Source of the DNA: Acidobacteriota bacterium
GTDB lineage: Bacteria; Acidobacteriota; Vicinamibacteria; Vicinamibacterales; JAFNAJ01
DNA: 64,000 nt
Assembly (NCBI GenBank): GCA_023384575.1
Contig: JAHDVP010000004.1
Location: 169,796-233,795 of the forward strand
Reading direction: 5' to 3'
Positions 1 to 64,000 of the stretch are shown in pieces. How positions within the stretch are numbered: position 1 is the first letter of the stretch; every line of letters begins with the position of its first letter. The notes below the pieces were generated by a model. That model worked only from the letters and a program-made list of their open reading frames with translations, was not told the DNA's origin and made no database searches. A program made the translations under genes and the position numbers.

Positions 1-1232
1 CGGCCGGGTTCGGCTTTGCGGACGTCGCCGCACGCCGGCCCATGACGCCACACACGAAGTTCCGCATGGCGTCACACAGCAAGCTCTTCACGGCCATCGC
101 CATCATGCAGCTCCGCGAAGAAGGGAGACTGCGCCTCGACGATCCGGTCTCGATGCACCTGCCGTGGTTCGCCGTGCGGGCCGCCACGCCCGACGACCCG
201 CCCGTCACCATCGAGCACCTGCTCACGCACAGCTCCGGCCTGCCGCGCGAAGCCGGGGCGCACTGGACGACGCTCGACTTCCCGACCGACGATCAGTTGC
301 GCGACCTGCTGCCAGACCGCCAAGCGGCGTTCTCGCCCGAGGTGCGTTGGAAGTACTCGAACCTGGCGTACACCCTGGCGGGAATGATCGTCGAGCGGGT
401 GAGCGGCCAGACCTGGAGCGACTACGTCCAGCGGCACATCTTCGATCCGCTCGGCATGCGCGACTCGAGCGTGGATCGGGACGTGGACGGGCTCGCCGTG
501 GGGTACGGACGACGCATGCCCGACGGGTCTCGGCAGGTCATGCCGTTTGTCGACGCGCGCGCGATGGGCCCGGCGACCGGCATCACGTCGACGGTCGAGG
601 ACATGGCGCGGTTCGTCTCGGCGCAGTTCCGAACGGGCACGCGCCAGGGGCACCGGATCCTGTCCACGAGCTCGCTGCGCGAGATGCATCGCGTGCGCCG
701 GCTCGAGAACGACTGGTCGCGAGGCAGCGGGGTGGGGTTCGCGGTCACGCGCGAGAAGGATAGGGTCTACGTGGGCCACGGCGGCGGGTATCCCGGCTAC
801 ACCACGCAGACGACCATCCAGCTCGACGATCGCGTGGGTGTCATCGTCCTCACCAACACCAACGACTCGAACCCGGGCGACATCGCGTCGAAGCTGATGG
901 CCACGGTCGGCCAGGCCGTGGCCAAGGCGAGTGCGCCTCCCCCGGCGGAGGTGACGTGGGATCCGTCGTGGTCGCGCTTCGCCGGGCTCTATCGCGGCCG
1001 AGGCGGCGATTCCCACGTCGTCGAATTGAACCGGCGGCTGGTGATCATCACGCCGCACGCACCTTCGCTCGAACCGTCGATCGTACTCGTGCCCGTCGGC
1101 AACGACCAGTTTCGTTACGTCGCGCCCGGCGGCGGCGGACCGGTGGGTGAGATCGTGCGCTTCGTCGAGCAGGACGGTCAGGTCGTTCGCATGATCACGG
1201 GAGACAGTTACGTCGAGCGCGTGCGCGACTGA
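1..1232 (+). CDS. beta-lactamase-family serine hydrolase, 5'-truncated by window edge
   Basis: Class C beta-lactamase/D-alanyl-D-alanine carboxypeptidase fold enzyme, probably exported and acting on a peptide or ester substrate. The reading frame is open from base 3, and residues before the first ATG at 42 (GFGFAD...) read like the usual segment upstream of the active site, so the true start lies outside the window. Counting from ATG 42, the SxxK nucleophile motif is S11-H-S-K14, the YxN motif is Y105-S-N107, and HGG at about 246-248 replaces KTG as is common in esterase-like members. The last ~90 residues form a separate beta-rich tail often seen in this family. Substrate cannot be read from the sequence. 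Converges on the gene at 1285. Confidence 0.9.
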   Translation, partial: AGFGFADVAARRPMTPHTKFRMASHSKLFTAIAIMQLREEGRLRLDDPVSMHLPWFAVRAATPDDPPVTIEHLLTHSSGLPREAGAHWTTLDFPTDDQLRDLLPDRQAAFSPEVRWKYSNLAYTLAGMIVERVSGQTWSDYVQRHIFDPLGMRDSSVDRDVDGLAVGYGRRMPDGSRQVMPFVDARAMGPATGITSTVEDMARFVSAQFRTGTRQGHRILSTSSLREMHRVRRLENDWSRGSGVGFAVTREKDRVYVGHGGGYPGYTTQTTIQLDDRVGVIVLTNTNDSNPGDIASKLMATVGQAVAKASAPPPAEVTWDPSWSRFAGLYRGRGGDSHVVELNRRLVIITPHAPSLEPSIVLVPVGNDQFRYVAPGGGGPVGEIVRFVEQDGQVVRMITGDSYVERVRD

Positions 1233-1284
1233 ACGCGCGAGGGGCGTTGTGGGAAGGCGTCCGGGGTATTGAACCCCGGTCGCG

Positions 1285-3492
1285 TCACTCCGGCGCGCCG
1301 ATCCCGTACACGTGCCCCAGCGTGCGCACGACGATGAGCCCGTCGGAGATGGCCGGCGTGCTCATAATCACCTCGTGCATGGGGTTCTTGGCGAGTTCCT
1401 CGTAGGTTCGCCCCGCGCGCGCGATGATCACGTCACCATCCTCGTTCGCGAAGTACAGCCGACCGTCGGCCGCCACCGGCGACGCCGAGAATGCTCCGCC
1501 GCCCCCGACACGCGCACGGTAGATCCGCTCGCCCGTCTTCGCGTCGTACGCCGTCACGATGCCCTCGTTGCTGCAGGTGTACAGGATGCCGTCGTAGAAG
1601 AGCGGCGTGGGGATGTACGTGCCCGCGGTGTTGCTCCACGCGACGGCGTCGCTCGACGTCGCGTCCTTCGGCAGCGAGATGTCGCCGGCGGCGGTCGGCC
1701 TGACGGCATACACCGGGCGCACGGGCGGATAGCCGCCGGTCACGAAGACGAGACCCTCGCCGACGACGGGCGTACCCACGGTGATCTCGGAGTTCGGTCC
1801 GAGCCTCCAGACCTCGCGGCCCGTGGCCGCGTCGTAGGCGCGCACGGTCGGGCCGTTGGTCACGACGAGCCCGTTGAAGACCGTCGGCGTGCCCCAGGTC
1901 GAGATCTCGTCGCGATCCGTCTTCCAGACGCGCCGGCCCGTCTCGACATCGTAGGCGGCGATGAACGACCCCTTCTGGACGTCGGCCTGCACGATGACCT
2001 TGCCGTCGTGAATGATCGGCGAGCTCGAGTGACCCCACTGGTAGGTCGGGTCGAAGAACCAGCCGCTGTCGAGCACGCCGATGTCGACGTTCCACAACTC
2101 GCGGCCGGCCATGTCCCAGGCCACGAGCCGGCCCACCGAGCCGAAGAGCGCGACGACGCGGATGCCGTCGGTGGCGGGCGTGGAGTTCGCCTGCGTCGAC
2201 TTCGTGTGACGCTTCACTTTCGGCGCGCCGGTGAACGCCGTCCGCTCCCAGAGCACTGTGCCGCTCGCCTTGTCGAGCGCGTAGATCTTCCAGGTGTGCT
2301 CCGACAGGTCGTCGACCGGCTTCACGTCGCCATAGAGGCCCGTCCTGAACGTCTTCGCTTCGGCGTCGTCTCTCGCGCTGACGGCCGTGACGACGAACAC
2401 CCTCTGGCCCCAGACGACGGGGCTGGCGGTGGCAAAGCCGGGAATGGGCGTCTTCCAGCGAATGTTGGCGCCGGTCTCGGCGTTCCACTCGGTGACGGCG
2501 CCCTGGCCGTCGCCGTTGCCCGCGGCGTTCGGCCCGCGGAACGCCGGCCAAGGGCGTGGCTCCGTGCGGGAGGCCGGCTCCAGGGCGGGCGGAGACGCCG
2601 TCGTCCTGTCGGACACGGAGGGCGCCGCCGATGGCGAGGCCTCGGCCGGGCCCGTCGCCTCGGTCACGCGCGCGAAGCTCTGCGTACCGCCGGGCGTCGT
2701 CATGACCACCCGCTCGATCGTACCGCCCCGTCCAGCGAAGGCGAGCGACACCCCTGGCGCTTCCGCCACATCGAACGATTCCGGCGACGTGGCGACGAGC
2801 GTCAGCGTCGGCTGCCCCTGCGGCGTCAAGGTGAGCTGCTCTCCGGTGAGCGCGACGCTGAGCGTGCTCGCGTCGGTCCGGTAGGTGCCGACGTACGCCT
2901 GCAGCACGGCACGATCGACGGCGACGATCGGGTCGGCGGTGAAGTCGGCGAGCCGCTTCTCGATGAGCGACGTGAGGTCGTCGTCCTTGCCTCGGCGCGC
3001 GGCCGTCAGCGCCGTCTGCACCTCGGCGCGCGTCAGGTCCTTCGACGTCAGCGCTGCGGCCGCCAAGCGCCGGTTGCCGCTCGCGGCCGCCTGGCCGAGT
3101 ACGGGTCCGGCGCCGCCCGAGCCGCGCTGCAGCAGGAGGATCGCGGCGTCGGTGTGGCCGTTCATCACCGCCATCATGATCGGCCGGAATCGATAAAAGG
3201 TGTCCTGCGCGTCGACGTCGGCGCCGCGGTCGATGAGCAGCGCGATGACGTCAGTGTGGCCCTTGTCGGCGGCGAAGAAGAGCGCGCCGGCCTTGTAGCG
3301 GTTGCCCGAATTCACGTCGGCGCCGCGGTCGAGCGCCTGCTTCACACGGCCGACGTCGCCGTCTCGTGCAGCGTCCCACAGTTGCTCGTTCAGGGTGGTC
3401 TGGTCGAGGACCTGAGCGGACAGCGAGACTGCCGGCAGCCCGGCCGCTGCGAGTCCGAGCGCAAGCGCCAGCAGTGTCCCTGCGAACGTCAT
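1285..3492 (-). CDS. secreted ankyrin-repeat / PQQ-like beta-propeller protein
   Basis: A 735-residue exported protein. Residues 1-26 are a signal peptide ending near SLSAQ. Residues ~35-135 hold about three ankyrin repeats (G.TDVIALLIDRGADVDAQD type). A linker of unknown fold (~140-310) follows, then from ~315 to the end a WD40-like PQQ beta-propeller with repeated Y/A-x-D-x-x-T-G-x-x-x-W blades (for example DAATGREVWRLG and DAKTGERIY). This resembles BamB-like and PQQ-dehydrogenase-like propellers. No heme-binding CxxCH motif or obvious catalytic residue is visible, so I infer a binding or scaffold role rather than a dehydrogenase. Start is the ATG at 3492, which directly precedes the signal sequence. 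Confidence 0.85.
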   Translation of the reverse strand: MTFAGTLLALALGLAAAGLPAVSLSAQVLDQTTLNEQLWDAARDGDVGRVKQALDRGADVNSGNRYKAGALFFAADKGHTDVIALLIDRGADVDAQDTFYRFRPIMMAVMNGHTDAAILLLQRGSGGAGPVLGQAAASGNRRLAAAALTSKDLTRAEVQTALTAARRGKDDDLTSLIEKRLADFTADPIVAVDRAVLQAYVGTYRTDASTLSVALTGEQLTLTPQGQPTLTLVATSPESFDVAEAPGVSLAFAGRGGTIERVVMTTPGGTQSFARVTEATGPAEASPSAAPSVSDRTTASPPALEPASRTEPRPWPAFRGPNAAGNGDGQGAVTEWNAETGANIRWKTPIPGFATASPVVWGQRVFVVTAVSARDDAEAKTFRTGLYGDVKPVDDLSEHTWKIYALDKASGTVLWERTAFTGAPKVKRHTKSTQANSTPATDGIRVVALFGSVGRLVAWDMAGRELWNVDIGVLDSGWFFDPTYQWGHSSSPIIHDGKVIVQADVQKGSFIAAYDVETGRRVWKTDRDEISTWGTPTVFNGLVVTNGPTVRAYDAATGREVWRLGPNSEITVGTPVVGEGLVFVTGGYPPVRPVYAVRPTAAGDISLPKDATSSDAVAWSNTAGTYIPTPLFYDGILYTCSNEGIVTAYDAKTGERIYRARVGGGGAFSASPVAADGRLYFANEDGDVIIARAGRTYEELAKNPMHEVIMSTPAISDGLIVVRTLGHVYGIGAPE

Positions 3493-3635
3493 CGATGAGC
3501 TCCTTCGAGGGTGGATGGCGTCAGGATACGACAGCCCGGGCCTGATGTTTCAACCAGTCAGGCCTGCCGACGGGAGCGGCGAAGGGCGTGGCGGTCGCTC
3601 TTCCGTCGATCAGGTGACGGGTGACCGGCCGGTGG

Positions 3636-3656
3636 AAAAGGTGACTGTCCCCCTTT
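3636..3656. repeat. lone REP-like half element (GGTGACTGTCCCC)
   Basis: The intergenic gap between the propeller gene and the M28 peptidase contains an A-run, GGTGACTGTCCCCC and a T-run. The core GGGGACAGTCACC is a repetitive intergenic word I recall from several GC-rich bacterial genomes, where it tends to sit in REP-like hairpins. Here only one half is present and no partner arm is visible nearby. Weak evidence. Confidence 0.3.
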
Positions 3657-3667
3657 GGCGCGGCCGC

Positions 3668-4660
3668 TCACGGGGCGTCGGTCAGGTCGGCCACGACCGC
3701 GGCCAGTCCGGCGACTACCCGACTCATGCGGTCGTAGTCGACCTGGGCTGGCAGGTCGCCGAGCGTGTGGTAGGGGCCGTAGCGGAAGAGCGCCGTGTCG
3801 GTGACCATGATCGCCGGGTAGCCCTGCTGCCAGAAGGCCCAGTGATCCGACCAGCCGACGCCTGGAATCCCGCCGGGCACGGCCGCGCCTTGAGACGGAA
3901 ACGCGGTGCCCGCGCGAAACGCGCCGATGGCTCGCCGCACGAGATGCCGCGAACCGACGTTGCCGACGAAGGTGATGAAGTCGGCGGTGTCCGGATAGAG
4001 CGCCCCGAACAACGGCAGCGGGTACTGCTGACTGCCCGGCTCGTCGGAGTACGCCCCAATCGTCTCGATCGACAGCATGGCGACGACGCGCTCGCCGCGG
4101 GCCTTCGCGCGACGGGCGTAGTGCAGGCTGCCCATGTCGTCGGTCTGGAAGAAGGGCGGCTCCTCGTTGGCGAACGCGACGAAGCGCACGGTGCGGGCCG
4201 GCGAGCGCGTGGCGAACGCCCGCGCCAGTTCGAGCAGCGCGGCAACCCCCGTCGCGTTGTCGTTCGCGCCGGGCGAGCCGGCGACCGAGTCGTAGTGCGC
4301 GCCAACGACGACGATCTCGTCGGAGAGGGCGCCCCCCCGCCGCTCCGCGGCAACGTTCTCGACCGTACGGCCCATCGCGTCGAACGCCTGCGCCTCGACC
4401 TCGTAGCCGTGCTCGCGGAAGCCGTCCTGCACGTAGCCCGACGCCTCGCGCAGGCGGTCGAGCCGCCACACGTTGCGCTCGCCGATGCCGCCAGCCAGTA
4501 CCTGCACGTGGCGCGCGAGCCGATCCCGCAGGGCCCGCTCCTCCTCGGACAGCGGCGGCATCGCGCCCGCGTGCGACCGGCCCGGCAGGCGGATCATCGT
4601 CAGCCAGCCGGCGAGGCCGAGGCCGAGCACGAGCGCCACGACAATCGCCAGGAGTCTCAT
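3668..4660 (-). CDS. M28-family zinc peptidase, membrane-anchored
   Basis: A 330-residue aminopeptidase-like enzyme. Residues ~3-22 (RLLAIVVALVLGLGLAGWL) are a signal anchor, so it acts outside the cytoplasm. The catalytic domain shows the M28 metal ligands in order: GAHYDS (His and its supporting Asp), GANDNATG (bridging Asp), FANEEPP (catalytic and ligand Glu pair), IETIG, and a C-terminal YHTLGD His. Length fits a minimal M28 catalytic domain with no PA or PDZ insert. The frame is open 125 codons further upstream, but that part overlaps the DoxX gene and is low-complexity; the ATG at 4660 directly precedes the signal anchor. It lies 61 bp downstream of doxX on the same strand and probably shares its transcript. 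Confidence 0.88.
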   Translation of the reverse strand: MRLLAIVVALVLGLGLAGWLTMIRLPGRSHAGAMPPLSEEERALRDRLARHVQVLAGGIGERNVWRLDRLREASGYVQDGFREHGYEVEAQAFDAMGRTVENVAAERRGGALSDEIVVVGAHYDSVAGSPGANDNATGVAALLELARAFATRSPARTVRFVAFANEEPPFFQTDDMGSLHYARRAKARGERVVAMLSIETIGAYSDEPGSQQYPLPLFGALYPDTADFITFVGNVGSRHLVRRAIGAFRAGTAFPSQGAAVPGGIPGVGWSDHWAFWQQGYPAIMVTDTALFRYGPYHTLGDLPAQVDYDRMSRVVAGLAAVVADLTDAP

Positions 4661-4721
4661 GGCCTCGCTCGCCGGACCGTGGCAGGCCGTCCTCCCGAAG
4701 AGCGGCGTGCGCGCCTCGACC

Positions 4722-5138
4722 TCACTTCCGCAGGAACCGATCGACCGCGAACCGGCCCGCCCCCGTGCACAGGAACAGGAACGCCGTGGCCAGGAACAGC
4801 AAGGGCAGTTCCTTGGCGCGGTAGGGATCCGGTGCGTGTCGGATGAAGGCCGCAGTGGCCATCGTGCACATGATGAAGAACGACGAGGGGCGGGTGGCCA
4901 GGCCGAGCGCGAGGCAGATGCCACCGACGACCTCCGAGAGCGCGGCCGCCCACCCGAAGAGCACCGGGAGCGGGAAGCCCATGGTGGCCACGCCTTCGAT
5001 GAACCGTTCGGAGGGTGGGAACTTCCCGAGACCATGGGCGTACATGAGCGACAAGCCGGCGAAGACCCTCAGGACCAGCAGCCCGAGATCGCCGACGACG
5101 GAGTTCATCCTCACGGTGCCGAACAGCAGTTCCTTCAT
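4722..5138 (-). CDS. DoxX-family integral membrane protein
   Basis: A 138-residue protein with four hydrophobic helices (residues ~15-40, 55-75, 80-100 and 108-130). It has the DoxX hallmarks: an R-x-F-x-G-x-x-L-x-x-x-H-G-x-x-K segment near residue 24-38 and a G-x-x-L-x-x-G-L-x-x-R-x-x motif near 73-86. Family members are small quinone- or redox-linked membrane proteins of uncertain reaction. A Shine-Dalgarno GGAGG (5143-5147) sits 4 nt before the ATG at 5138. It is the first gene of a probable doxX-M28 pair. Confidence 0.85.
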   Translation of the reverse strand: MKELLFGTVRMNSVVGDLGLLVLRVFAGLSLMYAHGLGKFPPSERFIEGVATMGFPLPVLFGWAAALSEVVGGICLALGLATRPSSFFIMCTMATAAFIRHAPDPYRAKELPLLFLATAFLFLCTGAGRFAVDRFLRK

Positions 5139-5201
5139 CTGACCTCCAGCGCGAACGCGGGCAGGGGCAAGGATTCCGAGAATGCGAAGCCGATGCAGGC
5201 G

Positions 5202-5207
5202 ATTATA
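5202..5207 (-). promoter_or_regulatory. candidate -10 box (TATAAT) for doxX
   Basis: A perfect TATAAT on the minus strand, 64 bp before the doxX start, stands out in GC-rich surroundings. No good -35 hexamer is found at 16-18 bp, so only the -10 element is supported. Confidence 0.4.
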
Positions 5208-5259
5208 GCGGCCGGCGTCTGCCGGCGGTGATTACACTCTGTCAAAGGGAGACCCGGCC

Positions 5260-6267
5260 TTGACCGCAACGGCCCTCGTCCGCACGGTCCTGCTGCTCGT
5301 CGGATTCGCGCTCGTCGCCTTTCTCTTCCTCAGGCTCGGACCGGGTCAGCTCGTCGACCTGCTGGCGAGGCTCGGGTGGGCGGCGCTGATCTTCCCGCCG
5401 CTCTACGCGGCCCATCACGCGATCAGGACGGTCGCGCTCTCCGCTGCGCTCGAGCGGGTGGGCAGCGTGCCGTTCCTGCGCCTCCTCCTCGTGCGCCTCA
5501 CGGGCGAGGCGGTCCAGTACCTCACCTTCACCGGGCCCTTGCTGGCGGAACCGACCAAGGCGTGGATGCTCAGGAAGGAAGGGCTGGAATCGTCCGATGC
5601 GGTCGCAGCGACGGTCACGGAGTACGTGGCGTTCACGGGCACGGCCTGCGTGGTGAGCCTGACGGGCCTCGTCGCGCTGCGCCTGCTGGTACCGATGCCG
5701 CTGGCCATGCGCGTGCCGGTCTCGGCGACGGCCATCGGCATCCTCGCATTCCTAGTCGTCGTCGTCCTGGGCCTCCGGCGGCGGTGGCCGTTCGACCGAT
5801 GGGTTCTGGCCGGCGTTCGCCGCGTCGGAGGTGCGGCGACCCGTGCGCTCGTCACGCCAGAGTGGGCGAGCGAGATGGTCGCTCACGTGTTCAGGAACCT
5901 GCGGGACGACGGGAGGCGGCTGCGGCGCATCCTCGGCTGTGAGACCGTCGCACAGGCACTCATCGTGCTGGAGCTCTACCTGCTGCTTCGTCTCTTCGAC
6001 GTCCAGGTCACAGCGACCACCCTGTTCATCGTCGAAGGCGTCAGCAAGGTCTCGAACTTCCTGTTCTTCTTCGTTCCGGCGCGCGCGGGCACCGACGAAG
6101 CCACGCTGGTCCTCATCACGGGCACCCTCGGCCTGGCGTCGGTCGTCGGCCTCGGCGTGTCGCTCGTGAGACGCGCAAGGAGCCTGATGACGGGCGCCGT
6201 CGGCCTCGTCGCCGTGTGGGTCCTGTCCCGCCGCAGGCCGACCGCCACGCGAAGGCCGCCTCGGTAA
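5260..6267 (+). CDS. flippase-like (UPF0104 / LPG-synthase TM-domain) membrane protein
   Basis: A 335-residue polytopic protein with about eight hydrophobic helices and the family signatures of the transmembrane half of lysylphosphatidylglycerol synthases: G-E-A-V-Q-Y-L-T-F near residue 82-90, EPTKAWMLRK near 98-107, and a C-terminal PARAGTDE-like segment. Stand-alone members are thought to flip lipid-linked substrates; the actual substrate is unknown. The start is a TTG at 5260 preceded by AAAGGGAG (5244-5251), a good ribosome site. TACACT at 5233-5238 could serve as a -10. Converges on the permease gene at 6370. Confidence 0.82.
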   Translation: MTATALVRTVLLLVGFALVAFLFLRLGPGQLVDLLARLGWAALIFPPLYAAHHAIRTVALSAALERVGSVPFLRLLLVRLTGEAVQYLTFTGPLLAEPTKAWMLRKEGLESSDAVAATVTEYVAFTGTACVVSLTGLVALRLLVPMPLAMRVPVSATAIGILAFLVVVVLGLRRRWPFDRWVLAGVRRVGGAATRALVTPEWASEMVAHVFRNLRDDGRRLRRILGCETVAQALIVLELYLLLRLFDVQVTATTLFIVEGVSKVSNFLFFFVPARAGTDEATLVLITGTLGLASVVGLGVSLVRRARSLMTGAVGLVAVWVLSRRRPTATRRPPR

Positions 6268-6369
6268 CGGGCCGGGCCCGATGGGCCGGGCGGCCGGTCT
6301 GCAGCTGCCTGGCTCGCTGCGCGGCCACGCCTGCGGCGAAGCTCTGTGGCGCCAGCACCTGCCGCGCGG

Positions 6370-7932
6370 TCAACGCGACTCGTTGGCGGGAAGTACTGCG
6401 GTGCGAAGACGGCTGTGCCGCCGCCCATAACCGAAGTAGATCGCAATGCCGATCGCCATCCAGATGATCAGGCGTTCCCACGTGGGCCATGGCAGGCTCG
6501 CCATGAGGCCGAGTGAGACGGCCGCGGAAAGAAGGGGCACAAACGGCACCCACGGTGTGCGGAAGGGACGAGGCAGGTCGGGGCGCCTGACGCGCAGCAC
6601 GACGAGCCCGAGCGAGACAATCACGAAGGCCATCAGGGTGCCAATGCTGACGAGCTCGCCGAGAACGTGAATGGGCGTGAATCCCGCCGCGAGCGCCACT
6701 GCCAGGCCGGTGACGATGGTCGTCACGTGGGGCGTTCTGAAGCGCGGATGAATGCGCCTGGTCCAGGCCGGCAGCAGCCCGTCGACGCCCATCGCGTAGA
6801 AGATGCGTGGCTGGCCGAGCATGAGGACGATCATGACCGACGAGAGCCCCGCAATCGCTCCGAGCTTGACGATGAGCGGCATGGCACCGAGCAGCCCCGC
6901 CCACGCGGAACCGGCCGCTCGATCGCGGGCCGCGTCGATGGCGACGGCCATGGGCGCCGGCCCGTTCAGCGCGCTGTACGGGACGAGTCCCACCATGACG
7001 CCGGATACCAGCACGTAGAGTACCGTGCAGATGGCGAGCGACCCCAGGATGCCGATCGGCATGTCGCGCTGCGGGTGGCGTGCTTCCTGCGCGGCGGTGG
7101 ACACCGCGTCGAAGCCGATGTAGGCGAAGAAGATGACGGCCGCCCCCCGAGCGACACCGCTCCAGCCGAACGCCCCGAACTCGCCCGCGTTCGCCGGAAC
7201 GAACGGATGCCAGTTCGCCGTCGTCACGAACATCGCCCCCGCGACGATCACGAGGCAGACCACCGCCACCTTGACCGCCACGATCACGGAGTTCACCGCG
7301 GCCGATTCGTGCACCCCGACGACGAGAACGACCGTGACGAGCAGGGCGATCACCATCGCGGGCAGGTTCAGCACTGCCGCGACCGTCCCGCCGTCCGGGA
7401 GTGCCACCGCGGTGCCTGGCGCGGCGCTCAGGATCGCCGGGATGTGCACCCCGAAGTCGTCGAGGAGTTCGACGACATATCCCGACCAGCCCACCGCGAC
7501 GGTGGCCGCCCCGAGGGCGTACTCGAGGATGAGATCCCAGCCGATGATCCACGCCGCGAACTCCCCGAGCGTCGCGTAGCCGTAGGTGTACGCCGACCCC
7601 GCAATGGGGACCGAGGCGGCGAATTCCGCGTAGCAGAGACCGGCCAGGGCCGCGCACAGTCCAGCCAGCACCATCGAGATCACGATCGCGGGACCAGCGT
7701 ACATCGCGGCGGCCTGACCAGTGAGCACGAAGATGCCGGTGCCGATGATCGCGCCGATGCCGAGCATGACGAGATCGGTCCTGCCCAGCACGCGCTTCAG
7801 CCGATGGCCGCCACCACCCTCGCTCTCTGCCAGGATGCGATCGACCGACTTGACGGCGGCCAGCGACGACCAGAAGGAGGAGCGCCCTGCGAGGGCGGGG
7901 CGGGGGGAGCGAGGGAGCTTGACGTCGAGCAT
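6370..7932 (-). CDS. APC-superfamily amino-acid permease (cationic amino-acid transporter type)
   Basis: A 520-residue inner-membrane transporter with twelve or more hydrophobic segments. The N-terminal LKRVLGRTDLVMLGIGAIIG and the following GTGIFVLTG are the TM1 substrate-binding signature of the APC family, and FFAYIGFDAVSTAAQEARHP in the middle is typical of the YhdG/CAT branch that takes up basic or branched amino acids. The frame extends to 8427, but the extra 165 residues are arginine-rich non-membrane sequence, so I place the start at the ATG at 7932, where the soluble N-terminal tail of this family begins. Substrate is inferred from the family. Compare the decayed relative at 8559-9288. 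Confidence 0.88.
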   Translation of the reverse strand: MLDVKLPRSPRPALAGRSSFWSSLAAVKSVDRILAESEGGGGHRLKRVLGRTDLVMLGIGAIIGTGIFVLTGQAAAMYAGPAIVISMVLAGLCAALAGLCYAEFAASVPIAGSAYTYGYATLGEFAAWIIGWDLILEYALGAATVAVGWSGYVVELLDDFGVHIPAILSAAPGTAVALPDGGTVAAVLNLPAMVIALLVTVVLVVGVHESAAVNSVIVAVKVAVVCLVIVAGAMFVTTANWHPFVPANAGEFGAFGWSGVARGAAVIFFAYIGFDAVSTAAQEARHPQRDMPIGILGSLAICTVLYVLVSGVMVGLVPYSALNGPAPMAVAIDAARDRAAGSAWAGLLGAMPLIVKLGAIAGLSSVMIVLMLGQPRIFYAMGVDGLLPAWTRRIHPRFRTPHVTTIVTGLAVALAAGFTPIHVLGELVSIGTLMAFVIVSLGLVVLRVRRPDLPRPFRTPWVPFVPLLSAAVSLGLMASLPWPTWERLIIWMAIGIAIYFGYGRRHSRLRTAVLPANESR

Positions 7933-8205
7933 GGCGACCCGCCTCTCGGGTGCGCGTTCGTGATAGCCGAACGCCCTCTGTGACAAAGACCGTGCCAGGG
8001 CGAAACCTTCGGAATTCAGCGAACGACACCCGGCGTCCCATATGGTCAACACGCAGAACCGCCACACGTGGCGAGCCAGTGGGGCGGAGCGGTGGTAACC
8101 TCGTGGCACGCATTCCGAGCGGCGCGTGTCGCCACCGACGTCCGGAGGTCGCTCAGCACGAGGCTGCCCCTCGAGCCTCCGACCTCGACTGGGAGGAACC
8201 GTCCC

Positions 8206-8583
8206 ATGTTCAAGCCAGACGCCTACACGTCCGTCTCGCCGTACTTGGTCGTCAGCGGCGCGAGCGCCACGATCGACTTCCTGGTCCGCGTGTTGGACGC
8301 CGTCGAGCTCCGACGCTTTCCCGATGGGGACGGAAAGCTGATGCATGCCGAGGTGAGGGTCGACGACACCGTCGTGATGCTGGCCGATGCCACCGACGCG
8401 TGGCCGCCCGTGCCGTCGTACGTCCATGTGTACGTCCGCGACGTCGACACGACCTACCAGCGCGCCCTCGCGGCAGGAGCGGTGTCGGTGCAGGAGCCCG
8501 CCAGGAAGGACGACGACGACAAGCGTGGTGGGGTGAGGGATGCCGGGGGGACGACGTGGTGGATCGCGACGAAGGTGGCCTGA
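8206..8583 (+). CDS. VOC-superfamily (glyoxalase/bleomycin-resistance-like) protein
   Basis: A 125-residue single-domain protein. It begins S-V-S-P-Y-L-V-V-S-G-A, the first strand of a beta-alpha-beta-beta-beta module. It continues with FLVRVLDAVELRRF, MHAEVRVDDTVVML and VHVYVRDVDTTYQRALAAGA, the order seen in PhnB/VOC proteins. The usual C-terminal G-G-V-x-D-x-x-G-x-x-W strand is present (GGVRDAGGTTWWIAT). These bind metal and small molecules, but function cannot be assigned further. The start ATG at 8206 has GGGAGGA 8 nt upstream. Its last 25 nt overlap the beginning of the permease remnant. Confidence 0.8.
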   Translation: MFKPDAYTSVSPYLVVSGASATIDFLVRVLDAVELRRFPDGDGKLMHAEVRVDDTVVMLADATDAWPPVPSYVHVYVRDVDTTYQRALAAGAVSVQEPARKDDDDKRGGVRDAGGTTWWIATKVA

Positions 8584-9288
8584 GGCGCGGGCTCGGCCTC
8601 TTCGACGCCACGATGGTGGTCGTGGGGTCGATGATCGGGTCGGGCATCTTCCTGCTGACGTGGACGAACACGCGCGGGCTCGAGTACGGACGACTCGTGC
8701 AGAACGTGTTCACGACGACGAAGGGTGCGGCGCTGCTGGCGCTCGCGGCGGTGCGACTGCCCGTCGGGTGGAACACGCTGGCCGTTGAGTCGAACGCATG
8801 ATCCTCGCCGGGGCGCGCGCGTACTTCGCGATGGCGCGCGACGGCGTGTTCTTTCGCCGGGTGGGCCAGCTCAACGCGGCGCACGTGCCGGCGTGGGGGC
8901 TCGGATGGCAGGGCGCGTGGATTGTCGCGCTGATCCTGTCACGGACGTACGACTCGGAGACAGGCCAGTACAGCAACCTCTACACCAGCCTGCTCGATTA
9001 CGTCGTGTCGGCGGCGCTCCTGTTCTACGTGCTCACTGTCGCCGGCCTCTTCCGCCTCCGGCGGACGCGTCCGCAGGCACCGCGACCCTACCGGGCGTTC
9101 GGCTACCCGTGGGTGCCGGCCGTCTACATGGCCGGCGCGACGTTCATCCTCGTGATGCTCGTCGTCTACCGGCCCGCGACCACGTGGCCCGGGATGGGGA
9201 TCGTGCTGCTGGCCTGCCGGTGTACTTCGCCTGGCGTCGTCGCGGCGACCGCCGCTCGGGGGTCCGCCGCTCTGGGGTCAGGTCTTGA
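8559..9288 (+). pseudogene. decayed APC amino-acid permease (internal deletions, frameshifts)
   Basis: Three pieces of one amino-acid permease lie in order but in different frames. The first (8559-8801) starts with the TM1 signature DATMVVVGSMIGSGIF and jumps after about 30 residues to a mid-protein segment (WTNTRGL...LVQNVFTTTKGAALLAL), so roughly 100 residues are missing. The second (from 8798) restarts at ILAGARAYFAMARDGVFF, again skipping a large stretch. It runs through the last helices to about 9207. There a further frameshift restores the expected C-terminus GLPVYFAWRRRG, which ends at a TGA (9286-9288) inside the adjacent repeat. The sizes of missing parts are estimates from memory of the family. 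It cannot make a functional transporter. Confidence 0.8.
9251..9280. repeat. 15-bp tandem duplication
   Basis: Two adjacent 15-mers, GCCGCTCGGGGGTCC and GCCGCTCTGGGGTCA, differ at two positions. The second copy runs into the left arm of the inverted repeat at 9274. Confidence 0.75.
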
Positions 9289-9389
9289 AACGGCGGATCA
9301 TTCACGTTTTGTCTTGGACCTGACCCCCGTACAGGTGCCAAGTCTCGCAGACAGAATGTGCAAAAACCGTCGTTTCAAGACCTGACCCC
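9274..9389. repeat. inverted-repeat element with 19-bp perfect arms (GGGGTCAGGTCTTGAAACG)
   Basis: The left arm (9274-9292) and right arm (9371-9389) are exact reverse complements over 19 bp. A partial copy of the arm start, GGACCTGACCCC (9316-9327), lies between them in the right-arm orientation. There is no ORF inside, and total length is 116 bp. The GGGGTCAGGTCTTGA word resembles REP-type intergenic repeats that I recall from other GC-rich genomes, some mobilised by RAYT transposases, so a REP/BIME-like or miniature element is the likely class. Both arms read GGG GTC AGG TCT TGA in the frame of the gene that runs into them, so the element provides the C-terminus GVRS-stop to the gene on each side. 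Confidence 0.75.
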
Positions 9390-10166
9390 GGGGTTCCAGA
9401 AGCCCGTGACCGACGTGATGAGGCCGGTGGGCGCCAGGGCGAAGACGTTGGTCCCTCGGCCGCGCGGCTGACCGCCGGCGCCGACCGCGACCCAGTCGGC
9501 GAGGACGAGACCCTGGCAGTGTCGTACGTCGCCCTCACGCTCGAGCCGCAGGCCCGGCATGAACTGGTGCACGGCCGCCAGGTGGGGCAGCAGGTCGGCC
9601 AGGCCGTCGACCAGGCTGAATCGGTCCCTGACGCCGACGTCCGGCGACGCGATCCGCGCGAGCGTGGCCTCGCGCGCGTCGGCTGCGGGCTCGGACCATG
9701 CGCCGAACCAGTCGTCGACCGTTCGTGCGGCCTCGGCGTGAAGGACGTCGGCGACGACGTTGGCGAAGACCGAGAGCTGGTAGCGCCAGCCCTGGACGTG
9801 CGTGTCGCGCGTGGCCTCCTCTGCGAACGCGTGCGACAGGTGCAGGCAGGTGGCCTGACCCTGCGGCTCGAGGCGGAAGGTGACCACCGACGCGCCAGCC
9901 GGCATCGGCGTGCCGCTGTCGAACCCGAACGTGAAGGCGATCATCGACGGCGCTTCGACCGCCACCACCTCGCCGCTCGCTTCGACGCCGTTCGGATACC
10001 GGATGAACACGCGGCCGCCCGGCCGGGCGTCGATCGACGAGCCCGCGCCCCACCAGGCGGCCCACCGCTCGCTGTCGCTGAAGTACCGAAAGACGACCTC
10101 AGGCGCCGCCTGAATCACGACGCGGCGTTCGAGGCGATGAGGCAGGTCGCTGGCGGTGAGGGGCAT
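9375..10166 (-). CDS. AHSA1/SRPBCC-domain protein with C-terminal second domain
   Basis: A 263-residue soluble protein. Residues ~12-150 are an AHSA1-type START-like fold: V-V-I-Q-A-A-P-E-V-V-F-R-Y-F, the W-W-G motif near residue 37-40, and R-P-G-G-R-V-F-I. Residues ~170-258 form a second alpha/beta domain resembling SnoaL/NTF2-like folds. AHSA1 proteins bind small ligands or act as Hsp90 co-chaperone relatives. It is paired with the ArsR regulator at 10099-10527, the usual arrangement in which the ArsR protein controls an SRPBCC partner. AGGAG lies about 11 nt before the ATG. The last four residues and the stop codon come from the inverted repeat at 9274-9389, so the original C-terminus may be lost. 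Confidence 0.8.
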   Translation of the reverse strand: MPLTASDLPHRLERRVVIQAAPEVVFRYFSDSERWAAWWGAGSSIDARPGGRVFIRYPNGVEASGEVVAVEAPSMIAFTFGFDSGTPMPAGASVVTFRLEPQGQATCLHLSHAFAEEATRDTHVQGWRYQLSVFANVVADVLHAEAARTVDDWFGAWSEPAADAREATLARIASPDVGVRDRFSLVDGLADLLPHLAAVHQFMPGLRLEREGDVRHCQGLVLADWVAVGAGGQPRGRGTNVFALAPTGLITSVTGFWNPGVRS

Positions 10167-10527
10167 GGTGTTCGTGTCTCCTGCGGCGGCGCCGCGGCCG
10201 CGGCCCGCGTCGTGTCTGTTCGAATTCCGCGAGCAGCTTGAGCCGCCAGAGCGCGTCGCTCCACATCTGCTCGAGGACGGGGCTGACGGGCGCCAGCGCC
10301 GCCCGGCGGGCGCGGTAGAAGCGATGCCGCCCCTCCACGCGGATGTCGACGAGGCCCGCCTCGGCCAGACAGCGGAGCTGCAGCGACACGGCGCCGGGCG
10401 TGACGTCGGGCATGGCCCCGCTGATGGCGCCGGCCGCCCGCTCGCGTTGCCACACCAGCCGCAGGATCTCGAGGCGGCGGGGCGAGGCGAGGGCCGAGAG
10501 GACGGCGGCGTCGAGCACGATCATCAT
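10099..10527 (-). CDS. ArsR-family winged-helix transcriptional regulator
   Basis: A 142-residue regulator. The winged helix-turn-helix occupies residues ~4-85: ALASPRRLEILRLVWQRE, then VTPGAVSLQLRCLAEAGLVD as the recognition helix, then RVEGRHRFYRARR as the wing. No cysteine metal site is visible, which fits the ArsR subgroup that regulates AHSA1/SRPBCC partners rather than metals. Start is the ATG at 10527, the first of two consecutive Met codons. The C-terminal ~35 residues are arginine- and histidine-rich and read through the ribosome site and first 68 nt of the next gene. This long overlap suggests translational coupling or an eroded stop. Confidence 0.85.
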   Translation of the reverse strand: MMIVLDAAVLSALASPRRLEILRLVWQRERAAGAISGAMPDVTPGAVSLQLRCLAEAGLVDIRVEGRHRFYRARRAALAPVSPVLEQMWSDALWRLKLLAEFEQTRRGPRPRRRRRRHEHHAPHRQRPASSPRTPRRDSGGA

Positions 10528-10560
10528 TTGAGAATAAACTAAAATATTTGTCAAGCCCAC
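10528..10560 (-). promoter_or_regulatory. AT-rich promoter/operator of the ArsR-SRPBCC pair
   Basis: A perfect TTGACA on the minus strand (10549-10554) is followed by an AT-only stretch (AATATTTTAGTTTATT) reaching the ATG. It is very unlike the GC-rich surroundings. An ArsR-family operator normally lies in such a place. There is no separate -10 at 17 bp; a leaderless or overlapping arrangement is possible. Confidence 0.45.
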
Positions 10561-10726
10561 TGACGACTCCGGGGGGACAGGTCTTCCCGCCCGCCAGATG
10601 CTGTGTCGGCTCGGAGTAGAATCGAGTGGTGCGACGACGATGGCTGGGGTCGAAGACGGGCCCAGGGGACAATGGGGCGTGGAGCACGAAGCGGCACGCC
10701 CCGCCATGCGCGCGGGACGCGACGCG

Positions 10727-11413
10727 ATGATCCGTCGCGAGCTGATCGGCGTCGCGATGGCGCCTGTGGCGTTGGCGGCGCTCGTCGTCTTCCCGGGGCC
10801 GGCGAGTGGTCAGGGGCGCACGGCGACATCCGCACCGGCGCTCTGGCGCGGCATGTTCCTCGACGTGGCGACGAGCAGCGCGACGTTCGCGCCCTGCGGC
10901 GATCGCCTTCGCTATCGCGTGCTCGACGAGACGCCGCAGCGCGACCTCTGGCAGGTGTATCGCGAGGTCACGCACGATCGGGCCCAGCGAATCTACCTGG
11001 AGGTCATCGCGCAGCGGCGGGGTAGCCGCCTCGAAGTGCTCGAACTCCGCCGTGCGCTGGCCGAGGGCCTGGGCTGCAACGAGGACCTGCGCGACATCCT
11101 GGTCAAGGCCGTCGGCAACGAGCCGTTCTGGCGGCTGCAAATCGAGACTGCGGCCGTTCGTTTCGAGCGCTTCGGCGACGAGGGCTGGACCGTGTTCCCG
11201 GCGCAGCGAATCGTCTCGCGCGAGGGGGCCCTCACGCTCGAGACCGCGTCCGAGTCGCTGACGCTCTCCGTGCGCATCACGCACGAGCGGTGTCACGACA
11301 CCATGGCCGACGCGGTGTACGGCCTGACGGCGGTCGTGACCGTCGGTGAGACGACCTATCGCGGCTGCGCGTACGAAGGCGAAGCGCCGGGGGGGCTGCC
11401 AGATGCGCGGTAG
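10727..11413 (+). CDS. exported protein with COG3650-type GNEPFW domain
   Basis: A 228-residue protein. Residues ~1-28 are a signal peptide ending near PASGQ. The C-terminal half (from about 125) has the signature KAVGNEPFWRLQI, a distal RCHDTMADAVYGLTA segment and YRGCA, matching the small beta-barrel domain called COG3650, often found next to META/NlpE-like envelope lipoproteins. Conserved cysteines could form a disulfide. The role is unknown, and an envelope stress or metal-binding function is only a family-level guess. The ATG at 10727 is chosen because it precedes the signal sequence; an in-frame ATG at 10706 is possible. Its stop overlaps the next gene start. Confidence 0.72.
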   Translation: MIRRELIGVAMAPVALAALVVFPGPASGQGRTATSAPALWRGMFLDVATSSATFAPCGDRLRYRVLDETPQRDLWQVYREVTHDRAQRIYLEVIAQRRGSRLEVLELRRALAEGLGCNEDLRDILVKAVGNEPFWRLQIETAAVRFERFGDEGWTVFPAQRIVSREGALTLETASESLTLSVRITHERCHDTMADAVYGLTAVVTVGETTYRGCAYEGEAPGGLPDAR

Positions 11414-11915
11414 GCGTCGGCTCACCCCCCCCATCGGCCGCCTGCTCGCCGGCCTCCTGGTGCTCGGTGCGACCGTCGCGTGCGACTACGCGACGATGGC
11501 CGGCACCCGCGAGTCGGTGTTCGCGGATCACGCGCAGGCCGTGACGCGAGGCGCGTTCGAGCAGGGGCTGGTGCCGGCGTTCGTGCCTTCGTCGGCCACC
11601 GAGCTGCTCGTACGACACGACGACCGATCGGGCGAACGATGGCTGCGGTTCCAGTTCCCCGCAGGCCAGCGCGACGATCTCGTCGCGGCCTGTTCGCCGG
11701 TCGCCCGCCAGGCGGTGGCCTTCCCGGCCGCCCGAACGAAGGGCCTCGGGTGGTGGCCCGACCTCCTCCTCGGCGACAGCGAGGCCCTCGACGAACAGCT
11801 CGAGTTTTTCCGATGCCCGCCGGCGACGGCCACCGGAAGCGGGTGGCTCGCGGTCCACCGCGCCATGCCAACCGCCTGGTACTGGCAGACGGCCGATTGG
11901 TTGACCCCGGAGTGA
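11403..11915 (+). CDS. putative lipoprotein of unknown function
   Basis: A 170-residue protein overlapping the preceding gene by 11 nt, so the two are probably translated together. Residues 1-26 are a lipoprotein signal: RRR near the N-terminus, hydrophobic LLAGLLVLGATVA, then Cys27 at a V-A-C lipobox. The mature part has no family I recognise. It contains a region resembling surface-exposed alpha/beta lipoproteins and ends shortly after a W-Y-W-Q-T-A-D-W segment. Cell location is inferred to be the outer or inner membrane face. Confidence 0.68.
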   Translation: MRGRRRLTPPIGRLLAGLLVLGATVACDYATMAGTRESVFADHAQAVTRGAFEQGLVPAFVPSSATELLVRHDDRSGERWLRFQFPAGQRDDLVAACSPVARQAVAFPAARTKGLGWWPDLLLGDSEALDEQLEFFRCPPATATGSGWLAVHRAMPTAWYWQTADWLTPE

Positions 11916-11922
11916 ACGATCC

Positions 11923-11957
11923 GGCTGGCGGCTGACGGCTGGCGACTGGCGGCCTGG
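11923..11957. repeat. heptamer tandem repeat (GGCTGGC type), in a 334-bp gene-free gap
   Basis: Four 7-bp units follow without gaps: GGCTGGC, GGCTGAC, GGCTGGC, GACTGGC, then a degenerate fifth, GGCCTGG. They start 8 bp after the lipoprotein stop. The rest of the gap (11958-12249) shows no convincing ORF, terminator or promoter on either strand. Confidence 0.6.
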
Positions 11958-12249
11958 TTGGGGTCATCCACGATTGGACGACTGGCCTTCGCTTCACTCC
12001 CAGTGAGGTCACCGATCGCGGAGAGGGCGGCGATCGTCATCGTGCTGGCCGGCAGCCGCAGGCCGGTCGTCGCAAGCCGAATGTCGGACGGGGTTGACTC
12101 CGGCCCGACGACCCGCCTGGCGACTCGCGGGGGCCGGTCCGAGGGCGAACGCCGCCGACGGACTCCGCGGTCGTCGATGCCCCTGCACCGAGGTCGCGCC
12201 CCGATCCAGCCGCGATTGGCCGCGGGCCGCACGCCGGGTCCGGTCGAGG

Positions 12250-13476
12250 TCAATACTCCGCGAACATCCGCTGGACCTCGTCCGGGCGCTGGCTGCGCGC
12301 GAGCGCGAGCATCAGCAGCACGCGAGCCTTGACGGGCGACAGGTCGTCGGCCGCCACGGTCCGCTCCCACGATCCGGTCCCCGGAAGTGACGGCCCGCCG
12401 GTCCTCGGTGCGATGCGGCCACCGCCAGTACGGGTCGCACGCACGACGATGAGGCCGCGATCGAGGACGGCGCGCACCGCGGCCTCCTGGGCGACCGACA
12501 TCGACCCGGCGCCAGCGGTCGCAAGCACCACGCCTCGGGCTCCCGCGTCGGCTGCCGCCACGATCAGATCGCCGGGCGCGTCCTGGTAGACGAGCAGCAC
12601 ATCCACGCGGGGCAGCTCACCGAGGCCCGTCACGTCGAACTCGCTTCGCGCGGTGTGCCGGCGCAGCGGCTCGCGATGGTACACCACACGGTCGCGATCG
12701 ACGACGCCGAGCTGACCCCAGGCGCGCGTCTGGAACGTGTGCAGCCGGTGCGCGTCGGTCTTCGCGACGTCACGCGCGGAGTTGATCTCGTCGTTGAGCA
12801 CGACGAGCACGCCCTTGCCTCGCGACACGGGATCGGCGGCCACCCGGAAACCGGCGAGCAGGTTCGCCTCGCCCTCGTAGCCGACCGTGCTCGGATTGCG
12901 CATGGCACCGACGACGACGACCGGCCGCGGATCGCGCACGGTGAGGTGGAGGAAGTACGCCAGCTCCTCGAGCGTGTCGGTGCCCATCGTGACGACGAGC
13001 CCGGCCAGATCCGGGCGGGTGGCGAAGAGCTCGTTGAGCCGGCGGGCGAGATCGAGCCACTGCCCCAGCGTCAGGCTGGTGCTCGCGACGTTGCTGAACT
13101 GCTCGGCCTCGGCGCGCACGTGGACGGCGAGCTGGGGCACCGCGGCGAGCATGTCGTCGGCCGTGAGCCGCCCGCCGTCACGATTCGAAATCGTGCCTCC
13201 CGTCGCGACGAGGCGGACCACGGGGCGGACATCGTCTGCCTGCGCGCTGAGCGCGCTCGCCTCGAGCGGATCCGGCGACGACGTCACGACAGCCAGCGCC
13301 ACGACCAACGCGACGACCGTGCCACGCGCCGCGCCGAGGCCGCCGCGTGTCGACAGCCATCCGCGGACGGGTCTGGCTGCCAGGGCGAGAGGCGGGAGGC
13401 CGGAGGCCGCAGTCGGCACCGTCACTGACACGATGCCGTTCAGGAAAGCGTCGTTCGATGTGCGCGCGCGAGCCAT
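12250..13476 (-). CDS. type II-like L-asparaginase, exported
   Basis: Hydrolyses L-asparagine to aspartate and ammonia. The first catalytic motif ATGGTISN (near residue 92-99) and the second VTMGTDTLEE (near 162-171) are both intact, giving the two nucleophilic threonines and the Asp-Thr pair. Length of the catalytic part (about 325 residues) is normal. Ahead of it is a long ~80-residue N-terminus with a hydrophobic stretch (TVVALVVALAVV, near residue 52-65), which looks like a signal peptide preceded by extra residues; the true start may be a later GTG. An extracytoplasmic scavenging role is inferred. Confidence 0.88.
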   Translation of the reverse strand: MARARTSNDAFLNGIVSVTVPTAASGLPPLALAARPVRGWLSTRGGLGAARGTVVALVVALAVVTSSPDPLEASALSAQADDVRPVVRLVATGGTISNRDGGRLTADDMLAAVPQLAVHVRAEAEQFSNVASTSLTLGQWLDLARRLNELFATRPDLAGLVVTMGTDTLEELAYFLHLTVRDPRPVVVVGAMRNPSTVGYEGEANLLAGFRVAADPVSRGKGVLVVLNDEINSARDVAKTDAHRLHTFQTRAWGQLGVVDRDRVVYHREPLRRHTARSEFDVTGLGELPRVDVLLVYQDAPGDLIVAAADAGARGVVLATAGAGSMSVAQEAAVRAVLDRGLIVVRATRTGGGRIAPRTGGPSLPGTGSWERTVAADDLSPVKARVLLMLALARSQRPDEVQRMFAEY

Positions 13477-13658
13477 GCCGCGAGGCCGTGTGCGGCATGC
13501 TCGGGCGTCGGCCCATAGAACGGCATGAGGGCCGTCGGCCCGCCGTACGTCGTCACGACCTGCGCACGCCAGCGGTCCGCGCCCACCGGTCGCACCTCGA
13601 TCCGGTAGTCGCGGCCGTTGATGTGCTGATCGAAACGAAGGGCGGTCGAGGTGATCAT
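13440..13658 (-). CDS. small conserved-looking hypothetical protein
   Basis: A 72-residue soluble protein with balanced composition: strands around YRIEVRPVG and WRAQVVTTYG, then GPTALMPFYGPTPEHA and a C-terminal amphipathic helix HGLAAWLARAH. It looks like a genuine small domain, not a frame shadow. The ATG at 13658 follows the open frame; an upstream ATG at 13694 would add 12 low-complexity residues. Its last 37 nt overlap the 5' end of the asparaginase frame, which supports a later start for that gene. No function assigned. Confidence 0.6.
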   Translation of the reverse strand: MITSTALRFDQHINGRDYRIEVRPVGADRWRAQVVTTYGGPTALMPFYGPTPEHAAHGLAAWLARAHRTTLS

Positions 13659-13807
13659 GGTCAGCAGCGGCGATGGTCGGGAGCGACGACCCATTCTAGA
13701 CGTCTGGCCGGCACGATCAAGCGAAGCTCGGAGCGAATGCCCGTCTGTGGAACGCGCCCGCCGCGCAGACGCGGACCGGACGCCAGAAGTTTATTTTCGT
13801 TGTCAGC

Positions 13808-13849
13808 GGCTCCACAGGTTGTGCACGGGTCTTCCACACCTTTTCCACA
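13808..13849 (+). promoter_or_regulatory. four DnaA-box-like 9-mers phased at 11 bp
   Basis: The 9-mers are GGCTCCACA (13808), TTGTGCACG (13819), TCTTCCACA (13830) and TTTTCCACA (13841). The last matches the DnaA box TTWTNCACA exactly, the third has one mismatch, and the first two are weaker. All are in one orientation and start exactly 11 bp apart. A fifth weak copy lies on the other strand (CGTTCCACA, 13746-13754). An AT-rich patch, AGTTTATTTTCG, sits just upstream (13788-13799). The site lies in the divergent gap between the asparaginase side and the AddAB operon. DnaA binding is inferred. Confidence 0.5.
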
Positions 13850-13942
13850 GCCTGTCGTCGCCGGGGGCCGAACGGACCCCGGGGCGCGCGGCGGGCGCGC
13901 GGTCCTTGACGGCCCGCGACGACCTCTCTACCCTTCGATCGA

Positions 13943-15448
13943 ATGACGTGGTTCCCAGCCGACCCGGCGGCGGCGGTCCTGCGCGACTGCTCGGCGATGG
14001 CGCCGACGCCCAGCGGGCCTGTCGTGCGCGCACGCGGGCCGCGAGAGGCGTTCGACTGGCGTGCCGGCCTGCGCGTGTGCGTCGGGGTGGTGGTGGGTAC
14101 GATCGTCGCGACGTGCGCTGCGCGTGGGCAGGAGTCTGCGGTACCCGCGCTGTTCACGCTCGTTCTCCGCGATGGCACGTCGGTGTCGAGCTACGGCGAG
14201 TGGGCGCGCGTCGGCGATCGGGTGGTGTTCTCGCTGCCGACGAGTGAAGTGGTCGACGTGCCGACGCTCCATCTGGCGAGCCTGCCATCGGCCGAGGTCG
14301 ACTGGGAGGCGACCGAACGCGCGCGCGATGCCGTCCGGGCGGCGCGGTATGCGGCGACGCGGGGGGACGCGGACTTCGCCCGGCTCACGTCGGACATCGC
14401 GCTGCTGCTGAACGACGCGGCGGCCGCTCCGGATCCGTCGCGCAAGCTCGCGGCGGCGCGGGAAGCCCGGCGCCGCCTGCTCGCGTGGCCGGCCGACCAC
14501 TTCGGCTACCGCCTCGACGAGGTCAGGCAGATCGCCGGGCTCGTCGACGAGGTCATCGACGAGCTCCGCGCGGCGGCTGGTGAGGATCGGTTCGCGCTCA
14601 GCTTCGTGGCGACCACCGCGCCGCCGCCACCCGTCGTGCTGCCGCCCCGCCCGACGCTGCAGGAATCGATCGGTCAGGTGCTGTCGGTCGCGCGGCGGAC
14701 CGACGCGACCGCCGAGCGGCTGTCGCTCCTGCGGACGGCGGTCGTGATGCTCGACGAGCACGAGCCGTCGCTGCCGCCCGCGTGGCGCGAGGCCACGCGC
14801 GCGGCCGCGACGGCCGACATCGTGGTCGAGGTGCGTACCGATCGCCAGTACGCCTCGCTCGGCGCGCGGGTGCTGGCGCGCGCCGCGCGGGCAGCGTCGC
14901 GGGCCGACGTGCGTGGCGTCGAACGAACGCTGCGCGAGCTCCGCGAGGCCGACGCGCGCCTCGGCGCGCGGCGGCCCGCGGAGGTCGCGGGTCTCGTGGC
15001 CGCCATCGACGCGCGGCTCGACGCCGCGCGCCGCCTTCGCCTCGCGCGGGACCGCTGGGCGTCGAAAGCTCCCGCCCTGCGTGCCTACGCCCGCGCGGTC
15101 CGCCGGCCGCTCGACGAGCTCGCCCGTGCCCGTCCCTTGCTCGACGACATCCGCGCGCTGGCCGGGCCGGCCGTCGACGATCTCACGACACTCGAGGCAC
15201 GGATGGCCCGCCTCATCCACGACGTCGCCGGCATCACGACCCCGCCCGACGTGGCCGCCCCGCACGCCGTGTTGACGAGCGGACTCCAGCTCGCCGACCA
15301 CGCCGTCCGCCTGAGGCGCGAGGCCATTCGAACCGGCGACCTCCGCACCGCGTGGGATGCCTCGGCGGCGGCAGCGGGCGCGCTGCTGCTGCTCGACCGG
15401 GCCCGCGACGACGTGGCACGGGCCGTCGCCCCGCCGACGTCACCGTGA
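13943..15448 (+). CDS. hypothetical exported helical protein, coupled to addB
   Basis: A 501-residue protein I do not recognise. A hydrophobic stretch (VCVGVVVGTIVATCAARGQ, near residue 45-65) looks like a signal peptide, so a start at the ATG at 13997 is also possible. Residues ~68-110 form a short beta-rich LRDGTSVSSYGEW domain. The remainder is almost entirely charged alpha helix rich in Ala, Arg, Asp and Glu, with a proline-rich hinge (PPPPVVLPPRP) near 230. Its stop overlaps the addB GTG by 4 nt, so the two are very likely translationally coupled. Confidence 0.7.
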   Translation: MTWFPADPAAAVLRDCSAMAPTPSGPVVRARGPREAFDWRAGLRVCVGVVVGTIVATCAARGQESAVPALFTLVLRDGTSVSSYGEWARVGDRVVFSLPTSEVVDVPTLHLASLPSAEVDWEATERARDAVRAARYAATRGDADFARLTSDIALLLNDAAAAPDPSRKLAAAREARRRLLAWPADHFGYRLDEVRQIAGLVDEVIDELRAAAGEDRFALSFVATTAPPPPVVLPPRPTLQESIGQVLSVARRTDATAERLSLLRTAVVMLDEHEPSLPPAWREATRAAATADIVVEVRTDRQYASLGARVLARAARAASRADVRGVERTLRELREADARLGARRPAEVAGLVAAIDARLDAARRLRLARDRWASKAPALRAYARAVRRPLDELARARPLLDDIRALAGPAVDDLTTLEARMARLIHDVAGITTPPDVAAPHAVLTSGLQLADHAVRLRREAIRTGDLRTAWDASAAAAGALLLLDRARDDVARAVAPPTSP

Positions 15449-18400
15449 TCGCGCCGCGCGCGACACGCCTCGTGCGCGTGCCCGGCCTGCGCACGTTGCA
15501 CGACGCGGTTGCCCTCCTCGCCGCCGCGACGTCGCTCGACCGCGCGCGCCGCATCGCCGTCGTCGTGCCGACCCTGGGCGCCGCCGACCGCCTGCGCCGG
15601 ACGCTCGAACACCTCTGGCTGGTCGACGCCGCGTGGCCCACCGCTGCGGTCCGCCGTGCCCTCGGGCTCGACCCCCCGCCACGCGCCGCGGCGATCGTGC
15701 CGCCCGTTCTCGTGTCTCGCCACGGGCTGTACGAACGCCTGCACGCGGCGCTCCCCGGCATTCCAGCCGCCCTCTCACCGCTCGAGCGCGAGGCGCTGTT
15801 GGCCGCGGCCGCCAACGAGGCAGCCACGGTGACCGCCCCCCCGTTCCCCGTGAGGCCCGGTCTCGTGGCCGAGATGCTCGCCTTCTACGACGATCTCCAG
15901 CGCCAGCACCGCACCGTCGACGACCTCGAGCGGGTGCTCGTCACGAGGCTCGAGGCCAGTGCCGACATGGATCGGGGTGCCGCGCGCCTGCTCGCGCAGA
16001 CGCGGTTCCTCCTCGAGGCCTTCCGCGGGTACGAGGCGCGGCGGGCGCGATCCGGGCTCGTCGACGAGCACGTCGTCCGCGCGTCGTGGCTGGCCAGGCC
16101 GGAGACGCCCGGACCCTTCGAGCACGTGATCGTCACGGTGGCCGACCAGGCGGCCGAGCCCACCGGGCTCTGGGCGACCGACTTCGATCTGCTCACGCGT
16201 CTTGGCGGAATCGCACGCCTCGACGTCGTCGCCACGGAGGCGACGCTCGCCGCCGGATTCCACGAGCGCCTGTTCGAGGCGCTGCCGGGCATCGAAGAGA
16301 TCCGGGTGGAGGACGACGAGGCCAGACCCGTGCTGGCGGCCCCCGCCGGCGAGCCTGCGCGGGTCCACTTCGTCGCGCGCGACCGCGAAGACGAGGTCGC
16401 CGCCATCGTCCGCCGGGTGAAGGCGCGACGGGCGGCCGAGGGGGCACGATCTCCGCGCCTCGAGGAGACGGCCGTCGTCTACGACCGTCCGCTGCCGTAT
16501 CTCTACCTCGCGCGGCACCTGTTCGGCGCGGCGCGCGTGCCGTTTGAAGCCAACGACGCGTGGCCGCTCGCCGCCGAGCCGTTCGTGGCGGCCTTCGACC
16601 TCGTGGCCTCGGCGGTTGCGTCGTCGTTCACGCGCGCGACGGTCGTCGCCCTGCTCGGCTCGCCCCATTTCACGTTCCGCGGCGGCGAACGAGAGGTCAC
16701 CCCGGCCGACGTCCTCGCGCTCGATCACGCGCTCGCCGAGGCCGGGTACCTCGGCGACGCCGAGGCGCTGCGGCGTCTCGCCGACCGGTGGCGCGACCGG
16801 CCGCCTCTGCGCCCGCGCTGGCAGCGGCATGGCCGCCCGGCCGTGGCCGCCGAGGCCGCCGCTCTTGCGGCCGACGACCTGGCCCCGCTGGCCGAACCCG
16901 GCCCCGTGACGTCGCAGGTCGATCGCGTGCTGGCGTTTCTCGATGCACATGCGCGACCGCTGGCGCCGGACCACGCGTCAGACGCACAGACGGCCCGTGC
17001 CCGCGCCGCAGTCCGCGCCACGCTCGTCGCGCTGCGGCGGGCTGCCGCGACGCACGGCGATCGCCTGCTGCGCTTCGATGAGTTCGTGTCGATCGTCCGA
17101 CGGGCGATCGAAGGGCACACCTTCTTCCCCGGCGTGGGCGAGGGCGGCGTGCAGTTGCTCGACCGGCGTGCCGCGCGGTACGGACGGTTTCGCGACGTGC
17201 AGCTCGTGGGCCTCGTCGAAGGCGAGTGGCTGGCGCAGGGCGAACGACAGATCTTCTACCCCTCGTTCCTGCTGCGCGACCTCGGGTGGCCAGCCGAGAC
17301 CATGCGACATGCCGCCGCGCGCGCGGCGTTTCACGACCTGCTCACGCTCTCGACCGGCGAGACGCGGGTGTCGGCGTTCAGCCTGGAAGACGACGCCATC
17401 GTCCGTCCGTCGCCGCTCGTCGAAGATCTCGACGCGGCCGGCCTCGCCGTGGCGCGCAGCGAGAGCGGCGCCGAGGCCCTCGTCTTCGCGGACGAAGCGC
17501 TGTGGGCCGAGCCTCCAGAGGCCGCGGGTCACGTCGAGGCCGCGTGGCTCGGCCTGCGCCTGTCGCGCCGCGAGGCCTCGCACGCGGCGTTTCACGGTGC
17601 GGCGGGCCCCGTGGCCCTGGGCCCCCTGCGCGTCACCGCCGTCGAGACCTACCTGCAGTGCCCGTTCAAGTACTTCGCCGCGCACGTGCTGGGTCTCGAG
17701 GAGCCTGCCGACGACGACCCGCTCATGTCGCCACGTGAGCGCGGGACGTTCGTGCACCGCGTGTTCGAGGAGTTCTTCTCACGCTGGCAGGCCGCCGGCC
17801 ACCGGGCGATCGCACCCGCAACGCTCGACGAGGCACGAGGGACGTTCGCCGAGGTCACCGAGGCCTGCCTCGCGAGCCTGCCAGAGTCCGAGCGAGACAT
17901 CGAGCGGAAGCGGCTGCTCGGGTCGGCGGTCGCTGCGGGGCTCGGCGACCGCCTGATCGCCTTCGAGGCCGCGCAGGCCGCCGAAGCGATCGAACGTCGC
18001 CTGGAGGTGGCCTTCGACGGTGAGTTCCGGCTGGGCGAAGGCGAGCGGGCCCGTTCCGTGCGTGTGCGCGGCACTGCCGACCGTGTCGACCTGCTGTCGG
18101 ACGGCACGTTGCGGGTCATCGACTACAAGACCGGCCGGGCGCCGCGAAAGTCCGAAGCCGTGCAGCTCGCCGTCTACGGCTACTGCGCCGAACAGCTCCT
18201 CGACGGCGTGCGCGGCCGGCCCTGGCGGGTCGGGCAGGCCGGATACCTGGCGTTCGCAGAACCGTCGGCGTGGTCGCCCGTCGTCGGGGCGCCCGCCGAT
18301 CGCGACGAGGTGCTCGGTGCCGGCGCCGCGCGATTCCTCGAGGCGGCCGACGGCATCGCGAGAGGCGATTTCCCGCCACGCCCAGCCCAGGTGCGGCTCT

Positions 18401-18459
18401 GCGCCACGTGCGCGTTCGCCGCCGTGTGCCGCAAGGACTTCGTCGATGACCCGGAATGA
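15445..18459 (+). CDS. AddB-like PD-(D/E)XK nuclease, double-strand-break repair
   Basis: A 1004-residue partner of the AddA-like helicase, acting in resection of DNA double-strand breaks. The N-terminal half is an inactivated helicase-like scaffold. The C-terminal ~270 residues are a RecB-type nuclease: an iron-sulfur first cysteine in YLQCPFKYF, then GTFVHRVFEEF, GTADRVDLLSDG, VIDYKTG (catalytic Asp and Lys) and QLAVYGY. The last three cluster cysteines are in LCATCAFAAVC near the end. So both the nuclease and a 4Fe-4S cluster appear intact. The frame is open 221 codons earlier, but GTG 15445 overlaps the preceding stop by 4 nt and begins the recognisable sequence. Confidence 0.88.
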   Translation: MIAPRATRLVRVPGLRTLHDAVALLAAATSLDRARRIAVVVPTLGAADRLRRTLEHLWLVDAAWPTAAVRRALGLDPPPRAAAIVPPVLVSRHGLYERLHAALPGIPAALSPLEREALLAAAANEAATVTAPPFPVRPGLVAEMLAFYDDLQRQHRTVDDLERVLVTRLEASADMDRGAARLLAQTRFLLEAFRGYEARRARSGLVDEHVVRASWLARPETPGPFEHVIVTVADQAAEPTGLWATDFDLLTRLGGIARLDVVATEATLAAGFHERLFEALPGIEEIRVEDDEARPVLAAPAGEPARVHFVARDREDEVAAIVRRVKARRAAEGARSPRLEETAVVYDRPLPYLYLARHLFGAARVPFEANDAWPLAAEPFVAAFDLVASAVASSFTRATVVALLGSPHFTFRGGEREVTPADVLALDHALAEAGYLGDAEALRRLADRWRDRPPLRPRWQRHGRPAVAAEAAALAADDLAPLAEPGPVTSQVDRVLAFLDAHARPLAPDHASDAQTARARAAVRATLVALRRAAATHGDRLLRFDEFVSIVRRAIEGHTFFPGVGEGGVQLLDRRAARYGRFRDVQLVGLVEGEWLAQGERQIFYPSFLLRDLGWPAETMRHAAARAAFHDLLTLSTGETRVSAFSLEDDAIVRPSPLVEDLDAAGLAVARSESGAEALVFADEALWAEPPEAAGHVEAAWLGLRLSRREASHAAFHGAAGPVALGPLRVTAVETYLQCPFKYFAAHVLGLEEPADDDPLMSPRERGTFVHRVFEEFFSRWQAAGHRAIAPATLDEARGTFAEVTEACLASLPESERDIERKRLLGSAVAAGLGDRLIAFEAAQAAEAIERRLEVAFDGEFRLGEGERARSVRVRGTADRVDLLSDGTLRVIDYKTGRAPRKSEAVQLAVYGYCAEQLLDGVRGRPWRVGQAGYLAFAEPSAWSPVVGAPADRDEVLGAGAARFLEAADGIARGDFPPRPAQVRLCATCAFAAVCRKDFVDDPE

Positions 18460-21400
18460 CCGGCCCGTGCCCGACGCCACGGACCGCGCGCGGGCCGTCG
18501 ACCCGTCGCGGAACGTGGTGCTCGAGGCGTCGGCGGGCACCGGCAAGACCTCGGTGCTCGTCGAGCGGTACCTGAACCTCCTGCGCGCCGGCGTGTCCCC
18601 ACTGAACGTGCTCGCGATCACGTTCACGCGGAAGGCCGCGGCCGAGATGCGCGAGCGCATCATCTCGTCGCTGCGGCTCGATGCCGATCGGTCGGCGTCC
18701 GGACGGCGGCTGTGGCTCGACCTGCGCGACCGTACCGCCGACATCGCCATCTCCACCATCGACGCGTTCTGCCTCGCGCTCGTTGGCGAATTCCCGCTCG
18801 AGGCCGGCCTGCAGCCGGGATTCCGGGTCGCCGACGACACCGAGGTGGTCCGCCTCGTCGACCAGTCGATCGATCGGGCGCTGGCCATCGGGCGTGGGCT
18901 CGCCTCGAGTGACGAGGCGGTGGCGCTGACGCTCGTCCACCTGTCGTCGGCGCGCCTGCGCCGGGGCCTCGCCCACCTGCTCGACCGGCGCCTCGTGGCG
19001 CGCCCGGCCCTGGCCCGCTTCACGTCTGGACCGGCCGGGGGGCGTCGGCCGGCCCGGCGCGCGACCGGCAGCGCCGGTTCGGCGGCGGTCGCCGTCGAGC
19101 GGTTCGGCGAGGAGATCGTCCAGGTGTTCTCGGCACCGCCCGGCGGGCTCGACGGGATCCTGCACGACGGTCCGGTGCACGACCCCGCGTTCGCCCTGCT
19201 GGCGAGCGAGCTCGGTCGCCTCGCCCGCGGTGAGCGCTCGCGTCCCGCCGACCTCCGCCTGGCCGCCGACCTGCTCGCCGGGCAGTTCCTGACGGCCAGG
19301 CGCACCCCGCGCGCGAGGCCTCCCCAGGCGGCGGCCTCCTGGCCCGATCCGGCCGCGCGGCGGCGGTACGCCCGCGCCTTCGCGGCGCTCTCTCCTCGCG
19401 TGCACCCGGCGCTCGTGACCTTCGACCGCGCGTTGCAGGCCGTGCTCGGTCGCGGCGTCGGGCGGTTGTTCGCCGTGGCGCTCGACGCCTACGAGCGCGC
19501 GCTCGCCGACCACGATGTCGTCGACTTCTCGGAAGCGCTGCAGCGGGCCGTCGACCTGCTCGGGCAGATGGACGAGTTCGCTCAGAGCCGCTACCGGCTC
19601 GAGTCGCGGTACCACCACGTGCTCGTCGACGAGTTCCAGGACACGAGCCGACTGCAGTGGCAGCTCGTGTCGCGCCTCGTGCAATCGTGGGGGGAGGGCT
19701 TCGGCCTCGTGCACGATGCCCCCCTGCTCCCCTCGATCTTCGTCGTCGGCGATCGCAAGCAGTCGATCTACCGTTTCCGCGACGCCGACGTCGCCGTCCT
19801 CGACGAGGCGGCCAGCGCCATCGTCGGGTTGCGCGCCGACGAGACCGACTCGGTGCGCCGGTACATCTCTACGAGCTTTCGGAGCGTGCCGCCGCTGCTG
19901 GAATTCGTCAATGCGCTGTTCGCGCTCGTCGCGACCGGCTCCACGCGACCCGATGGGTTCCGGTTCGACGAGCGCGACCGCTTCCCGCGCGTCACGCTCG
20001 ATGACGCCGAGACCGATGGCACCGAACCCGTGATCGGCCTCGTGGCCGGGCGCACCGACGAGGTCGTCGCCACCCGCATCGCCGACGAGGTCGCGCGCCT
20101 CGTCGACGGAGCTACCGTGCGCGACCGCGAGACGGGCGTCGGCCGCGCCGCCAGGCCAGGCGACGTCGCGGTGCTCTTTCGGTCGCGTCACGGGCTCGAG
20201 GCGATCGAGTCGGCGATGGCCCTGCGCGGCCTCCCGACCTACGTCTACAAGGGGCTCGGCTTCTTCGAGACCGACGAGGTGAAGGACGTGGCCGCGCTGA
20301 TGCGGTACCTGTCGGCTCCGGCCTCGCCGGCGCGCGCCGCGGCCTTCCTCCGCTCGCGGTTCGTCCGCCTGTCGGATCGCGGGCTCCTCCTGCTCCGCGA
20401 CGACCTCCCGGGCGCACTCTCCGCGCCGAGCGAGCCGCCCGCCCTGACCGAACTCGACGAGGAGGATCGCAGGGGGCTCGTCCGGGCGCGTGCCGCCCTG
20501 GCGGCGTGGCTGCCGCTCGTCGATCTCCGGCCACCGGCCGACCTGCTCGACCACGTGCTCGGCGAATCGGCCTATGCGTTCGAGCTGCGGGGAAGGCGCC
20601 TGCCGCAGGCCCGAGAGAACCTCAAGAAGCTGCGGGCGCTCGTCCGGCGGATCCAGAACCGGGGCTACGCGACGCTTGGGCGGATCGCGAGTCACGTCGA
20701 TCGCCTGTCGGTGGGCGACGACTCGAACGCGACGGTGGACGCCGTCGACGCCGTCAACCTCATGACGGTGCACGCGGCGAAGGGGCTCGAGTTCCCCATC
20801 GTCTTCGTGGTGAACCTCGCGCGGGGCGCCGGCGGCCGGCCGGCGCCCGTTCGGATCGTCGATACCGACGCCGGCGTCGACCTCGTCGTCGGACCTGCCG
20901 ACGATGCGTGGTCGGCCGAGGAGCGGGCGCGCGACGCCGAGGAGAACAAGCGACTGCTCTACGTCGCCCTCACCCGCGCGCGTGACCGGCTGTACCTGTC
21001 CACGACACTCGGGGCCGATGGCCGTTTCCGCGCGCGGCCGACCGGGCTTGGCGCGGTCCTGCCATCGAGCCTGGCACCGGCGTTCGAGGCGGCGGGAGCT
21101 GAAGAGGGGCCGCCGCGCGTCGTGTGGGCGCCCGACGACGCCACTCGCTTCGAACTGCTGGCGTGTCGTGGGGGAGCCTCGCGCCCGGCGGGCGTCGCAC
21201 CGGCCCCGTCGTTGCCGGCGCTTCGGCGGCTCGTCGCGCTCGACGAGGCACCGCGCTGGAGACGCCTGTCGGCGATCGACGCCGCGCTCACGCGGAGCGG
21301 GGTGACGCCGGGGCGCCGGCTGGCAGGCGCCGATTCGGTCGAGGCCCTCGCGGGGCGGCTGCTCCACCGGTTGTTCGCGGCCGGCCGCGCCGACCCCTCT

Positions 21401-21892
21401 CTGGCCGCCCCGGGCGTCGACGACGTCTCCCGGCTCCTCACCGAAGAGGATCGCGGGTCTCTGTCGATCGAGACCGCCATCGACGCCGCGCTGGACGCGT
21501 TCCACCGGCTGCGGGCACGAGTCGACCTCGCCGGGTTGCTCGCGGGCGAGGTGGCCTACGAGGTGCCGTTCTCGCTGCGGCTATCCGCTGCCGCCCTTTC
21601 CGAGGCCGGTGCCGTCGACCCCGAGAGGCGCGGTCTGTCGGCGCCGGCCGTCGGTCGCGGCGTGCCACGCGGCCGGGACGAGGGCGCGCACGGGGTGGGC
21701 GAGGACGCCGGCGTGATCGTTCGCGGGGCGATCGACTGTCTCGTGTGCCGGCCGGACGGGCGTTGGGTCGTCGTCGAGTTCAAGACCGGGAGGCCGACTG
21801 CCTGGCACGACGCGCAGCTGGCGATCTACGTCGAGGCCGCACGGGCGCTGACCGGGGCCGAAGAGGTCGAGGGCCGGCTCGTGTACGCGTGA
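18446..21892 (+). CDS. addA: AddA-like UvrD-family helicase-nuclease
   Basis: A 1148-residue SF1A helicase that unwinds broken DNA ends with the AddB-like partner. Walker A is EASAGTGKTSVL at the N-terminus; motif Ia is ITFTRKAAAEMRERI; motif II is DEFQDTS; motif III is FVVGDRKQSIYRFR; motif V/VI are MTVHAAKGLEFPIVF and RLLYVALTRARDRLYL. The C-terminus has a RecB-like nuclease core (IVRGAIDCLV, VVVEFKTGRP, QLAIYVEAA). Start ATG 18446 overlaps the addB end by 14 nt. Gene order and coupling match addBA-type operons. RecB-like naming is equally possible; no RecC or RecD is nearby. Confidence 0.9.
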   Translation: MTRNDRPVPDATDRARAVDPSRNVVLEASAGTGKTSVLVERYLNLLRAGVSPLNVLAITFTRKAAAEMRERIISSLRLDADRSASGRRLWLDLRDRTADIAISTIDAFCLALVGEFPLEAGLQPGFRVADDTEVVRLVDQSIDRALAIGRGLASSDEAVALTLVHLSSARLRRGLAHLLDRRLVARPALARFTSGPAGGRRPARRATGSAGSAAVAVERFGEEIVQVFSAPPGGLDGILHDGPVHDPAFALLASELGRLARGERSRPADLRLAADLLAGQFLTARRTPRARPPQAAASWPDPAARRRYARAFAALSPRVHPALVTFDRALQAVLGRGVGRLFAVALDAYERALADHDVVDFSEALQRAVDLLGQMDEFAQSRYRLESRYHHVLVDEFQDTSRLQWQLVSRLVQSWGEGFGLVHDAPLLPSIFVVGDRKQSIYRFRDADVAVLDEAASAIVGLRADETDSVRRYISTSFRSVPPLLEFVNALFALVATGSTRPDGFRFDERDRFPRVTLDDAETDGTEPVIGLVAGRTDEVVATRIADEVARLVDGATVRDRETGVGRAARPGDVAVLFRSRHGLEAIESAMALRGLPTYVYKGLGFFETDEVKDVAALMRYLSAPASPARAAAFLRSRFVRLSDRGLLLLRDDLPGALSAPSEPPALTELDEEDRRGLVRARAALAAWLPLVDLRPPADLLDHVLGESAYAFELRGRRLPQARENLKKLRALVRRIQNRGYATLGRIASHVDRLSVGDDSNATVDAVDAVNLMTVHAAKGLEFPIVFVVNLARGAGGRPAPVRIVDTDAGVDLVVGPADDAWSAEERARDAEENKRLLYVALTRARDRLYLSTTLGADGRFRARPTGLGAVLPSSLAPAFEAAGAEEGPPRVVWAPDDATRFELLACRGGASRPAGVAPAPSLPALRRLVALDEAPRWRRLSAIDAALTRSGVTPGRRLAGADSVEALAGRLLHRLFAAGRADPSLAAPGVDDVSRLLTEEDRGSLSIETAIDAALDAFHRLRARVDLAGLLAGEVAYEVPFSLRLSAAALSEAGAVDPERRGLSAPAVGRGVPRGRDEGAHGVGEDAGVIVRGAIDCLVCRPDGRWVVVEFKTGRPTAWHDAQLAIYVEAARALTGAEEVEGRLVYA

Positions 21893-22202
21893 CGTCACGC
21901 CGAGTCGCGGCGGAGGCGGCCGTTTCACCAAGATCTTGGTCTCGGGATCCGGTCTGCCGGATCACCTGCAGCCGATCTGACACGAGTGCCCTCGAACGGA
22001 GACAGGTCTGCCACGGTGGGGCTCGTTCACGCGTTCGCCGCACCGCGGCAGGCGTGGGGTGGGCGCACCCGTATTTTCCTGAACGATTCCGGCCGATAGG
22101 AAGGGGAGACCGTGGGGGGGCACCGAAACCCGATTCCGGACCTCACCGTCTAACGGAGTGCTGGCGCCCTGTTTGCATGGGGCACCGGCAGGAGGCAGTC
22201 CC
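21893..22202. other. gene-free gap with a 14-bp perfect palindrome
   Basis: No supported gene. ACCAAGATCTTGGT (21927-21940) is a perfect 14-bp palindrome 35 bp after the addA stop and could be an operator or a termination structure. A G-run follows near 22111-22117. Nothing else stands out before the AGGAGG of the next gene. Confidence 0.55.
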
Positions 22203-22445
22203 GTGAACCTGATGTCGGCCCTCCGGCCGCAGCCCACGCCGGTCTTCGAGTTCGAGTCGTTGTCGGCGCTGCCGTGCGGCTGTGTCACCGCGGCGTACCG
22301 CGCGGTGCAGTGGGAGGTGTCGCTCGTGTCGGTCGAGGCCAAGGGGCCGCACTGCATCCTGTCGGATCACTTCATCGGCCAGGTCCTGCAACTCGGCGAC
22401 GTGTCGGCCGGTCCCACCCCTTACGACGAGGACGACGCCGGCTGA
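22203..22445 (+). CDS. small hypothetical protein
   Basis: An 80-residue soluble protein. AGGAGG (22190-22195) lies 7 nt before GTG 22203, making this start far better than the upstream in-frame codons; an ATG at 22212 is also available. The sequence has a compact strand pattern (FEFESLSALPCGCVTAAY, WEVSLVSVEA, HCILSDHFIGQVL) and an acidic tail. No known family and no visible metal site beyond the Cys-x-Cys at about residue 25-27. Confidence 0.6.
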   Translation: MNLMSALRPQPTPVFEFESLSALPCGCVTAAYRAVQWEVSLVSVEAKGPHCILSDHFIGQVLQLGDVSAGPTPYDEDDAG

Positions 22446-22449
22446 CGGC

Positions 22450-22623
22450 TCAGGCCGGACGCGGCGCCGGGCGTTTCGCCAGCCACTGCCGCGCTGCGTC
22501 TTCGGCGTCGGCCTCGCTGCGCCCGACGAGCAGCACCGCATCGAGTGGTTTCCCTGGCGTCTCGGTCTCGATCCAGGCGACCCAGTGTGCGCCACGGGCC
22601 TCGGTTCTCACCTTGTGCGACAT
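22450..22623 (-). CDS. very small hypothetical protein (57 aa)
   Basis: A 57-residue ORF on the minus strand with natural protein character: HWVAWIETETPGKPLDAVLL as two strands and EADAEDAARQWLAKRP as a helix. This beta-beta-alpha layout resembles short HicB-like or two-strand domains, but no family can be claimed. It fills the gap left by neighbouring genes and ends 5 nt from the convergent gene at 22445. Start is ATG 22623. Confidence 0.5.
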   Translation of the reverse strand: MSHKVRTEARGAHWVAWIETETPGKPLDAVLLVGRSEADAEDAARQWLAKRPAPRPA

Positions 22624-22676
22624 CGTGTGCCTCGTCGGGCGGCGCCCGGCGTGGGCGCGGCCGTTTCATCCATTCG

Positions 22677-22705
22677 TTGCGTTGACACCCCGCATCCCGT
22701 ACAAT
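22677..22705 (+). promoter_or_regulatory. sigma-70-like promoter for the zinc-ribbon gene
   Basis: TTGCGT (22677-22682), a 17-bp spacer and TACAAT (22700-22705). The predicted transcript start near 22712 lies about 40 bp before the ATG at 22753. Confidence 0.55.
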
Positions 22706-22752
22706 TCGACGTTTTCGCGCGGACCCGTCAGGCCGCGCAGGAGCGCAGGTCT

Positions 22753-22974
22753 ATGGCTTTGGTCTGTCCGAACTGCGGGAACCAGGAAGCGTTCCTGGTG
22801 AAGACCGCACAACTGCACGACATCCGGGTCGTCGACGGCCGCGTCGACATCGCCGACGAGAGCCGGCCCACGGTGTTCGAGGTTCTGTGCGACAAGTGCG
22901 ACAGCGAGCTCGATTTCGCCACGTGCGACGACGAGATGCGCAAGGAACTCCTGCTGACCATTGGCGCCGAGTAG
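22753..22974 (+). CDS. small two-CxxC zinc-ribbon protein
   Basis: A 73-residue protein with CPNCG at residues 5-9 and CDKC near 46-49, together a four-cysteine zinc ribbon with an insert of strands between the knuckles (DIRVVDGRVDI). The C-terminus is a short acidic helix. Such proteins usually bind nucleic acid or a protein partner. A good promoter lies upstream at 22677-22705, so it has its own transcript. Confidence 0.72.
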   Translation: MALVCPNCGNQEAFLVKTAQLHDIRVVDGRVDIADESRPTVFEVLCDKCDSELDFATCDDEMRKELLLTIGAE

Positions 22975-22994
22975 CGACTCGACGCCGGCTGCGG

Positions 22995-23171
22995 TCAATC
23001 GACCGAACCGTCGGCCGCCGCCTCCTCGAAGTAATCGCATTCCGGGCACTGCCACTCCCAGGTTTGCAGCGTCTTGGTTTCGCTCGTGCCGGCGATGCGC
23101 TCGACGCGCTGCCGTTCCACGAGTCGCATCGACTCGCCGCACATCGGACACTCGCGTCGTGGCTCGGACAC
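22995..23171 (-). CDS. very small zinc-ribbon protein (58 aa)
   Basis: A 58-residue ORF starting at GTG 23171. It carries two CxxC knuckles, ECPMCGES (from about residue 7) and QCPECDYFE (from about residue 41), separated by strands (RLVERQRVERIAG and TKTLQTWEW). The W-x-C-P-x-C-x-Y ending is typical of a zinc ribbon. It converges on the other zinc-ribbon gene at 22753-22974. Its paired CxxC pattern makes it very unlikely to be a chance ORF. Confidence 0.65.
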   Translation of the reverse strand: MSEPRRECPMCGESMRLVERQRVERIAGTSETKTLQTWEWQCPECDYFEEAAADGSVD

Positions 23172-23240
23172 GTGCGTACTTTACACCCGACGCCGCCTTG
23201 ACAAGAACTGGGGCGGCCCCTATCGTACCCGCCACGGGTC

Positions 23241-23690
23241 ATGCACGAGAACGCGCCGGTCCTCGGACGTCCTGCGAACTTCGACGAGCCATCCGGCCAC
23301 CTGGCCGAGTGGCTGGCCGATGACGTCGTCGTCGATTTCCCGTCGATCGGGCGGGCCGTCGAGAGGATGCGGCGCCCGTTCGTCGCGCGGTCCGACACGA
23401 TGCCGGCCGTGTCGTGCGAGGTTCGGCTGTCGGCGGCCGAGGCCTTGCGGCCACAGTGGCTGGCGGTCGACGTGCCCGTCCGGTCGGAGTGTGACGCGTG
23501 CGGCGGGCGCGGGGGCGGGTGGCGCGAGTGCTGTCCGCGCTGCGGCGGTTCGGGCAGTCACGTCGATCGGCGGCCGGTGCGGTTCGCGCTGCCGCCCGCC
23601 GTGGCCGATGGCGACGAGTTCCGGTTCGCCCTGCAGGCCGACGACGCCCGCGGGTCCCTGCACGTGCGGGTGAGCGTGGGCCGGTGGTGA
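23241..23690 (+). CDS. protein with DnaJ-type CxxCxGxG zinc finger
   Basis: A 149-residue protein. The middle (about residues 83-106) has CDACGGRG followed closely by CPRCGGSG, two of the four CxxCxGxG repeats of the DnaJ cysteine-rich domain, enough for one zinc site. C-terminal strands (PVRFALPPAVADGDEFRFAL, GSLHVRVSVG) look like half of the DnaJ substrate-binding sandwich. There is no J domain and no HPD motif, so it cannot stimulate DnaK in the usual way. I infer a DnaJ-CTD-derived binding protein. Start is ATG 23241. Confidence 0.72.
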   Translation: MHENAPVLGRPANFDEPSGHLAEWLADDVVVDFPSIGRAVERMRRPFVARSDTMPAVSCEVRLSAAEALRPQWLAVDVPVRSECDACGGRGGGWRECCPRCGGSGSHVDRRPVRFALPPAVADGDEFRFALQADDARGSLHVRVSVGRW

Positions 23691-23710
23691 GGGCGCCGGT
23701 CGTCGGTCGG

Positions 23711-23724
23711 GGCTAGCGCTAGCC
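23711..23724. repeat. 14-bp perfect palindrome (GGCTAGCGCTAGCC)
   Basis: A perfect palindrome in the short gap before the membrane-protein gene at 23756. It could be a dimeric operator; there is no T-tract to suggest a terminator. Confidence 0.5.
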
Positions 23725-23755
23725 GGTTGCTTGCCGGGCCTGGCCCGCCGCCATC

Positions 23756-24148
23756 ATGCGGACGCACATCGACCTGCTCGGCCTGTTGTATGTCCTGGCG
23801 GCGGTCCTCTCGTGGATCGTCGCGGCGGCCGTCCTCGCCCTCGCGGGCGGCGCCCTGTCGATTGCGTGGTCGGCTGCCGCCAACGGCGGGGTGGCCGCGA
23901 GGGTGACGGCCACGGTCTTCGTCACGGTCGCGTCGATCGTGGCTGGCTGGGGCGCGGCGAACTTCGTCGTCGGCCGGGCGATCCGCCGGTGCGAGCCCTG
24001 GGGGCGCACCGTGGGGCTCGGGCTCGCGATCGTGCACCTGTTCGTGCTGCCATTCGGCACCGCGCTCGGCGTGTACGCCCTCTGGGTGCTGGTGGGGAAC
24101 GAAACGCGCCGGGTGTTCGAACGACGGCCGCCCGCCGCCGTGCTGTGA
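23756..24148 (+). CDS. small integral membrane protein
   Basis: A 130-residue protein with four predicted helices at about residues 8-40, 47-70, 84-100 and 102-114. It has an arginine/cysteine-containing loop, and its C-terminus NETRRVFERRPP is basic and presumably cytoplasmic. The last helix sequence ALGVYALWVLVGNE resembles a widespread group of uncharacterised four-helix inner-membrane proteins. It precedes the DUF4870 gene by 69 bp and may be co-transcribed. Confidence 0.65.
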   Translation: MRTHIDLLGLLYVLAAVLSWIVAAAVLALAGGALSIAWSAAANGGVAARVTATVFVTVASIVAGWGAANFVVGRAIRRCEPWGRTVGLGLAIVHLFVLPFGTALGVYALWVLVGNETRRVFERRPPAAVL

Positions 24149-24217
24149 GCCGCGCGCCGCCGAGCGCGCCAGACCGGGCCGGACGCCGCGGAGCGGGGCC
24201 CTTCGAGGAGACTGCTG

Positions 24218-24562
24218 ATGTCCACGATCAACCAGGAAGAGAAGTCGACGACCGGCCTCGATGCCAACCTGGCCGCGCTGGTCTGCTACGTGCTCGGTTT
24301 CGTCACCGGCATCGTGATGCTCGTCATCGAGAAGGACAGCAAGTTCGTGCGCTTCCACGCGATGCAGTCGGTGATGACGTTCCTGGGGCTCTTCGCCATC
24401 AACATCGTCCTCGGCTTCATCCCGATCCTGGGCTGGCTCATCAGCCTGCTGCTGCTGCCGGTGACGGTGATCCTGTGGCTCGTGCTGATGTTCAAGGCCT
24501 ACCAGGGCGAGAAGTTCAAGCTGCCGATCGTGGGCGACATGGCCGAGCAGCAGGTGCGGTGA
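24218..24562 (+). CDS. DUF4870 / Tic20-like membrane protein
   Basis: A 114-residue protein with three hydrophobic helices. It shows the family pattern: N-terminal GLDANLAALVCYVLGF, VIEKDSKFVRFHAMQS at the membrane interface, two further helices, and the terminal FKAYQGEKFKLPIVGDMAE. The F-x-R-F-H-A-M-Q-S motif is diagnostic for DUF4870. Function is unknown and probably related to membrane protein insertion or permeability. A ribosome site (GAGGAG) lies 7-8 nt before the ATG. A strong hairpin follows the stop. Confidence 0.85.
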   Translation: MSTINQEEKSTTGLDANLAALVCYVLGFVTGIVMLVIEKDSKFVRFHAMQSVMTFLGLFAINIVLGFIPILGWLISLLLLPVTVILWLVLMFKAYQGEKFKLPIVGDMAEQQVR

Positions 24563-24568
24563 CGCACC

Positions 24569-24594
24569 GGGGCGGCGCCGGCCGGTGCCGCCCC
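24569..24594 (+). terminator. GC-rich hairpin after DUF4870 gene
   Basis: GGGGCGGC (24569-24576) pairs perfectly with GCCGCCCC (24587-24594), with CCGG/CCGG extending the stem inside. It begins 7 bp after the stop codon. There is no U-run, so it is a terminator-like stem-loop only. Confidence 0.5.
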
Positions 24595-24658
24595 GCCCGC
24601 CGCGCCGGTGGCCGTCGCCTTGCCCCGCTGCCGCGGCAACCGGTAAGCTAAAGTCTGC

Positions 24659-25741
24659 ATGGCGACCCAGCTCACGGAATCTGCCGTCCTCGACGCCCTG
24701 CGGGCCGTCAAGGACCCCGACCTCCACCGCGACATCGTCTCGCTCGGCTTCGTCAAGCACGTCTCGATCGACGGCGGCCGGGTCGGGTTCACCATCGAGT
24801 TGACGACGCCGGCGTGCCCGGTGAAGGACCTGATGCGCGATCAGGCGCACGCCGCCGTGTCGCAGCTCGCGGGCGTCACCGCGGTCGACATCGAGATGAC
24901 GGCGAGCGTGCGGTCGGCGACCAACCCGATGGCGGGCCGTGCCAGCGTGCCGGGCGTGAAGAACATCATCGCGGTGGGTGCCGGCAAGGGTGGCGTGGGC
25001 AAGACGACCGTGGCGGTGAACCTCGCGCTGGCGCTCGCGCAGACGGGCAGCCGCGTCGGGCTGATCGACGCCGACATCTACGGGCCGAACGTGCCGATCA
25101 TGCTGGGCCTCCAGGCGCAGTTGACCACCGACGGCGAGAAGATCGTGCCGGCGGAGGCGTACGGCCTCCAGGTCGTGTCGATGGGCTTCCTGACCGGCGA
25201 TGACGCGCCCGTGATCTGGCGCGGGCCGATGCTGCACGGCGTCATCCAGCAGTTCTTCCGCGACGTGCGCTGGGGTGAGCTCGACTACCTGGTGGTCGAC
25301 ATGCCGCCGGGCACCGGCGACGTCGCGCTCAGCCTGAGCCAGACGGTGCCCGTCTCGGGGGCGATCGTCGTGACGACGCCGCAGACCGTGTCGGTCGCCG
25401 ACACGCGCCGGGCCATCCGGATGTACGAGAAGCTCAACGTGCCGACGCTCGGCGTGGTCGAGAACATGAGCCACTTCGTGTGCCCGAGTTGCGGCCACGA
25501 GAGCGACGTCTTCGGCAAGGGCGGTGGCGAGCGTTTCGCGGCGGATGCCGGCGTCCCGTTCCTCGGGCGCATTCCGCTCTACGAACCGATCCGGATCGGC
25601 AGCGACACGGGCGTGCCGATTGTCGTCGCCGAGCCCGAGTCGGTGCCGGGTCGGGCGTTCGTCTCGGCGGCGGCGCAAGCGGCGGCCCAGATCTCGATAG
25701 CCAGTTACAGCCATCCGATCCCGCTGCAGCCCGTGCAGTAG
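24659..25741 (+). CDS. mrp: Mrp/NBP35-type iron-sulfur cluster carrier ATPase
   Basis: A 360-residue cytosolic ATPase that binds and transfers iron-sulfur clusters. Residues ~1-90 are the MIP18/DUF59 domain (VLDALRAVKDPDLHRDIVSLG, TTPACPVKD). Then comes a P-loop: deviant Walker A GKGGVGKTT near residue 110, switch I/II DADIYGPNVP and VVDMPPGTGD. The bridging CxxC is in FVCPSCGHES near 275-280, so the cluster-binding pair is intact. The full two-domain Mrp layout is normal length. Start ATG 24659 lies 96 bp after the DUF4870 stop. Confidence 0.93.
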   Translation: MATQLTESAVLDALRAVKDPDLHRDIVSLGFVKHVSIDGGRVGFTIELTTPACPVKDLMRDQAHAAVSQLAGVTAVDIEMTASVRSATNPMAGRASVPGVKNIIAVGAGKGGVGKTTVAVNLALALAQTGSRVGLIDADIYGPNVPIMLGLQAQLTTDGEKIVPAEAYGLQVVSMGFLTGDDAPVIWRGPMLHGVIQQFFRDVRWGELDYLVVDMPPGTGDVALSLSQTVPVSGAIVVTTPQTVSVADTRRAIRMYEKLNVPTLGVVENMSHFVCPSCGHESDVFGKGGGERFAADAGVPFLGRIPLYEPIRIGSDTGVPIVVAEPESVPGRAFVSAAAQAAAQISIASYSHPIPLQPVQ

Positions 25742-25786
25742 GGACGCGTTCACCCGCGGCGTGCCGGCGGGGTTCGGGGTGTGATC

Positions 25787-26227
25787 ATGATGAAGAGCCT
25801 CCTCGTGTCGTTGTCGTTCGTGATGGCGGCGGTCGCCGTGTCGGCGTCGCCGGACGTCTCGGCCATGGTCGATCCGTATCTGCGGATCCAGACGGCGCTC
25901 GCGGCCGACTCGATGAAGGACGTGCAGACCGACGCGGGCGCGGTGGCGGCCGCCGCGGGGCGGCTCGGCGCCGAGGCCGCGCCGATCCGGACCGCCGCCT
26001 CGGCGTTGCAGCAGGCGACGGCGATCGGCCAGGCGCGCGCCGCGTTCTTCACGCTGAGCGAGGCCCTCATCGCCTGGGCCGAGAAGACGAAGACGCCGAT
26101 GGGCGGCGTGAAGAAGGCGTATTGTCCGATGGAGAAGAAGCACTGGGTCCAGTCGGGCGACCGCATCGCCAACCCGTACGCGGGCAAGAAGATGCTCCGC
26201 TGCGGCGAGTTCCAGGGCAGCTACTGA
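25787..26227 (+). CDS. exported DUF3347-type metal-binding protein
   Basis: About 146 residues with a signal peptide (MMKSLLVSLSFVMAAVAVSA). The mature part is a helical bundle (DPYLRIQTALAADS, QATAIGQARAAFFTLSEAL) ending in AYCPMEKKHWVQ and NPYAGKKMLRCGE. This Y-C-P-M ... W ... N-P-Y-x-G-x-x-M-x-x-C-G ending is the DUF3347 signature, found on CusB-like periplasmic copper proteins. Cys and Met there are probable copper ligands. GTG 25781 and ATG 25790 are alternative starts. It sits between mrp and the M16 peptidase pair. Confidence 0.8.
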   Translation: MMKSLLVSLSFVMAAVAVSASPDVSAMVDPYLRIQTALAADSMKDVQTDAGAVAAAAGRLGAEAAPIRTAASALQQATAIGQARAAFFTLSEALIAWAEKTKTPMGGVKKAYCPMEKKHWVQSGDRIANPYAGKKMLRCGEFQGSY

Positions 26228-26279
26228 CCGCCCGCCGGAGGACCTCGCGGTCCCGAGGTGCGGTGAGGGTGCCGGGTCC

Positions 26280-27584
26280 ATGCAGATTCCCTACACGAAG
26301 CGCACCCTGTCGAACGGCCTCGACGTCATCGTGCACGAGGACCGCGACCTGCCCATCGTGGCGGTCAACCTGTGGTACCACGTCGGGTCGAAGAACGAGC
26401 AGCGCGGCCGCACCGGGTTCGCGCACCTCTTCGAGCACCTGATGTTCGAGGGCTCGGCCCACCACGACAAGGGGTACTTCCCGCCGTTGCAGGAGGCGGG
26501 CGCTTCGCTCAACGGTTCGACCAACGCCGACCGCACCAACTACTGGGAGGTCGTGCCGACGGGCGCGCTCGACCTCGCCCTGTGGATGGAGTCGGACCGC
26601 ATGGGCTTCCTGCTGCCGGCGCTCACGCGCGAGAAGTTCGAGAACCAGCGCGACGTGGTGCTCAACGAGCGCCGCCAGAACTACGAGAACCGCCCGTACG
26701 GCCTGGCGATGATGGCCATCGCCTCGGCGCTCTACCCCGAGTCGCACCCGTACAGCTGGTCGACCATCGGGAGCCCGGACGACCTCGTCGCCGCGAGGCT
26801 CGACGAGGTGCACGACTTCTTCTCGACCTACTATCATCCCGGCAACGCGTCGATCGCGCTCGCGGGCGACGTCGACGCCGAGGATGCGGTGGCGCTCGTC
26901 GCCCGCTACTTCGGCGACATCCCGCGCGGTCCCGATGTCGGCCCGGTCGCCGTCGACACGCCGGCGCTCACCGGCGACGTCAGGCTCGTGCTCGAGGACC
27001 GCGTCGAGTTCCCGCGCCTCTATCTCGCGTGGCATTCGGCCGCGCTCTTCGCCGATGGCGATGCCGAGCTCGACCTGCTCGGCGACCTGCTCGCCAACGG
27101 CAAGACCTCGCGGCTCTACCGCGCGCTCGTCTTCGACCGCCGGGTCGCGGTCGACGTCGCGGCCTTTCAGAACTCCCGCGAGCTGTCGGGGTTCTTCCTC
27201 GTCACGGCGACGGCGGCTCCCGGGCACGGACTCGGCGAGATCGACGCGGCCATCACGCACGAGATCGCGCGGATCACCGACGAGGGGCCGACTCCGGACG
27301 AGCTCGAGCGCGGCCTGGCGCAGGCCGAGGCGCAGTTCGTCTACCGGCTCCAGACGGTGGGGGGGTTCAGCGGCAAGTCGGATCAACTGAACGCGTACAA
27401 CACCTTCGTCGGCGACCCGGGGTTCTTCACCGAGGATCTCGAGCGCTACCGCGCGGTCGACGCCGGTCACATCCGGCGCGCGGCCGGGCGTCTCGCGCGC
27501 GACCGGCGGGTCGCTCTGTCGGTCGTGCCCCGCGGCCGCGGTGAACTGGCCCTGCTCGGGTCGTCGCCGGCGGTGGTCTCGTGA
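26280..27584 (+). CDS. M16 zinc peptidase, catalytic subunit
   Basis: A 434-residue peptidase of the insulinase/processing-peptidase type. The inverted zinc motif HxxEH appears as FAHLFEHLMFEGS near residue 55-67, and the third ligand glutamate is in NERRQNYENRPYG about 75 residues later. The C-terminal half carries the second M16 repeat without zinc ligands. There is no signal peptide, unlike many relatives; a start further upstream is not supported. It overlaps the next M16 gene by 4 nt (GTGA), so the two subunits are coupled and probably form a heterodimer. Confidence 0.92.
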   Translation: MQIPYTKRTLSNGLDVIVHEDRDLPIVAVNLWYHVGSKNEQRGRTGFAHLFEHLMFEGSAHHDKGYFPPLQEAGASLNGSTNADRTNYWEVVPTGALDLALWMESDRMGFLLPALTREKFENQRDVVLNERRQNYENRPYGLAMMAIASALYPESHPYSWSTIGSPDDLVAARLDEVHDFFSTYYHPGNASIALAGDVDAEDAVALVARYFGDIPRGPDVGPVAVDTPALTGDVRLVLEDRVEFPRLYLAWHSAALFADGDAELDLLGDLLANGKTSRLYRALVFDRRVAVDVAAFQNSRELSGFFLVTATAAPGHGLGEIDAAITHEIARITDEGPTPDELERGLAQAEAQFVYRLQTVGGFSGKSDQLNAYNTFVGDPGFFTEDLERYRAVDAGHIRRAAGRLARDRRVALSVVPRGRGELALLGSSPAVVS

Positions 27585-28948
27585 GCGTCGACCGTTCGCG
27601 GCTGCCCGTGCCGGGCCACGATCGGGCCTTCCGCTTCCCGCACGTCGAGCGCACGACCCTCGAGAGCGGGCTGCGCGTGTGGACCGTCGAGCGGCGCGAC
27701 GTGCCGGTGCTGGCTCTGCTGCTCGTCGTGCCCACCGGCTCGGTCGACGACCCGCCCGACCGGCCGGGGCTCGCCTCGCTGACGGCCGACCTGCTCGACG
27801 AGGGCAGCGGCGACCGCACGGCGGTCGACATGCACGACGCGCTCGCGCGCATCGGCGCGCAGTTCGACACCGAGGCGAGCTGCGACGCGACGCTCGTCAC
27901 GCTGGTGACGTTGTCCCGCTTCCGCGACGAGGGCCTGCGCCTCGCGGCCGACATCGTGTTCCGCCCGCGGCTCGGGCTCGCCGACTTCGAGCGCGTGCGC
28001 GAGTTGAGGCGCAACCGGCTCGCGCAACTGCGCGACGTGCCCGGGGCGGTGGCCGAGCGCGTCTTCGCGGAACAGGTGTTCGGTGCCCATACGTACGGGC
28101 ACCTGCCCGTCGGCACCGAGACGGCCCTCGCGGCCGTCACGCTCGACGAGGTGCAGGCGTTCCACCGCGCCCAGTACCGTCTCGATCACACGGTGCTCAT
28201 CGCCGTCGGCGACGCCAGCGCGTCCGACGTCGTCGCCTCGGTGCGCGCGGCCTTCGACGGGGTACCCTGCGCGTCGGCCCTGGCGGGGCGAGAGCCCGGG
28301 GCGTCGATGAAGGTTCCGCCCGCCGCGAGACGCCTCGTGACCGTGCACCGTCCCGGAGCGCCGCAGTCGGAACTGCGCATCGGTCGCGTCGCGGCGAGCC
28401 GTCACACGCCCGACTACTACGCGCTGACGGTGTTGAACACGGTGCTCGGCGGCCAGTTCGTGAGCCGCATCAACCTGAACCTCCGCGAGGACAAGGGCTA
28501 CACCTACGGCGCCAGGTCCAGCTTCGACTTCCGGCGTCAGCCCGGGCCTTTCGTCGTCCAGGCGAGCGTGCAGACCGACGCGACGGCCGACGCCGTCCGC
28601 GAGGTGTTCCGGGAGCTCGACGACATCGGCAGCACGCGGCCAGCCTCGGAGCGGGAGCTCGTCCTCGCCCGTGCCGCGCTCACCCGCGGCTACCCGCGCA
28701 ACTTCGAGACCGCCGAACAGGTGGCCCGGGCCATCGCCCAGCTCGCGTTGTACGGCCTGCCCGACGACTACTTCGACAGCTTCGTCGACCGCGTGCGCGC
28801 GGTCCGCATCGACGAGGTGACCGACGCGGCGCGGCGATACCTCCCGGCGGCCGGCATGCTGGCGATCGTCGTTGGCGACTGCGATCGCATCGTGGCGCCG
28901 CTCGAGGGCCTCGGCTTCGCGCAGGTGGCCATGGCCACCGCGGAGTGA
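27581..28948 (+). CDS. M16 peptidase-like protein, non-catalytic subunit
   Basis: A 455-residue M16 fold in which the HxxEH position reads LTADLLDEG, so no zinc can bind and the subunit is not catalytic. The substrate-contacting R/Y motif is intact in FVSRINLNLREDKGYTYG near residue 290-307. This matches the paired alpha-like subunit of bacterial M16B heterodimers. Start GTG 27581 overlaps the stop of the active subunit. The gene is followed after 3 nt by the oxidoreductase at 28952. Confidence 0.9.
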   Translation: MSVDRSRLPVPGHDRAFRFPHVERTTLESGLRVWTVERRDVPVLALLLVVPTGSVDDPPDRPGLASLTADLLDEGSGDRTAVDMHDALARIGAQFDTEASCDATLVTLVTLSRFRDEGLRLAADIVFRPRLGLADFERVRELRRNRLAQLRDVPGAVAERVFAEQVFGAHTYGHLPVGTETALAAVTLDEVQAFHRAQYRLDHTVLIAVGDASASDVVASVRAAFDGVPCASALAGREPGASMKVPPAARRLVTVHRPGAPQSELRIGRVAASRHTPDYYALTVLNTVLGGQFVSRINLNLREDKGYTYGARSSFDFRRQPGPFVVQASVQTDATADAVREVFRELDDIGSTRPASERELVLARAALTRGYPRNFETAEQVARAIAQLALYGLPDDYFDSFVDRVRAVRIDEVTDAARRYLPAAGMLAIVVGDCDRIVAPLEGLGFAQVAMATAE

Positions 28949-28951
28949 TCC

Positions 28952-29962
28952 ATGTTCGCCACGCGCTTCCACGAACACGGCGGTCCCGAGGTGCTGCGGC
29001 ACGAGGAGGTGGCCGACCCACGGATCGGCCCGGGCGAGGTGCTGGTCCGGGTGCGCGCCTGCGCGCTCAATCACCTCGACCTCTGGCAGCGCCGTGGCCT
29101 CGAGAAGGTGCGCATTCCGTTGCCGCACGTCTCCGGCGCCGACGTCGCGGGCGAGGTCGTCGACGGCGGCCCGCCGGGGCAACGGGTCCTGCTGCAGCCG
29201 GGCCTCAGTTGCGGCCGCTGCCAGGCGTGCCTCTCGGGCGACGACAACCTCTGCGCCTCGTACGACGTCCTCGGGTACATGTCCGACGGCGGCTACGCCG
29301 AGCTGGTCCGAGTACCGGCCGCCAACGTCGTGGAACTGCCCGACCACGTGTCGTTCGTCGACGCGGCAGCCTTCCCGCTGACGTTCCTGACCGCCTGGCA
29401 CATGCTCGCCACGCGGGCCCGGATCGTGGCCGGCGAGCAGGTGCTCGTGCTCGCGGCCGGGAGCGGGGTGGGCCAGGCCGCGATTCAGATCGCGCGCCTC
29501 TTCGGCGCCCGAGTGATTGCGACGGCCGGCGGAGACGCCAAGCTCGAACGGGCCAGGGCGCTCGGCGCCGACGAGGTGATCGACCACCACGCCCAGGACC
29601 TCGTGCCGGAGGTGCGGCGCCTCACCGCCGGCCGCGGCGTCGACGTCGTCGTCGAGCACGTCGGCGAGGCCACGTGGGCCCGCAGCGTGCGGTGTCTCGC
29701 CCGCGGCGGACGCCTCGTCACCTGCGGCGCCACGACCGGCCCCCGCGGCGACCTCGACCTGCGGTATCTCTTCGCCCGTCAGATCTCGCTCGTCGGCTCG
29801 TACATGGGCACCAAGGGTGAACTGCTGCGGGTAGCCCGGTTGTTCTTCGCCGGACGGCTGCGACCGGCCGTCGACTCGCGCTTTCCCCTGTCCGCCGCCG
29901 CCGATGCGCACCGCCGGCTCGAGGCGGGTCTGGCATTCGGCAAGGTGGTGCTCGAGTGCTGA
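28952..29962 (+). CDS. zinc-type MDR-family alcohol/quinone oxidoreductase
   Basis: A 336-residue medium-chain dehydrogenase/reductase using NAD(P)H. The GroES-like N-terminal domain contains the structural-zinc lobe CGRCQACLSGDDNLC (residues ~88-102), and the Rossmann domain has the AAGSGVGQAAIQIARL glycine motif near 170. The usual catalytic-zinc cysteine is replaced by ALNHLDLWQ, as in the quinone-oxidoreductase-like branch, so a catalytic zinc is doubtful. Substrate unknown. It begins 3 nt after the M16 gene and is probably in the same transcript. Confidence 0.88.
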   Translation: MFATRFHEHGGPEVLRHEEVADPRIGPGEVLVRVRACALNHLDLWQRRGLEKVRIPLPHVSGADVAGEVVDGGPPGQRVLLQPGLSCGRCQACLSGDDNLCASYDVLGYMSDGGYAELVRVPAANVVELPDHVSFVDAAAFPLTFLTAWHMLATRARIVAGEQVLVLAAGSGVGQAAIQIARLFGARVIATAGGDAKLERARALGADEVIDHHAQDLVPEVRRLTAGRGVDVVVEHVGEATWARSVRCLARGGRLVTCGATTGPRGDLDLRYLFARQISLVGSYMGTKGELLRVARLFFAGRLRPAVDSRFPLSAAADAHRRLEAGLAFGKVVLEC

Positions 29963-30053
29963 GGTCGGTCCGGCGGGCAGCGAACCGTTCGGACCTCTCA
30001 TCCGTCCTACATGCTCGATTCGAGAGGACGGCGACGTATCCTGTCGCCGACTC

Positions 30054-30117
30054 GCACTGAGCACTGAGCGATGAGCGATGAGCCAAGAACTCAAAGCTCA
30101 GAGCTCAAAGCTCAAGG
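30054..30117. repeat. heptamer tandem repeat array with inverted halves
   Basis: Seven-base units run without gaps. The first half is GCACTGA, GCACTGA, GCGATGA, GCGATGA and a degenerate GCCAAGA. The second half is CTCAAAG, CTCAGAG, CTCAAAG and CTCAAGG. Written as TGAGCNN and NNGCTCA, the halves are complementary, so transcripts could fold into a long hairpin. It lies in the 329-bp gap between 29963 and 30291, which holds no other supported gene. Confidence 0.65.
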
Positions 30118-30291
30118 GTGCCGGTGAGTCGAAGGCCTGAGCCGGGGGCTGCACCCCGTCGCGCCGCGGCGTCCGTAATGGACCCGTAGTGCCCTGCGGC
30201 GTGCGGCGGCCCGCGCGGGCGGGCGCCGGCCGGCGTCGACGAAGACCGGCTGCGGCCGGAAGGCGTAGACTAGGTAGGCTAGGACGACGTC

Positions 30292-30495
30292 ATGGGTCTG
30301 GCACGACTCAGCATCTCGCTGTTCGGGGTCGTCGCCGTGGTGGCGGCCACGACCGCGGGTGCCACCATCTGGTTGCTCCTCACCGACCCCGTGACCGTCG
30401 CGGATGCCGTGAGCACGGGCGACGTGTCGCCCCTCGTGCGCGAGCTCGCCGGCGTGCTCTACAACGCGATGCGCGGCCTCCTGAGATACCTCTGA
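30292..30495 (+). CDS. small single-pass or hairpin membrane protein
   Basis: A 67-residue protein. Residues ~5-30 are hydrophobic (SISLFGVVAVVAATTAGATIWLLL), and the C-terminal half is a short amphipathic segment (LVRELAGVLYNAMRGLLRYL). TAGACT at 30266-30271 could be a -10, but no -35 is clear. Function unknown. It precedes the alpha/beta hydrolase gene by 47 bp, so co-transcription is possible. Confidence 0.6.
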   Translation: MGLARLSISLFGVVAVVAATTAGATIWLLLTDPVTVADAVSTGDVSPLVRELAGVLYNAMRGLLRYL

Positions 30496-30542
30496 CCCCA
30501 CGGTCGCGGCGCCCTCGCCGTGCGTGCTACGATTTCCGTTCG

Positions 30543-31580
30543 ATGATTGCGCCGATCTTCCACGCGTGGGAGCGCCGGCTCGCCTCGGTCACGACCGACC
30601 GCGTGGTCCGGCCGTTCGAGTGGGGCGCTGACTGGATCCCGCAGAACGGCCTGCCACCGGCCGCGCCGGCGGTCGACCGCCTCGCCGCGTTCGCCTCGGA
30701 GGCGATGGCCGACTCGGACGGGTTCTTCTCCCCGGCGCCAACCGACGACTACCACTTCGACGCGCCGCGGGGCGCGCTGCGGTTCCCGAGCGCGTTCATC
30801 ACCCCGCATCCCGAGAACAACACGGTGCACGCGCGGTTCTTCCCCGCGCGGGTCAAGGCCGGCGAGCCGCCCGACCGACGACGCGCCGTGGTCGTGCTGC
30901 CGCAGTGGAACGCCGACCCCGAGGGACACGTCGGCCTGTGCCGTCTGCTCGCCTGGTTCGGCATCAACACGCTGCGGCTGAGCCTGCCCTACCACGACGC
31001 GCGCATGCCTCCCGAACTGCACCGCGCCGACTACATCGTGAGCGCGAACCTGGGACGCACGCTGCAGGTGTGCCGCCAGGCCGTGCTCGATGCCCGTCGG
31101 GCGATCCAGTGGCTGGCAGCCACCGGGCACGAGCGGGTCGGCGTCCTCGGCACGAGCCTCGGCTCGTGCCTCGCGATGCTCACCGCGTGCCACGAGCCGC
31201 TCGTGCGGGCCGCCGCGCTCAACCACATCTCGCCGTACTTCGCCGACGTCGTCTGGCGCGGGCTCTCGACCGCGCACGTGCGCCAGGGGCTCGACGGCCA
31301 TGTCGATCTCGACCTGCTGCGCCGGTTGTGGATGCCCATCAGCCCGAAGGCGTACATCGACCGCCTGCGGGGCCGGCGCGTGCTGCTCGTCTACGCCAAG
31401 TACGACCTGTCGTTCCCCATCGACCTGTCGAAGACACTGGTGGACGAATTCCGGGCGAGGGGCCTCGAGCCCGAGGTCGCCGTGCTGCCATGCGGCCACT
31501 ACAGCACGGGCCTGTCGCCCTTCAAGTGGATGGACGGATACGTCCTGACGAGATTCCTCCACACGAGCCTGTCGGGCTGA
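30543..31580 (+). CDS. alpha/beta-hydrolase family protein (ABHD18-like)
   Basis: A 345-residue soluble enzyme. The nucleophile elbow is GTSLGS near residue 200-205, with VVVLPQWNAD as the oxyanion strand near 120 and a likely catalytic histidine in LPCGHYSTG near 320. The pattern INTLRLSLPYHDARMP followed by RRAIQWLA resembles the ABHD18/DUF2048 group, though the match is from memory. No signal peptide. Substrate unknown, presumably an ester. The frame is open much further upstream, but the ATG at 30543 is where the recognisable sequence begins. Confidence 0.78.
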   Translation: MIAPIFHAWERRLASVTTDRVVRPFEWGADWIPQNGLPPAAPAVDRLAAFASEAMADSDGFFSPAPTDDYHFDAPRGALRFPSAFITPHPENNTVHARFFPARVKAGEPPDRRRAVVVLPQWNADPEGHVGLCRLLAWFGINTLRLSLPYHDARMPPELHRADYIVSANLGRTLQVCRQAVLDARRAIQWLAATGHERVGVLGTSLGSCLAMLTACHEPLVRAAALNHISPYFADVVWRGLSTAHVRQGLDGHVDLDLLRRLWMPISPKAYIDRLRGRRVLLVYAKYDLSFPIDLSKTLVDEFRARGLEPEVAVLPCGHYSTGLSPFKWMDGYVLTRFLHTSLSG

Positions 31581-31673
31581 CTTCACTGCCCTCCCGACTT
31601 GTGTGTTAGCGTGAGGCCCGACGGCCGACCCTGGCCGCCCCACGCCGGCTGAGGCCGGCACGGAGATCGCCCG

Positions 31674-32198
31674 ATGACACAGCCCGCAGGCATCTACGCC
31701 CGATTCGCGACCACGGAGGGCGACTTCCTGGTCAGGTTCTTCGACGAGCACGCGCCCGCCACCGTGGCCAACTTCGTCGAGCTCGCTGAGGGAACGCGCG
31801 AATGGCGCCATCCGGCCACCGGCCAGACCGAGCGTCGCCCGTTCTTCGATGGCCTCGTGTTCCACCGCGTCATCGACGGGTTCGTCATCCAGGGTGGCGA
31901 CCCGCTCGGCACCGGCACCGGTGGCCCGGGCTACCGCTTCGCCGACGAGTTCCACCCCACCCTCCGGCACGACCGGGCAGGCATCCTCTCGATGGCCAAC
32001 GCGGGGCCCAACACCAACGGCAGCCAGTTCTTCGTCACGCTCGGCCCGACGCCGCACCTCGACAACCGCCATTCGGTGTTCGGCGAGGTGATCGAGGGCC
32101 TCGACGTCGTCGCGCGGATCGGCAAGGTGCCCACCGGACGCGGTGACCGGCCCCTGACCGACGTCGTGATGACCCGCGTGACGATCGAACGCGTCTGA
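31674..32198 (+). CDS. cyclophilin-type peptidyl-prolyl isomerase
   Basis: A 174-residue cytoplasmic cyclophilin. Core motifs are intact: VANFVELAEG, FFDGLVFHRVIDGFVIQGGD (catalytic Arg in FHRV), GTGTGGPGYRFADEF, ILSMANAGPNTNGSQFFV (substrate-binding region) and LDNRHSVFGEVIEGLDVV. No signal sequence. CGGAGA lies about 8 nt before the ATG. Catalyses proline cis-trans isomerisation during folding. Confidence 0.93.
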   Translation: MTQPAGIYARFATTEGDFLVRFFDEHAPATVANFVELAEGTREWRHPATGQTERRPFFDGLVFHRVIDGFVIQGGDPLGTGTGGPGYRFADEFHPTLRHDRAGILSMANAGPNTNGSQFFVTLGPTPHLDNRHSVFGEVIEGLDVVARIGKVPTGRGDRPLTDVVMTRVTIERV

Positions 32199-32220
32199 CC
32201 GCGAGTCGGACGGCGCGCCC

Positions 32221-32637
32221 GTGGTCATCACCTTCACCAACGACATCGCCACCCGGGGCCAGGGTGACGTGCGCGACGTCACCGACGCCGTGGCCGGCGC
32301 CCTCCAGGCGTCAGGGTGCGCCGCCGGGTGCATCACCGTCTTCGTCGTCGGGTCGACGGCAGGAGTGACGACGATGGAGTTCGAACCCGGCGCCGTGACG
32401 GACCTCAAGGAGGTGTTCGATCGCCTCGCGCCCCGGCATGCGCACTACCATCACCACCAGACGTGGGGCGACGACAACGGCTCGAGCCACGTGCGGGCGG
32501 CGATGCTCGGCCCCTCGCTGACCCTGCCGTTTGCCGACAAGCGACTCCTCCTCGGGACGTGGCAGCAGGTCGTGCTGGTGGAGTGCGATACGCGTCCCCG
32601 CAACCGCCAACTGGTCGTGCAGGTGATGGGGGAGTAG
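32221..32637 (+). CDS. YjbQ / UPF0047 family (secondary thiamine-phosphate synthase-like)
   Basis: A 138-residue protein of the family with weak thiamine-phosphate synthase activity in E. coli. The full signature is visible: VGSTAGVTTMEFEPG, HAHYHHHQTWGDDNGSSHV (metal-binding histidines), RAAMLGPSLTLPF and GTWQQVVLVECDTRPR. Start is GTG 32221, 22 nt after the cyclophilin stop. The physiological role is unresolved across bacteria. Confidence 0.9.
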   Translation: MVITFTNDIATRGQGDVRDVTDAVAGALQASGCAAGCITVFVVGSTAGVTTMEFEPGAVTDLKEVFDRLAPRHAHYHHHQTWGDDNGSSHVRAAMLGPSLTLPFADKRLLLGTWQQVVLVECDTRPRNRQLVVQVMGE

Positions 32638-32664
32638 GTCGACCGACCACCCAGGTGACGGGGC

Positions 32665-33498
32665 ATGCTCGCTCGCGCACTGATCGCGGTCGTGGGCATC
32701 GTCGGGGCAGCGGTGGCCTGGCCGTCCGGACAGGTCGGCCCGCCGATCGCCGTTGCAGACTGGGAGACCGCGGTCGAACGGGCGCTCGACGGCGGCCGCT
32801 TCCGGGAGGTTTACGCCCTGCTGGTGCGTGCCGGCGACGAGCCTTCGCTCGCCCGCGGCGTCGGGCGCCGCGCACTGGCCCGCCTGCGCGTCAAGTACGC
32901 GCTCGAACTGACCGCGTGGCGCGAACTCGCCCACCTGCCCATCGAGTTGTTCCCCGCCGAGGACACGACGCTCTACTGGTATGCCCGGGGGCTCGGCGCG
33001 GCGCGCGCGGCGTGGCCGGGTGGCGTCCCCGAGTGGATCGACATGGCGCGCGAGGCCGCGGCGGCCCTCGACACCCTCGCCGGCAGCCGCCCCTCGCGAG
33101 CGGCCGTGTGGCGGGTGTCCATCCTGGCGGCCATTGCGGCGGCCCAGGAAGAACGCGATGAGCTCGCGTTGCTGCTGGCCCACGCACGCGACCTGGACCG
33201 TCGCCTCGATGCGGCCGAGGTCGACCCCCTCGACGGCGCCGGAGCGCTCGAGTTCCTCGCCGGCGACCTCTGGTGGCAGGTGAGCCGGTTCGACGCGGCC
33301 GCCGAAGCGTACCGCCGCTCGGCCGAGACCGGGACCGGCAGCCCCAGGCGCCTGCTCGGTCTGGCCAGGGCGGCTGCCGCGCTTGGCCGGGTCGACGCCG
33401 CGAGGCAGGCCGCCGCGGCGTTCCTCGCTCGATGGTCGGAGGCGGACGCCGGCCGGCCCGAGGTCGCCGAGGCCGGGAAGATCGCGGGCACCATGTAA
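32665..33498 (+). CDS. exported TPR-like helical-repeat protein
   Basis: A 277-residue protein. Residues 1-24 form a signal peptide (LIAVVGIVGAAVAW). The rest is helical with TPR-like pairs, for example LLAHARDLDRRLDAAEV, WWQVSRFDAAAEAYRRSAETG and LLGLARAAAALGRVDAARQAAAAFL. An N-terminal pair (WETAVERALDGGRFREVYALLV) has the same look. Probably a periplasmic protein-protein interaction module. A hairpin follows the stop. Confidence 0.68.
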   Translation: MLARALIAVVGIVGAAVAWPSGQVGPPIAVADWETAVERALDGGRFREVYALLVRAGDEPSLARGVGRRALARLRVKYALELTAWRELAHLPIELFPAEDTTLYWYARGLGAARAAWPGGVPEWIDMAREAAAALDTLAGSRPSRAAVWRVSILAAIAAAQEERDELALLLAHARDLDRRLDAAEVDPLDGAGALEFLAGDLWWQVSRFDAAAEAYRRSAETGTGSPRRLLGLARAAAALGRVDAARQAAAAFLARWSEADAGRPEVAEAGKIAGTM

Positions 33499-33505
33499 CA
33501 CCGGA

Positions 33506-33522
33506 TGTCGTCTCCGACGACA
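33506..33522 (+). terminator. small hairpin after the TPR-like gene
   Basis: TGTCGTC pairs perfectly with GACGACA around a 3-nt loop, 8 bp after the stop, followed by CTCGTTCT. Terminator-like with a poor U-tract. Confidence 0.45.
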
Positions 33523-33599
33523 CTCGTTCTCCCGATCGGCGAAATCGCGGCCGAATCCGCCACCCGGCGTCGGCCTCCGATTTGCTTCCTCACGACATC

Positions 33600-34064
33600 A
33601 TGATGGTGCAGCCACAGCCGTCCGACCCGGTGCACACGACCGATATGGATCCGGTCGACGGGGTCGAGGCCCGGACGGCGTCCTGGCGGACATCGCCGCT
33701 CGTCCTGGTGGTCGACGACGACCAGCACAGCCGTGAGGGTGTCAGCGAGTATCTGGTCCAGCACGGATTTCGTGTGATGGAGGCCGCCGACGGCGCCGAG
33801 GCCCTGCGCAAGATCGCGTGGCGCCAGCCGCACGCCGTGCTGCTCGACCTGGCCATTCCCCGAACCGACGGGTGGGCGGTCGCCGAGCAGTTGCGCCGCG
33901 ACCCGAAGTGCTCGAACGTGGCCGTCGTGGCGTGGAGCGCGTTTGACTATCCCGAGCAGCGCCGGAGAGCCTTCGACGCCGGCTGCGACGCGTTCGTCCA
34001 GAAACCGTGCGACCTCGACACGCTGGTGCCGACGATCCTCGAGGTGATCGAACGGAAGCGGTGA
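33600..34064 (+). CDS. single-domain response regulator
   Basis: A 154-residue protein with a ~40-residue N-terminal extension and one receiver domain. Receiver residues are present: the acidic cluster LVVDDDQHS, the phospho-acceptor Asp in AVLLDLAIPRTDGW, the switch Ser in VVAWSAF and the conserved Lys in FVQKPCD. There is no output domain, so it acts by protein interaction or phosphotransfer. No histidine kinase is adjacent. Start is the first of two tandem ATGs at 33600. Confidence 0.87.
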   Translation: MMVQPQPSDPVHTTDMDPVDGVEARTASWRTSPLVLVVDDDQHSREGVSEYLVQHGFRVMEAADGAEALRKIAWRQPHAVLLDLAIPRTDGWAVAEQLRRDPKCSNVAVVAWSAFDYPEQRRRAFDAGCDAFVQKPCDLDTLVPTILEVIERKR

Positions 34065-34107
34065 CAGCGGGCGGACGGCGTCCCCTGGCCCATTCGCCCG
34101 GCCCCGC

Positions 34108-34204
34108 GCGCGGGCACGACGAACGCGAAGCGCTCGACGGGCTGCCCGGCCAGGGCACGGTCGGGGGCCTGCGCGGTCCGGTCCAGGGTGTCGCCTTCAG
34201 GCAT
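34108..34204 (-). pseudogene. 5' remnant of nei (endonuclease VIII-type DNA glycosylase)
   Basis: The minus-strand frame starting at ATG 34204 begins MPEGDTLDRTAQA, the invariant N-terminus of Nei/Fpg glycosylases (Pro2 and Glu3 are the catalytic residues). It continues RALAGQPVERFAFVVP for about 31 codons before losing similarity. The rest of the ~250-codon gene is missing; the response-regulator gene lies there instead. Its ATG overlaps the lhr stop by 8 nt, as expected for the lhr-nei gene pair known in mycobacteria. It is a fragment left by deletion and not functional. Confidence 0.75.
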
Positions 34205-37200
34205 GCGAACCCGCGCGTTCCCGCGCGCCATCGTGCACCGGCCGTCGCCGCTGGAACCCGAGGGCCGAGGCGACGAACCCCGCGTCGACGAGCCATCGGG
34301 CCAGCGGGTGGCCGGTGGCCGGCAGGCCGTTGATCTCCGCGACGAGCAGTCCCCCCTCACGGCGGTCTCCGGTGAGCGCGAGGTCGGCGAGGACACTGGC
34401 GATCGCGTGTCCGACCCGCGACCGGTCGGGCTCGCTCTCGGGCAGCGCCACGAGGACCGGTCGGCCGTGGCGTCCGATCCAGGCGGCCAGGGCCCCATTC
34501 ACGATCACGACGTTCGCACCGACGCTACGCGTGGGTCCGCGACCGGAGACGGCCAGCAGCTCGGTCGGCCACTTCAGCAGACTGCCGTACGGGTTCGCCG
34601 GGTCGGTCGCGGCGAGCACGACGACCTCGGCCCCTTCCGGCTCGCCTCGGAGCGAGCGCAGGAGATCGAGCGCTGCGGGGCGCGCGAACTGCAGCGCGCC
34701 AACGCCTGCCGCGAAGTAGCCTCTCCGGACGTGTCCGCGTTCGTCGAGCGTACGCAGTACCTCGTACACCGCCGAGAAGCCTCCGGGCACGCTCTCCTGC
34801 GCGACCACCTCGCGCGTCACCACCCCATGCCGCGCAAGCAACTGTTCGGCTGCGGCGGCGCTCCACGTCGTCATCGACGCGGTCGTGCCCGATCGGGCGG
34901 TGACGAGCGACCACCGACCCTGTGCGGCGGGCGGCGCGACCCGGCGCGAGCGGTAGCCCTCGCCCGGGGCCGGCCTCCGCCGCCGCTCGTGGGGAGCGAG
35001 CCACGCTCGCAGGGCGTGGAAGGCGTCGCTGGTGACGAGGCCACGCCAGACGAGCGTCCACAGGGCGTCCACCGTCTCGCCGGGGTAGCCGCCACCGGCG
35101 GCCTCGTGAAGGGGGGCGAAGAACGACGCGCCGGCAGTGGCCAGGTGAGCGAGGATCGCCTGCTGGCGCGGCGAGGGGTCGGGCGCCGCCGTCGGCGGGC
35201 GCCAGAGCCGCGGCAGGTGATCCGTCAGGAACAAGGCCAGGCGGCCATCGCGATCGCCGAGCGGCTCGACACCGACCCACACGACCTCGCCTGCTGCGAG
35301 CAGGAGATCGAGTGACTCCGCGGTGAAGTCGTCGAGCCGGGCCGGAAGGATGGCCGACTCGACGAGCGAGGCGACGAGCGGCGCGCCCTGCAGTTGCTCG
35401 ACGACGTCGAGCAGCGCGTCGAGACCGCGTCGTCGTCTGGTCGTGCCGTGCCAGGCGGCGAGGAAGCGTCCGAGGGTCGCCGTGTCGACGGGCTCGATCT
35501 CGTGGCGGAGGCGGGCAATCGACCGGCGTCGGATGGCCGCGAGCACCTGCCGGTCGCACCACTCGCGGCTGGTGCCGCCCGGGCGGAACTCGCCTTCGAG
35601 CAGGCGTCCGGCCGCTGCGAGGCGATGCAGCAGGCGTTCGACCGAGGGACGGCCGATGCCGAAACGCGCTGCGAGGTCGTCGGCGGTGAACGGTCCGTGC
35701 GTGCGGGCATAGCGCAGCGCGAGGTCGCCGGGGGGGTCGGCGACCGGTTCGACGAGCGACGTCGGCAGTCCTGGAGGAAGCGGCACGCCGAGCGCGTCGC
35801 GGTACCGGCTCGCGTCCTCGACGGCCACGACACGCGCCTCGCCCGCGATCTGCACCTCGATGGCCCGACGCGACGTGACGAGGGCGCGGCGCCACGCGGC
35901 GCCCGTTCCGTCGGCGGCGCGGCGCCCGATCTCGCCGGCCGAGAGGTCGCCGATCCGCAGCAGCAGGTCGTGCAGGCCGTCGGCGCTCTTCACGCGGTAG
36001 CGCTCGTCGAGGTGCTGCAGCTGGGCCTCGACGTCGGCCATCGCGTCGGTGTCGAGCAGCTCGCGCAGCTGTGCCTCGCCGAGCAGGTCGGCGAGCTGGG
36101 CCTGATCGATGGTGAGGGCCTGGGCCCGGCGTTCGGGGAGTGGCGCGTCGCCGTCGTACAGGTAGTTGGCGACGTAGCCGAAGAGCAGCGACGCCGCAAA
36201 CGGCGACGGCGTCGTGCGGTCGACCGTGACGACCCGCAGGTGGCGCGTGCCCACGTCGCGGAGGATCGCGGCGAGCGCCGGCATGTCGAAGAGGTCTCGC
36301 AGGCACTCGCGGTAGGTCTCGAGCAGGATGGGAAACGAGCCGAACCGCGAGGCGACCGAGAGGAGATCCGCCGCGCGTTTTCGCTGCTGCCAGAGCGGCC
36401 GCCGCTGGCCTGGCCGCCGCCGGGGCAGCAGGAGCGCGCGCGCCGCGCATTCGCGGAACTTCGCGGCGAAGAGCGTCGTCGACGACAACTGACCGACCAC
36501 GAGCCGTTCGACGTCGGCCGCGTCGGGCAGCATCCACCCGGCATCCGGCGGATCGTCGGTTTCGGGGAAGCGGACCACGAAGCCTTCGTCGGTCCACATC
36601 GTCTCGACGGGCAGGTCGCGTTCTTCGCGAAGCCGCCCGGCCACGGCCATTGCCCAAGGGGCCAGCACCCGTCCGCCGAGAGGCGACAGCAGGCAGACGC
36701 GCCAGTCGCCGAGCTCGTCGCGACAGCGCTCGATCACCACCGTCCGGTCGTCGGGCAGCGCGCCCGTCTCGGCCTTCTGCTCGCGCAGGTAGGCGACGAG
36801 CGTCTCGGCGGCGGCCGGAGCGAGGTCGTGGTCGCGCACGAGGCGCTCGCGCGCCGCCGTCGCCGGCAGCTGTTCGAGCGTGCGGACCAGCGCGCCGATC
36901 GCGCGGCCGAACTCGAGCGGCCGGCCGGCCGTCTCGCCCTTCCAGAACGGCATCTTGCCCGGCTCACCCGGCGCGGGCGAGACGAGCACGCGGTCGTGCG
37001 AGATGTCCTCGATGCGCCAGGTGGAGGCGCCGAGCACGAACGTCTCGCCCACGCGGCTCTCGAAGACCATCTCCTCGTCGAGCTCGCCGACGCGTGCGGC
37101 GCCCCGATCGGCGCCGCCGAGGAACACGCCGTACAGTCCCCGGTCCGGGATCGTGCCCCCGTTGACGACGGCGACGCGGCGCGCCCCCTCGCGGCCGGCG

Positions 37201-38789
37201 AGACGCCCCGACAGGCGGTCCCAGGTCACGCGCGGCCGCAGCTCGGCGAAGTCGTCCGACGGGTACCGGCCGGCGAGCATGTCGAGCGTGCCCTCGAAGA
37301 GCGCGCGGCTCAACTCCGCGAACGGGGCGGCCCGCCGGACGACGGCCAGCAGGTCGTCGGCCTGCCAGGGGTCCATCGACGTCATCGCGACCACCTGCTG
37401 TGCGAGCACGTCGAGCGGATTGCGGGGGTAGCGCGTCGCTTCGACCAGTCCCTCTCGCATGGCGCGGGTCGCCGCGGCACACGCCACGAGATCGCCTCGG
37501 AACTTCGGGACGATCACGCCGCGGCTCGTCGCCTGCACGTGATGGCCCGCGCGCCCGATCCGCTGCAGCCCGCTCGCCACCGATGGGGGCGCCTCGATCT
37601 GCACGACGAGGTCGACCGCGCCCATGTCGATGCCGAGCTCGAGCGACGAGGTCGCGACGAGGCCGCGCAGGCGCCCGGCCTTGAGCGCATCCTCGATCTC
37701 GACGCGCTGCGGCCGGGCGAGCGAGCCGTGGTGCGCGCGCACGAGCGGCTCGCCCGCCAGCTCGTTCAGCGCCGCGGCCAGCCGTTCGGCCACTCGACGG
37801 CTGTTGACGAAGACGAGCGTCGTCTGGTGCGCGCGCACCAGGTCGAGCAGGCGCGGGTGGAGGGCCGTCCACATCGACGGCCGCACCGGTCCCTGAGCCG
37901 CCGGTCCGCTCGGCAGATCGATTGGCGGCTCGAGGCGCGCGAGGTCCTCGGCCGGCAGCTCGAGCGTCAAGGCGAGCTGCTTGCGCCGGCCCGCGTCGAC
38001 GACCGTCACCGGACGCCAGGCCACGTCGGTCCCCGTCCGGAACTCGTCGTGGAGCGTGACGGCGGCGTCGGGCGCCGCGACCGGCGCGTCCGTGCCGCGA
38101 GCCGACGACAGGGCCCCGCCGAGGAACCGGGCAACCTCGTCGAGCGGCCGCTGCGTTGCCGACAGCCCCAGCCGCTGCAACGGACGGCGGACGATCGCCT
38201 CGAGCCGCTCGATCGACAAGGCGAGGTGCGCGCCGCGCTTGGTCGGCACGAGCGCATGGATCTCGTCGACGATGACCGTGTCGATCGAGCGCAGGGCCTC
38301 GCGGCTGGCCGACGTGAGGAGGAGATAGAGCGACTCGGGCGTCGTAATCAGGATGTCGGCTGGCTCGCGCTTGAACCGCGATCGTTCCCACGCCGGGGTA
38401 TCGCCGGTGCGCACCATGACCGAAGGCACCCGGTGCGGAATCCCCAGGTCGGTCGCTACCTGGGTGATCCCGGCAATCGGGGCGCGCAGGTTGCGTTCGA
38501 TGTCGACCGCCAGCGCCTTGAGCGGCGAGAGGTACAGCACGCGGCAGCGATCGGACGCCGGCGGCACCGTTTCGAACATCAGGCGGTTGATGCACCACAG
38601 GAACGCCGCGAGCGTCTTGCCGCTGCCGGTCGGGGCCAGCAGGAGCATCGACTCGCCGCGGGCGACGACCGGCCACCCGCGCGACTGCGGGGGCGTCGGG
38701 CCATCGGGAAACGCCCGGGCGAACCAGGTCGCCACGGGGGGCTCGAAGAGCGACAGGGGATCTCGTTGGCGGACCATGCGGGGCGCCAC
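34197..38789 (-). CDS. lhr: Lhr-type large ATP-dependent helicase
   Basis: A 1530-residue SF2 DNA helicase of the Lhr (long) class. Motif I is LAPTGSGKTLAAFLW, motif II VIVDEIHALVPTKRGAHL, motif III LGLSATQRP, motif V/VI VATSSLELGIDMG and QRIGRAGH. These are followed by the Lhr core winged helix and beta-barrel and a long C-terminal domain (from ~900) with further winged helices and the terminal Lhr-CTD segment. DNA repair role is inferred from mycobacterial Lhr. Start GTG 38789 or ATG 38777. The C-terminal extension makes this the long class, and the expected nei partner downstream is truncated. Confidence 0.9.
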   Translation of the reverse strand: MAPRMVRQRDPLSLFEPPVATWFARAFPDGPTPPQSRGWPVVARGESMLLLAPTGSGKTLAAFLWCINRLMFETVPPASDRCRVLYLSPLKALAVDIERNLRAPIAGITQVATDLGIPHRVPSVMVRTGDTPAWERSRFKREPADILITTPESLYLLLTSASREALRSIDTVIVDEIHALVPTKRGAHLALSIERLEAIVRRPLQRLGLSATQRPLDEVARFLGGALSSARGTDAPVAAPDAAVTLHDEFRTGTDVAWRPVTVVDAGRRKQLALTLELPAEDLARLEPPIDLPSGPAAQGPVRPSMWTALHPRLLDLVRAHQTTLVFVNSRRVAERLAAALNELAGEPLVRAHHGSLARPQRVEIEDALKAGRLRGLVATSSLELGIDMGAVDLVVQIEAPPSVASGLQRIGRAGHHVQATSRGVIVPKFRGDLVACAAATRAMREGLVEATRYPRNPLDVLAQQVVAMTSMDPWQADDLLAVVRRAAPFAELSRALFEGTLDMLAGRYPSDDFAELRPRVTWDRLSGRLAGREGARRVAVVNGGTIPDRGLYGVFLGGADRGAARVGELDEEMVFESRVGETFVLGASTWRIEDISHDRVLVSPAPGEPGKMPFWKGETAGRPLEFGRAIGALVRTLEQLPATAARERLVRDHDLAPAAAETLVAYLREQKAETGALPDDRTVVIERCRDELGDWRVCLLSPLGGRVLAPWAMAVAGRLREERDLPVETMWTDEGFVVRFPETDDPPDAGWMLPDAADVERLVVGQLSSTTLFAAKFRECAARALLLPRRRPGQRRPLWQQRKRAADLLSVASRFGSFPILLETYRECLRDLFDMPALAAILRDVGTRHLRVVTVDRTTPSPFAASLLFGYVANYLYDGDAPLPERRAQALTIDQAQLADLLGEAQLRELLDTDAMADVEAQLQHLDERYRVKSADGLHDLLLRIGDLSAGEIGRRAADGTGAAWRRALVTSRRAIEVQIAGEARVVAVEDASRYRDALGVPLPPGLPTSLVEPVADPPGDLALRYARTHGPFTADDLAARFGIGRPSVERLLHRLAAAGRLLEGEFRPGGTSREWCDRQVLAAIRRRSIARLRHEIEPVDTATLGRFLAAWHGTTRRRRGLDALLDVVEQLQGAPLVASLVESAILPARLDDFTAESLDLLLAAGEVVWVGVEPLGDRDGRLALFLTDHLPRLWRPPTAAPDPSPRQQAILAHLATAGASFFAPLHEAAGGGYPGETVDALWTLVWRGLVTSDAFHALRAWLAPHERRRRPAPGEGYRSRRVAPPAAQGRWSLVTARSGTTASMTTWSAAAAEQLLARHGVVTREVVAQESVPGGFSAVYEVLRTLDERGHVRRGYFAAGVGALQFARPAALDLLRSLRGEPEGAEVVVLAATDPANPYGSLLKWPTELLAVSGRGPTRSVGANVVIVNGALAAWIGRHGRPVLVALPESEPDRSRVGHAIASVLADLALTGDRREGGLLVAEINGLPATGHPLARWLVDAGFVASALGFQRRRPVHDGARERAGSHA

Positions 38790-38938
38790 TCAGTGTAGCG
38801 CCGCCTCGGGCCTGTGCGCGGGGCCGACGATCGGGTTACACTGTGAGATCGCGCCCCGCGACGAGGACGTCGCCGGCCATGCCGGGTCGGCCAGCCGGGG
38901 CGGGTCGGCGATGACGCCGGGGAAGGACGACACGCTTC

Positions 38939-39190
38939 ATGAGTGATTCCGGTGAAGGCCTCGTCGATGCCGAGGCACGACTGCAGGAACAAATCGACGC
39001 ACGAGAACAGGAGCGCCAGCGGCGCGCGGCGGGGCCGGCCAAGGATCCCGCGAAGACGCGGGCGGTCGAGTCGTTGCGGCTGGCCAAGGAAGATCTGGCC
39101 CGCCAGCTCACCCTGACGTCGGTGGCCCATCGGAAGGCGCAGATCGAGGCGGCCCTTTCCGAGATCGACCGCCGGATGGCCGAGGTCTAG
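38939..39190 (+). CDS. small coiled-coil hypothetical protein
   Basis: An 83-residue, highly charged, purely helical protein with heptad-like spacing (DAEARLQEQIDAREQERQRR, LRLAKEDLARQL, KAQIEAALSEIDRRMAEV), so a coiled coil is likely. No membrane segment. TTACACT at 38836-38842 is a possible -10, about 96 bp upstream. Function unknown. Ends 13 nt before the thioesterase gene, with which it may be co-transcribed. Confidence 0.6.
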   Translation: MSDSGEGLVDAEARLQEQIDAREQERQRRAAGPAKDPAKTRAVESLRLAKEDLARQLTLTSVAHRKAQIEAALSEIDRRMAEV

Positions 39191-39203
39191 CCGGGTCGGA
39201 CCC

Positions 39204-39707
39204 ATGGACGCGCTCGCGCCCCAGGTGGCCCCACCGGCCGGCTGGACACCCTGCCAGCCTTTCCCGGAGGCTCCAGCCAACAACTCGTTCGTGTCGGGCG
39301 GGCCGGCGGGCCGACGGCTGCGGGTGGCCTACTACCGCCGGCAGCCCGACCACGCGCTCGTCGGCAAGGCGTGGTTCGGCCCCGAGACGGAAGGTCCTCC
39401 GGGGCACGCGCACGGCGGCAGCATCGCGGCCGTACTCGACGAGGTGCTGGGCGGGGCCGCCTGGGCGGCCGGACACCCCGTCGTCGTCGCGCGGCTGTCG
39501 GTCGACTTCCGCCTGATGATCCCCCTCGGCACCGACGCGACCTTCGAGACGACGGTGACTGGGGTCGACGGACGCAAGGTGACGACCCGCGGACGGCTGC
39601 TCGACGAGTCGGGGGCCGTCCTCGCCGAAGGAGAAGCGCTCTGCGTGAAGCTCACGGCCGAGCACATCGATCTCTTCAAGACGGTCGGCGAGGCCACCGC
39701 GCGCTGA
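39204..39707 (+). CDS. PaaI-family hotdog thioesterase
   Basis: A 167-residue acyl-CoA thioesterase of the 4HBT/PaaI type. The hotdog signature HAHGGSIAAVLDEVLGGAAW (catalytic Asp or Glu on the central helix) is at residue ~72-91, and VVARLSVDFRLMIPLGTDA is the following strand. Substrate acyl chain is unknown. Its stop codon overlaps the putative CTG start of the next gene. Confidence 0.85.
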   Translation: MDALAPQVAPPAGWTPCQPFPEAPANNSFVSGGPAGRRLRVAYYRRQPDHALVGKAWFGPETEGPPGHAHGGSIAAVLDEVLGGAAWAAGHPVVVARLSVDFRLMIPLGTDATFETTVTGVDGRKVTTRGRLLDESGAVLAEGEALCVKLTAEHIDLFKTVGEATAR

Positions 39708-40426
39708 GGGGCTTCCGGGCGGCCCGGCTCGCCGCGTGGGCCGTGCATGCCTACACCGCCAGCGGCGCGGCCATGGGCATCGCCGCCCTCGTGGCGGCGA
39801 TTGGCCACGACTACCGCACGGCCTTCCTGTGGCTCGCGGGCCAGGTCTTCGTCGACGCCACCGACGGCCTGCTGGCGCGGGCGGCCCGTGTGGACGAGGT
39901 CACGCCTCGTTTCGACGGAGGACGGCTCGACGACCTCGTCGACTACCTCACCTATGTGATCGTGCCGGCGGTCGTGGTGGTGCAGTCGGCCCTCGTCCCT
40001 GCCGCCGCGGCCGTGCCAGTCGCCTGTGTGATGGCCGTGTCGAGCGCCATCGGCTTCGCGCGCGCCGACGCGAAGACCGACGACCACTTCTTCACGGGGT
40101 TCCCTTCGTACTGGAACATCGTTGTGGTCTACCTGGTGGCGTTCGACTGGCCACCGGCGGCCAACGCGGTGGTGCTCGTCGGCCTGGCGGTGCTCGTCTT
40201 CGTTCCGCTGCGCTTCGTCTACCCGTCGCGCACGCCGGCCCTGCGGGTCCTGACGGTGGGGCTTGGGGCCATCTGGGCGTTGCTGATGCTGGGCCTCATC
40301 TGGACCATCGACGCGCCGCCGGCGTGGCTCGTCGCCGCCTCGCTCGTCTACCCGGGGTACTACGTCGTGCTCTCGCTGTACCTCGACGTGACGAGGCGCC
40401 GCCTGCGCCAGAAACCACCTGCCTGA
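39704..40426 (+). CDS. pcs: phosphatidylcholine synthase-type CDP-alcohol phosphatidyltransferase
   Basis: A membrane enzyme that joins CDP-diacylglycerol with choline. The motif DGLLARAARVDEVTPRFDGG and the next residues, RLDDLVDYLTYVIVP, match the modified CDP-OH-P motif of bacterial Pcs (DGxxAR, spacer, G, D, D) and its FDG.LD..VD.LTYV signature. About eight hydrophobic helices follow, and length is normal (about 240 residues). No ATG, GTG or TTG exists before the conserved AAWAVHAYTASG segment; the earliest in-frame option is CTG at 39704, which overlaps the previous stop as CTGA. A GTG at 39743 would truncate the conserved N-terminus. Confidence 0.82.
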   Translation: MRGFRAARLAAWAVHAYTASGAAMGIAALVAAIGHDYRTAFLWLAGQVFVDATDGLLARAARVDEVTPRFDGGRLDDLVDYLTYVIVPAVVVVQSALVPAAAAVPVACVMAVSSAIGFARADAKTDDHFFTGFPSYWNIVVVYLVAFDWPPAANAVVLVGLAVLVFVPLRFVYPSRTPALRVLTVGLGAIWALLMLGLIWTIDAPPAWLVAASLVYPGYYVVLSLYLDVTRRRLRQKPPA

Positions 40427-40509
40427 TCGCGGCCGGCCGGTGGCCCGACCCGCGTCAGAGCGAAGCCGGCCCGCGCCGTCAGGGCGGCCTTCTGCTACGA
40501 TCGGCCTCC

Positions 40510-41241
40510 ATGCAGTGCCCGGGATGTCGGACGCCGATGGACGAGCAGCGCTTCGAGGGCCGGTACGGCCGCCCGCTGGTGCTCGACCTCTGTTACGCCT
40601 GCACTGGCCTCTGGTTCGATGGCCTCGAAGCGCTGCAGCTTGGCCCCGGCGCGACGCTGGCCCTGTTCGAGCTGATGGACGAGCGGCAGGCGACGTCGCG
40701 CAGCGCCATCTCGTCGCGGATGTCGTGTCCGCGCTGCAGCGGCGAACTGCGTCTGACCCACGATCGCCAGCGCGAGACACGCTTCCACTACTTCCGCTGC
40801 CCGGCAGGGCACGGCCGGTTCTCGACCTTCTTCCAGTTCCTGCGGTCGCGCAACTTCATTCGCGAGCTGAGCATGAAGGAGCTGAACGAGCTGCGCGAGC
40901 GCATCCGGTCGGTCAACTGCTCGAACTGCGGAGCGCCGGTCGACGTGGCTCAGGGCGCCGCGTGCGGCCACTGCCGCACGCCCATCTCCATCCTCGACCC
41001 CGGGCAGCTGAAGCGGACGATGGCGGAGCTGCGCGACGCCGAGACCCGCGAGCAACGGGGAGTCGACCCGGCGCTGCCGCTCGCGCTCGCGCACGAGCGA
41101 CGCCAGGCCGAGCGCGTGTTCGCGGACCTCTCCGACAAGGACTGGATCGGGCAGATGCTCTTCGAGCCGACGTCAGCGGGCCTCGTGGAGGCCGGGCTCC
41201 ACGCCCTCGTCCTCCGGTGGCGCGGCCTGATTGGCCGCTGA
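40510..41241 (+). CDS. multi-zinc-ribbon (TFIIB-type) protein
   Basis: A 243-residue protein with three zinc sites in order: CPGCRTPM with LCYACTGLWFDG (residues ~3-40, zf-TFIIB type), SCPRCSGEL with the FRCPAGHGRFST partner (~75-105), and NCSNCGAPVDV with ACGHCRTPI (~140-165). The remainder is helical with an unusual W-I-G-Q-M-L-F-E-P ending. Family members are uncharacterised. The last 69 nt overlap the end of the convergent M61 gene. Confidence 0.8.
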   Translation: MQCPGCRTPMDEQRFEGRYGRPLVLDLCYACTGLWFDGLEALQLGPGATLALFELMDERQATSRSAISSRMSCPRCSGELRLTHDRQRETRFHYFRCPAGHGRFSTFFQFLRSRNFIRELSMKELNELRERIRSVNCSNCGAPVDVAQGAACGHCRTPISILDPGQLKRTMAELRDAETREQRGVDPALPLALAHERRQAERVFADLSDKDWIGQMLFEPTSAGLVEAGLHALVLRWRGLIGR

Positions 41242-43080
41242 TCCGGCCGCACGCGGCCTGGCCAGCCAGGCCTCGAGCCGCGCACGCTGATCGGCGGTGG
41301 CGTCGGGCCGCCGCTCGAGACGCCACATCGACGACGGCTCGGTCCCGAGCACGACCTGCAGCCGCAGCAACGCGTCGCGCCGCGCAACGAGCAGCGTCAC
41401 CTCGTCACCCGGTCGATACTGCTGCAGGCGATCGTCGAGCTGGTCGACGCGCACGCGATAATCGTCGACTCCGACGATCTCGTCATCGACGTTGAGGCCG
41501 GCGTCGTGGGCTGGCGTGCCGCGCCGCACCTGCGACACGACGAGGCGACCGGCGTCGGCCCTGGTCTGCGCGCCGAGCCACCCGCGGTCGGTCCTGGCCT
41601 CGCCCGGCACGCGGAAGCGCAGCCCGAGCCACGCGAGGGCGGCGTCGTAGTCGAGCTCTTCGGTCGAGTCGACCGTCCGCGCGAACCACGCCGTGAGGTC
41701 GACCCCGGCCACCTCGCTCGCCGTACGTCGGAAGTCGGCTTCGGTGTAGCCGCGATCGCCCGAAAAACGTTCGTACGCGAGACGCATCACGTCGTCGAGC
41801 GACTTCGCTCCCCGCGTGGCCTCGCGGACGCGCATGTCGAGCAGGAACCCGACGACGGCCCCCTTCGTGTAGTAGCTCACGGCGACGTTCGGCGAGTTCT
41901 CGTCGGGACGGTAGTGGCGGATCCAGGCATCGTAGGACGCGTCGGCGACGGGCTGCACGAGTCGGCCGGGCGTGGTCTGCAGGGCCTGGATCTGGTTGCT
42001 GAGCGCCGCGAGGTACTCGTCGCGCGTCGACAGCCCCGCTCTGAGCACGAGCAGGTCGTCGTAGTAGCTCGTGAGGCCCTCGGCAATCCACAGGTCGGTG
42101 GTGTACACCTCGCGCTCGTAGTCGAACGGTCCGAGGGCCGCCGGGCGCAGGCGCTTCACGTTCCAGGCATGGAAGAACTCGTGCGCGACGAGGCCGAGCC
42201 AGCCCTGGTACCGCCGGGGCGTGCGCATGGTCCACCGGCTGCTCATGATGAGCGTCGAGTCCTTGTGCTCGAGCCCGCCGCCAGCCTCGGCGACCACGTT
42301 GAGGAACAGGTAGCGCGGATAGGGCAGCCGGCCCCAGAGGTCGCGCGTGGCCCGCACGATCTTCTCGACGTCGGCGGCCGCGCGCGCGCCGTCCCAGAAG
42401 CGGTCGTCGCCGATGTTGACGAGCGCGTGCGGGATGCCGTCGACGTCGAAGGCGTGGACCGACCGCGAGCCCGCCAGGATGGGCGAGTCGACCAGCGTGT
42501 CGAAGTCGGCCGCGACGAAGCCGTGTTCGACGCCCGGCAGCGGGTCGAGCGCGGTGGCGACGCCGCGCCAGCCGGACGGGAGGTCCACGACGACCTCGTG
42601 CGGCCGCGTCACCGGCGAGGACTCCACGAGCGTGACGAAGGTCGGTGCGCCGTTGAGCATCGCGAACGACGACTCGACCCAGTTCGTGCGGACCGACATC
42701 TCGCGGCCGTAGACGCGGTACCGTACGTCGATCGAGGCCGCCCCGCCCGTGCTGACCCGCCAGCGGTTCTTGCGGCTCTTCGCGACTTCCAGCGCGACCC
42801 CGCCGGGCGTCGTGGCCGTCAGGCCCTCGACGTGCCGGGCGAACTCGCGCACCAGGTACGAGCCCGGCGTCCACACCGCCATCATCAGTTCGACCTCGTC
42901 GCGTCCCGCGGTGGGCACCGTGGCCTCGACGGCGACGTAGTGCGTGTGCGGCGCCGGGAAGCTGACACGATAGCGGATGGGCGGCGCGGCGTCGGCCGGC
43001 GCCGCAGCGAGGGCAGCAGTGACGAGAGTCATGGCGACGACCGGCGGCAGCGTGGAGAGTCGGGAGACAGCGGCAGACAT
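41173..43080 (-). CDS. M61 glycyl-aminopeptidase family, with PDZ domain
   Basis: A 635-residue exported peptidase. Signal peptide at residues ~1-31. Zinc motif is VAHEFFHAWNVKRLRP, with the third ligand in WIAEGLTSYYDDL about 25 residues later. The N-terminal beta-sandwich (RYRVSFPAPHTHYVAVEA) and the C-terminal PDZ segment (GWLGAQTRADAGRLVVSQV, then PAHDAGLNVDDEIVGVD) follow the standard M61 layout. The frame is open 117 codons earlier but low-complexity there; ATG 43080 precedes the signal. Divergent from DUF885 gene at 43262. Confidence 0.88.
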   Translation of the reverse strand: MSAAVSRLSTLPPVVAMTLVTAALAAAPADAAPPIRYRVSFPAPHTHYVAVEATVPTAGRDEVELMMAVWTPGSYLVREFARHVEGLTATTPGGVALEVAKSRKNRWRVSTGGAASIDVRYRVYGREMSVRTNWVESSFAMLNGAPTFVTLVESSPVTRPHEVVVDLPSGWRGVATALDPLPGVEHGFVAADFDTLVDSPILAGSRSVHAFDVDGIPHALVNIGDDRFWDGARAAADVEKIVRATRDLWGRLPYPRYLFLNVVAEAGGGLEHKDSTLIMSSRWTMRTPRRYQGWLGLVAHEFFHAWNVKRLRPAALGPFDYEREVYTTDLWIAEGLTSYYDDLLVLRAGLSTRDEYLAALSNQIQALQTTPGRLVQPVADASYDAWIRHYRPDENSPNVAVSYYTKGAVVGFLLDMRVREATRGAKSLDDVMRLAYERFSGDRGYTEADFRRTASEVAGVDLTAWFARTVDSTEELDYDAALAWLGLRFRVPGEARTDRGWLGAQTRADAGRLVVSQVRRGTPAHDAGLNVDDEIVGVDDYRVRVDQLDDRLQQYRPGDEVTLLVARRDALLRLQVVLGTEPSSMWRLERRPDATADQRARLEAWLARPRAAGSAANQAAPPEDEGVEPGLHEAR

Positions 43081-43165
43081 GGATGGCCGCAGTATGTCGC
43101 GGCGGCGCGCCGGGATCAACGACGACTCGCCACGGGGGGCCGGGCCACGCCCGCGACGTTCGACG

Positions 43166-43194
43166 TTGACAGCGCCACGCGGCGATTGTAGGGT
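43166..43194 (+). promoter_or_regulatory. candidate promoter of the DUF885 gene
   Basis: TTGACA (43166-43171), a 17-bp spacer and TAGGGT (43189-43194, a weak -10). It lies in the 181-bp divergent gap between the M61 and DUF885 genes. Confidence 0.45.
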
Positions 43195-43261
43195 TCGCGC
43201 GTTGGCCTGCTTCTCGGCCCCAGTGTGCGGACATCTCGTGACAAACGCGTGGAGGGTGCCC

Positions 43262-44965
43262 GTGTCGTCGTCTTCACTGGTGAAATGCCTCGTCGCCTGC
43301 GCCGTCGTGGTTTCTTTCGGCGCGTCCCTTTCCGCCCAGTCCGCCCGCCAGGCGGCGCGCCCGCCCGGCGAGGCCCCCGGTGCCCAGCTCGGCCCGCTCG
43401 TCGCCGAGGCGACCGCCGTACGGATCCCCACGCGCAGCGCCAGCGAGTTCGCCGCGGCGGCGAAGGCCTACGAATCGGTGCTGGCCCGGCTGCGTGGCAT
43501 CGACCGCAGCGCGCTCGGCCTCGACGACCAGGTTGACTACGACCTGCTCGAAGCGTGGCTGCGAACCCAACTGTTCGAGATCGTCGAGACGAAGCAGCAC
43601 CAGCTCGTGCCGGTGTCGTACTTCGCGCTCGGCCAGACGAGCGGCCTCTTCATGCGGCCGGGCGCGATTGCCGATGCGGGCGTCCGCGGCGCGATCCGGG
43701 AGCTGCGGGCGTTGCCGACGATTCTCGAGAACGGCAGGAAGAACCTGACGACGCCCGCGAGGACCTGGACGGAGAACGCGCTGTACCAGGCGTACTACGC
43801 GAAGCTGCTGCTCGAGCAGTACGTGCCCGCGGCCGTGGTCGACGACCCGGCGGTGAAGGCCGAGCTGCTCGCTGCTTCGCGCGAGGCGCTCGCGGCGGTC
43901 CAGGACTTCGAGCGGTGGCTCGAGCGCGAGCTGCTGCCCCGATCGACGCGCCCGCCGACGTGGAAGCCGGAGGAGATCGATTTCTATCAGCTCGTCTTCG
44001 AGCAGCTCGACAAGTACCCGGTCGACGAGATGCTGCGCATCGCCGAAGCGGAGGAGAAGCAGCTGCTCGTCGAGATGACCGAGCTCGCCCGCCAGATTCA
44101 CCCGTCGGGCGACCTGCGGCGCGTGTGGGAGGTGATGAAGGACGAGGCGCCTCCATGGGAGGGCGTGCTGCCGATGGCCCAGCGGTACGTCGACATGGCC
44201 TCGGACTGGCTGCGCGGTCCCGGGAGCCACGTGGTGACGATCCCGGAGTACATCGACTACGGCGCGATGATCACGACGCCCATGGGCAGGCGAACGCTCT
44301 CCTTCGGCGGCGCGAGCATGGGGCCCACCGTGGCCGGGCGCCAGTCGGGCTACTACGTGCTGACCCCGCTCGAGGATCGACTGACGCCGGAGGAGAAGGC
44401 GAGCCGCATCCGGTCGTACAACCCCTACTGGACCCACGTGATCTCGTACCACGAGTGGCTGGGCCACAACGTGCAGATCGCGGCTCGCAACGAGCACGTC
44501 ACCCGACCCATGCGCCGCGCCTTCCGCAGCGGCTATTTCAGCCAGGCCTGGTCGTTCTACCTCGAGAAGCTCCTCGAGGACGAGGGATACTACGAGGTGC
44601 TGCCGTACATGGAGAGGCTGAAGACCAGCATGGCGCGGCGCCAGATGCGCATGTGGCGCGTCCAGCGCATCGTCACGAAGCTCAAGATGGCCAAGGGCGA
44701 GATGACCTTCGATGAAGCCGTCCAGGCATACATCGACAAGATCGGGATGGAGCCGACGAACGCCTTCATCGAGGTGCAGCGCGACTGCCAGAACCCGACG
44801 CCTCCGGGCCGGGAGATCATCGGCGAGCTGGCCATCCTCGAGCTGAGGCGGGAGTACGAGCGGCGGATGGGACGCCACTACTCGCTCAAGCGCTTCAACG
44901 ACACGCTGCTCACCTACGGCGACCTGCCCTTCAAGCAGATTCGCCGGTTGATGTTCCGCGACTGA
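43262..44965 (+). CDS. exported DUF885-family metallohydrolase
   Basis: A 567-residue exported protein. The signal peptide (LVKCLVACAVVVSFGASLSAQ) begins right after GTG 43262. GGAGG (43251-43255) lies 6 nt upstream and favours this over the GTG at 43256. The catalytic region has ISYHEWLGHNVQ (HExxxH) near residue 400, followed by a glutamate-containing SFYLEKLLEDEGYYE; these are the conserved metal-site features of the DUF885 family. A zinc-dependent peptidase role is likely from the motif and unproven for most members. Confidence 0.82.
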   Translation: MSSSSLVKCLVACAVVVSFGASLSAQSARQAARPPGEAPGAQLGPLVAEATAVRIPTRSASEFAAAAKAYESVLARLRGIDRSALGLDDQVDYDLLEAWLRTQLFEIVETKQHQLVPVSYFALGQTSGLFMRPGAIADAGVRGAIRELRALPTILENGRKNLTTPARTWTENALYQAYYAKLLLEQYVPAAVVDDPAVKAELLAASREALAAVQDFERWLERELLPRSTRPPTWKPEEIDFYQLVFEQLDKYPVDEMLRIAEAEEKQLLVEMTELARQIHPSGDLRRVWEVMKDEAPPWEGVLPMAQRYVDMASDWLRGPGSHVVTIPEYIDYGAMITTPMGRRTLSFGGASMGPTVAGRQSGYYVLTPLEDRLTPEEKASRIRSYNPYWTHVISYHEWLGHNVQIAARNEHVTRPMRRAFRSGYFSQAWSFYLEKLLEDEGYYEVLPYMERLKTSMARRQMRMWRVQRIVTKLKMAKGEMTFDEAVQAYIDKIGMEPTNAFIEVQRDCQNPTPPGREIIGELAILELRREYERRMGRHYSLKRFNDTLLTYGDLPFKQIRRLMFRD

Positions 44966-44996
44966 CGCCGACCCGTCAGCCGCGGTCCTCGCGACC

Positions 44997-46730
44997 ATGC
45001 CAGACGCGTTCAGGCAAGGCACCCTCGTCGCCGGCCGCTACGAGATCCTCGGCCTGCTCGGGACCGGCGGGATGGGCGAGATCTACCGCGCCCGCCGCCT
45101 GCGCCTCGGCGACGAGGTGGCCATCAAGGTCATCCGGACGACGGGCGTCGACGACGAGGCGCTGCGCGACCGGTTCATGCGTGAGAGCCGGGCGTGCGCA
45201 CGCCTCCGCCACCCGCACATCGTCGCCATTCACGATTTCGACGTCGACGACGAGGGACGGCCGTTCCTGGTGATGGAGTTGCTGAACGGGCCGAGCGTGC
45301 GCGAGGAGCTCGCGCAGTCGGGGCGGTTCGACCTGGCGCGCCTGCAGAAGATCCTGCCCGGGTTGTGCAGCGCGCTGCAGCTCGCCCACGACAACGGCAT
45401 CGTCCATCGCGACCTGAAGCCGGCCAACATCGTGAGTCATCGCTACGAGTCGGGCGAGCTCGTCTACAAGATCATCGACTTCGGCCTGGCGAACGTTCGC
45501 GCGGCCGCGGACGAGACCCGGCTCACGACCGAGCGGCAGTTCCTCGGCACGGTGACCTACGCCTCGCCCGAGCAGCTCCGGGGGCAGGCCGTCGACCAGC
45601 GCTCCGACGTTTACAGCGCCGGGGCGGTGGTCTACGAGATGATCACCGGGCGCGCGGTCTTCGACGCCGCCGACTCGCTCGCGGCGGCGACGCAGCACCT
45701 GATGGCATCGCCCGAGCCGCCGTCGCGATTCAGGACCGACCTGCCCGGCTGGGTCGATGCCGTCGTGCTGAGGGCGCTGGCCAAGGAGCCGGACGACCGC
45801 TGGCCGCGTATCGAGGACTTCGGGCTCGCCATGCAGGGGGAGGTGGCGCACGATGCGCCCACCGGCCTCGGCCACGTCCGGACTCCGGCGCTGTCGGGCA
45901 TGCTCGGGAAGTACGACCTCGGACTCCTGATCGGCCGCGGCCGGTTCGGGAGCGAAGTGTACGCCGCACGGCACCGTGCGCTCGGCCACCCGGTGGCCGT
46001 GCGCACGCTGCATCGCCGGGCACACCCCACCTGGGACGCCGCCCGCGACCGCTTCCTTCGTGAGGCGCAGGCGCTGCAGGTGTGGCACCCGTCGATCATC
46101 CAGGTGCGCGATTACGGCGAAGAGCGCGACGTCGTCTACGTCGTCACCGAGCTGCTCGAGGGCGTCAGCCTGCGCGAGCTGCTGGCGCGCGAGGGCGCGC
46201 TGCCGTGGCCGCGCGTTGCGCCGCTCGCCGACCAGCTGCTCGACGCCATCGAGGCCATGCATCGGCGGGGCGGGACCGTGTGCGGCCTCAGCCCCGAGAT
46301 CATCCGCATGACGCGCGACGACGCGGGCGAGCGCCTCATGATCTCGTCGGCGGGCATCGTGCAGGTGCAGGACCTGCTCGGCACACTCTCGCTCGAGACG
46401 CTGCGCGGCGGCGAGCGTGCCGACCCCGAGTTGCCCTACGTCGCGCCGGAGGTCTTCATGGGGCGAGCACCCGATATGGTGGCCGACGTGTTCACCATCG
46501 GCGTGCTCCTCTACGAGATGGCGACAGGCCGCGTGCCGTTCGAGGGCCGGACCCTGCCGTCGCTGCTCGGGGCCGCGATGGGGCCTCCGCCCCCGCCGGC
46601 GCACGACATGGCCCCGGGTGTCCCGCCCGCCGTTTCGGACGTGGTGGCGCGGTGCCTGGTGGCCGACCCCGCCGCGCGCCTCGCCCCGGTCGCCGAGGTG
46701 CGCCGCCGCCTGTCGGACGCGACCCGGTGA
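44997..46730 (+). CDS. tandem kinase-pseudokinase (Hanks-type Ser/Thr kinase)
   Basis: A 577-residue soluble protein with two kinase folds. Domain 1 (residues ~14-290) is complete: glycine loop LGTGGMGEIY, K44 in VAIKV, catalytic loop HRDLKPAN (137-144), DFGLA (161-165) and APE-like YASPEQL. Domain 2 (~310-570) keeps the fold but has lost catalysis: the VAIK lysine reads VAVRTL, the HRD loop reads GGTVCGLSPE and the DFG position reads ISSAGI. There is no transmembrane segment and no PASTA repeats. The second domain probably regulates the first. It ends 29 bp from the convergent HprK-like gene. Confidence 0.88.
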   Translation: MPDAFRQGTLVAGRYEILGLLGTGGMGEIYRARRLRLGDEVAIKVIRTTGVDDEALRDRFMRESRACARLRHPHIVAIHDFDVDDEGRPFLVMELLNGPSVREELAQSGRFDLARLQKILPGLCSALQLAHDNGIVHRDLKPANIVSHRYESGELVYKIIDFGLANVRAAADETRLTTERQFLGTVTYASPEQLRGQAVDQRSDVYSAGAVVYEMITGRAVFDAADSLAAATQHLMASPEPPSRFRTDLPGWVDAVVLRALAKEPDDRWPRIEDFGLAMQGEVAHDAPTGLGHVRTPALSGMLGKYDLGLLIGRGRFGSEVYAARHRALGHPVAVRTLHRRAHPTWDAARDRFLREAQALQVWHPSIIQVRDYGEERDVVYVVTELLEGVSLRELLAREGALPWPRVAPLADQLLDAIEAMHRRGGTVCGLSPEIIRMTRDDAGERLMISSAGIVQVQDLLGTLSLETLRGGERADPELPYVAPEVFMGRAPDMVADVFTIGVLLYEMATGRVPFEGRTLPSLLGAAMGPPPPPAHDMAPGVPPAVSDVVARCLVADPAARLAPVAEVRRRLSDATR

Positions 46731-46759
46731 GCGTCCGGTTCCACATTGGCCGGGCTGCT

Positions 46760-47653
46760 CTACGATGACGAGAGGGCCTGGAGGATGACGGCGGTGACCG
46801 CGTCGAGGGCCGAGAGCGCGCGGGGACGCCGCAGCGTGTACACGGGGACCCGCGCGGCCACTCGAGCGCACGCCTTCAGGTGATCCGCGGCGGCGGCCCG
46901 CTGCGCGAGCCGGGCGACGTAGCTGTAGCGGAGCACGTCGAGCGGCACCGACTGTCCGTGCCGCCGCGTGGCCGACAGCGCGTCGGCGTCCTCGATCACG
47001 AACAGCGCGTGAAACGGCAGGGGCGCCGCCGCGAAGTCCGCGCCGAACCCGAGGAGCGCCTTGCCTCGGTCGCCTTCGTCGAGCCGCGCGAGCGTGGGGC
47101 GGTCGTCTGGGGCCACCGTCGCCGCCGCCGCGTCGAGGCGCAGCGCCGGGTAGGCCGGCCGAACGAGCGGCGTCTCGCCCCGCCACTCGACGCACACGAT
47201 GTCGTCGGCGACGAGCGCGGCCCCGCGTGCGACGCAGGCGGCGGCCAGCGTCGACTTGCCGGCGCCAGACTGGCCCGCGAACGCCACCACGCGCCCGTCG
47301 AACGCCACTGCGCTCGCGTGCAGCACGACGTGGCCGCGCTGGAAGAGCACGATCGCCAGCGCCTGGCCGATGAGGGCCGCTCCGAGCCCTGTGGCCGCGC
47401 CCCGCAGACCTCGCACCTCGATGGTTCGGCCGCCGGCAATGGTCGCCACGCCGAGGCCCGGCCAGACGAGCCGGACGCGCTGCGCGTCGGCCGATGCCGC
47501 GTCGTTGATGCCGTCGAGACCGCGCGCCCCGTCGAGGTCGACCACCACGATGTCGAGGTCGACGTCCGCACGCGGCCGAGCCGTTGTCAGACCGGGCAGG
47601 GGCATCGACGATCGAAGGGTGAGGCCGTACGCGCGATAGAAGTGGCCGTTCAT
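46760..47653 (-). CDS. HprK-like kinase associated with lasso-type RiPP loci
   Basis: A 297-residue P-loop protein. Walker A is FAGQSGAGKST (G127-S134), preceded by VVLHASAV (110-117), a hallmark of HPr-kinase-like proteins found in RiPP clusters. Conserved Asp150-Asp151 in VADDIVCVEW match the catalytic aspartate region of HprK. There is no HprK N-terminal domain or HPr substrate nearby. In paeninodin-type lasso clusters such kinases phosphorylate a C-terminal serine of the precursor, and the precursors at 53481-53893 have serine-rich C-termini. Divergent from the PqqD-like gene. Confidence 0.82.
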   Translation of the reverse strand: MNGHFYRAYGLTLRSSMPLPGLTTARPRADVDLDIVVVDLDGARGLDGINDAASADAQRVRLVWPGLGVATIAGGRTIEVRGLRGAATGLGAALIGQALAIVLFQRGHVVLHASAVAFDGRVVAFAGQSGAGKSTLAAACVARGAALVADDIVCVEWRGETPLVRPAYPALRLDAAAATVAPDDRPTLARLDEGDRGKALLGFGADFAAAPLPFHALFVIEDADALSATRRHGQSVPLDVLRYSYVARLAQRAAAADHLKACARVAARVPVYTLRRPRALSALDAVTAVILQALSSS

Positions 47654-47801
47654 TCCGCCGTTCCGTCCTCATGATGCCGTGCTCGCGGGTGCTTCGCCAA
47701 ATCCGCGGCGTCGCCGGTGCGCCTCTCGTCGGCACGGAGCAGGCGCACGAGACACGGAGGGCATGGACACGGCCGGTGCCATTGCCTACCATGGTCCGGA
47801 C

Positions 47802-48113
47802 ATGTCTGCAGACCCGAGCGTCTTCACGCCCGACACCGTCGTCGTCGCGGCAGCTGGACCCGTCGCCTGCGAAGTCGACGGCGCGTACGTCATCCTCGAA
47901 CCCGCGGCCGGACGGTACTTCGGCACCGAGAAGGTGGGCGCGTCGATCTGGCGGATGCTCGAGGTCCCGGTGTCGGTCGACAGCATCTGCCGGCGCCTCG
48001 TCGAACAGTACGACGTGCAGCCAGGGCGCTGCGAGGCCGACGTCCGAACCTACCTCGCCACGCTGCACGCCCAGGGACTGCTCGAGATCTGCGCCAGCCC
48101 CGCGGAGCGCTGA
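47802..48113 (+). CDS. PqqD-like RiPP recognition element protein (lasso B1 type)
   Basis: A 103-residue PqqD-fold protein that normally binds a RiPP leader peptide and delivers it to modifying enzymes. The winged-helix pattern is clear: DTVVVAAAGPVACEVDGAYV, ILEPAAGRYFGTEKVGASIW, then SICRRLVEQYDVQPG and a C-terminal helix TYLATLHAQGLLE. An in-frame ATG at 47763 has a ribosome site but would be only 2 nt away from it. I prefer 47802 because sequence upstream is unlike the family. The TGA overlaps the next ATG as TGATG. Confidence 0.85.
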   Translation: MSADPSVFTPDTVVVAAAGPVACEVDGAYVILEPAAGRYFGTEKVGASIWRMLEVPVSVDSICRRLVEQYDVQPGRCEADVRTYLATLHAQGLLEICASPAER

Positions 48114-48535
48114 TGCGGCGAATCCTCGGTGCGGCCTCGCTCGCGCGTGCCCTGCTGGTGGTCTTCGCCGTGCGCCTGGCCCTGATCGTGTGGCCCTTCG
48201 CAAGCGTCCACGAACTGGTCGACCGGAAGTCGCGTCCGCGCACGGGCGCGTCGCCTGCGTCCAGGACGCCGGCACGCGTCGTCGCCGGCCGTGTCGACCG
48301 CGTCGCACGGTTCGTCCCGGGCGCCACGTGCCTCGTGCGATCGCTTGCCGCCCGACTCCTCCTCGGATGGGCAGGCCACGAGTCTCGGCTGCGGATCGGG
48401 GTCGCTCGCCCCGGGCAGGCTGGTCTCGAGGCCCATGCCTGGGTGGAGTGCGACGGTGTCACGGTGCTCGGCGCGACCACCGACACCCACTTCACCCCGC
48501 TGCCCGATCTTCCGCCTCGCTCCAGGGCGTCATGA
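48113..48535 (+). CDS. lasso-peptide B2-type transglutaminase-fold leader protease
   Basis: A 140-residue transglutaminase-like cysteine protease that in lasso pathways removes the leader peptide. The Cys-His pair is GATCLVRSLAARLLL (Cys73) and EAHAWVECDGV (His108), with an acidic residue in the following strand (D114 or D124) as third member. The N-terminus is a hydrophobic helix (ALLVVFAVRLALIVWPF, ~13-29), so membrane association is possible. ATG 48113 shares a base with the PqqD-like stop, indicating translational coupling. Confidence 0.85.
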   Translation: MRRILGAASLARALLVVFAVRLALIVWPFASVHELVDRKSRPRTGASPASRTPARVVAGRVDRVARFVPGATCLVRSLAARLLLGWAGHESRLRIGVARPGQAGLEAHAWVECDGVTVLGATTDTHFTPLPDLPPRSRAS

Positions 48536-49710
48536 GCCGAGAGGTCGCGCTCCTGGCGGCGGTCGCGCGGGCTCACTCGGGCGGTGGGACCGATCGCCTC
48601 CGCCAGGCGGTGGCCGGCATCGAGGCCTGGGCACCGGTGCTTCGACTGGCGGCCGTTCACGGCGTGATGCCGCTCACCGCCTCGACGCTGCTCCAATGGG
48701 CCGGTGACGTCCTGCCGCCGCCCGTGGCCGTCGACCTGCGCGACCGCGTGCGCGACAACGCTCGCCGCATGCTCGGGCTTTCGGCGGAGCTTCGGCGGAT
48801 TCGCGATGCCTTCGACCGATCGGGCCTGCGGGTCCTGGCGTTCAAGGGACCCACGCTGGCGATGCTGGCCTACGGGAACGTGGCGTTGCGCCGATCGCGA
48901 GACCTGGACCTGCTCGTCGAGCCGGGTTCGCTCCCGCGTGCCCACGACCTCGTCGCCGACCTGGGGTATGGGATCGCCGACCCGCTGACGTCGCTTGCTG
49001 GCGCCGACCTCCGGCAGTACCTGCGGTCGTCGCACCAGGCCGAGTACGTCAACACCGCGTTGGCGATGCGCATCGACGTGCAGACCGCGCTTGCGCCTCC
49101 GTTTCTTCCCTCACCGGACTTCGACCAGCTCTGGGACCGACGCACGCTGGTGGCACTGCCGGGAGGAGCGGTCGACGCGATCGGGCCCGCCGACCTCCTG
49201 CCCGCGCTCTGCCAGCACGGGCTGCGTCACGGGTGGGAACGCTTCCAGTGGGTCGTCGACGTCGCGTTGCTCGCGGCTCGCTCACCCATCACGACGGGCG
49301 CCGAGAGGCTCGAGAACGGCTGGGCGGCGTCGCGCGCCGTCGCCCTCGGGCTGTCGCTCGCCGAGGAGACGACCGGCATCGACGGCGGCAGGACCGCCAC
49401 GCGCGTGGTGGCCGACGCCGGGGTGCGCCGCCTCACCCGGATCGCGGCCCGAGCGCTCTTCGAGGACGCCACCGTCAGACAGCGCGCGTGGACCAACTTC
49501 AGGCTCCAGTACGGCGCCCAGGAGCACTGGCGGGCGAAGGCGCGATACCTGCGGGCGCTCGCAGAGACACGCTCGAACGCCGATTGGGCGGCCTCGCCAT
49601 CGGCCGCTTCATCCTCTTCCCTCGTTTCCGCGCTCCAGCGAACGTGGCGTCTCGCCATCGACTACGGCGGCGGATGGTGGTCGCGCGGCTCGTCGAGGCG
49701 CCACACGTAG
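48532..49710 (+). CDS. nucleotidyltransferase of the PF14907 type, RiPP-associated
   Basis: A 392-residue protein. The nucleotidyltransferase core is at residues ~100-130: VLAFKGPTLAMLAYG followed by RSRDLDLLVE, whose D124-x-D126 pair is the metal-binding site. Downstream helices (QYLRSSHQAEYVNTALAMRIDVQTAL) match the uncharacterised nucleotidyltransferase family that recurs beside PqqD/B2/HprK genes. It may transfer a nucleotide to a peptide or protein. Start overlaps the B2 stop by 4 nt. Its last 49 nt overlap the convergent GT39-like gene. Confidence 0.8.
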   Translation: MSREVALLAAVARAHSGGGTDRLRQAVAGIEAWAPVLRLAAVHGVMPLTASTLLQWAGDVLPPPVAVDLRDRVRDNARRMLGLSAELRRIRDAFDRSGLRVLAFKGPTLAMLAYGNVALRRSRDLDLLVEPGSLPRAHDLVADLGYGIADPLTSLAGADLRQYLRSSHQAEYVNTALAMRIDVQTALAPPFLPSPDFDQLWDRRTLVALPGGAVDAIGPADLLPALCQHGLRHGWERFQWVVDVALLAARSPITTGAERLENGWAASRAVALGLSLAEETTGIDGGRTATRVVADAGVRRLTRIAARALFEDATVRQRAWTNFRLQYGAQEHWRAKARYLRALAETRSNADWAASPSAASSSSLVSALQRTWRLAIDYGGGWWSRGSSRRHT

Positions 49711-51431
49711 AAGCGCGACGTCCAGCGCGGGCCCCACCGGTCGCGACGCCACCAGAAGCGCACGAGGCCCCGCACATCGAGGGCCGAGGCCTGTCCCAGC
49801 CACCAACTGCCGGTGTGGTACAGCCCCTGCTGGCTCGTGTACCCGGGCAGGTCGGTGGGCGAGGCGCTCCCGGCGAGGACGAAGGGCGCGCGGGGTGGGT
49901 CCTCGACCTCCTCCACGTAGCTCACCTGGACGTCTCGCAGGTACCAGTGGAACGGCCACTGGTACGGCCGCTCGATCTCCGCCACCGGCTCGCCCGGTGC
50001 GGCCGTGGCCGATCGCTGGGCGATGGCGTCGACCACGAGGCGGACGTCGCCCGCGAACTCGACCTGCAGCATCGGCTCGCCGACGTTGTGGCGATTGAAC
50101 GTCAGCAGGGCCACCGTGCTCCAGGTCGCGATCGCCGAGCAGACGACGACGACCGTCGCAAGGATGCCCCGCCACGGACCGGTCGTCGCGTCCCACCAGC
50201 GTGTCAGCCGGATCGCCACCACGAGCAGCCACGGCACGACGACGTGGACGGCGAGCCAGGGCACCTTCTCTCCAGCATACGAGTAAAGCACCGTGACCAT
50301 CGATGCGACACACACCAGGTAGGCCTCGGTGTCGCGCCCCCTCGCCAGCAGTTCGCGCACGGCGCCGAGCACGAGTCCGGCGCCGAGCACGACGAAGGGC
50401 GCGTGCAGGCGATGGAGATGCGCGATCGCGCGCAGGGCCGCTTGCTGGTCCGGGTCGAGCCACAGCACGCCGAAGGCCGTCGCGGCGGCAGCGGCCACGG
50501 TCAGCCACAGCAGGCGCCGGCGGCGGACCGCGTCCTCGATCACCAACCCCAGGGCGCCAAGGAGGATCAGCGGTTCGTAGACGAGCAGCAGGACGCCGTA
50601 GTAGTGAAACGGCCCGCCGAGCCGCTCCTCCGCGTGCATCGCGGCCCAGTGCAGGACGGGATCGACCAGAGGCGCCGATGCCGTCCGCGCCAGCGCCGTG
50701 GCGAAACCACCCGCGTGGTCGACGTGGTACTGAAAGGTGGTCAGGTAAAGGGCGGCAAGGATGAAGGCTGCCAGCAGCCCCAGCCACCGCCAGCCGCGGA
50801 ACGCGCGCAGCGCGCTCCAGACGTCGCGACCGTCGACAGGCGAGTGCCGTGCGCGACACAGCATCCACGTCCCTGCAGCCGCCACGATGAACCAGATGTT
50901 CAGCTTCGTCGCGATCCCCAGCGACAGGGTGGCCGCGCCGAGGGCGACCACCCTCGACGTCGGGAACCGTCCGAGGGCGAGCGGCACCCACAGCAGCACG
51001 AGCGACCACAAGGCGACGAGCGCGTCGTGGTTGTTGAAGCGGGAGTAGAAGACGAGTGTGGGCGACGTGGCGGCCAGCGCGGCCGCCACGAGTGCGGGCG
51101 CCGGCCCGATGATCCGCCTGAACAGGGACACGAAGGCGAAGACGAGGACGACACCCGCCACGGCGCTCACGAGGCGCGCCTGCAGGTCGCCGGCACCGAA
51201 GAGGCCGAAGACGAGCGCCTCGAGGTGATAGAGCAGCGGTCCGTGGTACACGGGATCGGCGTGATAGCCGCGGCCCGAGAGGAGTTCCGCCGCGAACCAG
51301 GCGTGAACGGCCTCGTCATGGTGCATGAAGCGCCCGCCGAGGTTCCAGAACCTCGTCGCCAGCGCGGCGAGCCCCACGAGCGCGACGACCGCCCAGTACA
51401 CGCCGAACGATCCGAGTCGCACCGACTTCAT
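49662..51431 (-). CDS. GT39-like membrane glycosyltransferase (TIGR03663 type)
   Basis: A 589-residue protein with about a dozen helices. The N-terminal acidic pair HHDEAVHAWF (metal/donor site of GT-C enzymes) and YHGPLLYHLEALVF on the first periplasmic loop identify the GT39/PMT fold. The TIGR03663 group is known in archaea and Chloroflexi and usually neighbours a DUF2298 protein, as here. It presumably uses a lipid-linked sugar on a periplasmic acceptor. It starts at ATG 51431, overlapping the DUF2298 stop by 4 nt, so the pair is coupled. Confidence 0.82.
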   Translation of the reverse strand: MKSVRLGSFGVYWAVVALVGLAALATRFWNLGGRFMHHDEAVHAWFAAELLSGRGYHADPVYHGPLLYHLEALVFGLFGAGDLQARLVSAVAGVVLVFAFVSLFRRIIGPAPALVAAALAATSPTLVFYSRFNNHDALVALWSLVLLWVPLALGRFPTSRVVALGAATLSLGIATKLNIWFIVAAAGTWMLCRARHSPVDGRDVWSALRAFRGWRWLGLLAAFILAALYLTTFQYHVDHAGGFATALARTASAPLVDPVLHWAAMHAEERLGGPFHYYGVLLLVYEPLILLGALGLVIEDAVRRRRLLWLTVAAAAATAFGVLWLDPDQQAALRAIAHLHRLHAPFVVLGAGLVLGAVRELLARGRDTEAYLVCVASMVTVLYSYAGEKVPWLAVHVVVPWLLVVAIRLTRWWDATTGPWRGILATVVVVCSAIATWSTVALLTFNRHNVGEPMLQVEFAGDVRLVVDAIAQRSATAAPGEPVAEIERPYQWPFHWYLRDVQVSYVEEVEDPPRAPFVLAGSASPTDLPGYTSQQGLYHTGSWWLGQASALDVRGLVRFWWRRDRWGPRWTSRFYVWRLDEPRDHHPPP

Positions 51432-53404
51432 GGGGTGCGACCGTCCACGATCTCGTAGATCCGCATCGATCCCGACGCGAAAGCGAGCCGCCCGAAGCGT
51501 GGCCAGCGCGCTTCGTCGAGGCCGGGATACCTGGCGCGCTCCACCCCCCCGACGACCACGTAGCGGACCTCGTAGTGGCGGAGCGCCCGCCACGAGTCGT
51601 CGTCCGGGCCGAGGTAGATTCGGTCGATCGCCTCCTCGCGCTCGTGGAGCCGGCCCGTCCAGCGGGCGTGACTTCGCCACAGGCCCTGATGCCCGCGCCA
51701 TCCGAGGATGGTCGGCAGGCCGGTGTTCGCCGAGATGCGGCCGGCGAACCCGTAGCTGTCGCCCGTCGCCTCGACGATGACCGCTTGGCCCGTCGTCTGT
51801 GTTCGGAAGAAGGTCACCGCGTCGTAGACATCCGGGACGCGCTCGCGGAGGTAACGGTGCCCATCAAGCGTCGGCTGGCGCCAGCCGGCCCGGACCTGCG
51901 TCGCCACCCATACCGCCGGGAAGACCGCCTGGCCAGCAAGGCAGGCTCCCAGCACGAGCAGACCGGTCCTCCGCCGCCAGGGCCGGTCTGCCGAGAGCAC
52001 TCGCTGCCACGCGAGCGGGACGATCGGTGCGGCGCACAACACGGCGAGCCAGTGCAGCTTGAAGACCGTGTTCATCCGCTCGTTGGGCGGGCCGTACATG
52101 TCGTCGAGATGCACGATCTCGGGGATCGTCCACGCCATCAACGCGACCAACGCGAGTCCGACAGGGAACCCGAGGCGCCCGAGTGCAGCCGGTGCCCTCG
52201 TGCCGCCGTCACCCTCGGGCAACTGCCGGTCGACGACCCACCAGCCGAGCCAGAGGCACACCGGCACCAGCCAAGGGCCGGCGGAGAAGGCGAACGCCAC
52301 CGGTGACGACCGTTCGGTCGTCAACGCGAGGTCGAGCGGCGGCGCGACGAACGACGTCAGGAACGGAAGGGAGACGAGGACGGCGGCGGCGGCGATCGCC
52401 GCGGCCTCTGCAAGGCGCCGGGCGAGTGTCGTGTGCGTTCGCGCCGTGACCAGCAGCAGGCAGGCGCACAGGCCCGCGAGCGGCGGGGCGTCCCAGGGTG
52501 AGGTCGACGTCATGGCGCCCGCCACGACACCGAGGAGGACCGCCGTCGGCAGGTGCGAACGACCCGTACCGGTCAACCGCAGCAGGAGGGCCAGGAACGC
52601 GACGACGAGCGGCGCGTTCATCAGGTGAGGGTGCAGGTCGCCCCAGGTGAGCGAGAAGAACGGGAACTCGGTGATCGCCCCCTCGATAATCCGAGTGGCG
52701 CCGAAGAGGTCGGGATGACCGGCCCAGAAGCCCGCCTGGGCGAGGAGCGCGAAACTGCCTCCGAGAGCGATCAGCAGTGCACCGCCGGTCGCGAGGGCCA
52801 GCCGGCCCGTGAGCGCGAGGCCGAGTGAGAACGTCGCGCTCGCCAGTTGTGCGGCAATCGTGGCCAGTGCCAGGTTGTAGGCCACGGCCGGCACGGTGAC
52901 CAGCGCCTTCGCGACCAGCCCCCACGAGAAGTACCCGAAGTAGTAGTAGTTGACCGATTCGCCGGCGAACCACGGGTCGACCGGCGGAAACGCTTCGGCG
53001 CGCATGGCCGCGTTGAGCAGCGCGAAGTCCATCCACTTCTCGCCGCCCAGGATGTTGGGCGCCAGGCTACGGAGTGCAGCGAACGCGAGGAACGTGCCGA
53101 GGAAGATCGTCTCGGCCATGAGCACCGCGGGACGAGATGCGGTGCCAGCCTCAGCCGATCGCGCACGGCGAGACACCAACGCGATCGCGCAGGCCCCGGC
53201 GACGACCATCCACACGGTCGTCACCGAGATCGGCAGGCCGACGGCGGCCATCGTCCACACGATGGTGGCGAGCAGGAGCAGGCCGAGTGTCTTCGAGAGG
53301 CCGACGCCCCGGTCGGGGAGGACGGCGAGGGAGGGGCCGAAGAGACGGTCGAACAACCACGCGAGGCCGTTGACGAACAGCACCCACGTCGCGATGGTCA
53401 ACAC
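51428..53404 (-). CDS. DUF2298 (Chlor_Arch_YYY) polytopic membrane protein
   Basis: A 658-residue protein with about 14-16 helices. Signatures are GGEKWMDFALLNAAMR, DPWFAGESVNYYYFGYF (the YYY motif), EFPFFSLTWGDLHPHLMN and ERMNTVFKLHWL. Members are thought to be glycosyltransferases or transporters for surface glycans, paired with GT39-like proteins. Its ATG lies 76 bp downstream of precursor B (53481) on the same strand, so a shared transcript with the precursors is likely. Compare the fused relative at 56151. Confidence 0.85.
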   Translation of the reverse strand: MLTIATWVLFVNGLAWLFDRLFGPSLAVLPDRGVGLSKTLGLLLLATIVWTMAAVGLPISVTTVWMVVAGACAIALVSRRARSAEAGTASRPAVLMAETIFLGTFLAFAALRSLAPNILGGEKWMDFALLNAAMRAEAFPPVDPWFAGESVNYYYFGYFSWGLVAKALVTVPAVAYNLALATIAAQLASATFSLGLALTGRLALATGGALLIALGGSFALLAQAGFWAGHPDLFGATRIIEGAITEFPFFSLTWGDLHPHLMNAPLVVAFLALLLRLTGTGRSHLPTAVLLGVVAGAMTSTSPWDAPPLAGLCACLLLVTARTHTTLARRLAEAAAIAAAAVLVSLPFLTSFVAPPLDLALTTERSSPVAFAFSAGPWLVPVCLWLGWWVVDRQLPEGDGGTRAPAALGRLGFPVGLALVALMAWTIPEIVHLDDMYGPPNERMNTVFKLHWLAVLCAAPIVPLAWQRVLSADRPWRRRTGLLVLGACLAGQAVFPAVWVATQVRAGWRQPTLDGHRYLRERVPDVYDAVTFFRTQTTGQAVIVEATGDSYGFAGRISANTGLPTILGWRGHQGLWRSHARWTGRLHEREEAIDRIYLGPDDDSWRALRHYEVRYVVVGGVERARYPGLDEARWPRFGRLAFASGSMRIYEIVDGRTP

Positions 53405-53480
53405 GACGCCGCGCCGTTACCGGGCCGCGGGGGCGCGACCCTCCGGGCGCACGGGCGGGCTGCCGTGCGCGGGCGACCGA

Positions 53481-53669
53481 TCAGAGCTTCGTCGAGTCGA
53501 GCGTGGCGCTCGAGGACTCGATGTCTTCGAACGAATCGACGATCTGCGAGCCCGGCGTGGGCGGCGGTGTCGAAGTGGGCACCTGCTGACGGGTGAGGTC
53601 GACGATCGAGCCGTGGGCCTCGAGGACCGGCGGCGTGTAGGGCTGCCTGGAAGTGGAGAGTTTCGACAC
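53481..53669 (-). CDS. lasso-type RiPP precursor peptide B (62 aa)
   Basis: Starts at GTG 53669 with GAGG 6 nt upstream. The leader carries YTPPVLEAHGSIVDLT (residues 11-26), matching the lasso leader motif YxxPxLxxxGxxxxxT exactly. The C-terminal part is proline-rich (PTSTPPPTPGSQ) followed by VDSFEDIESSSATLDSTKL. That tail shares S-x-F-E-D-x-E-S-S with precursor A. The residues just after the leader threonine (RQQ) do not look like a standard lasso core. Second in the gene run. Confidence 0.72.
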   Translation of the reverse strand: MSKLSTSRQPYTPPVLEAHGSIVDLTRQQVPTSTPPPTPGSQIVDSFEDIESSSATLDSTKL

Positions 53670-53702
53670 AATCGTCCTCACGGAGTGTTGAACACAATGT
53701 TC

Positions 53703-53726
53703 GGCGAGCCCCAGCAGGCTCTCGCC
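53703..53726 (-). promoter_or_regulatory. hairpin between the two precursor genes
   Basis: GGCGAG (53703-53708) pairs with CTCGCC (53721-53726) around a 12-nt loop, 3 bp after the precursor A stop. It may attenuate or stabilise the precursor A message relative to downstream genes. There is no U-tract. Confidence 0.45.
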
Positions 53727-53728
53727 GT

Positions 53729-53893
53729 TCAGGCGTTCGACGACTCGAGGTCTTCGAAGTGGCTCACCAGCTCGGACGGCCCCGAGGCCGGTCGGACCTG
53801 CTGAGTCATCTCCACAATCGAACCATGGTCGTCGAGCGTGGGCGTGGTGTACGGCTGCCGCGGGGACTCCGCTACCGGGGAGCTGGTTTTCAT
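53729..53893 (-). CDS. lasso-type RiPP precursor peptide A (54 aa)
   Basis: Starts at ATG 53893, first gene of the leftward run. Residues 15-30 (YTTPTLDDHGSIVEMT) fit the YxxPxLxxxGxxxxxT leader motif exactly. The putative core QQVRPASGPSELVSHFEDLE is followed by SSNA. The C-terminal FEDLESS is shared with precursor B. No ribosome site is visible, consistent with the leaderless promoter found directly upstream. Confidence 0.75.
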   Translation of the reverse strand: MKTSSPVAESPRQPYTTPTLDDHGSIVEMTQQVRPASGPSELVSHFEDLESSNA

Positions 53894-53900
53894 GGCCGAC

Positions 53901-53929
53901 AGTGTAACGGCTCGGGTCGGAGGGTGCAA
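53901..53929 (-). promoter_or_regulatory. sigma-70-like promoter of the precursor operon, probably leaderless
   Basis: TTGCAC (53924-53929), an exact 17-bp spacer and TACACT (53901-53906) on the minus strand. Only 7 nt separate the -10 from the ATG at 53893, so transcription should start at or next to the start codon. Confidence 0.6.
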
Positions 53930-54031
53930 GATGGAAGTTACAGACCTGAAAAAGACTGCCGGTCGCACCCCGAGGCACCCCGAGGCTGCGACGCCGCCGT
54001 CTCGGCTCGGGTAGACTGGCGGCGCCTCGTC

Positions 54032-55459
54032 ATGACCCGACTCCTCGACCCCGGACGCGTCCTCATCGTGGGCGGGGGACCCACCGGGCTCGGCGCCGCC
54101 TGGCGGCTCGACCACCATGGGTTCCGCGACTACGTCCTGCTGGAGGCCGAACATCATCCAGGTGGCCTGGCGGCCAGCGAGGTCGACGCGCGCGGGTTCG
54201 TGTGGGACGCCGGAGGGCACGTGCACTTCAGCCACTACGACCTGTACGACCAGGCCCTCGACGAGGCGCTTGGCGACGCGTGGTACTGGCACGAACGCGA
54301 CGCGTGGGTGTGGCTGAACGAGCGGTGGGTCCCGTACCCTTTCCAGCACCACGTCCACCATCTCGACCTGCGAGACCAGGCGCGGGTCCTCCAGGGCCTC
54401 GACCGGGCGCGCCTCGACACCGGCGAGACCCCACGCACCTTCGCGGCGTGGATCGACCGCACGTTCGGTGAAGGCCTGGCGGCGCTGTTCCTGCGTCCAT
54501 ACAACGAGAAAATCTGGCGACATCCCCTCGAGCGGATGTCGGTGGGCTGGCTTGGGGAGCGGGTGGCCGCACCCGATCCGGATGACCTGCGCGCGCGCAT
54601 CGCCGCGCGGCTGGATCGACGCGAGTGGGGGCCCAACCATCGCTTCCGCTATCCCGCGCGGGGGGGCACGGGTGCCATCTGGACCGGCCTCGCCGGGCGG
54701 CTCGACCCGACGCGCCTGCGATTCGGCGTGCCCGCCGGCCACGTCGACGTCGAGGCCCGGACGACGACCACGACCACCGACGAGTGCCTGCCGTGGGACA
54801 CGTTGATTTCGACGATCCCGCTCGACCGCTTTGTCGCCCGCGCGGCCGGGGTCGCGCCGGCAGCCCGCGCGGCGGCGCGGCACCTCGTGGCCAACAGCGT
54901 GTGCGCCGTTGGCATCGGCTTACGTGGTGGGCGGCCCGACGGGCTGTCGCGCAAGACCTGGATCTACTACCCCGAGCCCTCGAGCCCGTACTATCGCGTC
55001 ACGGTGCTCTCGAACTACTCACCCCACAACGTTCCCGAAGGCGACGGGTACTGGTCGCTGCTGACCGAGACGAGCCTGCCCCACGGGTCGACGCCCGACG
55101 TCGACGGCCTGATCGACTGGACGCTCCGCGCTCTCTCCCGGGATGCGCTCGTTTCCGACCCGGCCGAGGTGGTGTCGGTGTGGCACCGGCACCTGCCGTA
55201 TGGCTATCCCGTGCCGTCGCTCGGGCGCGACGAGGCCCTCGCGACGCTCCAGGCCGAGCTCGAGGCCTGCCGGGTCTTCTCGCGAGGCCGCTTCGGCGCC
55301 TGGAAGTACGAGGTGTCGAATCAGGACCACTGCTTCATGCAGGGGGTCGAGCTCGTCGACCGCCTGCTGCTCGGAGCGCCCGAGCCGACACTCAACGACC
55401 CGGACGCCGTCAACCGGGGCGACTACCGCCGCAGCCCGGCCGGTCCCGCGTCCGCTTGA
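54032..55459 (+). CDS. FAD-dependent oxidoreductase / UDP-galactopyranose mutase-like flavoprotein
   Basis: A 475-residue flavoprotein. The N-terminal dinucleotide motif VLIVGGGPTGLGAAWRL and ExxxxxGG (LEAEHHPGGLAAS) bind FAD. FLRPYNEKIWRHPLERMS and YPARGGTGAIWTGLAGRL resemble the protoporphyrinogen-oxidase/UDP-galactopyranose-mutase group, often found beside GT2 genes in surface-polysaccharide loci. The reaction is not established. Start ATG 54032 is the first codon of the FAD domain; TAGACT at 54012-54017 could be its -10. Divergent from precursor A. Confidence 0.8.
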   Translation: MTRLLDPGRVLIVGGGPTGLGAAWRLDHHGFRDYVLLEAEHHPGGLAASEVDARGFVWDAGGHVHFSHYDLYDQALDEALGDAWYWHERDAWVWLNERWVPYPFQHHVHHLDLRDQARVLQGLDRARLDTGETPRTFAAWIDRTFGEGLAALFLRPYNEKIWRHPLERMSVGWLGERVAAPDPDDLRARIAARLDRREWGPNHRFRYPARGGTGAIWTGLAGRLDPTRLRFGVPAGHVDVEARTTTTTTDECLPWDTLISTIPLDRFVARAAGVAPAARAAARHLVANSVCAVGIGLRGGRPDGLSRKTWIYYPEPSSPYYRVTVLSNYSPHNVPEGDGYWSLLTETSLPHGSTPDVDGLIDWTLRALSRDALVSDPAEVVSVWHRHLPYGYPVPSLGRDEALATLQAELEACRVFSRGRFGAWKYEVSNQDHCFMQGVELVDRLLLGAPEPTLNDPDAVNRGDYRRSPAGPASA

Positions 55460-55464
55460 GATCG

Positions 55465-56202
55465 ATGGGCGTCCCCGAGCTGTCGCTCGTCATCCCGGCC
55501 TGGAACGAGGCCGAGACCATCGCCGCGACCGTCGAGCGGTGGCGAGGCCTGTTCGCCACGCTGCCGCTCGCCCACGAGATCCTCATCGTCGACGACGGCT
55601 CGACCGACGGCACGGCAGGCGTCGTCGAACACGTGCCGAGCGCCAGCGGAACCGAGCTGCGTGTCGTCCGGCAGGACAACCGGGGGCACGGGGCGGCCGT
55701 CCGGCGCGGCTACGTCGAAGCGCGCGGGGCGTGGATCATGCAGATCGACGCCGACGACGAGGTCGGGCCCGAGCCATTCTCACGGATGTGGTCGCAACGC
55801 GGCCAGGCCGACCTCGTCCTCGGGTGCCGGACCGAGCGCCGACAGGCGTTCGTACGACGCGCGATCTCGCGTGGCGCGCGGCTCGTCGTCCGGTTGCTCT
55901 CCGGCGTCACGATCGACGACGTCAACGCGCCGTACCGGCTGGTGCGCCGCGAGGTCCTGACGCGGATGCTCGAGGCGATCCCGGACGGCACGGCGACACC
56001 GAACGTGGCCATGACCTGGCTCGCGTCGCGATGGGGGCTCCGAGTCGTTCAGATGCCCGTGCCGGTCGTCCGCGCCCGCGCCTCCGGATCGCTCGGGGGC
56101 TGGCGACTGCTGCGTACGGTGCTCGGCGGTCTGCGCGACGCATCGCGCGTCTACCTGGCCGCGCGCCGGGCGTCCGGGTCGACGAACCGGTCCACCGCGT
56201 AG
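55465..56202 (+). CDS. GT2 glycosyltransferase (polyprenyl-phosphate sugar synthase-like)
   Basis: A 245-residue GT-A fold enzyme. N-terminal LSLVIPAWNEAETIAATVERW, EILIVDDGSTDGT (nucleotide-binding aspartates) and IMQIDADDEVGPE (DxD-like metal site) are all present. The layout matches dolichol-phosphate-mannose-synthase-like proteins, which load a sugar on a lipid carrier for GT39-type enzymes. No C-terminal helix pair is evident. It follows the flavoprotein gene by 5 nt. Its last 52 nt overlap the convergent GT39-DUF2298 fusion gene. Confidence 0.85.
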   Translation: MGVPELSLVIPAWNEAETIAATVERWRGLFATLPLAHEILIVDDGSTDGTAGVVEHVPSASGTELRVVRQDNRGHGAAVRRGYVEARGAWIMQIDADDEVGPEPFSRMWSQRGQADLVLGCRTERRQAFVRRAISRGARLVVRLLSGVTIDDVNAPYRLVRREVLTRMLEAIPDGTATPNVAMTWLASRWGLRVVQMPVPVVRARASGSLGGWRLLRTVLGGLRDASRVYLAARRASGSTNRSTA

Positions 56203-59200
56203 ACCTCGGTCGTGCCCTGCTCGAACACCAGCCGCCACGGGCCGGCCGCCTGCCGGCTGAACTTCGCGAGACCCTCTTTCGTGTAGATTGCGCGCTCGAG
56301 GGCGCCGACGACGACGAACGCGACGCGGTGGCGCGCGAGCAGCCTGGCGGCCTCGTCGACATCGGTGCCGTCGTAGATGCGTCGGATGTCACGCGCGCGC
56401 CTCGCGATCACGACGCGCGGCAGCGCGGCGCGCTGCTGCCTCACGTGCCACTCCCACCCCATGAGCGTCGGCAGGCCGGTGTGCGCGCTGATCCGTCCGC
56501 CCCAACGGTACTGGGCCGTGCGCGCCTCGAGTACCGTCGGCGTCCCGCGCACGCGCTCCTTCAGCCATTCGATTGCCGCGAGGTCGTCCGCGAGGGCGAA
56601 GGTGACGCCCTGCTCCGTGTGCCGCGCCGTCCTCATGAAGGCCGCGCCGTCGAGCGTCCAGCCCGCTGCCGGCTCGAAGCGATCGCGCCAGCGCGCCGGC
56701 GTCGCCGTCAGGGGATAGATCAGCCCGCCGGCCCACACGGCCAGAACCACACCGAGCGCCCACCGCCGCCGGAGGAGACGCAGGGACTCGCCCGGCGCGT
56801 CGCGCGTGGGGCGCGCGAGCAGATCGGCAAGGGCCGCGCCCGAGGCGATCGACCAGAGCAGCCAGACGTGCACGTAGAACTTGAACACGGTGTTCATCCG
56901 GCCGACGTCACCCCGCAAGGCGACGACCTCGACGAGCAGTGTCAGCGCGAAGGCGAGGCCGGCGAGTCCGAGGGTGACGAGGCGGGCTCGGGCCCGAGGA
57001 GGGTCGAACAGGTCACTCCGGCGCAGGCGCTGCCAGAGCCAGGGCACCAGGACCACGAGGAAGAGGCCGTGCACGGCGACATAGGCCAGGGGCGTCGTGC
57101 GCGACCCGCGCCACACGGTCAGCGAGGTGTACGCGGCGCCGTACGAGAGGTGGAAGGGCAGGAAGAGCACGAGCGCCGCGCCGAGCACGGACACCGCGAC
57201 GACCAGTGCTCGCGCCGCCGCCGCCGGCCAGGCGGTCCAGGGTTCGCGCGAGATGCCGTGCGCCACGAGCCCGATGGCCACGAGGGCGGTGGCGGTGGGC
57301 GTGTCCCACGTGTTGATGGCCGCCGTGGCGCCGACGACGAGACACGCGAGCGCGAGGGCGGGCCATCGAGGGCCGGACCGCGAGAGGACGAGGGCCAGGC
57401 CGGCCGCCGCGACCACGAACGGCATGCCCATCATGTGCGCGTGCAGGTCGCCGAAGAGGAACGTGAAGAACGGGAACTCGGCGATGGGCGGCGCTTCCTC
57501 CGGCAGGTGGGGAATCGGGCGCGTGGCGCTCCAGTACCACTGTGAGAGGGTGACGCCCGTCGTGCCGTTCGACAGCCACGACCAGAGCGCGCGGCCCGCG
57601 AGCGGCACCTGCGCGAGATTGCCCGCGACGACGGCCAGACCGGCCGCGACGAGGCCGAACCACGCGGCCCGCCGTCGCGCGTGGGTGCCCCTTCCGGGCC
57701 GGACACACGAGACGAGCAGCGCCGCGACCCCGAAGACCGCCGTCGCGGTGAAGGCGTAGAAGGTCGCCACGGCGAGCGCGTAGGCGAGCGGCGTCGGCAC
57801 GGCCGCAAGCTTCACCAGTATCGCCACGAGCGTGAAGCCGAAGTAGTAGTAGTTCAGTACTCCCCCAGCGAACCAGGGGTCGTAGGGCGGGAACTGCTCC
57901 GTTCGGATGAGGGCGTTCAGCAGCGCGAGGTCCATCGGTTTCTCGCCGCCGGTGTAGGGGTGCCACAAGTCAGGGTTGCCGGCGCGCAGCACGAGCGCCG
58001 CCCCGAAGGCTCCCCAGAAGATCGCCGCCTGCCATGCGAACGTGGATCGCGTGCATCGCGCCAGTCGTCGAAGCCGACGTCTCGCCGCCGTGGTGGCCGC
58101 GCAGGCGAACGCGGCGAGCGCCAGTGCCACGAGCGACCAGCGCACGCCCGCGGGCGTGAAGCCGACCACGCCGAGGTTCGTGCCGAGCCACGCGAACCAG
58201 CCAACGAGCAGGAGACCCACCGGCCTTGCCAGTGCGGCAGCGAACCCGCGGGTGCGCGGCACCGCCAGGGCGATGAGCGGCCACGCCAGCCAGCCGAGGC
58301 CCTCGACGAGGACGATCCAGCGGACCACGCGCCAGCCAGTGGAGCCGTCCGTGGCGAACAGGCCCCGATCGGGATCGATCGTCCTGGACCAGGTACCGCC
58401 CGTCTCGATCGACCTCCGCGCCTCGGCGCCGAGGGCGAGCCCTCGCGGCAGTCGCGCGACGTCGCGCGCCGGTGTCGGCACGAGGGCGTCCCACTCGATG
58501 TCGCCGAACACGGTCTCCCCGCGGTCGCGCGTCCACGACGACTTCCGGTAGATCCGAACGCGCGGGTGGTCGTAGACCGTGAAGGCCTCCTCGGCCTCGA
58601 GATCGTCGATGCGGATCGGCCCGAGCGAGGGCACCGACCGGAACTCCGCGGCCAGCTCGAACCCGAGCTCGCCCGACGCCAGCGCCCGGTAGTAGCGGAA
58701 CATGAGCGGGAACCGCTCGGGCAGGCGCGGGAGCGTCGACGCGTGGCGGTCGCTCGACAGCACGACGATGTCGGCGGCCTCCAGCAGATCGATGAGGAGA
58801 TCGCGCTTCTCCGGGGTATCTGGCGCGGCCGATTCGACGACCAGCACGCGGTAGTCGTCCTGCGGCCGCGTCGGGCGCACGCGAAGCGGCAGGCCGTCGT
58901 CCCAGTGCTCGTTCACGATCGTCGCCGGCGGCGGCACCTGGCGGTAGATCCACGCCGACGCCGCGATGCGCGGGTGGAGGTGCCGGTAGATCGAGGTGAA
59001 CGCGACCGCCCACGAGACCGTCGAGAGGCCCACGCCGGCGAGCAGCACCCAGGCCAGCCCACGATGCCACCGCGCGGACCGAGCGGCGGCCCAGTCGACC
59101 TGCCGCACGAGCGCCGCCGCCGCGAGCAGGGCGAGCATCGGGACGATGGGCAGGAAGTAGCGCAGCGTGTGGACGAACGCCGTGCCGTGCACGGAGATCA

Positions 59201-60272
59201 CGACCGCGATCCAGGCGAGCGGGGCGAGCCAGCGCGCGTCGCCCTCGACGACGAGACGGCGGCCGGCCCAGGCGACGCCGGCCCATGCGGCAAGGCCGAG
59301 CGGCAGGCCGAGTCCCCACGCGGTCAGGTTCCACAACGCGTTCAGGAGTGGGACGCGCCCGGCCCACTGGAGCGAGGGAGGCACTTCGATCGCCCCTGAG
59401 GTCAGTTGCCGCACCTGCTGCAGGTCGGCGAGCCATCGAGGGGCCGGCCATGGCCACCAGCCGGCCACGAAGGCATCGGGCATCGCCACCCGGACCGCCA
59501 CGAGGGCGGCCAGCGCCGCGATGGCCGGCGCCAGCGCCAGCGTGCGCGTGTCGTCGCCGCTCGTGCGCTCCCGGCCGCGCCGCGCAACCAGGGTGTGCCA
59601 CGCGCGTTCGATCCACACCGCCGCCATCGGCACCGCGAGCAGGACCATCGGCAGCTTGCACGCGACCGCGAGGCCGAAGGCCGCTCCGGCGCCCGCCCAG
59701 GCGACGAGCGTCCCTCTGCCTCGGGTCGAGCGCACCACCATCAGCAGGACCAGCGTCATCGTGGCGGCCGTCGTCGCGAACGGGTCGACCACGAAGAAGT
59801 GCGCATGCTGGATCGGCAGCACCGCGAAGGCGTAGCACGCCGACGCCAGCCACACGACGCGCCGGTCTCTCGTCGTGAGCCACGCCGCGGCGGCGACGAG
59901 CAGGAGCGTGAGCAGATCGGTCGACGCGCTCAGCACGCGACCGATCAACGCGAGCGATCTCGGCGAGTCGCGGCCGGACGCGGTCCCAACCGCCTTGAGG
60001 GCGGTGAGCGGCAGCGTGCCGTACACGAAGGCCCCGTCCTGGACGTTGCGCGGGTTCAGCGGCGAACGCGATTCGTCGAGGTACTCGCGCCAGGAGGCGG
60101 GCCAGTCGAGCGCCGCGACCGTCATTGCCAGGAAGCGCTCGTCCGGGTGGAGCAGCGCGCCCCGGTCCCAGCGGAGACCGTCGACGCGCAGCCACGCGCC
60201 GGTCACGAGCACGAGGCCGAGCAGCCCCGCGAAGGTCGCGATGCGTCCGGATCGGTGCCGGGGACGTGTCAT
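56151..60272 (-). CDS. single-chain GT39-like / DUF2298 fusion protein
   Basis: A 1373-residue membrane protein. The first ~640 residues are GT39-like (LLHPDERFLAMTVAALDWP acidic pair, then about nine helices and a periplasmic segment). From ~770 the chain contains the DUF2298 signatures GGEKPMDLALLNALIR, DPWFAGGVLNYYYFGF, EFPFFTFLFGDLHAHMMG and RMNTVFKFYVHVW. So the two proteins encoded separately at 49662-53404 are joined here. The frame is open to 62099, but ATG 60272, overlapping the GT4 stop as TGATG, begins a membrane-type N-terminus. Confidence 0.85.
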   Translation of the reverse strand: MTRPRHRSGRIATFAGLLGLVLVTGAWLRVDGLRWDRGALLHPDERFLAMTVAALDWPASWREYLDESRSPLNPRNVQDGAFVYGTLPLTALKAVGTASGRDSPRSLALIGRVLSASTDLLTLLLVAAAAWLTTRDRRVVWLASACYAFAVLPIQHAHFFVVDPFATTAATMTLVLLMVVRSTRGRGTLVAWAGAGAAFGLAVACKLPMVLLAVPMAAVWIERAWHTLVARRGRERTSGDDTRTLALAPAIAALAALVAVRVAMPDAFVAGWWPWPAPRWLADLQQVRQLTSGAIEVPPSLQWAGRVPLLNALWNLTAWGLGLPLGLAAWAGVAWAGRRLVVEGDARWLAPLAWIAVVISVHGTAFVHTLRYFLPIVPMLALLAAAALVRQVDWAAARSARWHRGLAWVLLAGVGLSTVSWAVAFTSIYRHLHPRIAASAWIYRQVPPPATIVNEHWDDGLPLRVRPTRPQDDYRVLVVESAAPDTPEKRDLLIDLLEAADIVVLSSDRHASTLPRLPERFPLMFRYYRALASGELGFELAAEFRSVPSLGPIRIDDLEAEEAFTVYDHPRVRIYRKSSWTRDRGETVFGDIEWDALVPTPARDVARLPRGLALGAEARRSIETGGTWSRTIDPDRGLFATDGSTGWRVVRWIVLVEGLGWLAWPLIALAVPRTRGFAAALARPVGLLLVGWFAWLGTNLGVVGFTPAGVRWSLVALALAAFACAATTAARRRLRRLARCTRSTFAWQAAIFWGAFGAALVLRAGNPDLWHPYTGGEKPMDLALLNALIRTEQFPPYDPWFAGGVLNYYYFGFTLVAILVKLAAVPTPLAYALAVATFYAFTATAVFGVAALLVSCVRPGRGTHARRRAAWFGLVAAGLAVVAGNLAQVPLAGRALWSWLSNGTTGVTLSQWYWSATRPIPHLPEEAPPIAEFPFFTFLFGDLHAHMMGMPFVVAAAGLALVLSRSGPRWPALALACLVVGATAAINTWDTPTATALVAIGLVAHGISREPWTAWPAAAARALVVAVSVLGAALVLFLPFHLSYGAAYTSLTVWRGSRTTPLAYVAVHGLFLVVLVPWLWQRLRRSDLFDPPRARARLVTLGLAGLAFALTLLVEVVALRGDVGRMNTVFKFYVHVWLLWSIASGAALADLLARPTRDAPGESLRLLRRRWALGVVLAVWAGGLIYPLTATPARWRDRFEPAAGWTLDGAAFMRTARHTEQGVTFALADDLAAIEWLKERVRGTPTVLEARTAQYRWGGRISAHTGLPTLMGWEWHVRQQRAALPRVVIARRARDIRRIYDGTDVDEAARLLARHRVAFVVVGALERAIYTKEGLAKFSRQAAGPWRLVFEQGTTEVYAVDRFVDPDARRAAR

Positions 60273-62410
60273 CACCCATCCCCGGAGAGCACGTCGGCGG
60301 CCGGTCGCCTGGCGAGCGCGAGGACGTTGACGAACGTCGTCGCGCGCGCCGCCGAGGGCCGCTCGTTCAGCCGGTCGATCCAGCGAAGCGCGGCCTGCAC
60401 GATTCGGACGGGATTCGACCAGCCGGCGTGGCCGTCTGTCGTCGCCGGGGCGTGACGATCGGCTGCCGCGAGGAGAGGCGCCGGCAGGAGTTTGCGCTCG
60501 ACGAGGGGCTTGCCGACGCCGTACACGAGGAAGTGCGCGAAGGGCACCGAGTAGTGCGTGGCCTCGCCGAGCGACTCGACCACGAGACCCGCCGCTTCGA
60601 CGTGGTCGCGGAGGCGCGAGGGCGTGTACAGCCGCTCGTGATGCGTCCAGATGCCGACGAGCGGGCCGCTCCTGAAAGGCCGGCCTCCGATTCTCGTCCA
60701 CGCGGCATTGATGGGATCCCAGGTCAGGGGATACCGCTCGTGCGGCACCGAGATGGCCACGGCACCTCCAGGCGCCAGGACCCGGCGGACTTCTCGCAGG
60801 GCGCTCACGGGGTCGGGCAGGTGCTCGAGCACCTCCGAGAGCAGCACCTTCGTGAACCGACCGTCGCCAAACGGCAGCCGCGCCAGATCGCTCGTCACGA
60901 GCGGCGTGCCGGGGGCGACGTGACGCGCCGACGCGAGACGGTCGGGTTCGAGATCCAGGCCGACGACCTGCACGTCGCGGAGGGCACGCAGGACGCGAGC
61001 CTGGAACCCGTGGCCGCAGCCCGCATCGAGGACGCGGTCGCCGTGGCGGAGGTCGAGCGCTTCGACGAGCCACGCGATCCGTCTCCGGAACGCCATGTCG
61101 CTCTCGTTGCGCAGCAGCTTCGAGAGCGCCTCGCGATCGGCCGGCGACAGGCGAGGCCTGCGCTGATCGAGGCTCGCGTGCTGGCGGTGCACCGCGGGCG
61201 CGGCGGCATGAGCGGGCGCGCCCGACCTCGCCGACGCGCGCGCCGCGCTGGCCGGCGCGGGGGCGCGATCCCGATCCGCGTGTACCGACGAGAACAGGGC
61301 CTCGTACCGGTCGATGCTCTGCTCGGCGTCGAACACGCGCTCGATCGCCTCGCGTGGCCTCAGGTACCGGCTGCGATGACGCAGGACCTCGAGCACGCCG
61401 GCCGCGAGCGCAGGAGGGTGCTCGGGCCGTACCAGCCGGCCCATGCCCGTTCGGCGGATCACCTCGCGCGCCCCGGGCACTTCCGTGGCGACGACCGGCG
61501 TGCCCGACAGCATGGCCTCCACCTGTACCGCGGCGAAGCAATCGCTCCGGCTGGGTACGGCGAGCACGTCGCACATCGCGTAGAAGTCGGCAATCCGCTG
61601 TCGATCGTGCAGCAGGCCGATCGAATGCCAGCGGTCGCGCGCGGCGTCGATCAGCGGCCGGCACCGTTTGAAGAACCGCTCGTAGACCACGTGCTCGTCG
61701 CCGGCGAAAACGACGCGCGCGTCTGGCCGCCGGGCGGCGATGGCCGGCAGCGCCCGCAGAAGCAGGTCGGCCCCCTTCTCCTCGACGAAGCGGCCAGCGA
61801 ACCCGATGACCGGGCGGCCGTCGAGGCCCAGGCCAGAGCGCCAGGCCCTGGCCGCGTCGGGATTGGGGCGTGGCAGCCGGACCGGGGGCGGAATGGATAC
61901 CGTGTGCGCGCGGCAGTGGCTCAGGAAGTCGGAGTGGTCGGCGTAGTCGTCGCTGTAGGCCACGACCGCGTGCGAGAGGCGCGCGGCCACGAGCATCGAG
62001 GCCGTGACGCTCCGTTCGACGACCTGGTTCCCCAGGCCGCGGGGCATGATGAGATCGCCGTGGTGCACCGACACCAGCGGGATCCGGCGGGCGCGGCACA
62101 GCAGCGCGAGCGGTCCGGCCTCCGCGAGCGGCAGGTGCGCAACGACGAGGTCGTGTCGCCCGGCGAGCGCCGCGGCGACCGGCACGAGCGTGGGGGCGAC
62201 CATGCCTCGGCTGAGGCGGACCACGGCGGGCACGCGGCGCACGCAGACGCCGCAGACGCGTTCGACCGGCGGCAGCCGTCGATCGTGACGCACCGTCACG
62301 ACGGTGACCTCGTGGCCCCGTGCGGCGAGTCCCTCGGCCACGCGCGCGGCGTGCGTCGTCAGGCCGGTCCAGTGTGGCAGGTAGTAGGTGAGGACCGCCA
62401 GGATGCGCAT
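60272..62410 (-). CDS. GT4 glycosyltransferase - class I methyltransferase fusion
   Basis: A 712-residue soluble protein. Residues ~1-385 are a GT-B glycosyltransferase (LTYYLPHWTGLTTHAARVA, GFAGRFVEEKGADLLLRA, SRSDCFAAVQVEAMLSGTPV with the nucleotide-sugar E-x7-E region). After a proline/alanine-rich linker (APAPASAARASARSG, ~400-430), residues ~470-712 are a SAM methyltransferase (RVLDAGCGHGFQARVL motif I, LSEVLEHLPDP). The methyltransferase may cap the glycan made by the first half. Start ATG 62410. Shares its stop base with the fusion gene downstream. Confidence 0.85.
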   Translation of the reverse strand: MRILAVLTYYLPHWTGLTTHAARVAEGLAARGHEVTVVTVRHDRRLPPVERVCGVCVRRVPAVVRLSRGMVAPTLVPVAAALAGRHDLVVAHLPLAEAGPLALLCRARRIPLVSVHHGDLIMPRGLGNQVVERSVTASMLVAARLSHAVVAYSDDYADHSDFLSHCRAHTVSIPPPVRLPRPNPDAARAWRSGLGLDGRPVIGFAGRFVEEKGADLLLRALPAIAARRPDARVVFAGDEHVVYERFFKRCRPLIDAARDRWHSIGLLHDRQRIADFYAMCDVLAVPSRSDCFAAVQVEAMLSGTPVVATEVPGAREVIRRTGMGRLVRPEHPPALAAGVLEVLRHRSRYLRPREAIERVFDAEQSIDRYEALFSSVHADRDRAPAPASAARASARSGAPAHAAAPAVHRQHASLDQRRPRLSPADREALSKLLRNESDMAFRRRIAWLVEALDLRHGDRVLDAGCGHGFQARVLRALRDVQVVGLDLEPDRLASARHVAPGTPLVTSDLARLPFGDGRFTKVLLSEVLEHLPDPVSALREVRRVLAPGGAVAISVPHERYPLTWDPINAAWTRIGGRPFRSGPLVGIWTHHERLYTPSRLRDHVEAAGLVVESLGEATHYSVPFAHFLVYGVGKPLVERKLLPAPLLAAADRHAPATTDGHAGWSNPVRIVQAALRWIDRLNERPSAARATTFVNVLALARRPAADVLSGDG

Positions 62411-62459
62411 CGGTTGACCGACGATAGCATGGCCCGCCGGCGGCCGTCGGCGGGCGACG

Positions 62460-62929
62460 TCATCGTGACCCCACCCCCAGCGCCTGGAACAGGAACGCGA
62501 AGACGTCGGCGTCCTCGTCGAGGATCTTCGGCACGGGCTTGCCAGCGCCATGTCCCGCCTTCTTCTCGATGCGGATCGGGATCGGCGCGCCGCCGGTGGC
62601 GGCCGCCTGGAGCCGCGCCGCGAACTTCCTGGCCATCCCCGGCGCGACCCGATCGCCGGTGTCGGTCGTCATCACGAGCGTCGGCGGGTACGCGACGCCG
62701 TTGCGGACGTTGTGGCAGGGCGGTCGTCGAGCCAGCGGTACGGATCGGCGACGAGGGTGCCGTGATAACCGTCGACCACGTCGACGCTGCGTGTGGCGGG
62801 GTACGCGTTCGGGTCCATCGTGAACGGGCCGTGGCCGGGCCTCGACCCGCCGACCGTCGAGAGGAAGCCAGCGACCAGCGCGCCGAGCGAGAGGGTGAGG
62901 ACGATGAAGGGGAGAGGGAACGGGCTCAC
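62460..62929 (-). pseudogene. prolyl oligopeptidase (S9A) with large internal deletion
   Basis: The frame starting at GTG 62929 encodes a signal peptide and the S9A N-terminus (AYPATRSVDVVDGYHGTLVA, then DPYRWLDD), then loses the frame. After about 62716 another frame gives the C-terminal hydrolase end: NVRNGVAYPPTLVMTTDTGD, RVAPGMARKFAARLQ and the catalytic-His segment KKAGHGAGKP. About 500 or more residues, including the propeller and the catalytic serine, are absent. The start overlaps the glk stop as GTGA, so the intact gene was in that operon. Confidence 0.82.
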
Positions 62930-63897
62930 AGCCGGCCGGCGCAGACGGCGGCCCCGAGCAGGCCCGCCTCGGGATTCAGGATCACGGTGACCCGCATCCG
63001 TTCGAGCAGCGCCGTCATCGGCGGCTTGTTGACGAAGGCCGCCGTGAAGCCGCCGGCCTCGAGCGCCGGGAGGATGCGCGGCGGGATGCCGCCCCCGACG
63101 AACACGCCCCCGGTGGCGAGCCCGTGCAGGGCGAAGTTGCCCGCCACCGCGCCCAGGGCCGACACGAACATGTCGAGCGCCTCGCGGCAGGCCTGGCATC
63201 GACCCGCCAAGGCCATCGCCGACACGTGAGCCGGCACGTCGGCCTCGTCGCTGTCCGGGGGCAGCAGGGAGCAGGCGCCCGCGTGTGTGAACGACGCAAG
63301 GTTGGCCAGGCCGGGTCCGGAGCACACCCGCTCGACGTCGGCGCGGCCGAAGCGGGCGATCAACTCGCGCACGAACTCGATCTCGCGCTCGGTCCGGGCG
63401 GCGAAGTCGGTGTGGCCGCCCTCCGATGGCAAGGGTTCGAAGCGGCCGTCGCGCCGCACGAGCAACGCCTGTCCCAGTCCCGTGCCGGGCGCGAGCAGCA
63501 CCCCGTTGCCCTCGGAATCGGGCTGCCCGCCCTGCAGCACCCGCACCTCGTCGTCGCCGAGCACGCCGACGCCGTGGCCGAGTGCGACCAGATCGTTCAC
63601 CAGCCGCGTGGGCGCCCCGCCGATCGACTCGGCGAGCTCGGTCTCGCTCACCGACCAGGGCACGTTGGTCAGCTCGGCGCGACCCGCCACCACCGGCCCC
63701 GCCACCCCGACGCACGCCGCGCGCACGTCGACCGGGCCGAGCGGGCTCGTCTCGAGGAACGCCCGCACCAGCGATCCGAGACAATCGGCTTTCAGGGTGG
63801 TGAACCCGCGCACATCCGCCGGACGAGGACGAGCGCTGTCTTCGTCGAAGAGGCCGAGGAGGGTCTTGGTCCCCCCCAGATCACCGGCAAGCAGCAT
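62926..63897 (-). CDS. glk: glucokinase
   Basis: A 323-residue cytosolic kinase that phosphorylates glucose to glucose-6-phosphate. It is of the Glk (PF02685) rather than the ROK type. ATP-binding LLAGDLGGTKTLLGLF is N-terminal, glucose contacts are in LVNDLVALG and LAPGTGLGQALL, the EGGHTDFA signature is near residue 160, and VFVGGGIPPRILP closes the active site. Start ATG 63897. No adjacent sugar transporter is visible. Confidence 0.92.
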   Translation of the reverse strand: MLLAGDLGGTKTLLGLFDEDSARPRPADVRGFTTLKADCLGSLVRAFLETSPLGPVDVRAACVGVAGPVVAGRAELTNVPWSVSETELAESIGGAPTRLVNDLVALGHGVGVLGDDEVRVLQGGQPDSEGNGVLLAPGTGLGQALLVRRDGRFEPLPSEGGHTDFAARTEREIEFVRELIARFGRADVERVCSGPGLANLASFTHAGACSLLPPDSDEADVPAHVSAMALAGRCQACREALDMFVSALGAVAGNFALHGLATGGVFVGGGIPPRILPALEAGGFTAAFVNKPPMTALLERMRVTVILNPEAGLLGAAVCAGRL

Positions 63898-63974
63898 CGC
63901 GCCTCACGCTATCACGAAGTCGGTCCAGCCGGACGTCCCGCCCCGCTCCGGCTGCTGATACTCTCTTAGCCGCC

Positions 63975-64000
63975 ATGGGTGCCGACCCGCCGCCGCTCGT
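63975..64000 (+). CDS. start of an unknown gene, truncated by window end
   Basis: ATG 63975 begins an open frame (MGADPPPL) cut off by the window edge. There is no clear ribosome site, and nine codons are too few for any assignment. Confidence 0.25.

Follow-up and report, generated by a model that had tools for sequence, protein, structure and literature searches.

The systems closest to the locus described here are the phosphorylated lasso peptides of the paeninodin, pseudomycoidin and Bsf type and the cyclase-free LPP peptides. PadeK and PsmK are published phosphorylating kinases, PsmN has been reported to be required for the hexose on phospho-Ser, and BsfK occurs together with B1 and B2. 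LPP peptides have no cyclase and are phosphorylated and leader-cleaved (Popov et al. 2026, PMC13381572).

A related gene set is found in a 64,000-nucleotide stretch of an Acidobacteriota genome (hereafter the window; contig JAHDVP010000004.1). A sequence-only reading of this DNA had named an HprK-like kinase, a PqqD protein, a B2 protease, a PF14907 nucleotidyltransferase and two precursors with lasso-type leaders, all of which were borne out by profile or motif matches. The kinase (K; 46760..47653, minus strand) matches Pfam Hpr_kinase_C at E 1.8e-7, just below the curated cut-off. Its P-loop is intact, His112, Lys133 (within the P-loop), Asp150 and Asp151 form the lasso-kinase His-Lys-Asp-Asp motif, and the full His-Gly-Gly-Gly-Lys-Ser-Asp-Asp motif is present (H112, G127, G130, G132, K133, S134, D150, D151). 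The PqqD/B1 leader-recognition protein (RRE; 47802..48113, plus strand; PF05402, 4e-17) matches NCBIfam lasso_PqqD_Bac at 1e-17, below the cut-off of that model; its closest solved structures are the lasso B1 proteins PbaB1 (E 1e-9) and TbiB1 (9e-8), whereas LppB (9x8z), which represents LPP in the structure comparison, gave E 0.46. The B2 leader peptidase (48113..48535, plus strand; NF033537, 4.6e-26, far over cut-off) conserves the catalytic Cys73, His108 and Asp114 of a Cys-His-Asp peptidase, and a PDB sequence search with it returned no relative. The B1 (RRE) and B2 proteins of a lasso pathway are thus both present. The nucleotidyltransferase (N; 48532..49710, plus strand; PF14907 NTP_transf_5, 3e-44) retains K105-G106, R120, D124 and D126 and has Gln at residue 184, which is His in 95% of relatives; its plasmid matches (Priestia, Paenibacillus, Gemmatirosa) yielded one paeninodin-like lasso locus with a C gene and no LPP locus.

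Precursor A (53729..53893, minus strand; MKTSSPVAESPRQPYTTPTLDDHGSIVEMTQQVRPASGPSELVSHFEDLESSNA) and precursor B (53481..53669, minus strand, GTG start; MSKLSTSRQPYTPPVLEAHGSIVDLTRQQVPTSTPPPTPGSQIVDSFEDIESSSATLDSTKL) both carry the lasso leader motif Y..P.L...G.....T. Precursor B scored 18.3 bits against lasso_leader_L3 (cut-off 19), and a PDB sequence search with precursor A returned no relative. When core residues are numbered from the second residue past the leader Thr, neither window precursor has Gly at position 1 or Asp/Glu at positions 7-9, as the earlier reading had stated.

Two other genomes of the order (G001 and G046) contain the same kinase and PqqD-B2-nucleotidyltransferase set in the divergent layout [precursor-kinase]<- ->[PqqD-B2-N], and neither of these nearest homologous loci has a cyclase, which counters the possibility, raised with the sequence-only reading, that homologous loci always include a C protein. 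One sister locus lies on a 128-kb contig with no PF00733 match; both G001 loci are on short contigs, so the absence of a cyclase there rests on the genome-wide search. A B2-only tree did not resolve the phylogeny, while a four-protein tree placed the three cyclase-less loci, all from draft assemblies, in one clade with support of 100/97 at approximately 33% identity, indicating that the gene set is old and has been maintained; the clade spans three genera in two families. Fifty PqqD+B2 loci are flanked by 6 kb or more of sequence on both sides; C is present in 43 of them, and in 19 of the 22 in which K and N occur as well. Locus L104, a candidate for a further cyclase-less kinase and nucleotidyltransferase locus, was rejected, as about 10 kb away it has both a C gene and a lasso precursor of the ordinary kind; with it set aside, only the window and L027 are K+N loci with long flanks and no C. 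Loci L105, L108 and L125 have no C in the available sequence, but their contigs end too near the genes to judge.

Each of the three cyclase-less genomes encodes two precursors (precursor A being one row of the profile used in a genome-wide precursor search). All six, two in the window and four in the sister loci, have the leader YxxPx[L/V]xxxGxxxxxT, with V replacing L in one. Their cores are rich in Pro, Ser and Thr, range widely in length (10 to 36 residues), and differ from those of C-containing loci: an acid that could close a ring at positions 7-9 is found in 1/6 versus 52/56 (p = 1e-4, rows not independent), and a Pro within six residues of the Thr in 6/6 versus 7/56 (p = 3e-5, rows not independent).

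The search for a cyclase with PF00733, the asparagine-synthetase-like profile, gave no match in the window, confirming what had been read from the letters, nor on its 234.6-kb contig. In the assembly of this genome, a draft rated 100% complete, PF00733 is matched over its full length by only two proteins (contigs C34 and C93); both start with MCGIAG, retain Cys2 and group with AsnB. Weak matches on C1 and C5 were rejected as noise or as LarE-like and GuaA-like ATP-pyrophosphatase-type enzymes by sequence. No lasso cyclase was found genome-wide, and the C protein of a lasso pathway is thus missing from locus and genome alike. A true lasso pathway whose cyclase acts in trans, its gene missed in assembly or borne as an asparagine-synthetase-like protein on another contig, would be compatible with the fragmentation of the assembly into 112 contigs, with the C gene of L104 lying some 10 kb from B2, and with the Cys-less asparagine-synthetase-like genes elsewhere in the sister genomes (G046:C51 and G001:C227). 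However, neither of these adjoins PqqD or B2, and in a cyclase tree (SH-aLRT 98) the asparagine-synthetase-like proteins of all three genomes fall outside the group of 29 lasso C proteins. Together with the MCGIAG start of both proteins in the window's own genome, the lack of the acid at positions 7-9 in five of six cores, and the absence of the gene from three independent assemblies, this makes a trans-acting cyclase unlikely, and neither contig nor genome bore out the suggestion that one is encoded elsewhere.

The bounds first proposed for the locus, 46760-53893, are right for the core set, and the functional neighbourhood extends to about 60 kb. A gene for a DUF2298 (Chlor_Arch_YYY) membrane protein (51428..53404, minus strand; PF10060 5e-82, TIGR03662 3e-126) starts approximately 77 bases downstream of precursor B, and its stop is overlapped by the likely start codon of an Agl23-like membrane glycosyltransferase (PMT_2; 49662..51431, minus strand; TIGR03663 1.6e-68, PF13231 1.7e-11). 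Divergent from the precursors is a PRK07208-like FAD/NAD-binding oxidoreductase (54032..55459, plus strand; NF005547 5.7e-40, below cut-off); in each sister genome this position is occupied by a homologue with 51% identity. The oxidoreductase gene is followed by a GT2 glycosyltransferase (55465..56202, plus strand; PF00535 2.4e-22), with a homologue at the corresponding place in G046, and by a large PMT and DUF2298 membrane protein (56151..60110, minus strand, start approximate; PF10060 1e-93, PF02366 5e-6). The sequence-only reading had left this extended neighbourhood out and had missed the link to membrane glycosyltransferases.

What is new here is the position of a precursor gene, which immediately precedes a DUF2298 homologue in each of the three cyclase-less genomes; for the two new cases, two separate genome-wide searches converged on the same places. 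Of 162 genomes in the order, 6 have DUF2298 (p = 3e-5). In three relatives this glycosyltransferase island occurs with no RiPP genes; precursors occur within it only in the three cyclase-less genomes, accompanied by the kinase in two and by PqqD in one. To our knowledge, DUF2298 is a membrane family of no known function. No paper in the literature searched connects it with RiPPs, and an AlphaFold model of DUF2298 built from two sequences was discarded (pLDDT 38). The invariable position of a precursor just upstream of DUF2298, the Pro/Ser/Thr-rich cores, and the housing of LPP and paeninodin clusters in polysaccharide loci would also suit peptides that are not secreted but serve the island as regulators or carriers, with phosphorylation as a switch. 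Retention of the leader peptidase and leader motif is consistent with a processed product, and we consider such a role quite improbable.

The data presented above have led us to propose that the locus likely makes linear, decorated peptides rather than lassos, the cyclase having been lost independently from a phosphorylated-lasso lineage. PqqD/B1 would bind the YxxPxL part of the leader, as its homologues suggest, and the HprK-like kinase would phosphorylate, perhaps polyphosphorylate, a core Ser or Thr, most likely in the Pro/Ser/Thr-rich stretch right after the leader. B2, with its catalytic residues intact, would remove the leader near the conserved Thr. Given that both the cyclase and the acceptor acid are absent, no macrolactam is expected. 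The conserved gene linkage suggests that the leader-cleaved phosphopeptide is probably glycosylated, a sugar or sugar-phosphate being added by the nucleotidyltransferase with DUF2298, Agl23 and GT2, at the membrane or after export. Sequence thus gives most support to the earlier proposal of a peptide that is cut and decorated without being threaded, favored by the lack of a cyclase in the genome and in the two nearest homologous loci. Counting against it are the small sample of three draft genomes, the Cys-less asparagine-synthetase-like proteins of the sister genomes, the missing conservation of Ser at core position 3, the substituted His of the window nucleotidyltransferase and, for glycosylation, the RiPP-free islands of three relatives.

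The same observations might mark a lasso locus in decay, its cyclase already gone and the remainder heading for loss: one key gene is absent, core lengths are broadly spread and the window nucleotidyltransferase is without one conserved His. Yet kinase and B2 retain their catalytic residues in every copy of the clade, reading frames are intact across two families at about 33% identity, each genome has two precursors and the DUF2298 linkage is conserved, so that decay appears very improbable.

Loss without decay would represent a second, apparently independent path by which lasso peptides became phosphopeptides made without a cyclase, this time in a different phylum and using an ordinary B2 protease, and suggests that the phosphate (and sugar), rather than the knot, is under selection in this branch. 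For DUF2298, the small peptide whose gene lies just ahead of it in three genomes is a first candidate substrate. More tentatively, these peptides may constitute a new family of RiPPs whose linear products, phosphorylated and freed of the leader, are the substrate or acceptor for the membrane glycosyltransferase system DUF2298/Agl23, giving surface peptide-phosphate-glycan conjugates, and which arose from phosphorylated lasso peptides by cyclase loss independent of the Bacillota LPP.

In comparison with known systems, the locus shares the His-Lys-Asp-Asp kinase, a PF14907-like N protein, B1, B2 and the leader motif with the phosphorylated lassos of the paeninodin, pseudomycoidin and Bsf type, but lacks both their C cyclase and their cores with an N-terminal residue and Asp/Glu ring. 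Islands of the Agl23/DUF2298 type (TIGR03663/TIGR03662) in genomes of the order share DUF2298, Agl23, GT2 and the FAD oxidoreductase, and differ in that RiPP precursors are inserted only in the cyclase-less three. With LPP (PMC13381572) it has in common a discrete RRE, an HprK-like kinase and an NTP-transferase without a macrolactam cyclase, a setting among glycosyltransferase genes, and a YxxP leader with Thr at motif position 16 and His at position 9 (4/6 precursors, versus 1/56 lasso precursors), which aligns in register with the LPP consensus YxxPxVLxHQxIxFETxxS. Unlike LPP and Bsf, the clade precursors show no conserved Ser at core position 3. LPP, described as restricted to Bacillota, employs the signal-peptidase-like LppS (SpI type) together with an MsbA-like exporter; the acidobacterial locus has a lasso-type B1 and B2 and precursors linked to DUF2298, and no SpI-type peptidase or MsbA-like transporter is present among the larger genes lying between 43 and 60 kb, which are accounted for. 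Descent from LPP by transfer from Bacillota to Acidobacteriota, to which the common logic and leader would point, is most improbable given these differences and a PqqD far closer to lasso B1 than to LppB. As for a distinct class of RiPP, the cyclase-free system is supported, but its kind has a precedent in LPP, cyclase-free phosphorylated lasso relatives already published in 2026, and it is thus not wholly new. Since LPP use a signal-peptidase-like enzyme and a recognition protein apparently of another lineage, the window system is, as predicted from its genes, an independent, B2-dependent relative of LPP-type peptides that is tied to membrane glycosyltransferases.

The window (bases 169796-233795 of a 234610-base contig in a draft genome of 5.89 Mb with a completeness rating of 100%, from a host that is probably an Acidobacteriota of the order Vicinamibacterales) contains every gene named in the sequence-only reading: an HprK-like kinase, a PqqD recognition protein, a B2 leader peptidase, a PF14907 nucleotidyltransferase (NTase) and two precursors. 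The kinase gene (46760-47653, minus strand) is divergent from a tightly packed PqqD-B2-NTase operon (47802-49710, plus strand) with overlapping stop and start codons. The small precursor genes A (53893-53729) and B (53669-53481), both on the minus strand, carry the exact lasso leader motif Y..P.L...G.....T, as had been claimed. About 77 bases downstream of precursor B lies the gene of a DUF2298 membrane protein, followed by that of an Agl23-like membrane glycosyltransferase, the likely start of which overlaps the DUF2298 stop codon. A PknB-like Ser/Thr protein kinase gene with two kinase regions (44997-46730) adjoins the HprK gene and likewise precedes the locus of a sister genome, G046.

B2 was searched for in 60 relatives, a sample of the phylum, all 162 genomes of the order and a genome collection, which yielded more than 100 loci. 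The B2 proteins nearest to the window's come from G046 (same order) and a second sister genome, G001 (same family), where precursor and kinase are divergent from PqqD, B2 and NTase, and C, the asparagine-synthetase-like (PF00733) lasso cyclase, is absent; recurrence of the set without a C protein is thereby borne out. The 128-kb contig carrying the G046 locus gave no PF00733 match at all. In a concatenated four-protein tree the three loci form one clade (support 100/97) at ~33% identity; the gene set is therefore old and has been kept. Judged by catalytic residues, it does not look like a locus in decay: B2 has Cys73, His108 and Asp114, the His-Lys-Asp-Asp motif required in paeninodin-type kinases is kept in 5/5 kinase copies of the clade, and the NTase has its Lys-Gly, Arg and Asp-x-Asp residues, with Gln at position 184 in the window (His in 95%). 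Among the 50 PqqD+B2 loci flanked by 6 kb or more on each side, 43 have C; 22 of the 50 also encode kinase and NTase, and in 19 of these C lies within 9 kb. One apparent cyclase-less case among the 22 (L104) was rejected, its C gene lying ~10 kb away, leaving the window and G046 as the sole such cases. On one contig of another genome (G445:C96), two lasso cyclase-like genes ~20 kb apart (L267 and L268) have a PqqD-B2 pair between them.

The focal genome encodes two full-length PF00733 proteins (contigs C34 and C93), both beginning MCGIAG. Cys2 is catalytic in glutamine-dependent asparagine synthetases and as a rule missing from lasso C proteins; both proteins keep it. All further PF00733 matches come down to noise or to fragments of other ATP-pyrophosphatase-type enzymes, and the NCBIfam lasso cyclase model found no match in the genome close to its cut-off. 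A tree built with lasso C proteins from this phylum and others places every asparagine-synthetase-like protein of the focal and both sister genomes outside the lasso-C group (98% SH-aLRT), including Cys-less ones in G046 (C51) and G001 (C227), beside which neither PqqD nor B2 was found. With MCGIAG-type proteins outside that group as the only full-length candidates, the cyclase is missing from the locus, as the sequence-only reading had it, and that reading's alternative, a cyclase encoded elsewhere, finds no support in the draft genome. Contig C227 of G001 (L208, 430-4337) carries two tandem asparagine-synthetase-like genes without N-terminal Cys (MSDLFG, MSGLFG), outside the lasso-C clade and adjoining an acyltransferase-like gene.

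A ring may still be closed by an enzyme of quite different kind. A profile search of the three genomes added two precursors, one in G046 and one in G001 (E 4.6e-10 and 2.2e-7; next best match 0.5). The following counts are not independent of relatedness and take the core start from the leader Thr. An acid at core 7-9 is seen in 1/6 clade cores, compared with 52/56 for C-containing loci (p 1e-4). All six clade precursors have Pro soon after the leader (6/6 versus 7/56, p 3e-5), and His stands before the leader Gly in 4/6 versus 1/56 (p 1e-4). Both window cores are without Asp/Glu at 7-9, as the sequence-only reading suggested. Five of the six precursors end, or nearly end, in a stretch of acidic and aromatic residues (FEDLES, FEDIES, FDEF, FEEF, SEF).

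Each of the two added precursors has a DUF2298 gene immediately downstream. In G046 (C40), FAD oxidoreductase, GT2 and PqqD point away from kinase, precursor, DUF2298 and Agl23; in G001 (C477), FAD oxidoreductase points away from kinase, precursor and DUF2298, after which the contig ends. The window has the same glycosyltransferase island, carrying its two precursors. DUF2298 scores above cut-off in 6/162 genomes of the order, all three clade genomes among them (p 3e-5). Most of the island also occurs in the other three, with no precursor, kinase or PqqD; therefore, the RiPP genes are an addition to it. Their loci (L263, L264, L265), with DUF2298, Agl23, GT2, in two cases FAD oxidoreductase, and no RiPP genes, represent a rare glycosyltransferase island. 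The RiPP genes occupy the same spot of the island in three divergent genomes, a linkage that could also come about if the block were transferred as a whole; that it has been kept at such divergence argues for a functional tie between RiPP genes and island. A second PqqD protein in the genome (contig C49; L046, 9103-13348) has a long tail (FDKYNDLQELLLADPIHEVGEGGWP) that may itself be a peptide substrate; its neighbours are another HprK-like kinase, two GT2 glycosyltransferases and a second PF14907 NTase, and neither B2 nor cyclase was found at that locus.

By analogy with studied relatives, PqqD would bind the leader and B2 would remove it. The kinase would phosphorylate Ser/Thr, as do PadeK, PsmK, BsfK and LppK, and the NTase, like PsmN, may be involved in hexose addition. 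Gene neighbourhood suggests that DUF2298, Agl23 and GT2 could act on the peptide.

The nearest described system, the cyclase-free linear polyphosphorylated peptides (LPP) of Bacillota (Popov et al. 2026, PMC13381572), works alike; the focal system is known here from the genes of three draft genomes. The LPP leader consensus, YxxPxVLxHQxIxFETxxS (PMC13381572), aligns with the clade leaders at its His and Thr. However, the LPP peptidase is of the SpI type rather than B2, exporter and host phylum also differ, and the window PqqD matches the lasso B1 structures PbaB1 (1e-9) and TbiB1 (9e-8), as against 0.46 for LppB. On these grounds the system is not filed under LPP, nor, because it was found to depart from lasso peptides in both cyclase and core, among those; it is filed as a variant of phosphorylated lasso pathways that lacks the cyclase and probably arose independently.

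Follow-up and report, generated by a model that had tools for sequence, protein, structure and literature searches.

The window, by which we mean the whole 64,000-nucleotide stretch of Acidobacteriota DNA analysed here, carries a pair of small genes encoding precursors A and B, about 5.8 kb from a gene for an HprK-like kinase, together with genes for peptide maturation and glycan assembly (Table 1). Both precursors have a lasso-type leader, YTxPxLxxHGSIVxxT, with the general form YxxPxLxxxGSIVxxT. The core of a lasso peptide starts two residues after the leader Thr (the T(-2) rule), and by this rule we assigned putative core starts to A, B and their relatives.

Table 1. Features of the window around the precursor genes, in order of position
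Feature	Position	Strand	Profile scores and remarks
HprK-like kinase	46760..47653	minus	PF07475 31.3 bits, slightly under the cut-off of 33.3; H112, K133, D150, D151
PqqD-like RRE (lasso B1)	47802..48113	plus	PF05402 61.5 bits; NF033536 62.6 bits (cut-off 80)
Lasso B2-type cysteine leader peptidase (Transglut_core3)	48113..48535	plus	NF033537 88.8 bits (cut-off 33)
NTP_transf_5 nucleotidyltransferase	48532..49710	plus	PF14907 149.7 bits; PsmN/LppN-like by family
Agl23/PMT_2-like GT-C membrane protein	49662..51701	minus	TIGR03663 231.7 bits; PF13231 45 bits
DUF2298 membrane protein	51428..53404	minus	PF10060 276.8 bits; TIGR03662 422.9 bits; directly downstream of precursor A
Precursor A	53481..53669	minus	GTG start, 62 aa; leader to ...VDLTR; putative core QQVPTSTPPPTPGSQIVDSFEDIESSSATLDSTKL
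Stem between B and A	53669-53730		GGCGAG/CTCGCC, without T-run (by eye)
Precursor B	53729..53893	minus	ATG start, 54 aa; leader to ...VEMTQ; putative core QVRPASGPSELVSHFEDLESSNA
FAD amine-oxidase/mutase-like oxidoreductase	54032..55459	plus	Divergent from the precursors; same position in L014 and L050
Family 2 glycosyltransferase	55450..56202	plus	PF00535 78.2 bits
Fused PMT-DUF2298 protein	56154-60080	minus	Second DUF2298 copy of the window

Six related precursors, the window pair and those of four sister loci described below, were scored with NCBIfam profiles. Two of the six leaders reach the cut-off of 19 for lasso_leader_L3 (NF033521), those of L014 (23.8) and L056 (22.2); L012 (18.5), A (18.4) and B (14.3 bits) lie under it, L050 gave no score, and B scores 22 bits against NF033528 (cut-off 33). 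A and B are homologous over the whole precursor (tblastn E 9e-10, 50% over 48 columns), and their 47 codon pairs comprise 13 identical, 15 synonymous and 19 non-synonymous ones (NG86 dN/dS 0.26). Judged by their sequences, A and B are real precursors and paralogues under purifying selection. The GTG of A is preceded by GAGGA 5 nt upstream. A sigma-70 promoter scan returned no match, and a TTGCAC-17-TACACT element seen by eye, which stops 7 nt short of the start codon (ATG) of B, falls under the threshold of that scan. The stem between the two genes could set the A:B ratio.

The presence of an HprK-like kinase was part of the original prediction, and the kinase is real and of the lasso-peptide type: it matches PF07475, keeps the His, Lys, Asp and Asp residues, which are invariant in 24 aligned kinases, and adopts an HprK/PEPCK fold in an AlphaFold2 model (pLDDT 91.2) whose Foldseek matches are PEP carboxykinases and HprK. 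This His-Lys-Asp-Asp motif is reported as catalytic in lasso-peptide kinases (PMC9266682). The kinase probably acts on peptides A and B, and phosphorylation of A and B as such is likely.

Divergent from the kinase, and overlapping one another by a few bases, lie the genes for the RRE, the B2 peptidase and the nucleotidyltransferase. The RRE matches TbiB1 (E 9e-8) and a lasso PqqD chaperone (9x90, E 1e-9) in the PDB; the B2 peptidase has no match there, and its Cys, His and Asp are found in ATCL, AHAW and CDG. The sequence features by which we call a locus lasso-type, namely a YxxPxL...T leader, a stand-alone RRE and a B2 peptidase, are all present. A GT4/methyltransferase reading frame also lies further along the window, and no exporter or ABC transporter was found among the window proteins scanned, which represent part of its ORFs.

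Loci of the same kinase clade

A kinase search of 162 genomes of the order returned 61 match rows in 49 genomes, of which we examined 43 with their flanks, setting the 18 weaker rows aside. A cyclase is encoded at 31 of the 43 loci; the 12 without one comprise the five of the window clade and seven others, most of them near contig ends. The clade consists of the kinases of the window, of L012 and L050 (genome G046, contigs C35 and C40) and of L014 and L056 (genome G001, contigs C477 and C638). It has support of 99/97 in a careful tree and an SH-aLRT of 89 in two wider quick kinase trees, and is nested among cyclase-bearing kinases. All five loci have a lasso-type precursor. L014 sits on a 3.1 kb contig, so the missing cyclase there says little alone. 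In L012 and L056 a precursor-kinase unit diverges from an RRE-B2-nucleotidyltransferase unit, and the same divergent pair occurs in the window, with the precursors moved. Members of the clade were found in only three genomes: searches extended to the class (193 genomes) and the phylum (396 genomes) gave no sixth member, and the next-best kinases (G517, G431) lie at loci with a cyclase and a lasso-type leader. A leader search of the 396 genomes matched in 27 and produced no further cyclase-free member, as far as those short loci show. Leader-pattern matches in L244, L246, L047 and L104 we dismissed as noise after visual inspection.

Could the cyclase be encoded elsewhere? A PF00733 search of the window genome gave five matches, none on the contig of the window (C4), and the two strong ones carry Cys2 (MCGIAG), a start which we take to be that of amidotransferase AsnB proteins. 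Locus cyclases with a readable start lack Cys2 (for example MSGIVG and MNGIAG). The strong asparagine synthases of the window genome group with those of G001 and G046 in a single branch that contains none of the locus cyclases examined (10 of 41 rows, 1 change, with 0 of 500 shuffles as low), and the stretches flanking these genes held no RRE, B2, kinase or leader. By sequence, the two strong asparagine synthases are of AsnB type. No lasso-type cyclase was found at the window locus or at the sister loci. In genome G001, two asparagine-synthase-like genes in tandem (L230, G001:C227) lack the N-terminal Cys2 and could act in trans there.

The surroundings of the precursors recur as well. Relatives of DUF2298 are present in 6 of the 162 genomes, and in the window, L014 and L050, which represent three genera, DUF2298 is immediately preceded by a precursor and has the FAD oxidoreductase alongside; the genomes with a precursor-preceded DUF2298 copy (that of the window, G000, with G001 and G046) are exactly the three of the kinase clade. 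In L014 and L050 the kinase lies together with the precursor at the DUF2298 locus, and in L050 the RRE follows the oxidoreductase and the family 2 glycosyltransferase. G045 and G100 have the oxidoreductase-GT2-Agl23-DUF2298 set without a peptide, G145 has a peptide-free locus where only DUF2298 and Agl23 were found, and the contigs of L012 and L056, which have the complete peptide set, hold no relative of DUF2298. The peptide system is therefore separable from the glycan genes, and the two are joined in three genera.

Cores, tails and the candidate phosphorylation site

The original prediction held that A and B, unlike in core length and composition, share a terminal S-x-F-E-D-[LI]-E-S-S motif whose serines are the target of the kinase. 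The difference between the cores is borne out by the two ORFs, and F-E-D-[IL]-E-S-S does occur in both, but S-x-F occurs only in B (VSHFED), A having Ser immediately before Phe (VDSFED); likewise the tail is near-terminal in B, with 2 residues after it, but not in A, with 9. Because the whole precursors are homologous, the tail match is not due to chance, and for the same reason its presence in both paralogues lends little support to a kinase site.

Do the serines track the kinase? When precursors were aligned across homologous loci, the comparison that the prediction had named as its check, the serine motif was absent at four sister loci with the kinase, whose precursors end ...TEFDEF, ...VFFEEF, ...SAASEF and ...FLGPNA, the very outcome that it had given as refuting. 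Among precursors at loci with both kinase and cyclase, a C-terminal Ser occurs in 3 of 46, and in 32 of 46 the last five residues include no Ser, in a table built with one leader pattern, from which the W-type paeninodin leaders of Bacillota, with their known C-terminal Ser, are mostly missing. None of the six clade precursors ends in Ser, A ending in Leu and B in Ala. A terminal Ser thus does not track the kinase, and the proposed tail-serine target is unsupported. The table leaves out L175-L219, and its 13 rows labelled 'no cyclase' include two loci at contig edges (L072, L083).

The assignment to the paeninodin type fared no better, since a macrolactam cyclase is missing and neither A nor B has a ring acid at core 7-9. 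Of the 46 precursors at cyclase loci, 40 have an Asp or Glu at core 7-9, versus 1 of 6 in the window clade (Fisher p 0.00095, with rows that are not independent), and in that one the core ends at position 9, a single residue after the acid.

The clade cores do share other features. Each of the six has its first Ser or Thr between positions 3 and 6, directly after Pro or one residue on (S6 in B, T5 in A, T4 in L050, T3 in L014, S4 in both L056 and L012), and [GP]-S or G-G-S is aligned in five of the six. The C-terminal tail is acidic-aromatic in most of them (FEDLESSNA, FEDIESS..., TEFDEF, VFFEEF, SEF), and the ESS serines are peculiar to A and B. Since it is the acidic-aromatic part that recurs, this tail is a possible docking site. 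Elsewhere in the order, cores at many kinase loci end in -CL, as opposed to the C-terminal Ser of paeninodin; one locus, L079, encodes three consecutive precursors whose ring regions are nearly identical (SGGSTR..G) and which end in -CL.

Proposed product and its alternatives

We consider it fairly probable that the product of the locus is a linear, kinase-modified RiPP of phosphorylated lasso-peptide ancestry, from whose pathway the macrolactam cyclase was lost. The stand-alone RRE (B1) would, by homology, bind the YxxPxL leader, and the HprK-like kinase would phosphorylate a core Ser or Thr, most plausibly the one after the conserved core Pro, or that of [GP]-Ser, in place of a dedicated C-terminal Ser. 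The NTP_transf_5 enzyme may, like PsmN, decorate the phosphate with a sugar or a nucleotide, and B2 would cut after the residue next to the conserved Thr. No ring would be closed, because neither a lasso cyclase nor a usable ring acid is apparent at the sequence level. Conserved gene order ties the product to the glycan-building locus (DUF2298, the Agl23-like protein, GT2 and the FAD oxidoreductase), and our guess is a modified or glycan-linked surface peptide. A more specific version, which we hold unlikely, has a surface glycan anchored or primed by the phosphopeptide: the kinase would add (poly)phosphate and NTP_transf_5 the first sugar, and the DUF2298/Agl23 GT-C pair would extend it with GT2, giving a phospho-linked glycopeptide from a former lasso pathway.

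How do other readings fare? The clade's rarity and its nesting among cyclase-bearing kinases might point to decayed lasso clusters, in which the cyclase was recently lost and the precursors are relics. Against such decay stand the intact kinase and precursors at five loci in three genera, RRE, B2 and nucleotidyltransferase genes that are open wherever present, the low dN/dS between A and B, and cores that lack the usual ring pattern at all five loci, and we regard it as quite unlikely. A paeninodin-type lasso peptide, phosphorylated on the C-terminal serines shared by A and B and closed by a cyclase acting in trans, would account for the kinase family with its H-K-D-D residues and for the common ESS, the C-terminal Ser being the known phosphorylation site in paeninodin-type systems (PMC9266682). 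The window genome and the sister loci yielded no lasso-type cyclase, however, A and B have no ring acid, and the sister precursors keep the kinase without the motif and without a C-terminal Ser; we rejected the assignment, and this reading is very unlikely. It is just as improbable that the kinase and RRE work for the glycan locus itself, with the small peptides as unmodified carriers or regulators: a position within a GT-C locus in three genera would fit, yet in L012 and L056 the kinase, precursor, RRE, B2 and nucleotidyltransferase lie together on contigs without any DUF2298 relative.

If the linear, kinase-modified product is real, lasso-leader matches without a cyclase should not be thrown out as broken clusters, and the recurring place of the precursor before DUF2298 offers a handle both on the role of phosphopeptides near polysaccharide genes and on the function of DUF2298.

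Comparison with known systems

With paeninodin- and pseudomycoidin-type systems the window shares a kinase with H-K-D-D, B1, B2 and a PsmN-like nucleotidyltransferase; their cyclase, ring acid and C-terminal Ser target, as described in the available text of PMC9266682, were not found in it. Other cyclase-free loci with a lasso-type leader are those of Cylindrospermum (L150), Nostoc (L153) and a Terriglobia MAG (L161), which have a leader, kinase, RRE, B2 and nucleotidyltransferase and no cyclase within about 10 kb on each side, but different cores and kinases elsewhere in the tree, so these are probably separate cyclase losses. In the wider kinase tree the cyclase-free label is unclustered (14 rows, 8 changes, shuffled mean 8.4), and the cyclase-free loci of other phyla are therefore probably separate. 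L150 and L153 have the leaders YSEPELKAHGKISGLTQ and four distinct Gly/Ser/Thr-rich cores without any acid, and L161 has the order RRE-B2-leader-kinase-nucleotidyltransferase and a tiny core, MLLAITHH. Two Nocardioidaceae loci (L157, L162) encode B2, kinase, RRE and a divergent nucleotidyltransferase, without a cyclase or a recognisable leader.

We found no published record of such loci in this lineage among open-licence PMC papers, and a cyclase-free, lasso-like phosphopeptide design seems so far to have been described only in another bacterial group. The closest published parallel is the family of linear polyphosphorylated peptides (LPPs), described in May 2026 and reported as restricted to Bacillota. 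LPP loci combine an RRE, an HprK-like kinase, a peptidase and an NTP transferase with no cyclase, a linear product and a polysaccharide neighbourhood, the phosphorylation site being core Ser 3 and no C-terminal residue (Popov et al. 2026, PMC13381572, available text). The window resembles them in its lasso-like YxxP leader, stand-alone RRE, HprK-like kinase, NTP transferase, lack of a cyclase and polysaccharide surroundings, which could be taken to place it in the LPP family proper. In that source, LPP loci have a SipW-like SpI peptidase, an MsbA-like exporter and a YxxPxVLxHQxIxFETxxS leader (PMC13381572), whereas none of the three genomes (G000, G001, G046) has an archaeal-type signal peptidase (SpI, TIGR02228) over the cut-off, B2 being present instead, the clade leaders do not have the HQxIxFETxxS segment, and in Paenibacillus silvestris the kinase that accompanies an LPP-type leader (L108) falls far outside the window clade. 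Membership, which we rejected on these three tests, is thus most improbable; by the same tests the window system works like an LPP without being one. It differs in its B2 peptidase, its leader, its kinase branch and its linkage to DUF2298. The locus suggests that the linear, kinase-modified RiPP plan of Bacillota re-arose from lasso systems in another lineage, with the ordinary B2 kept.
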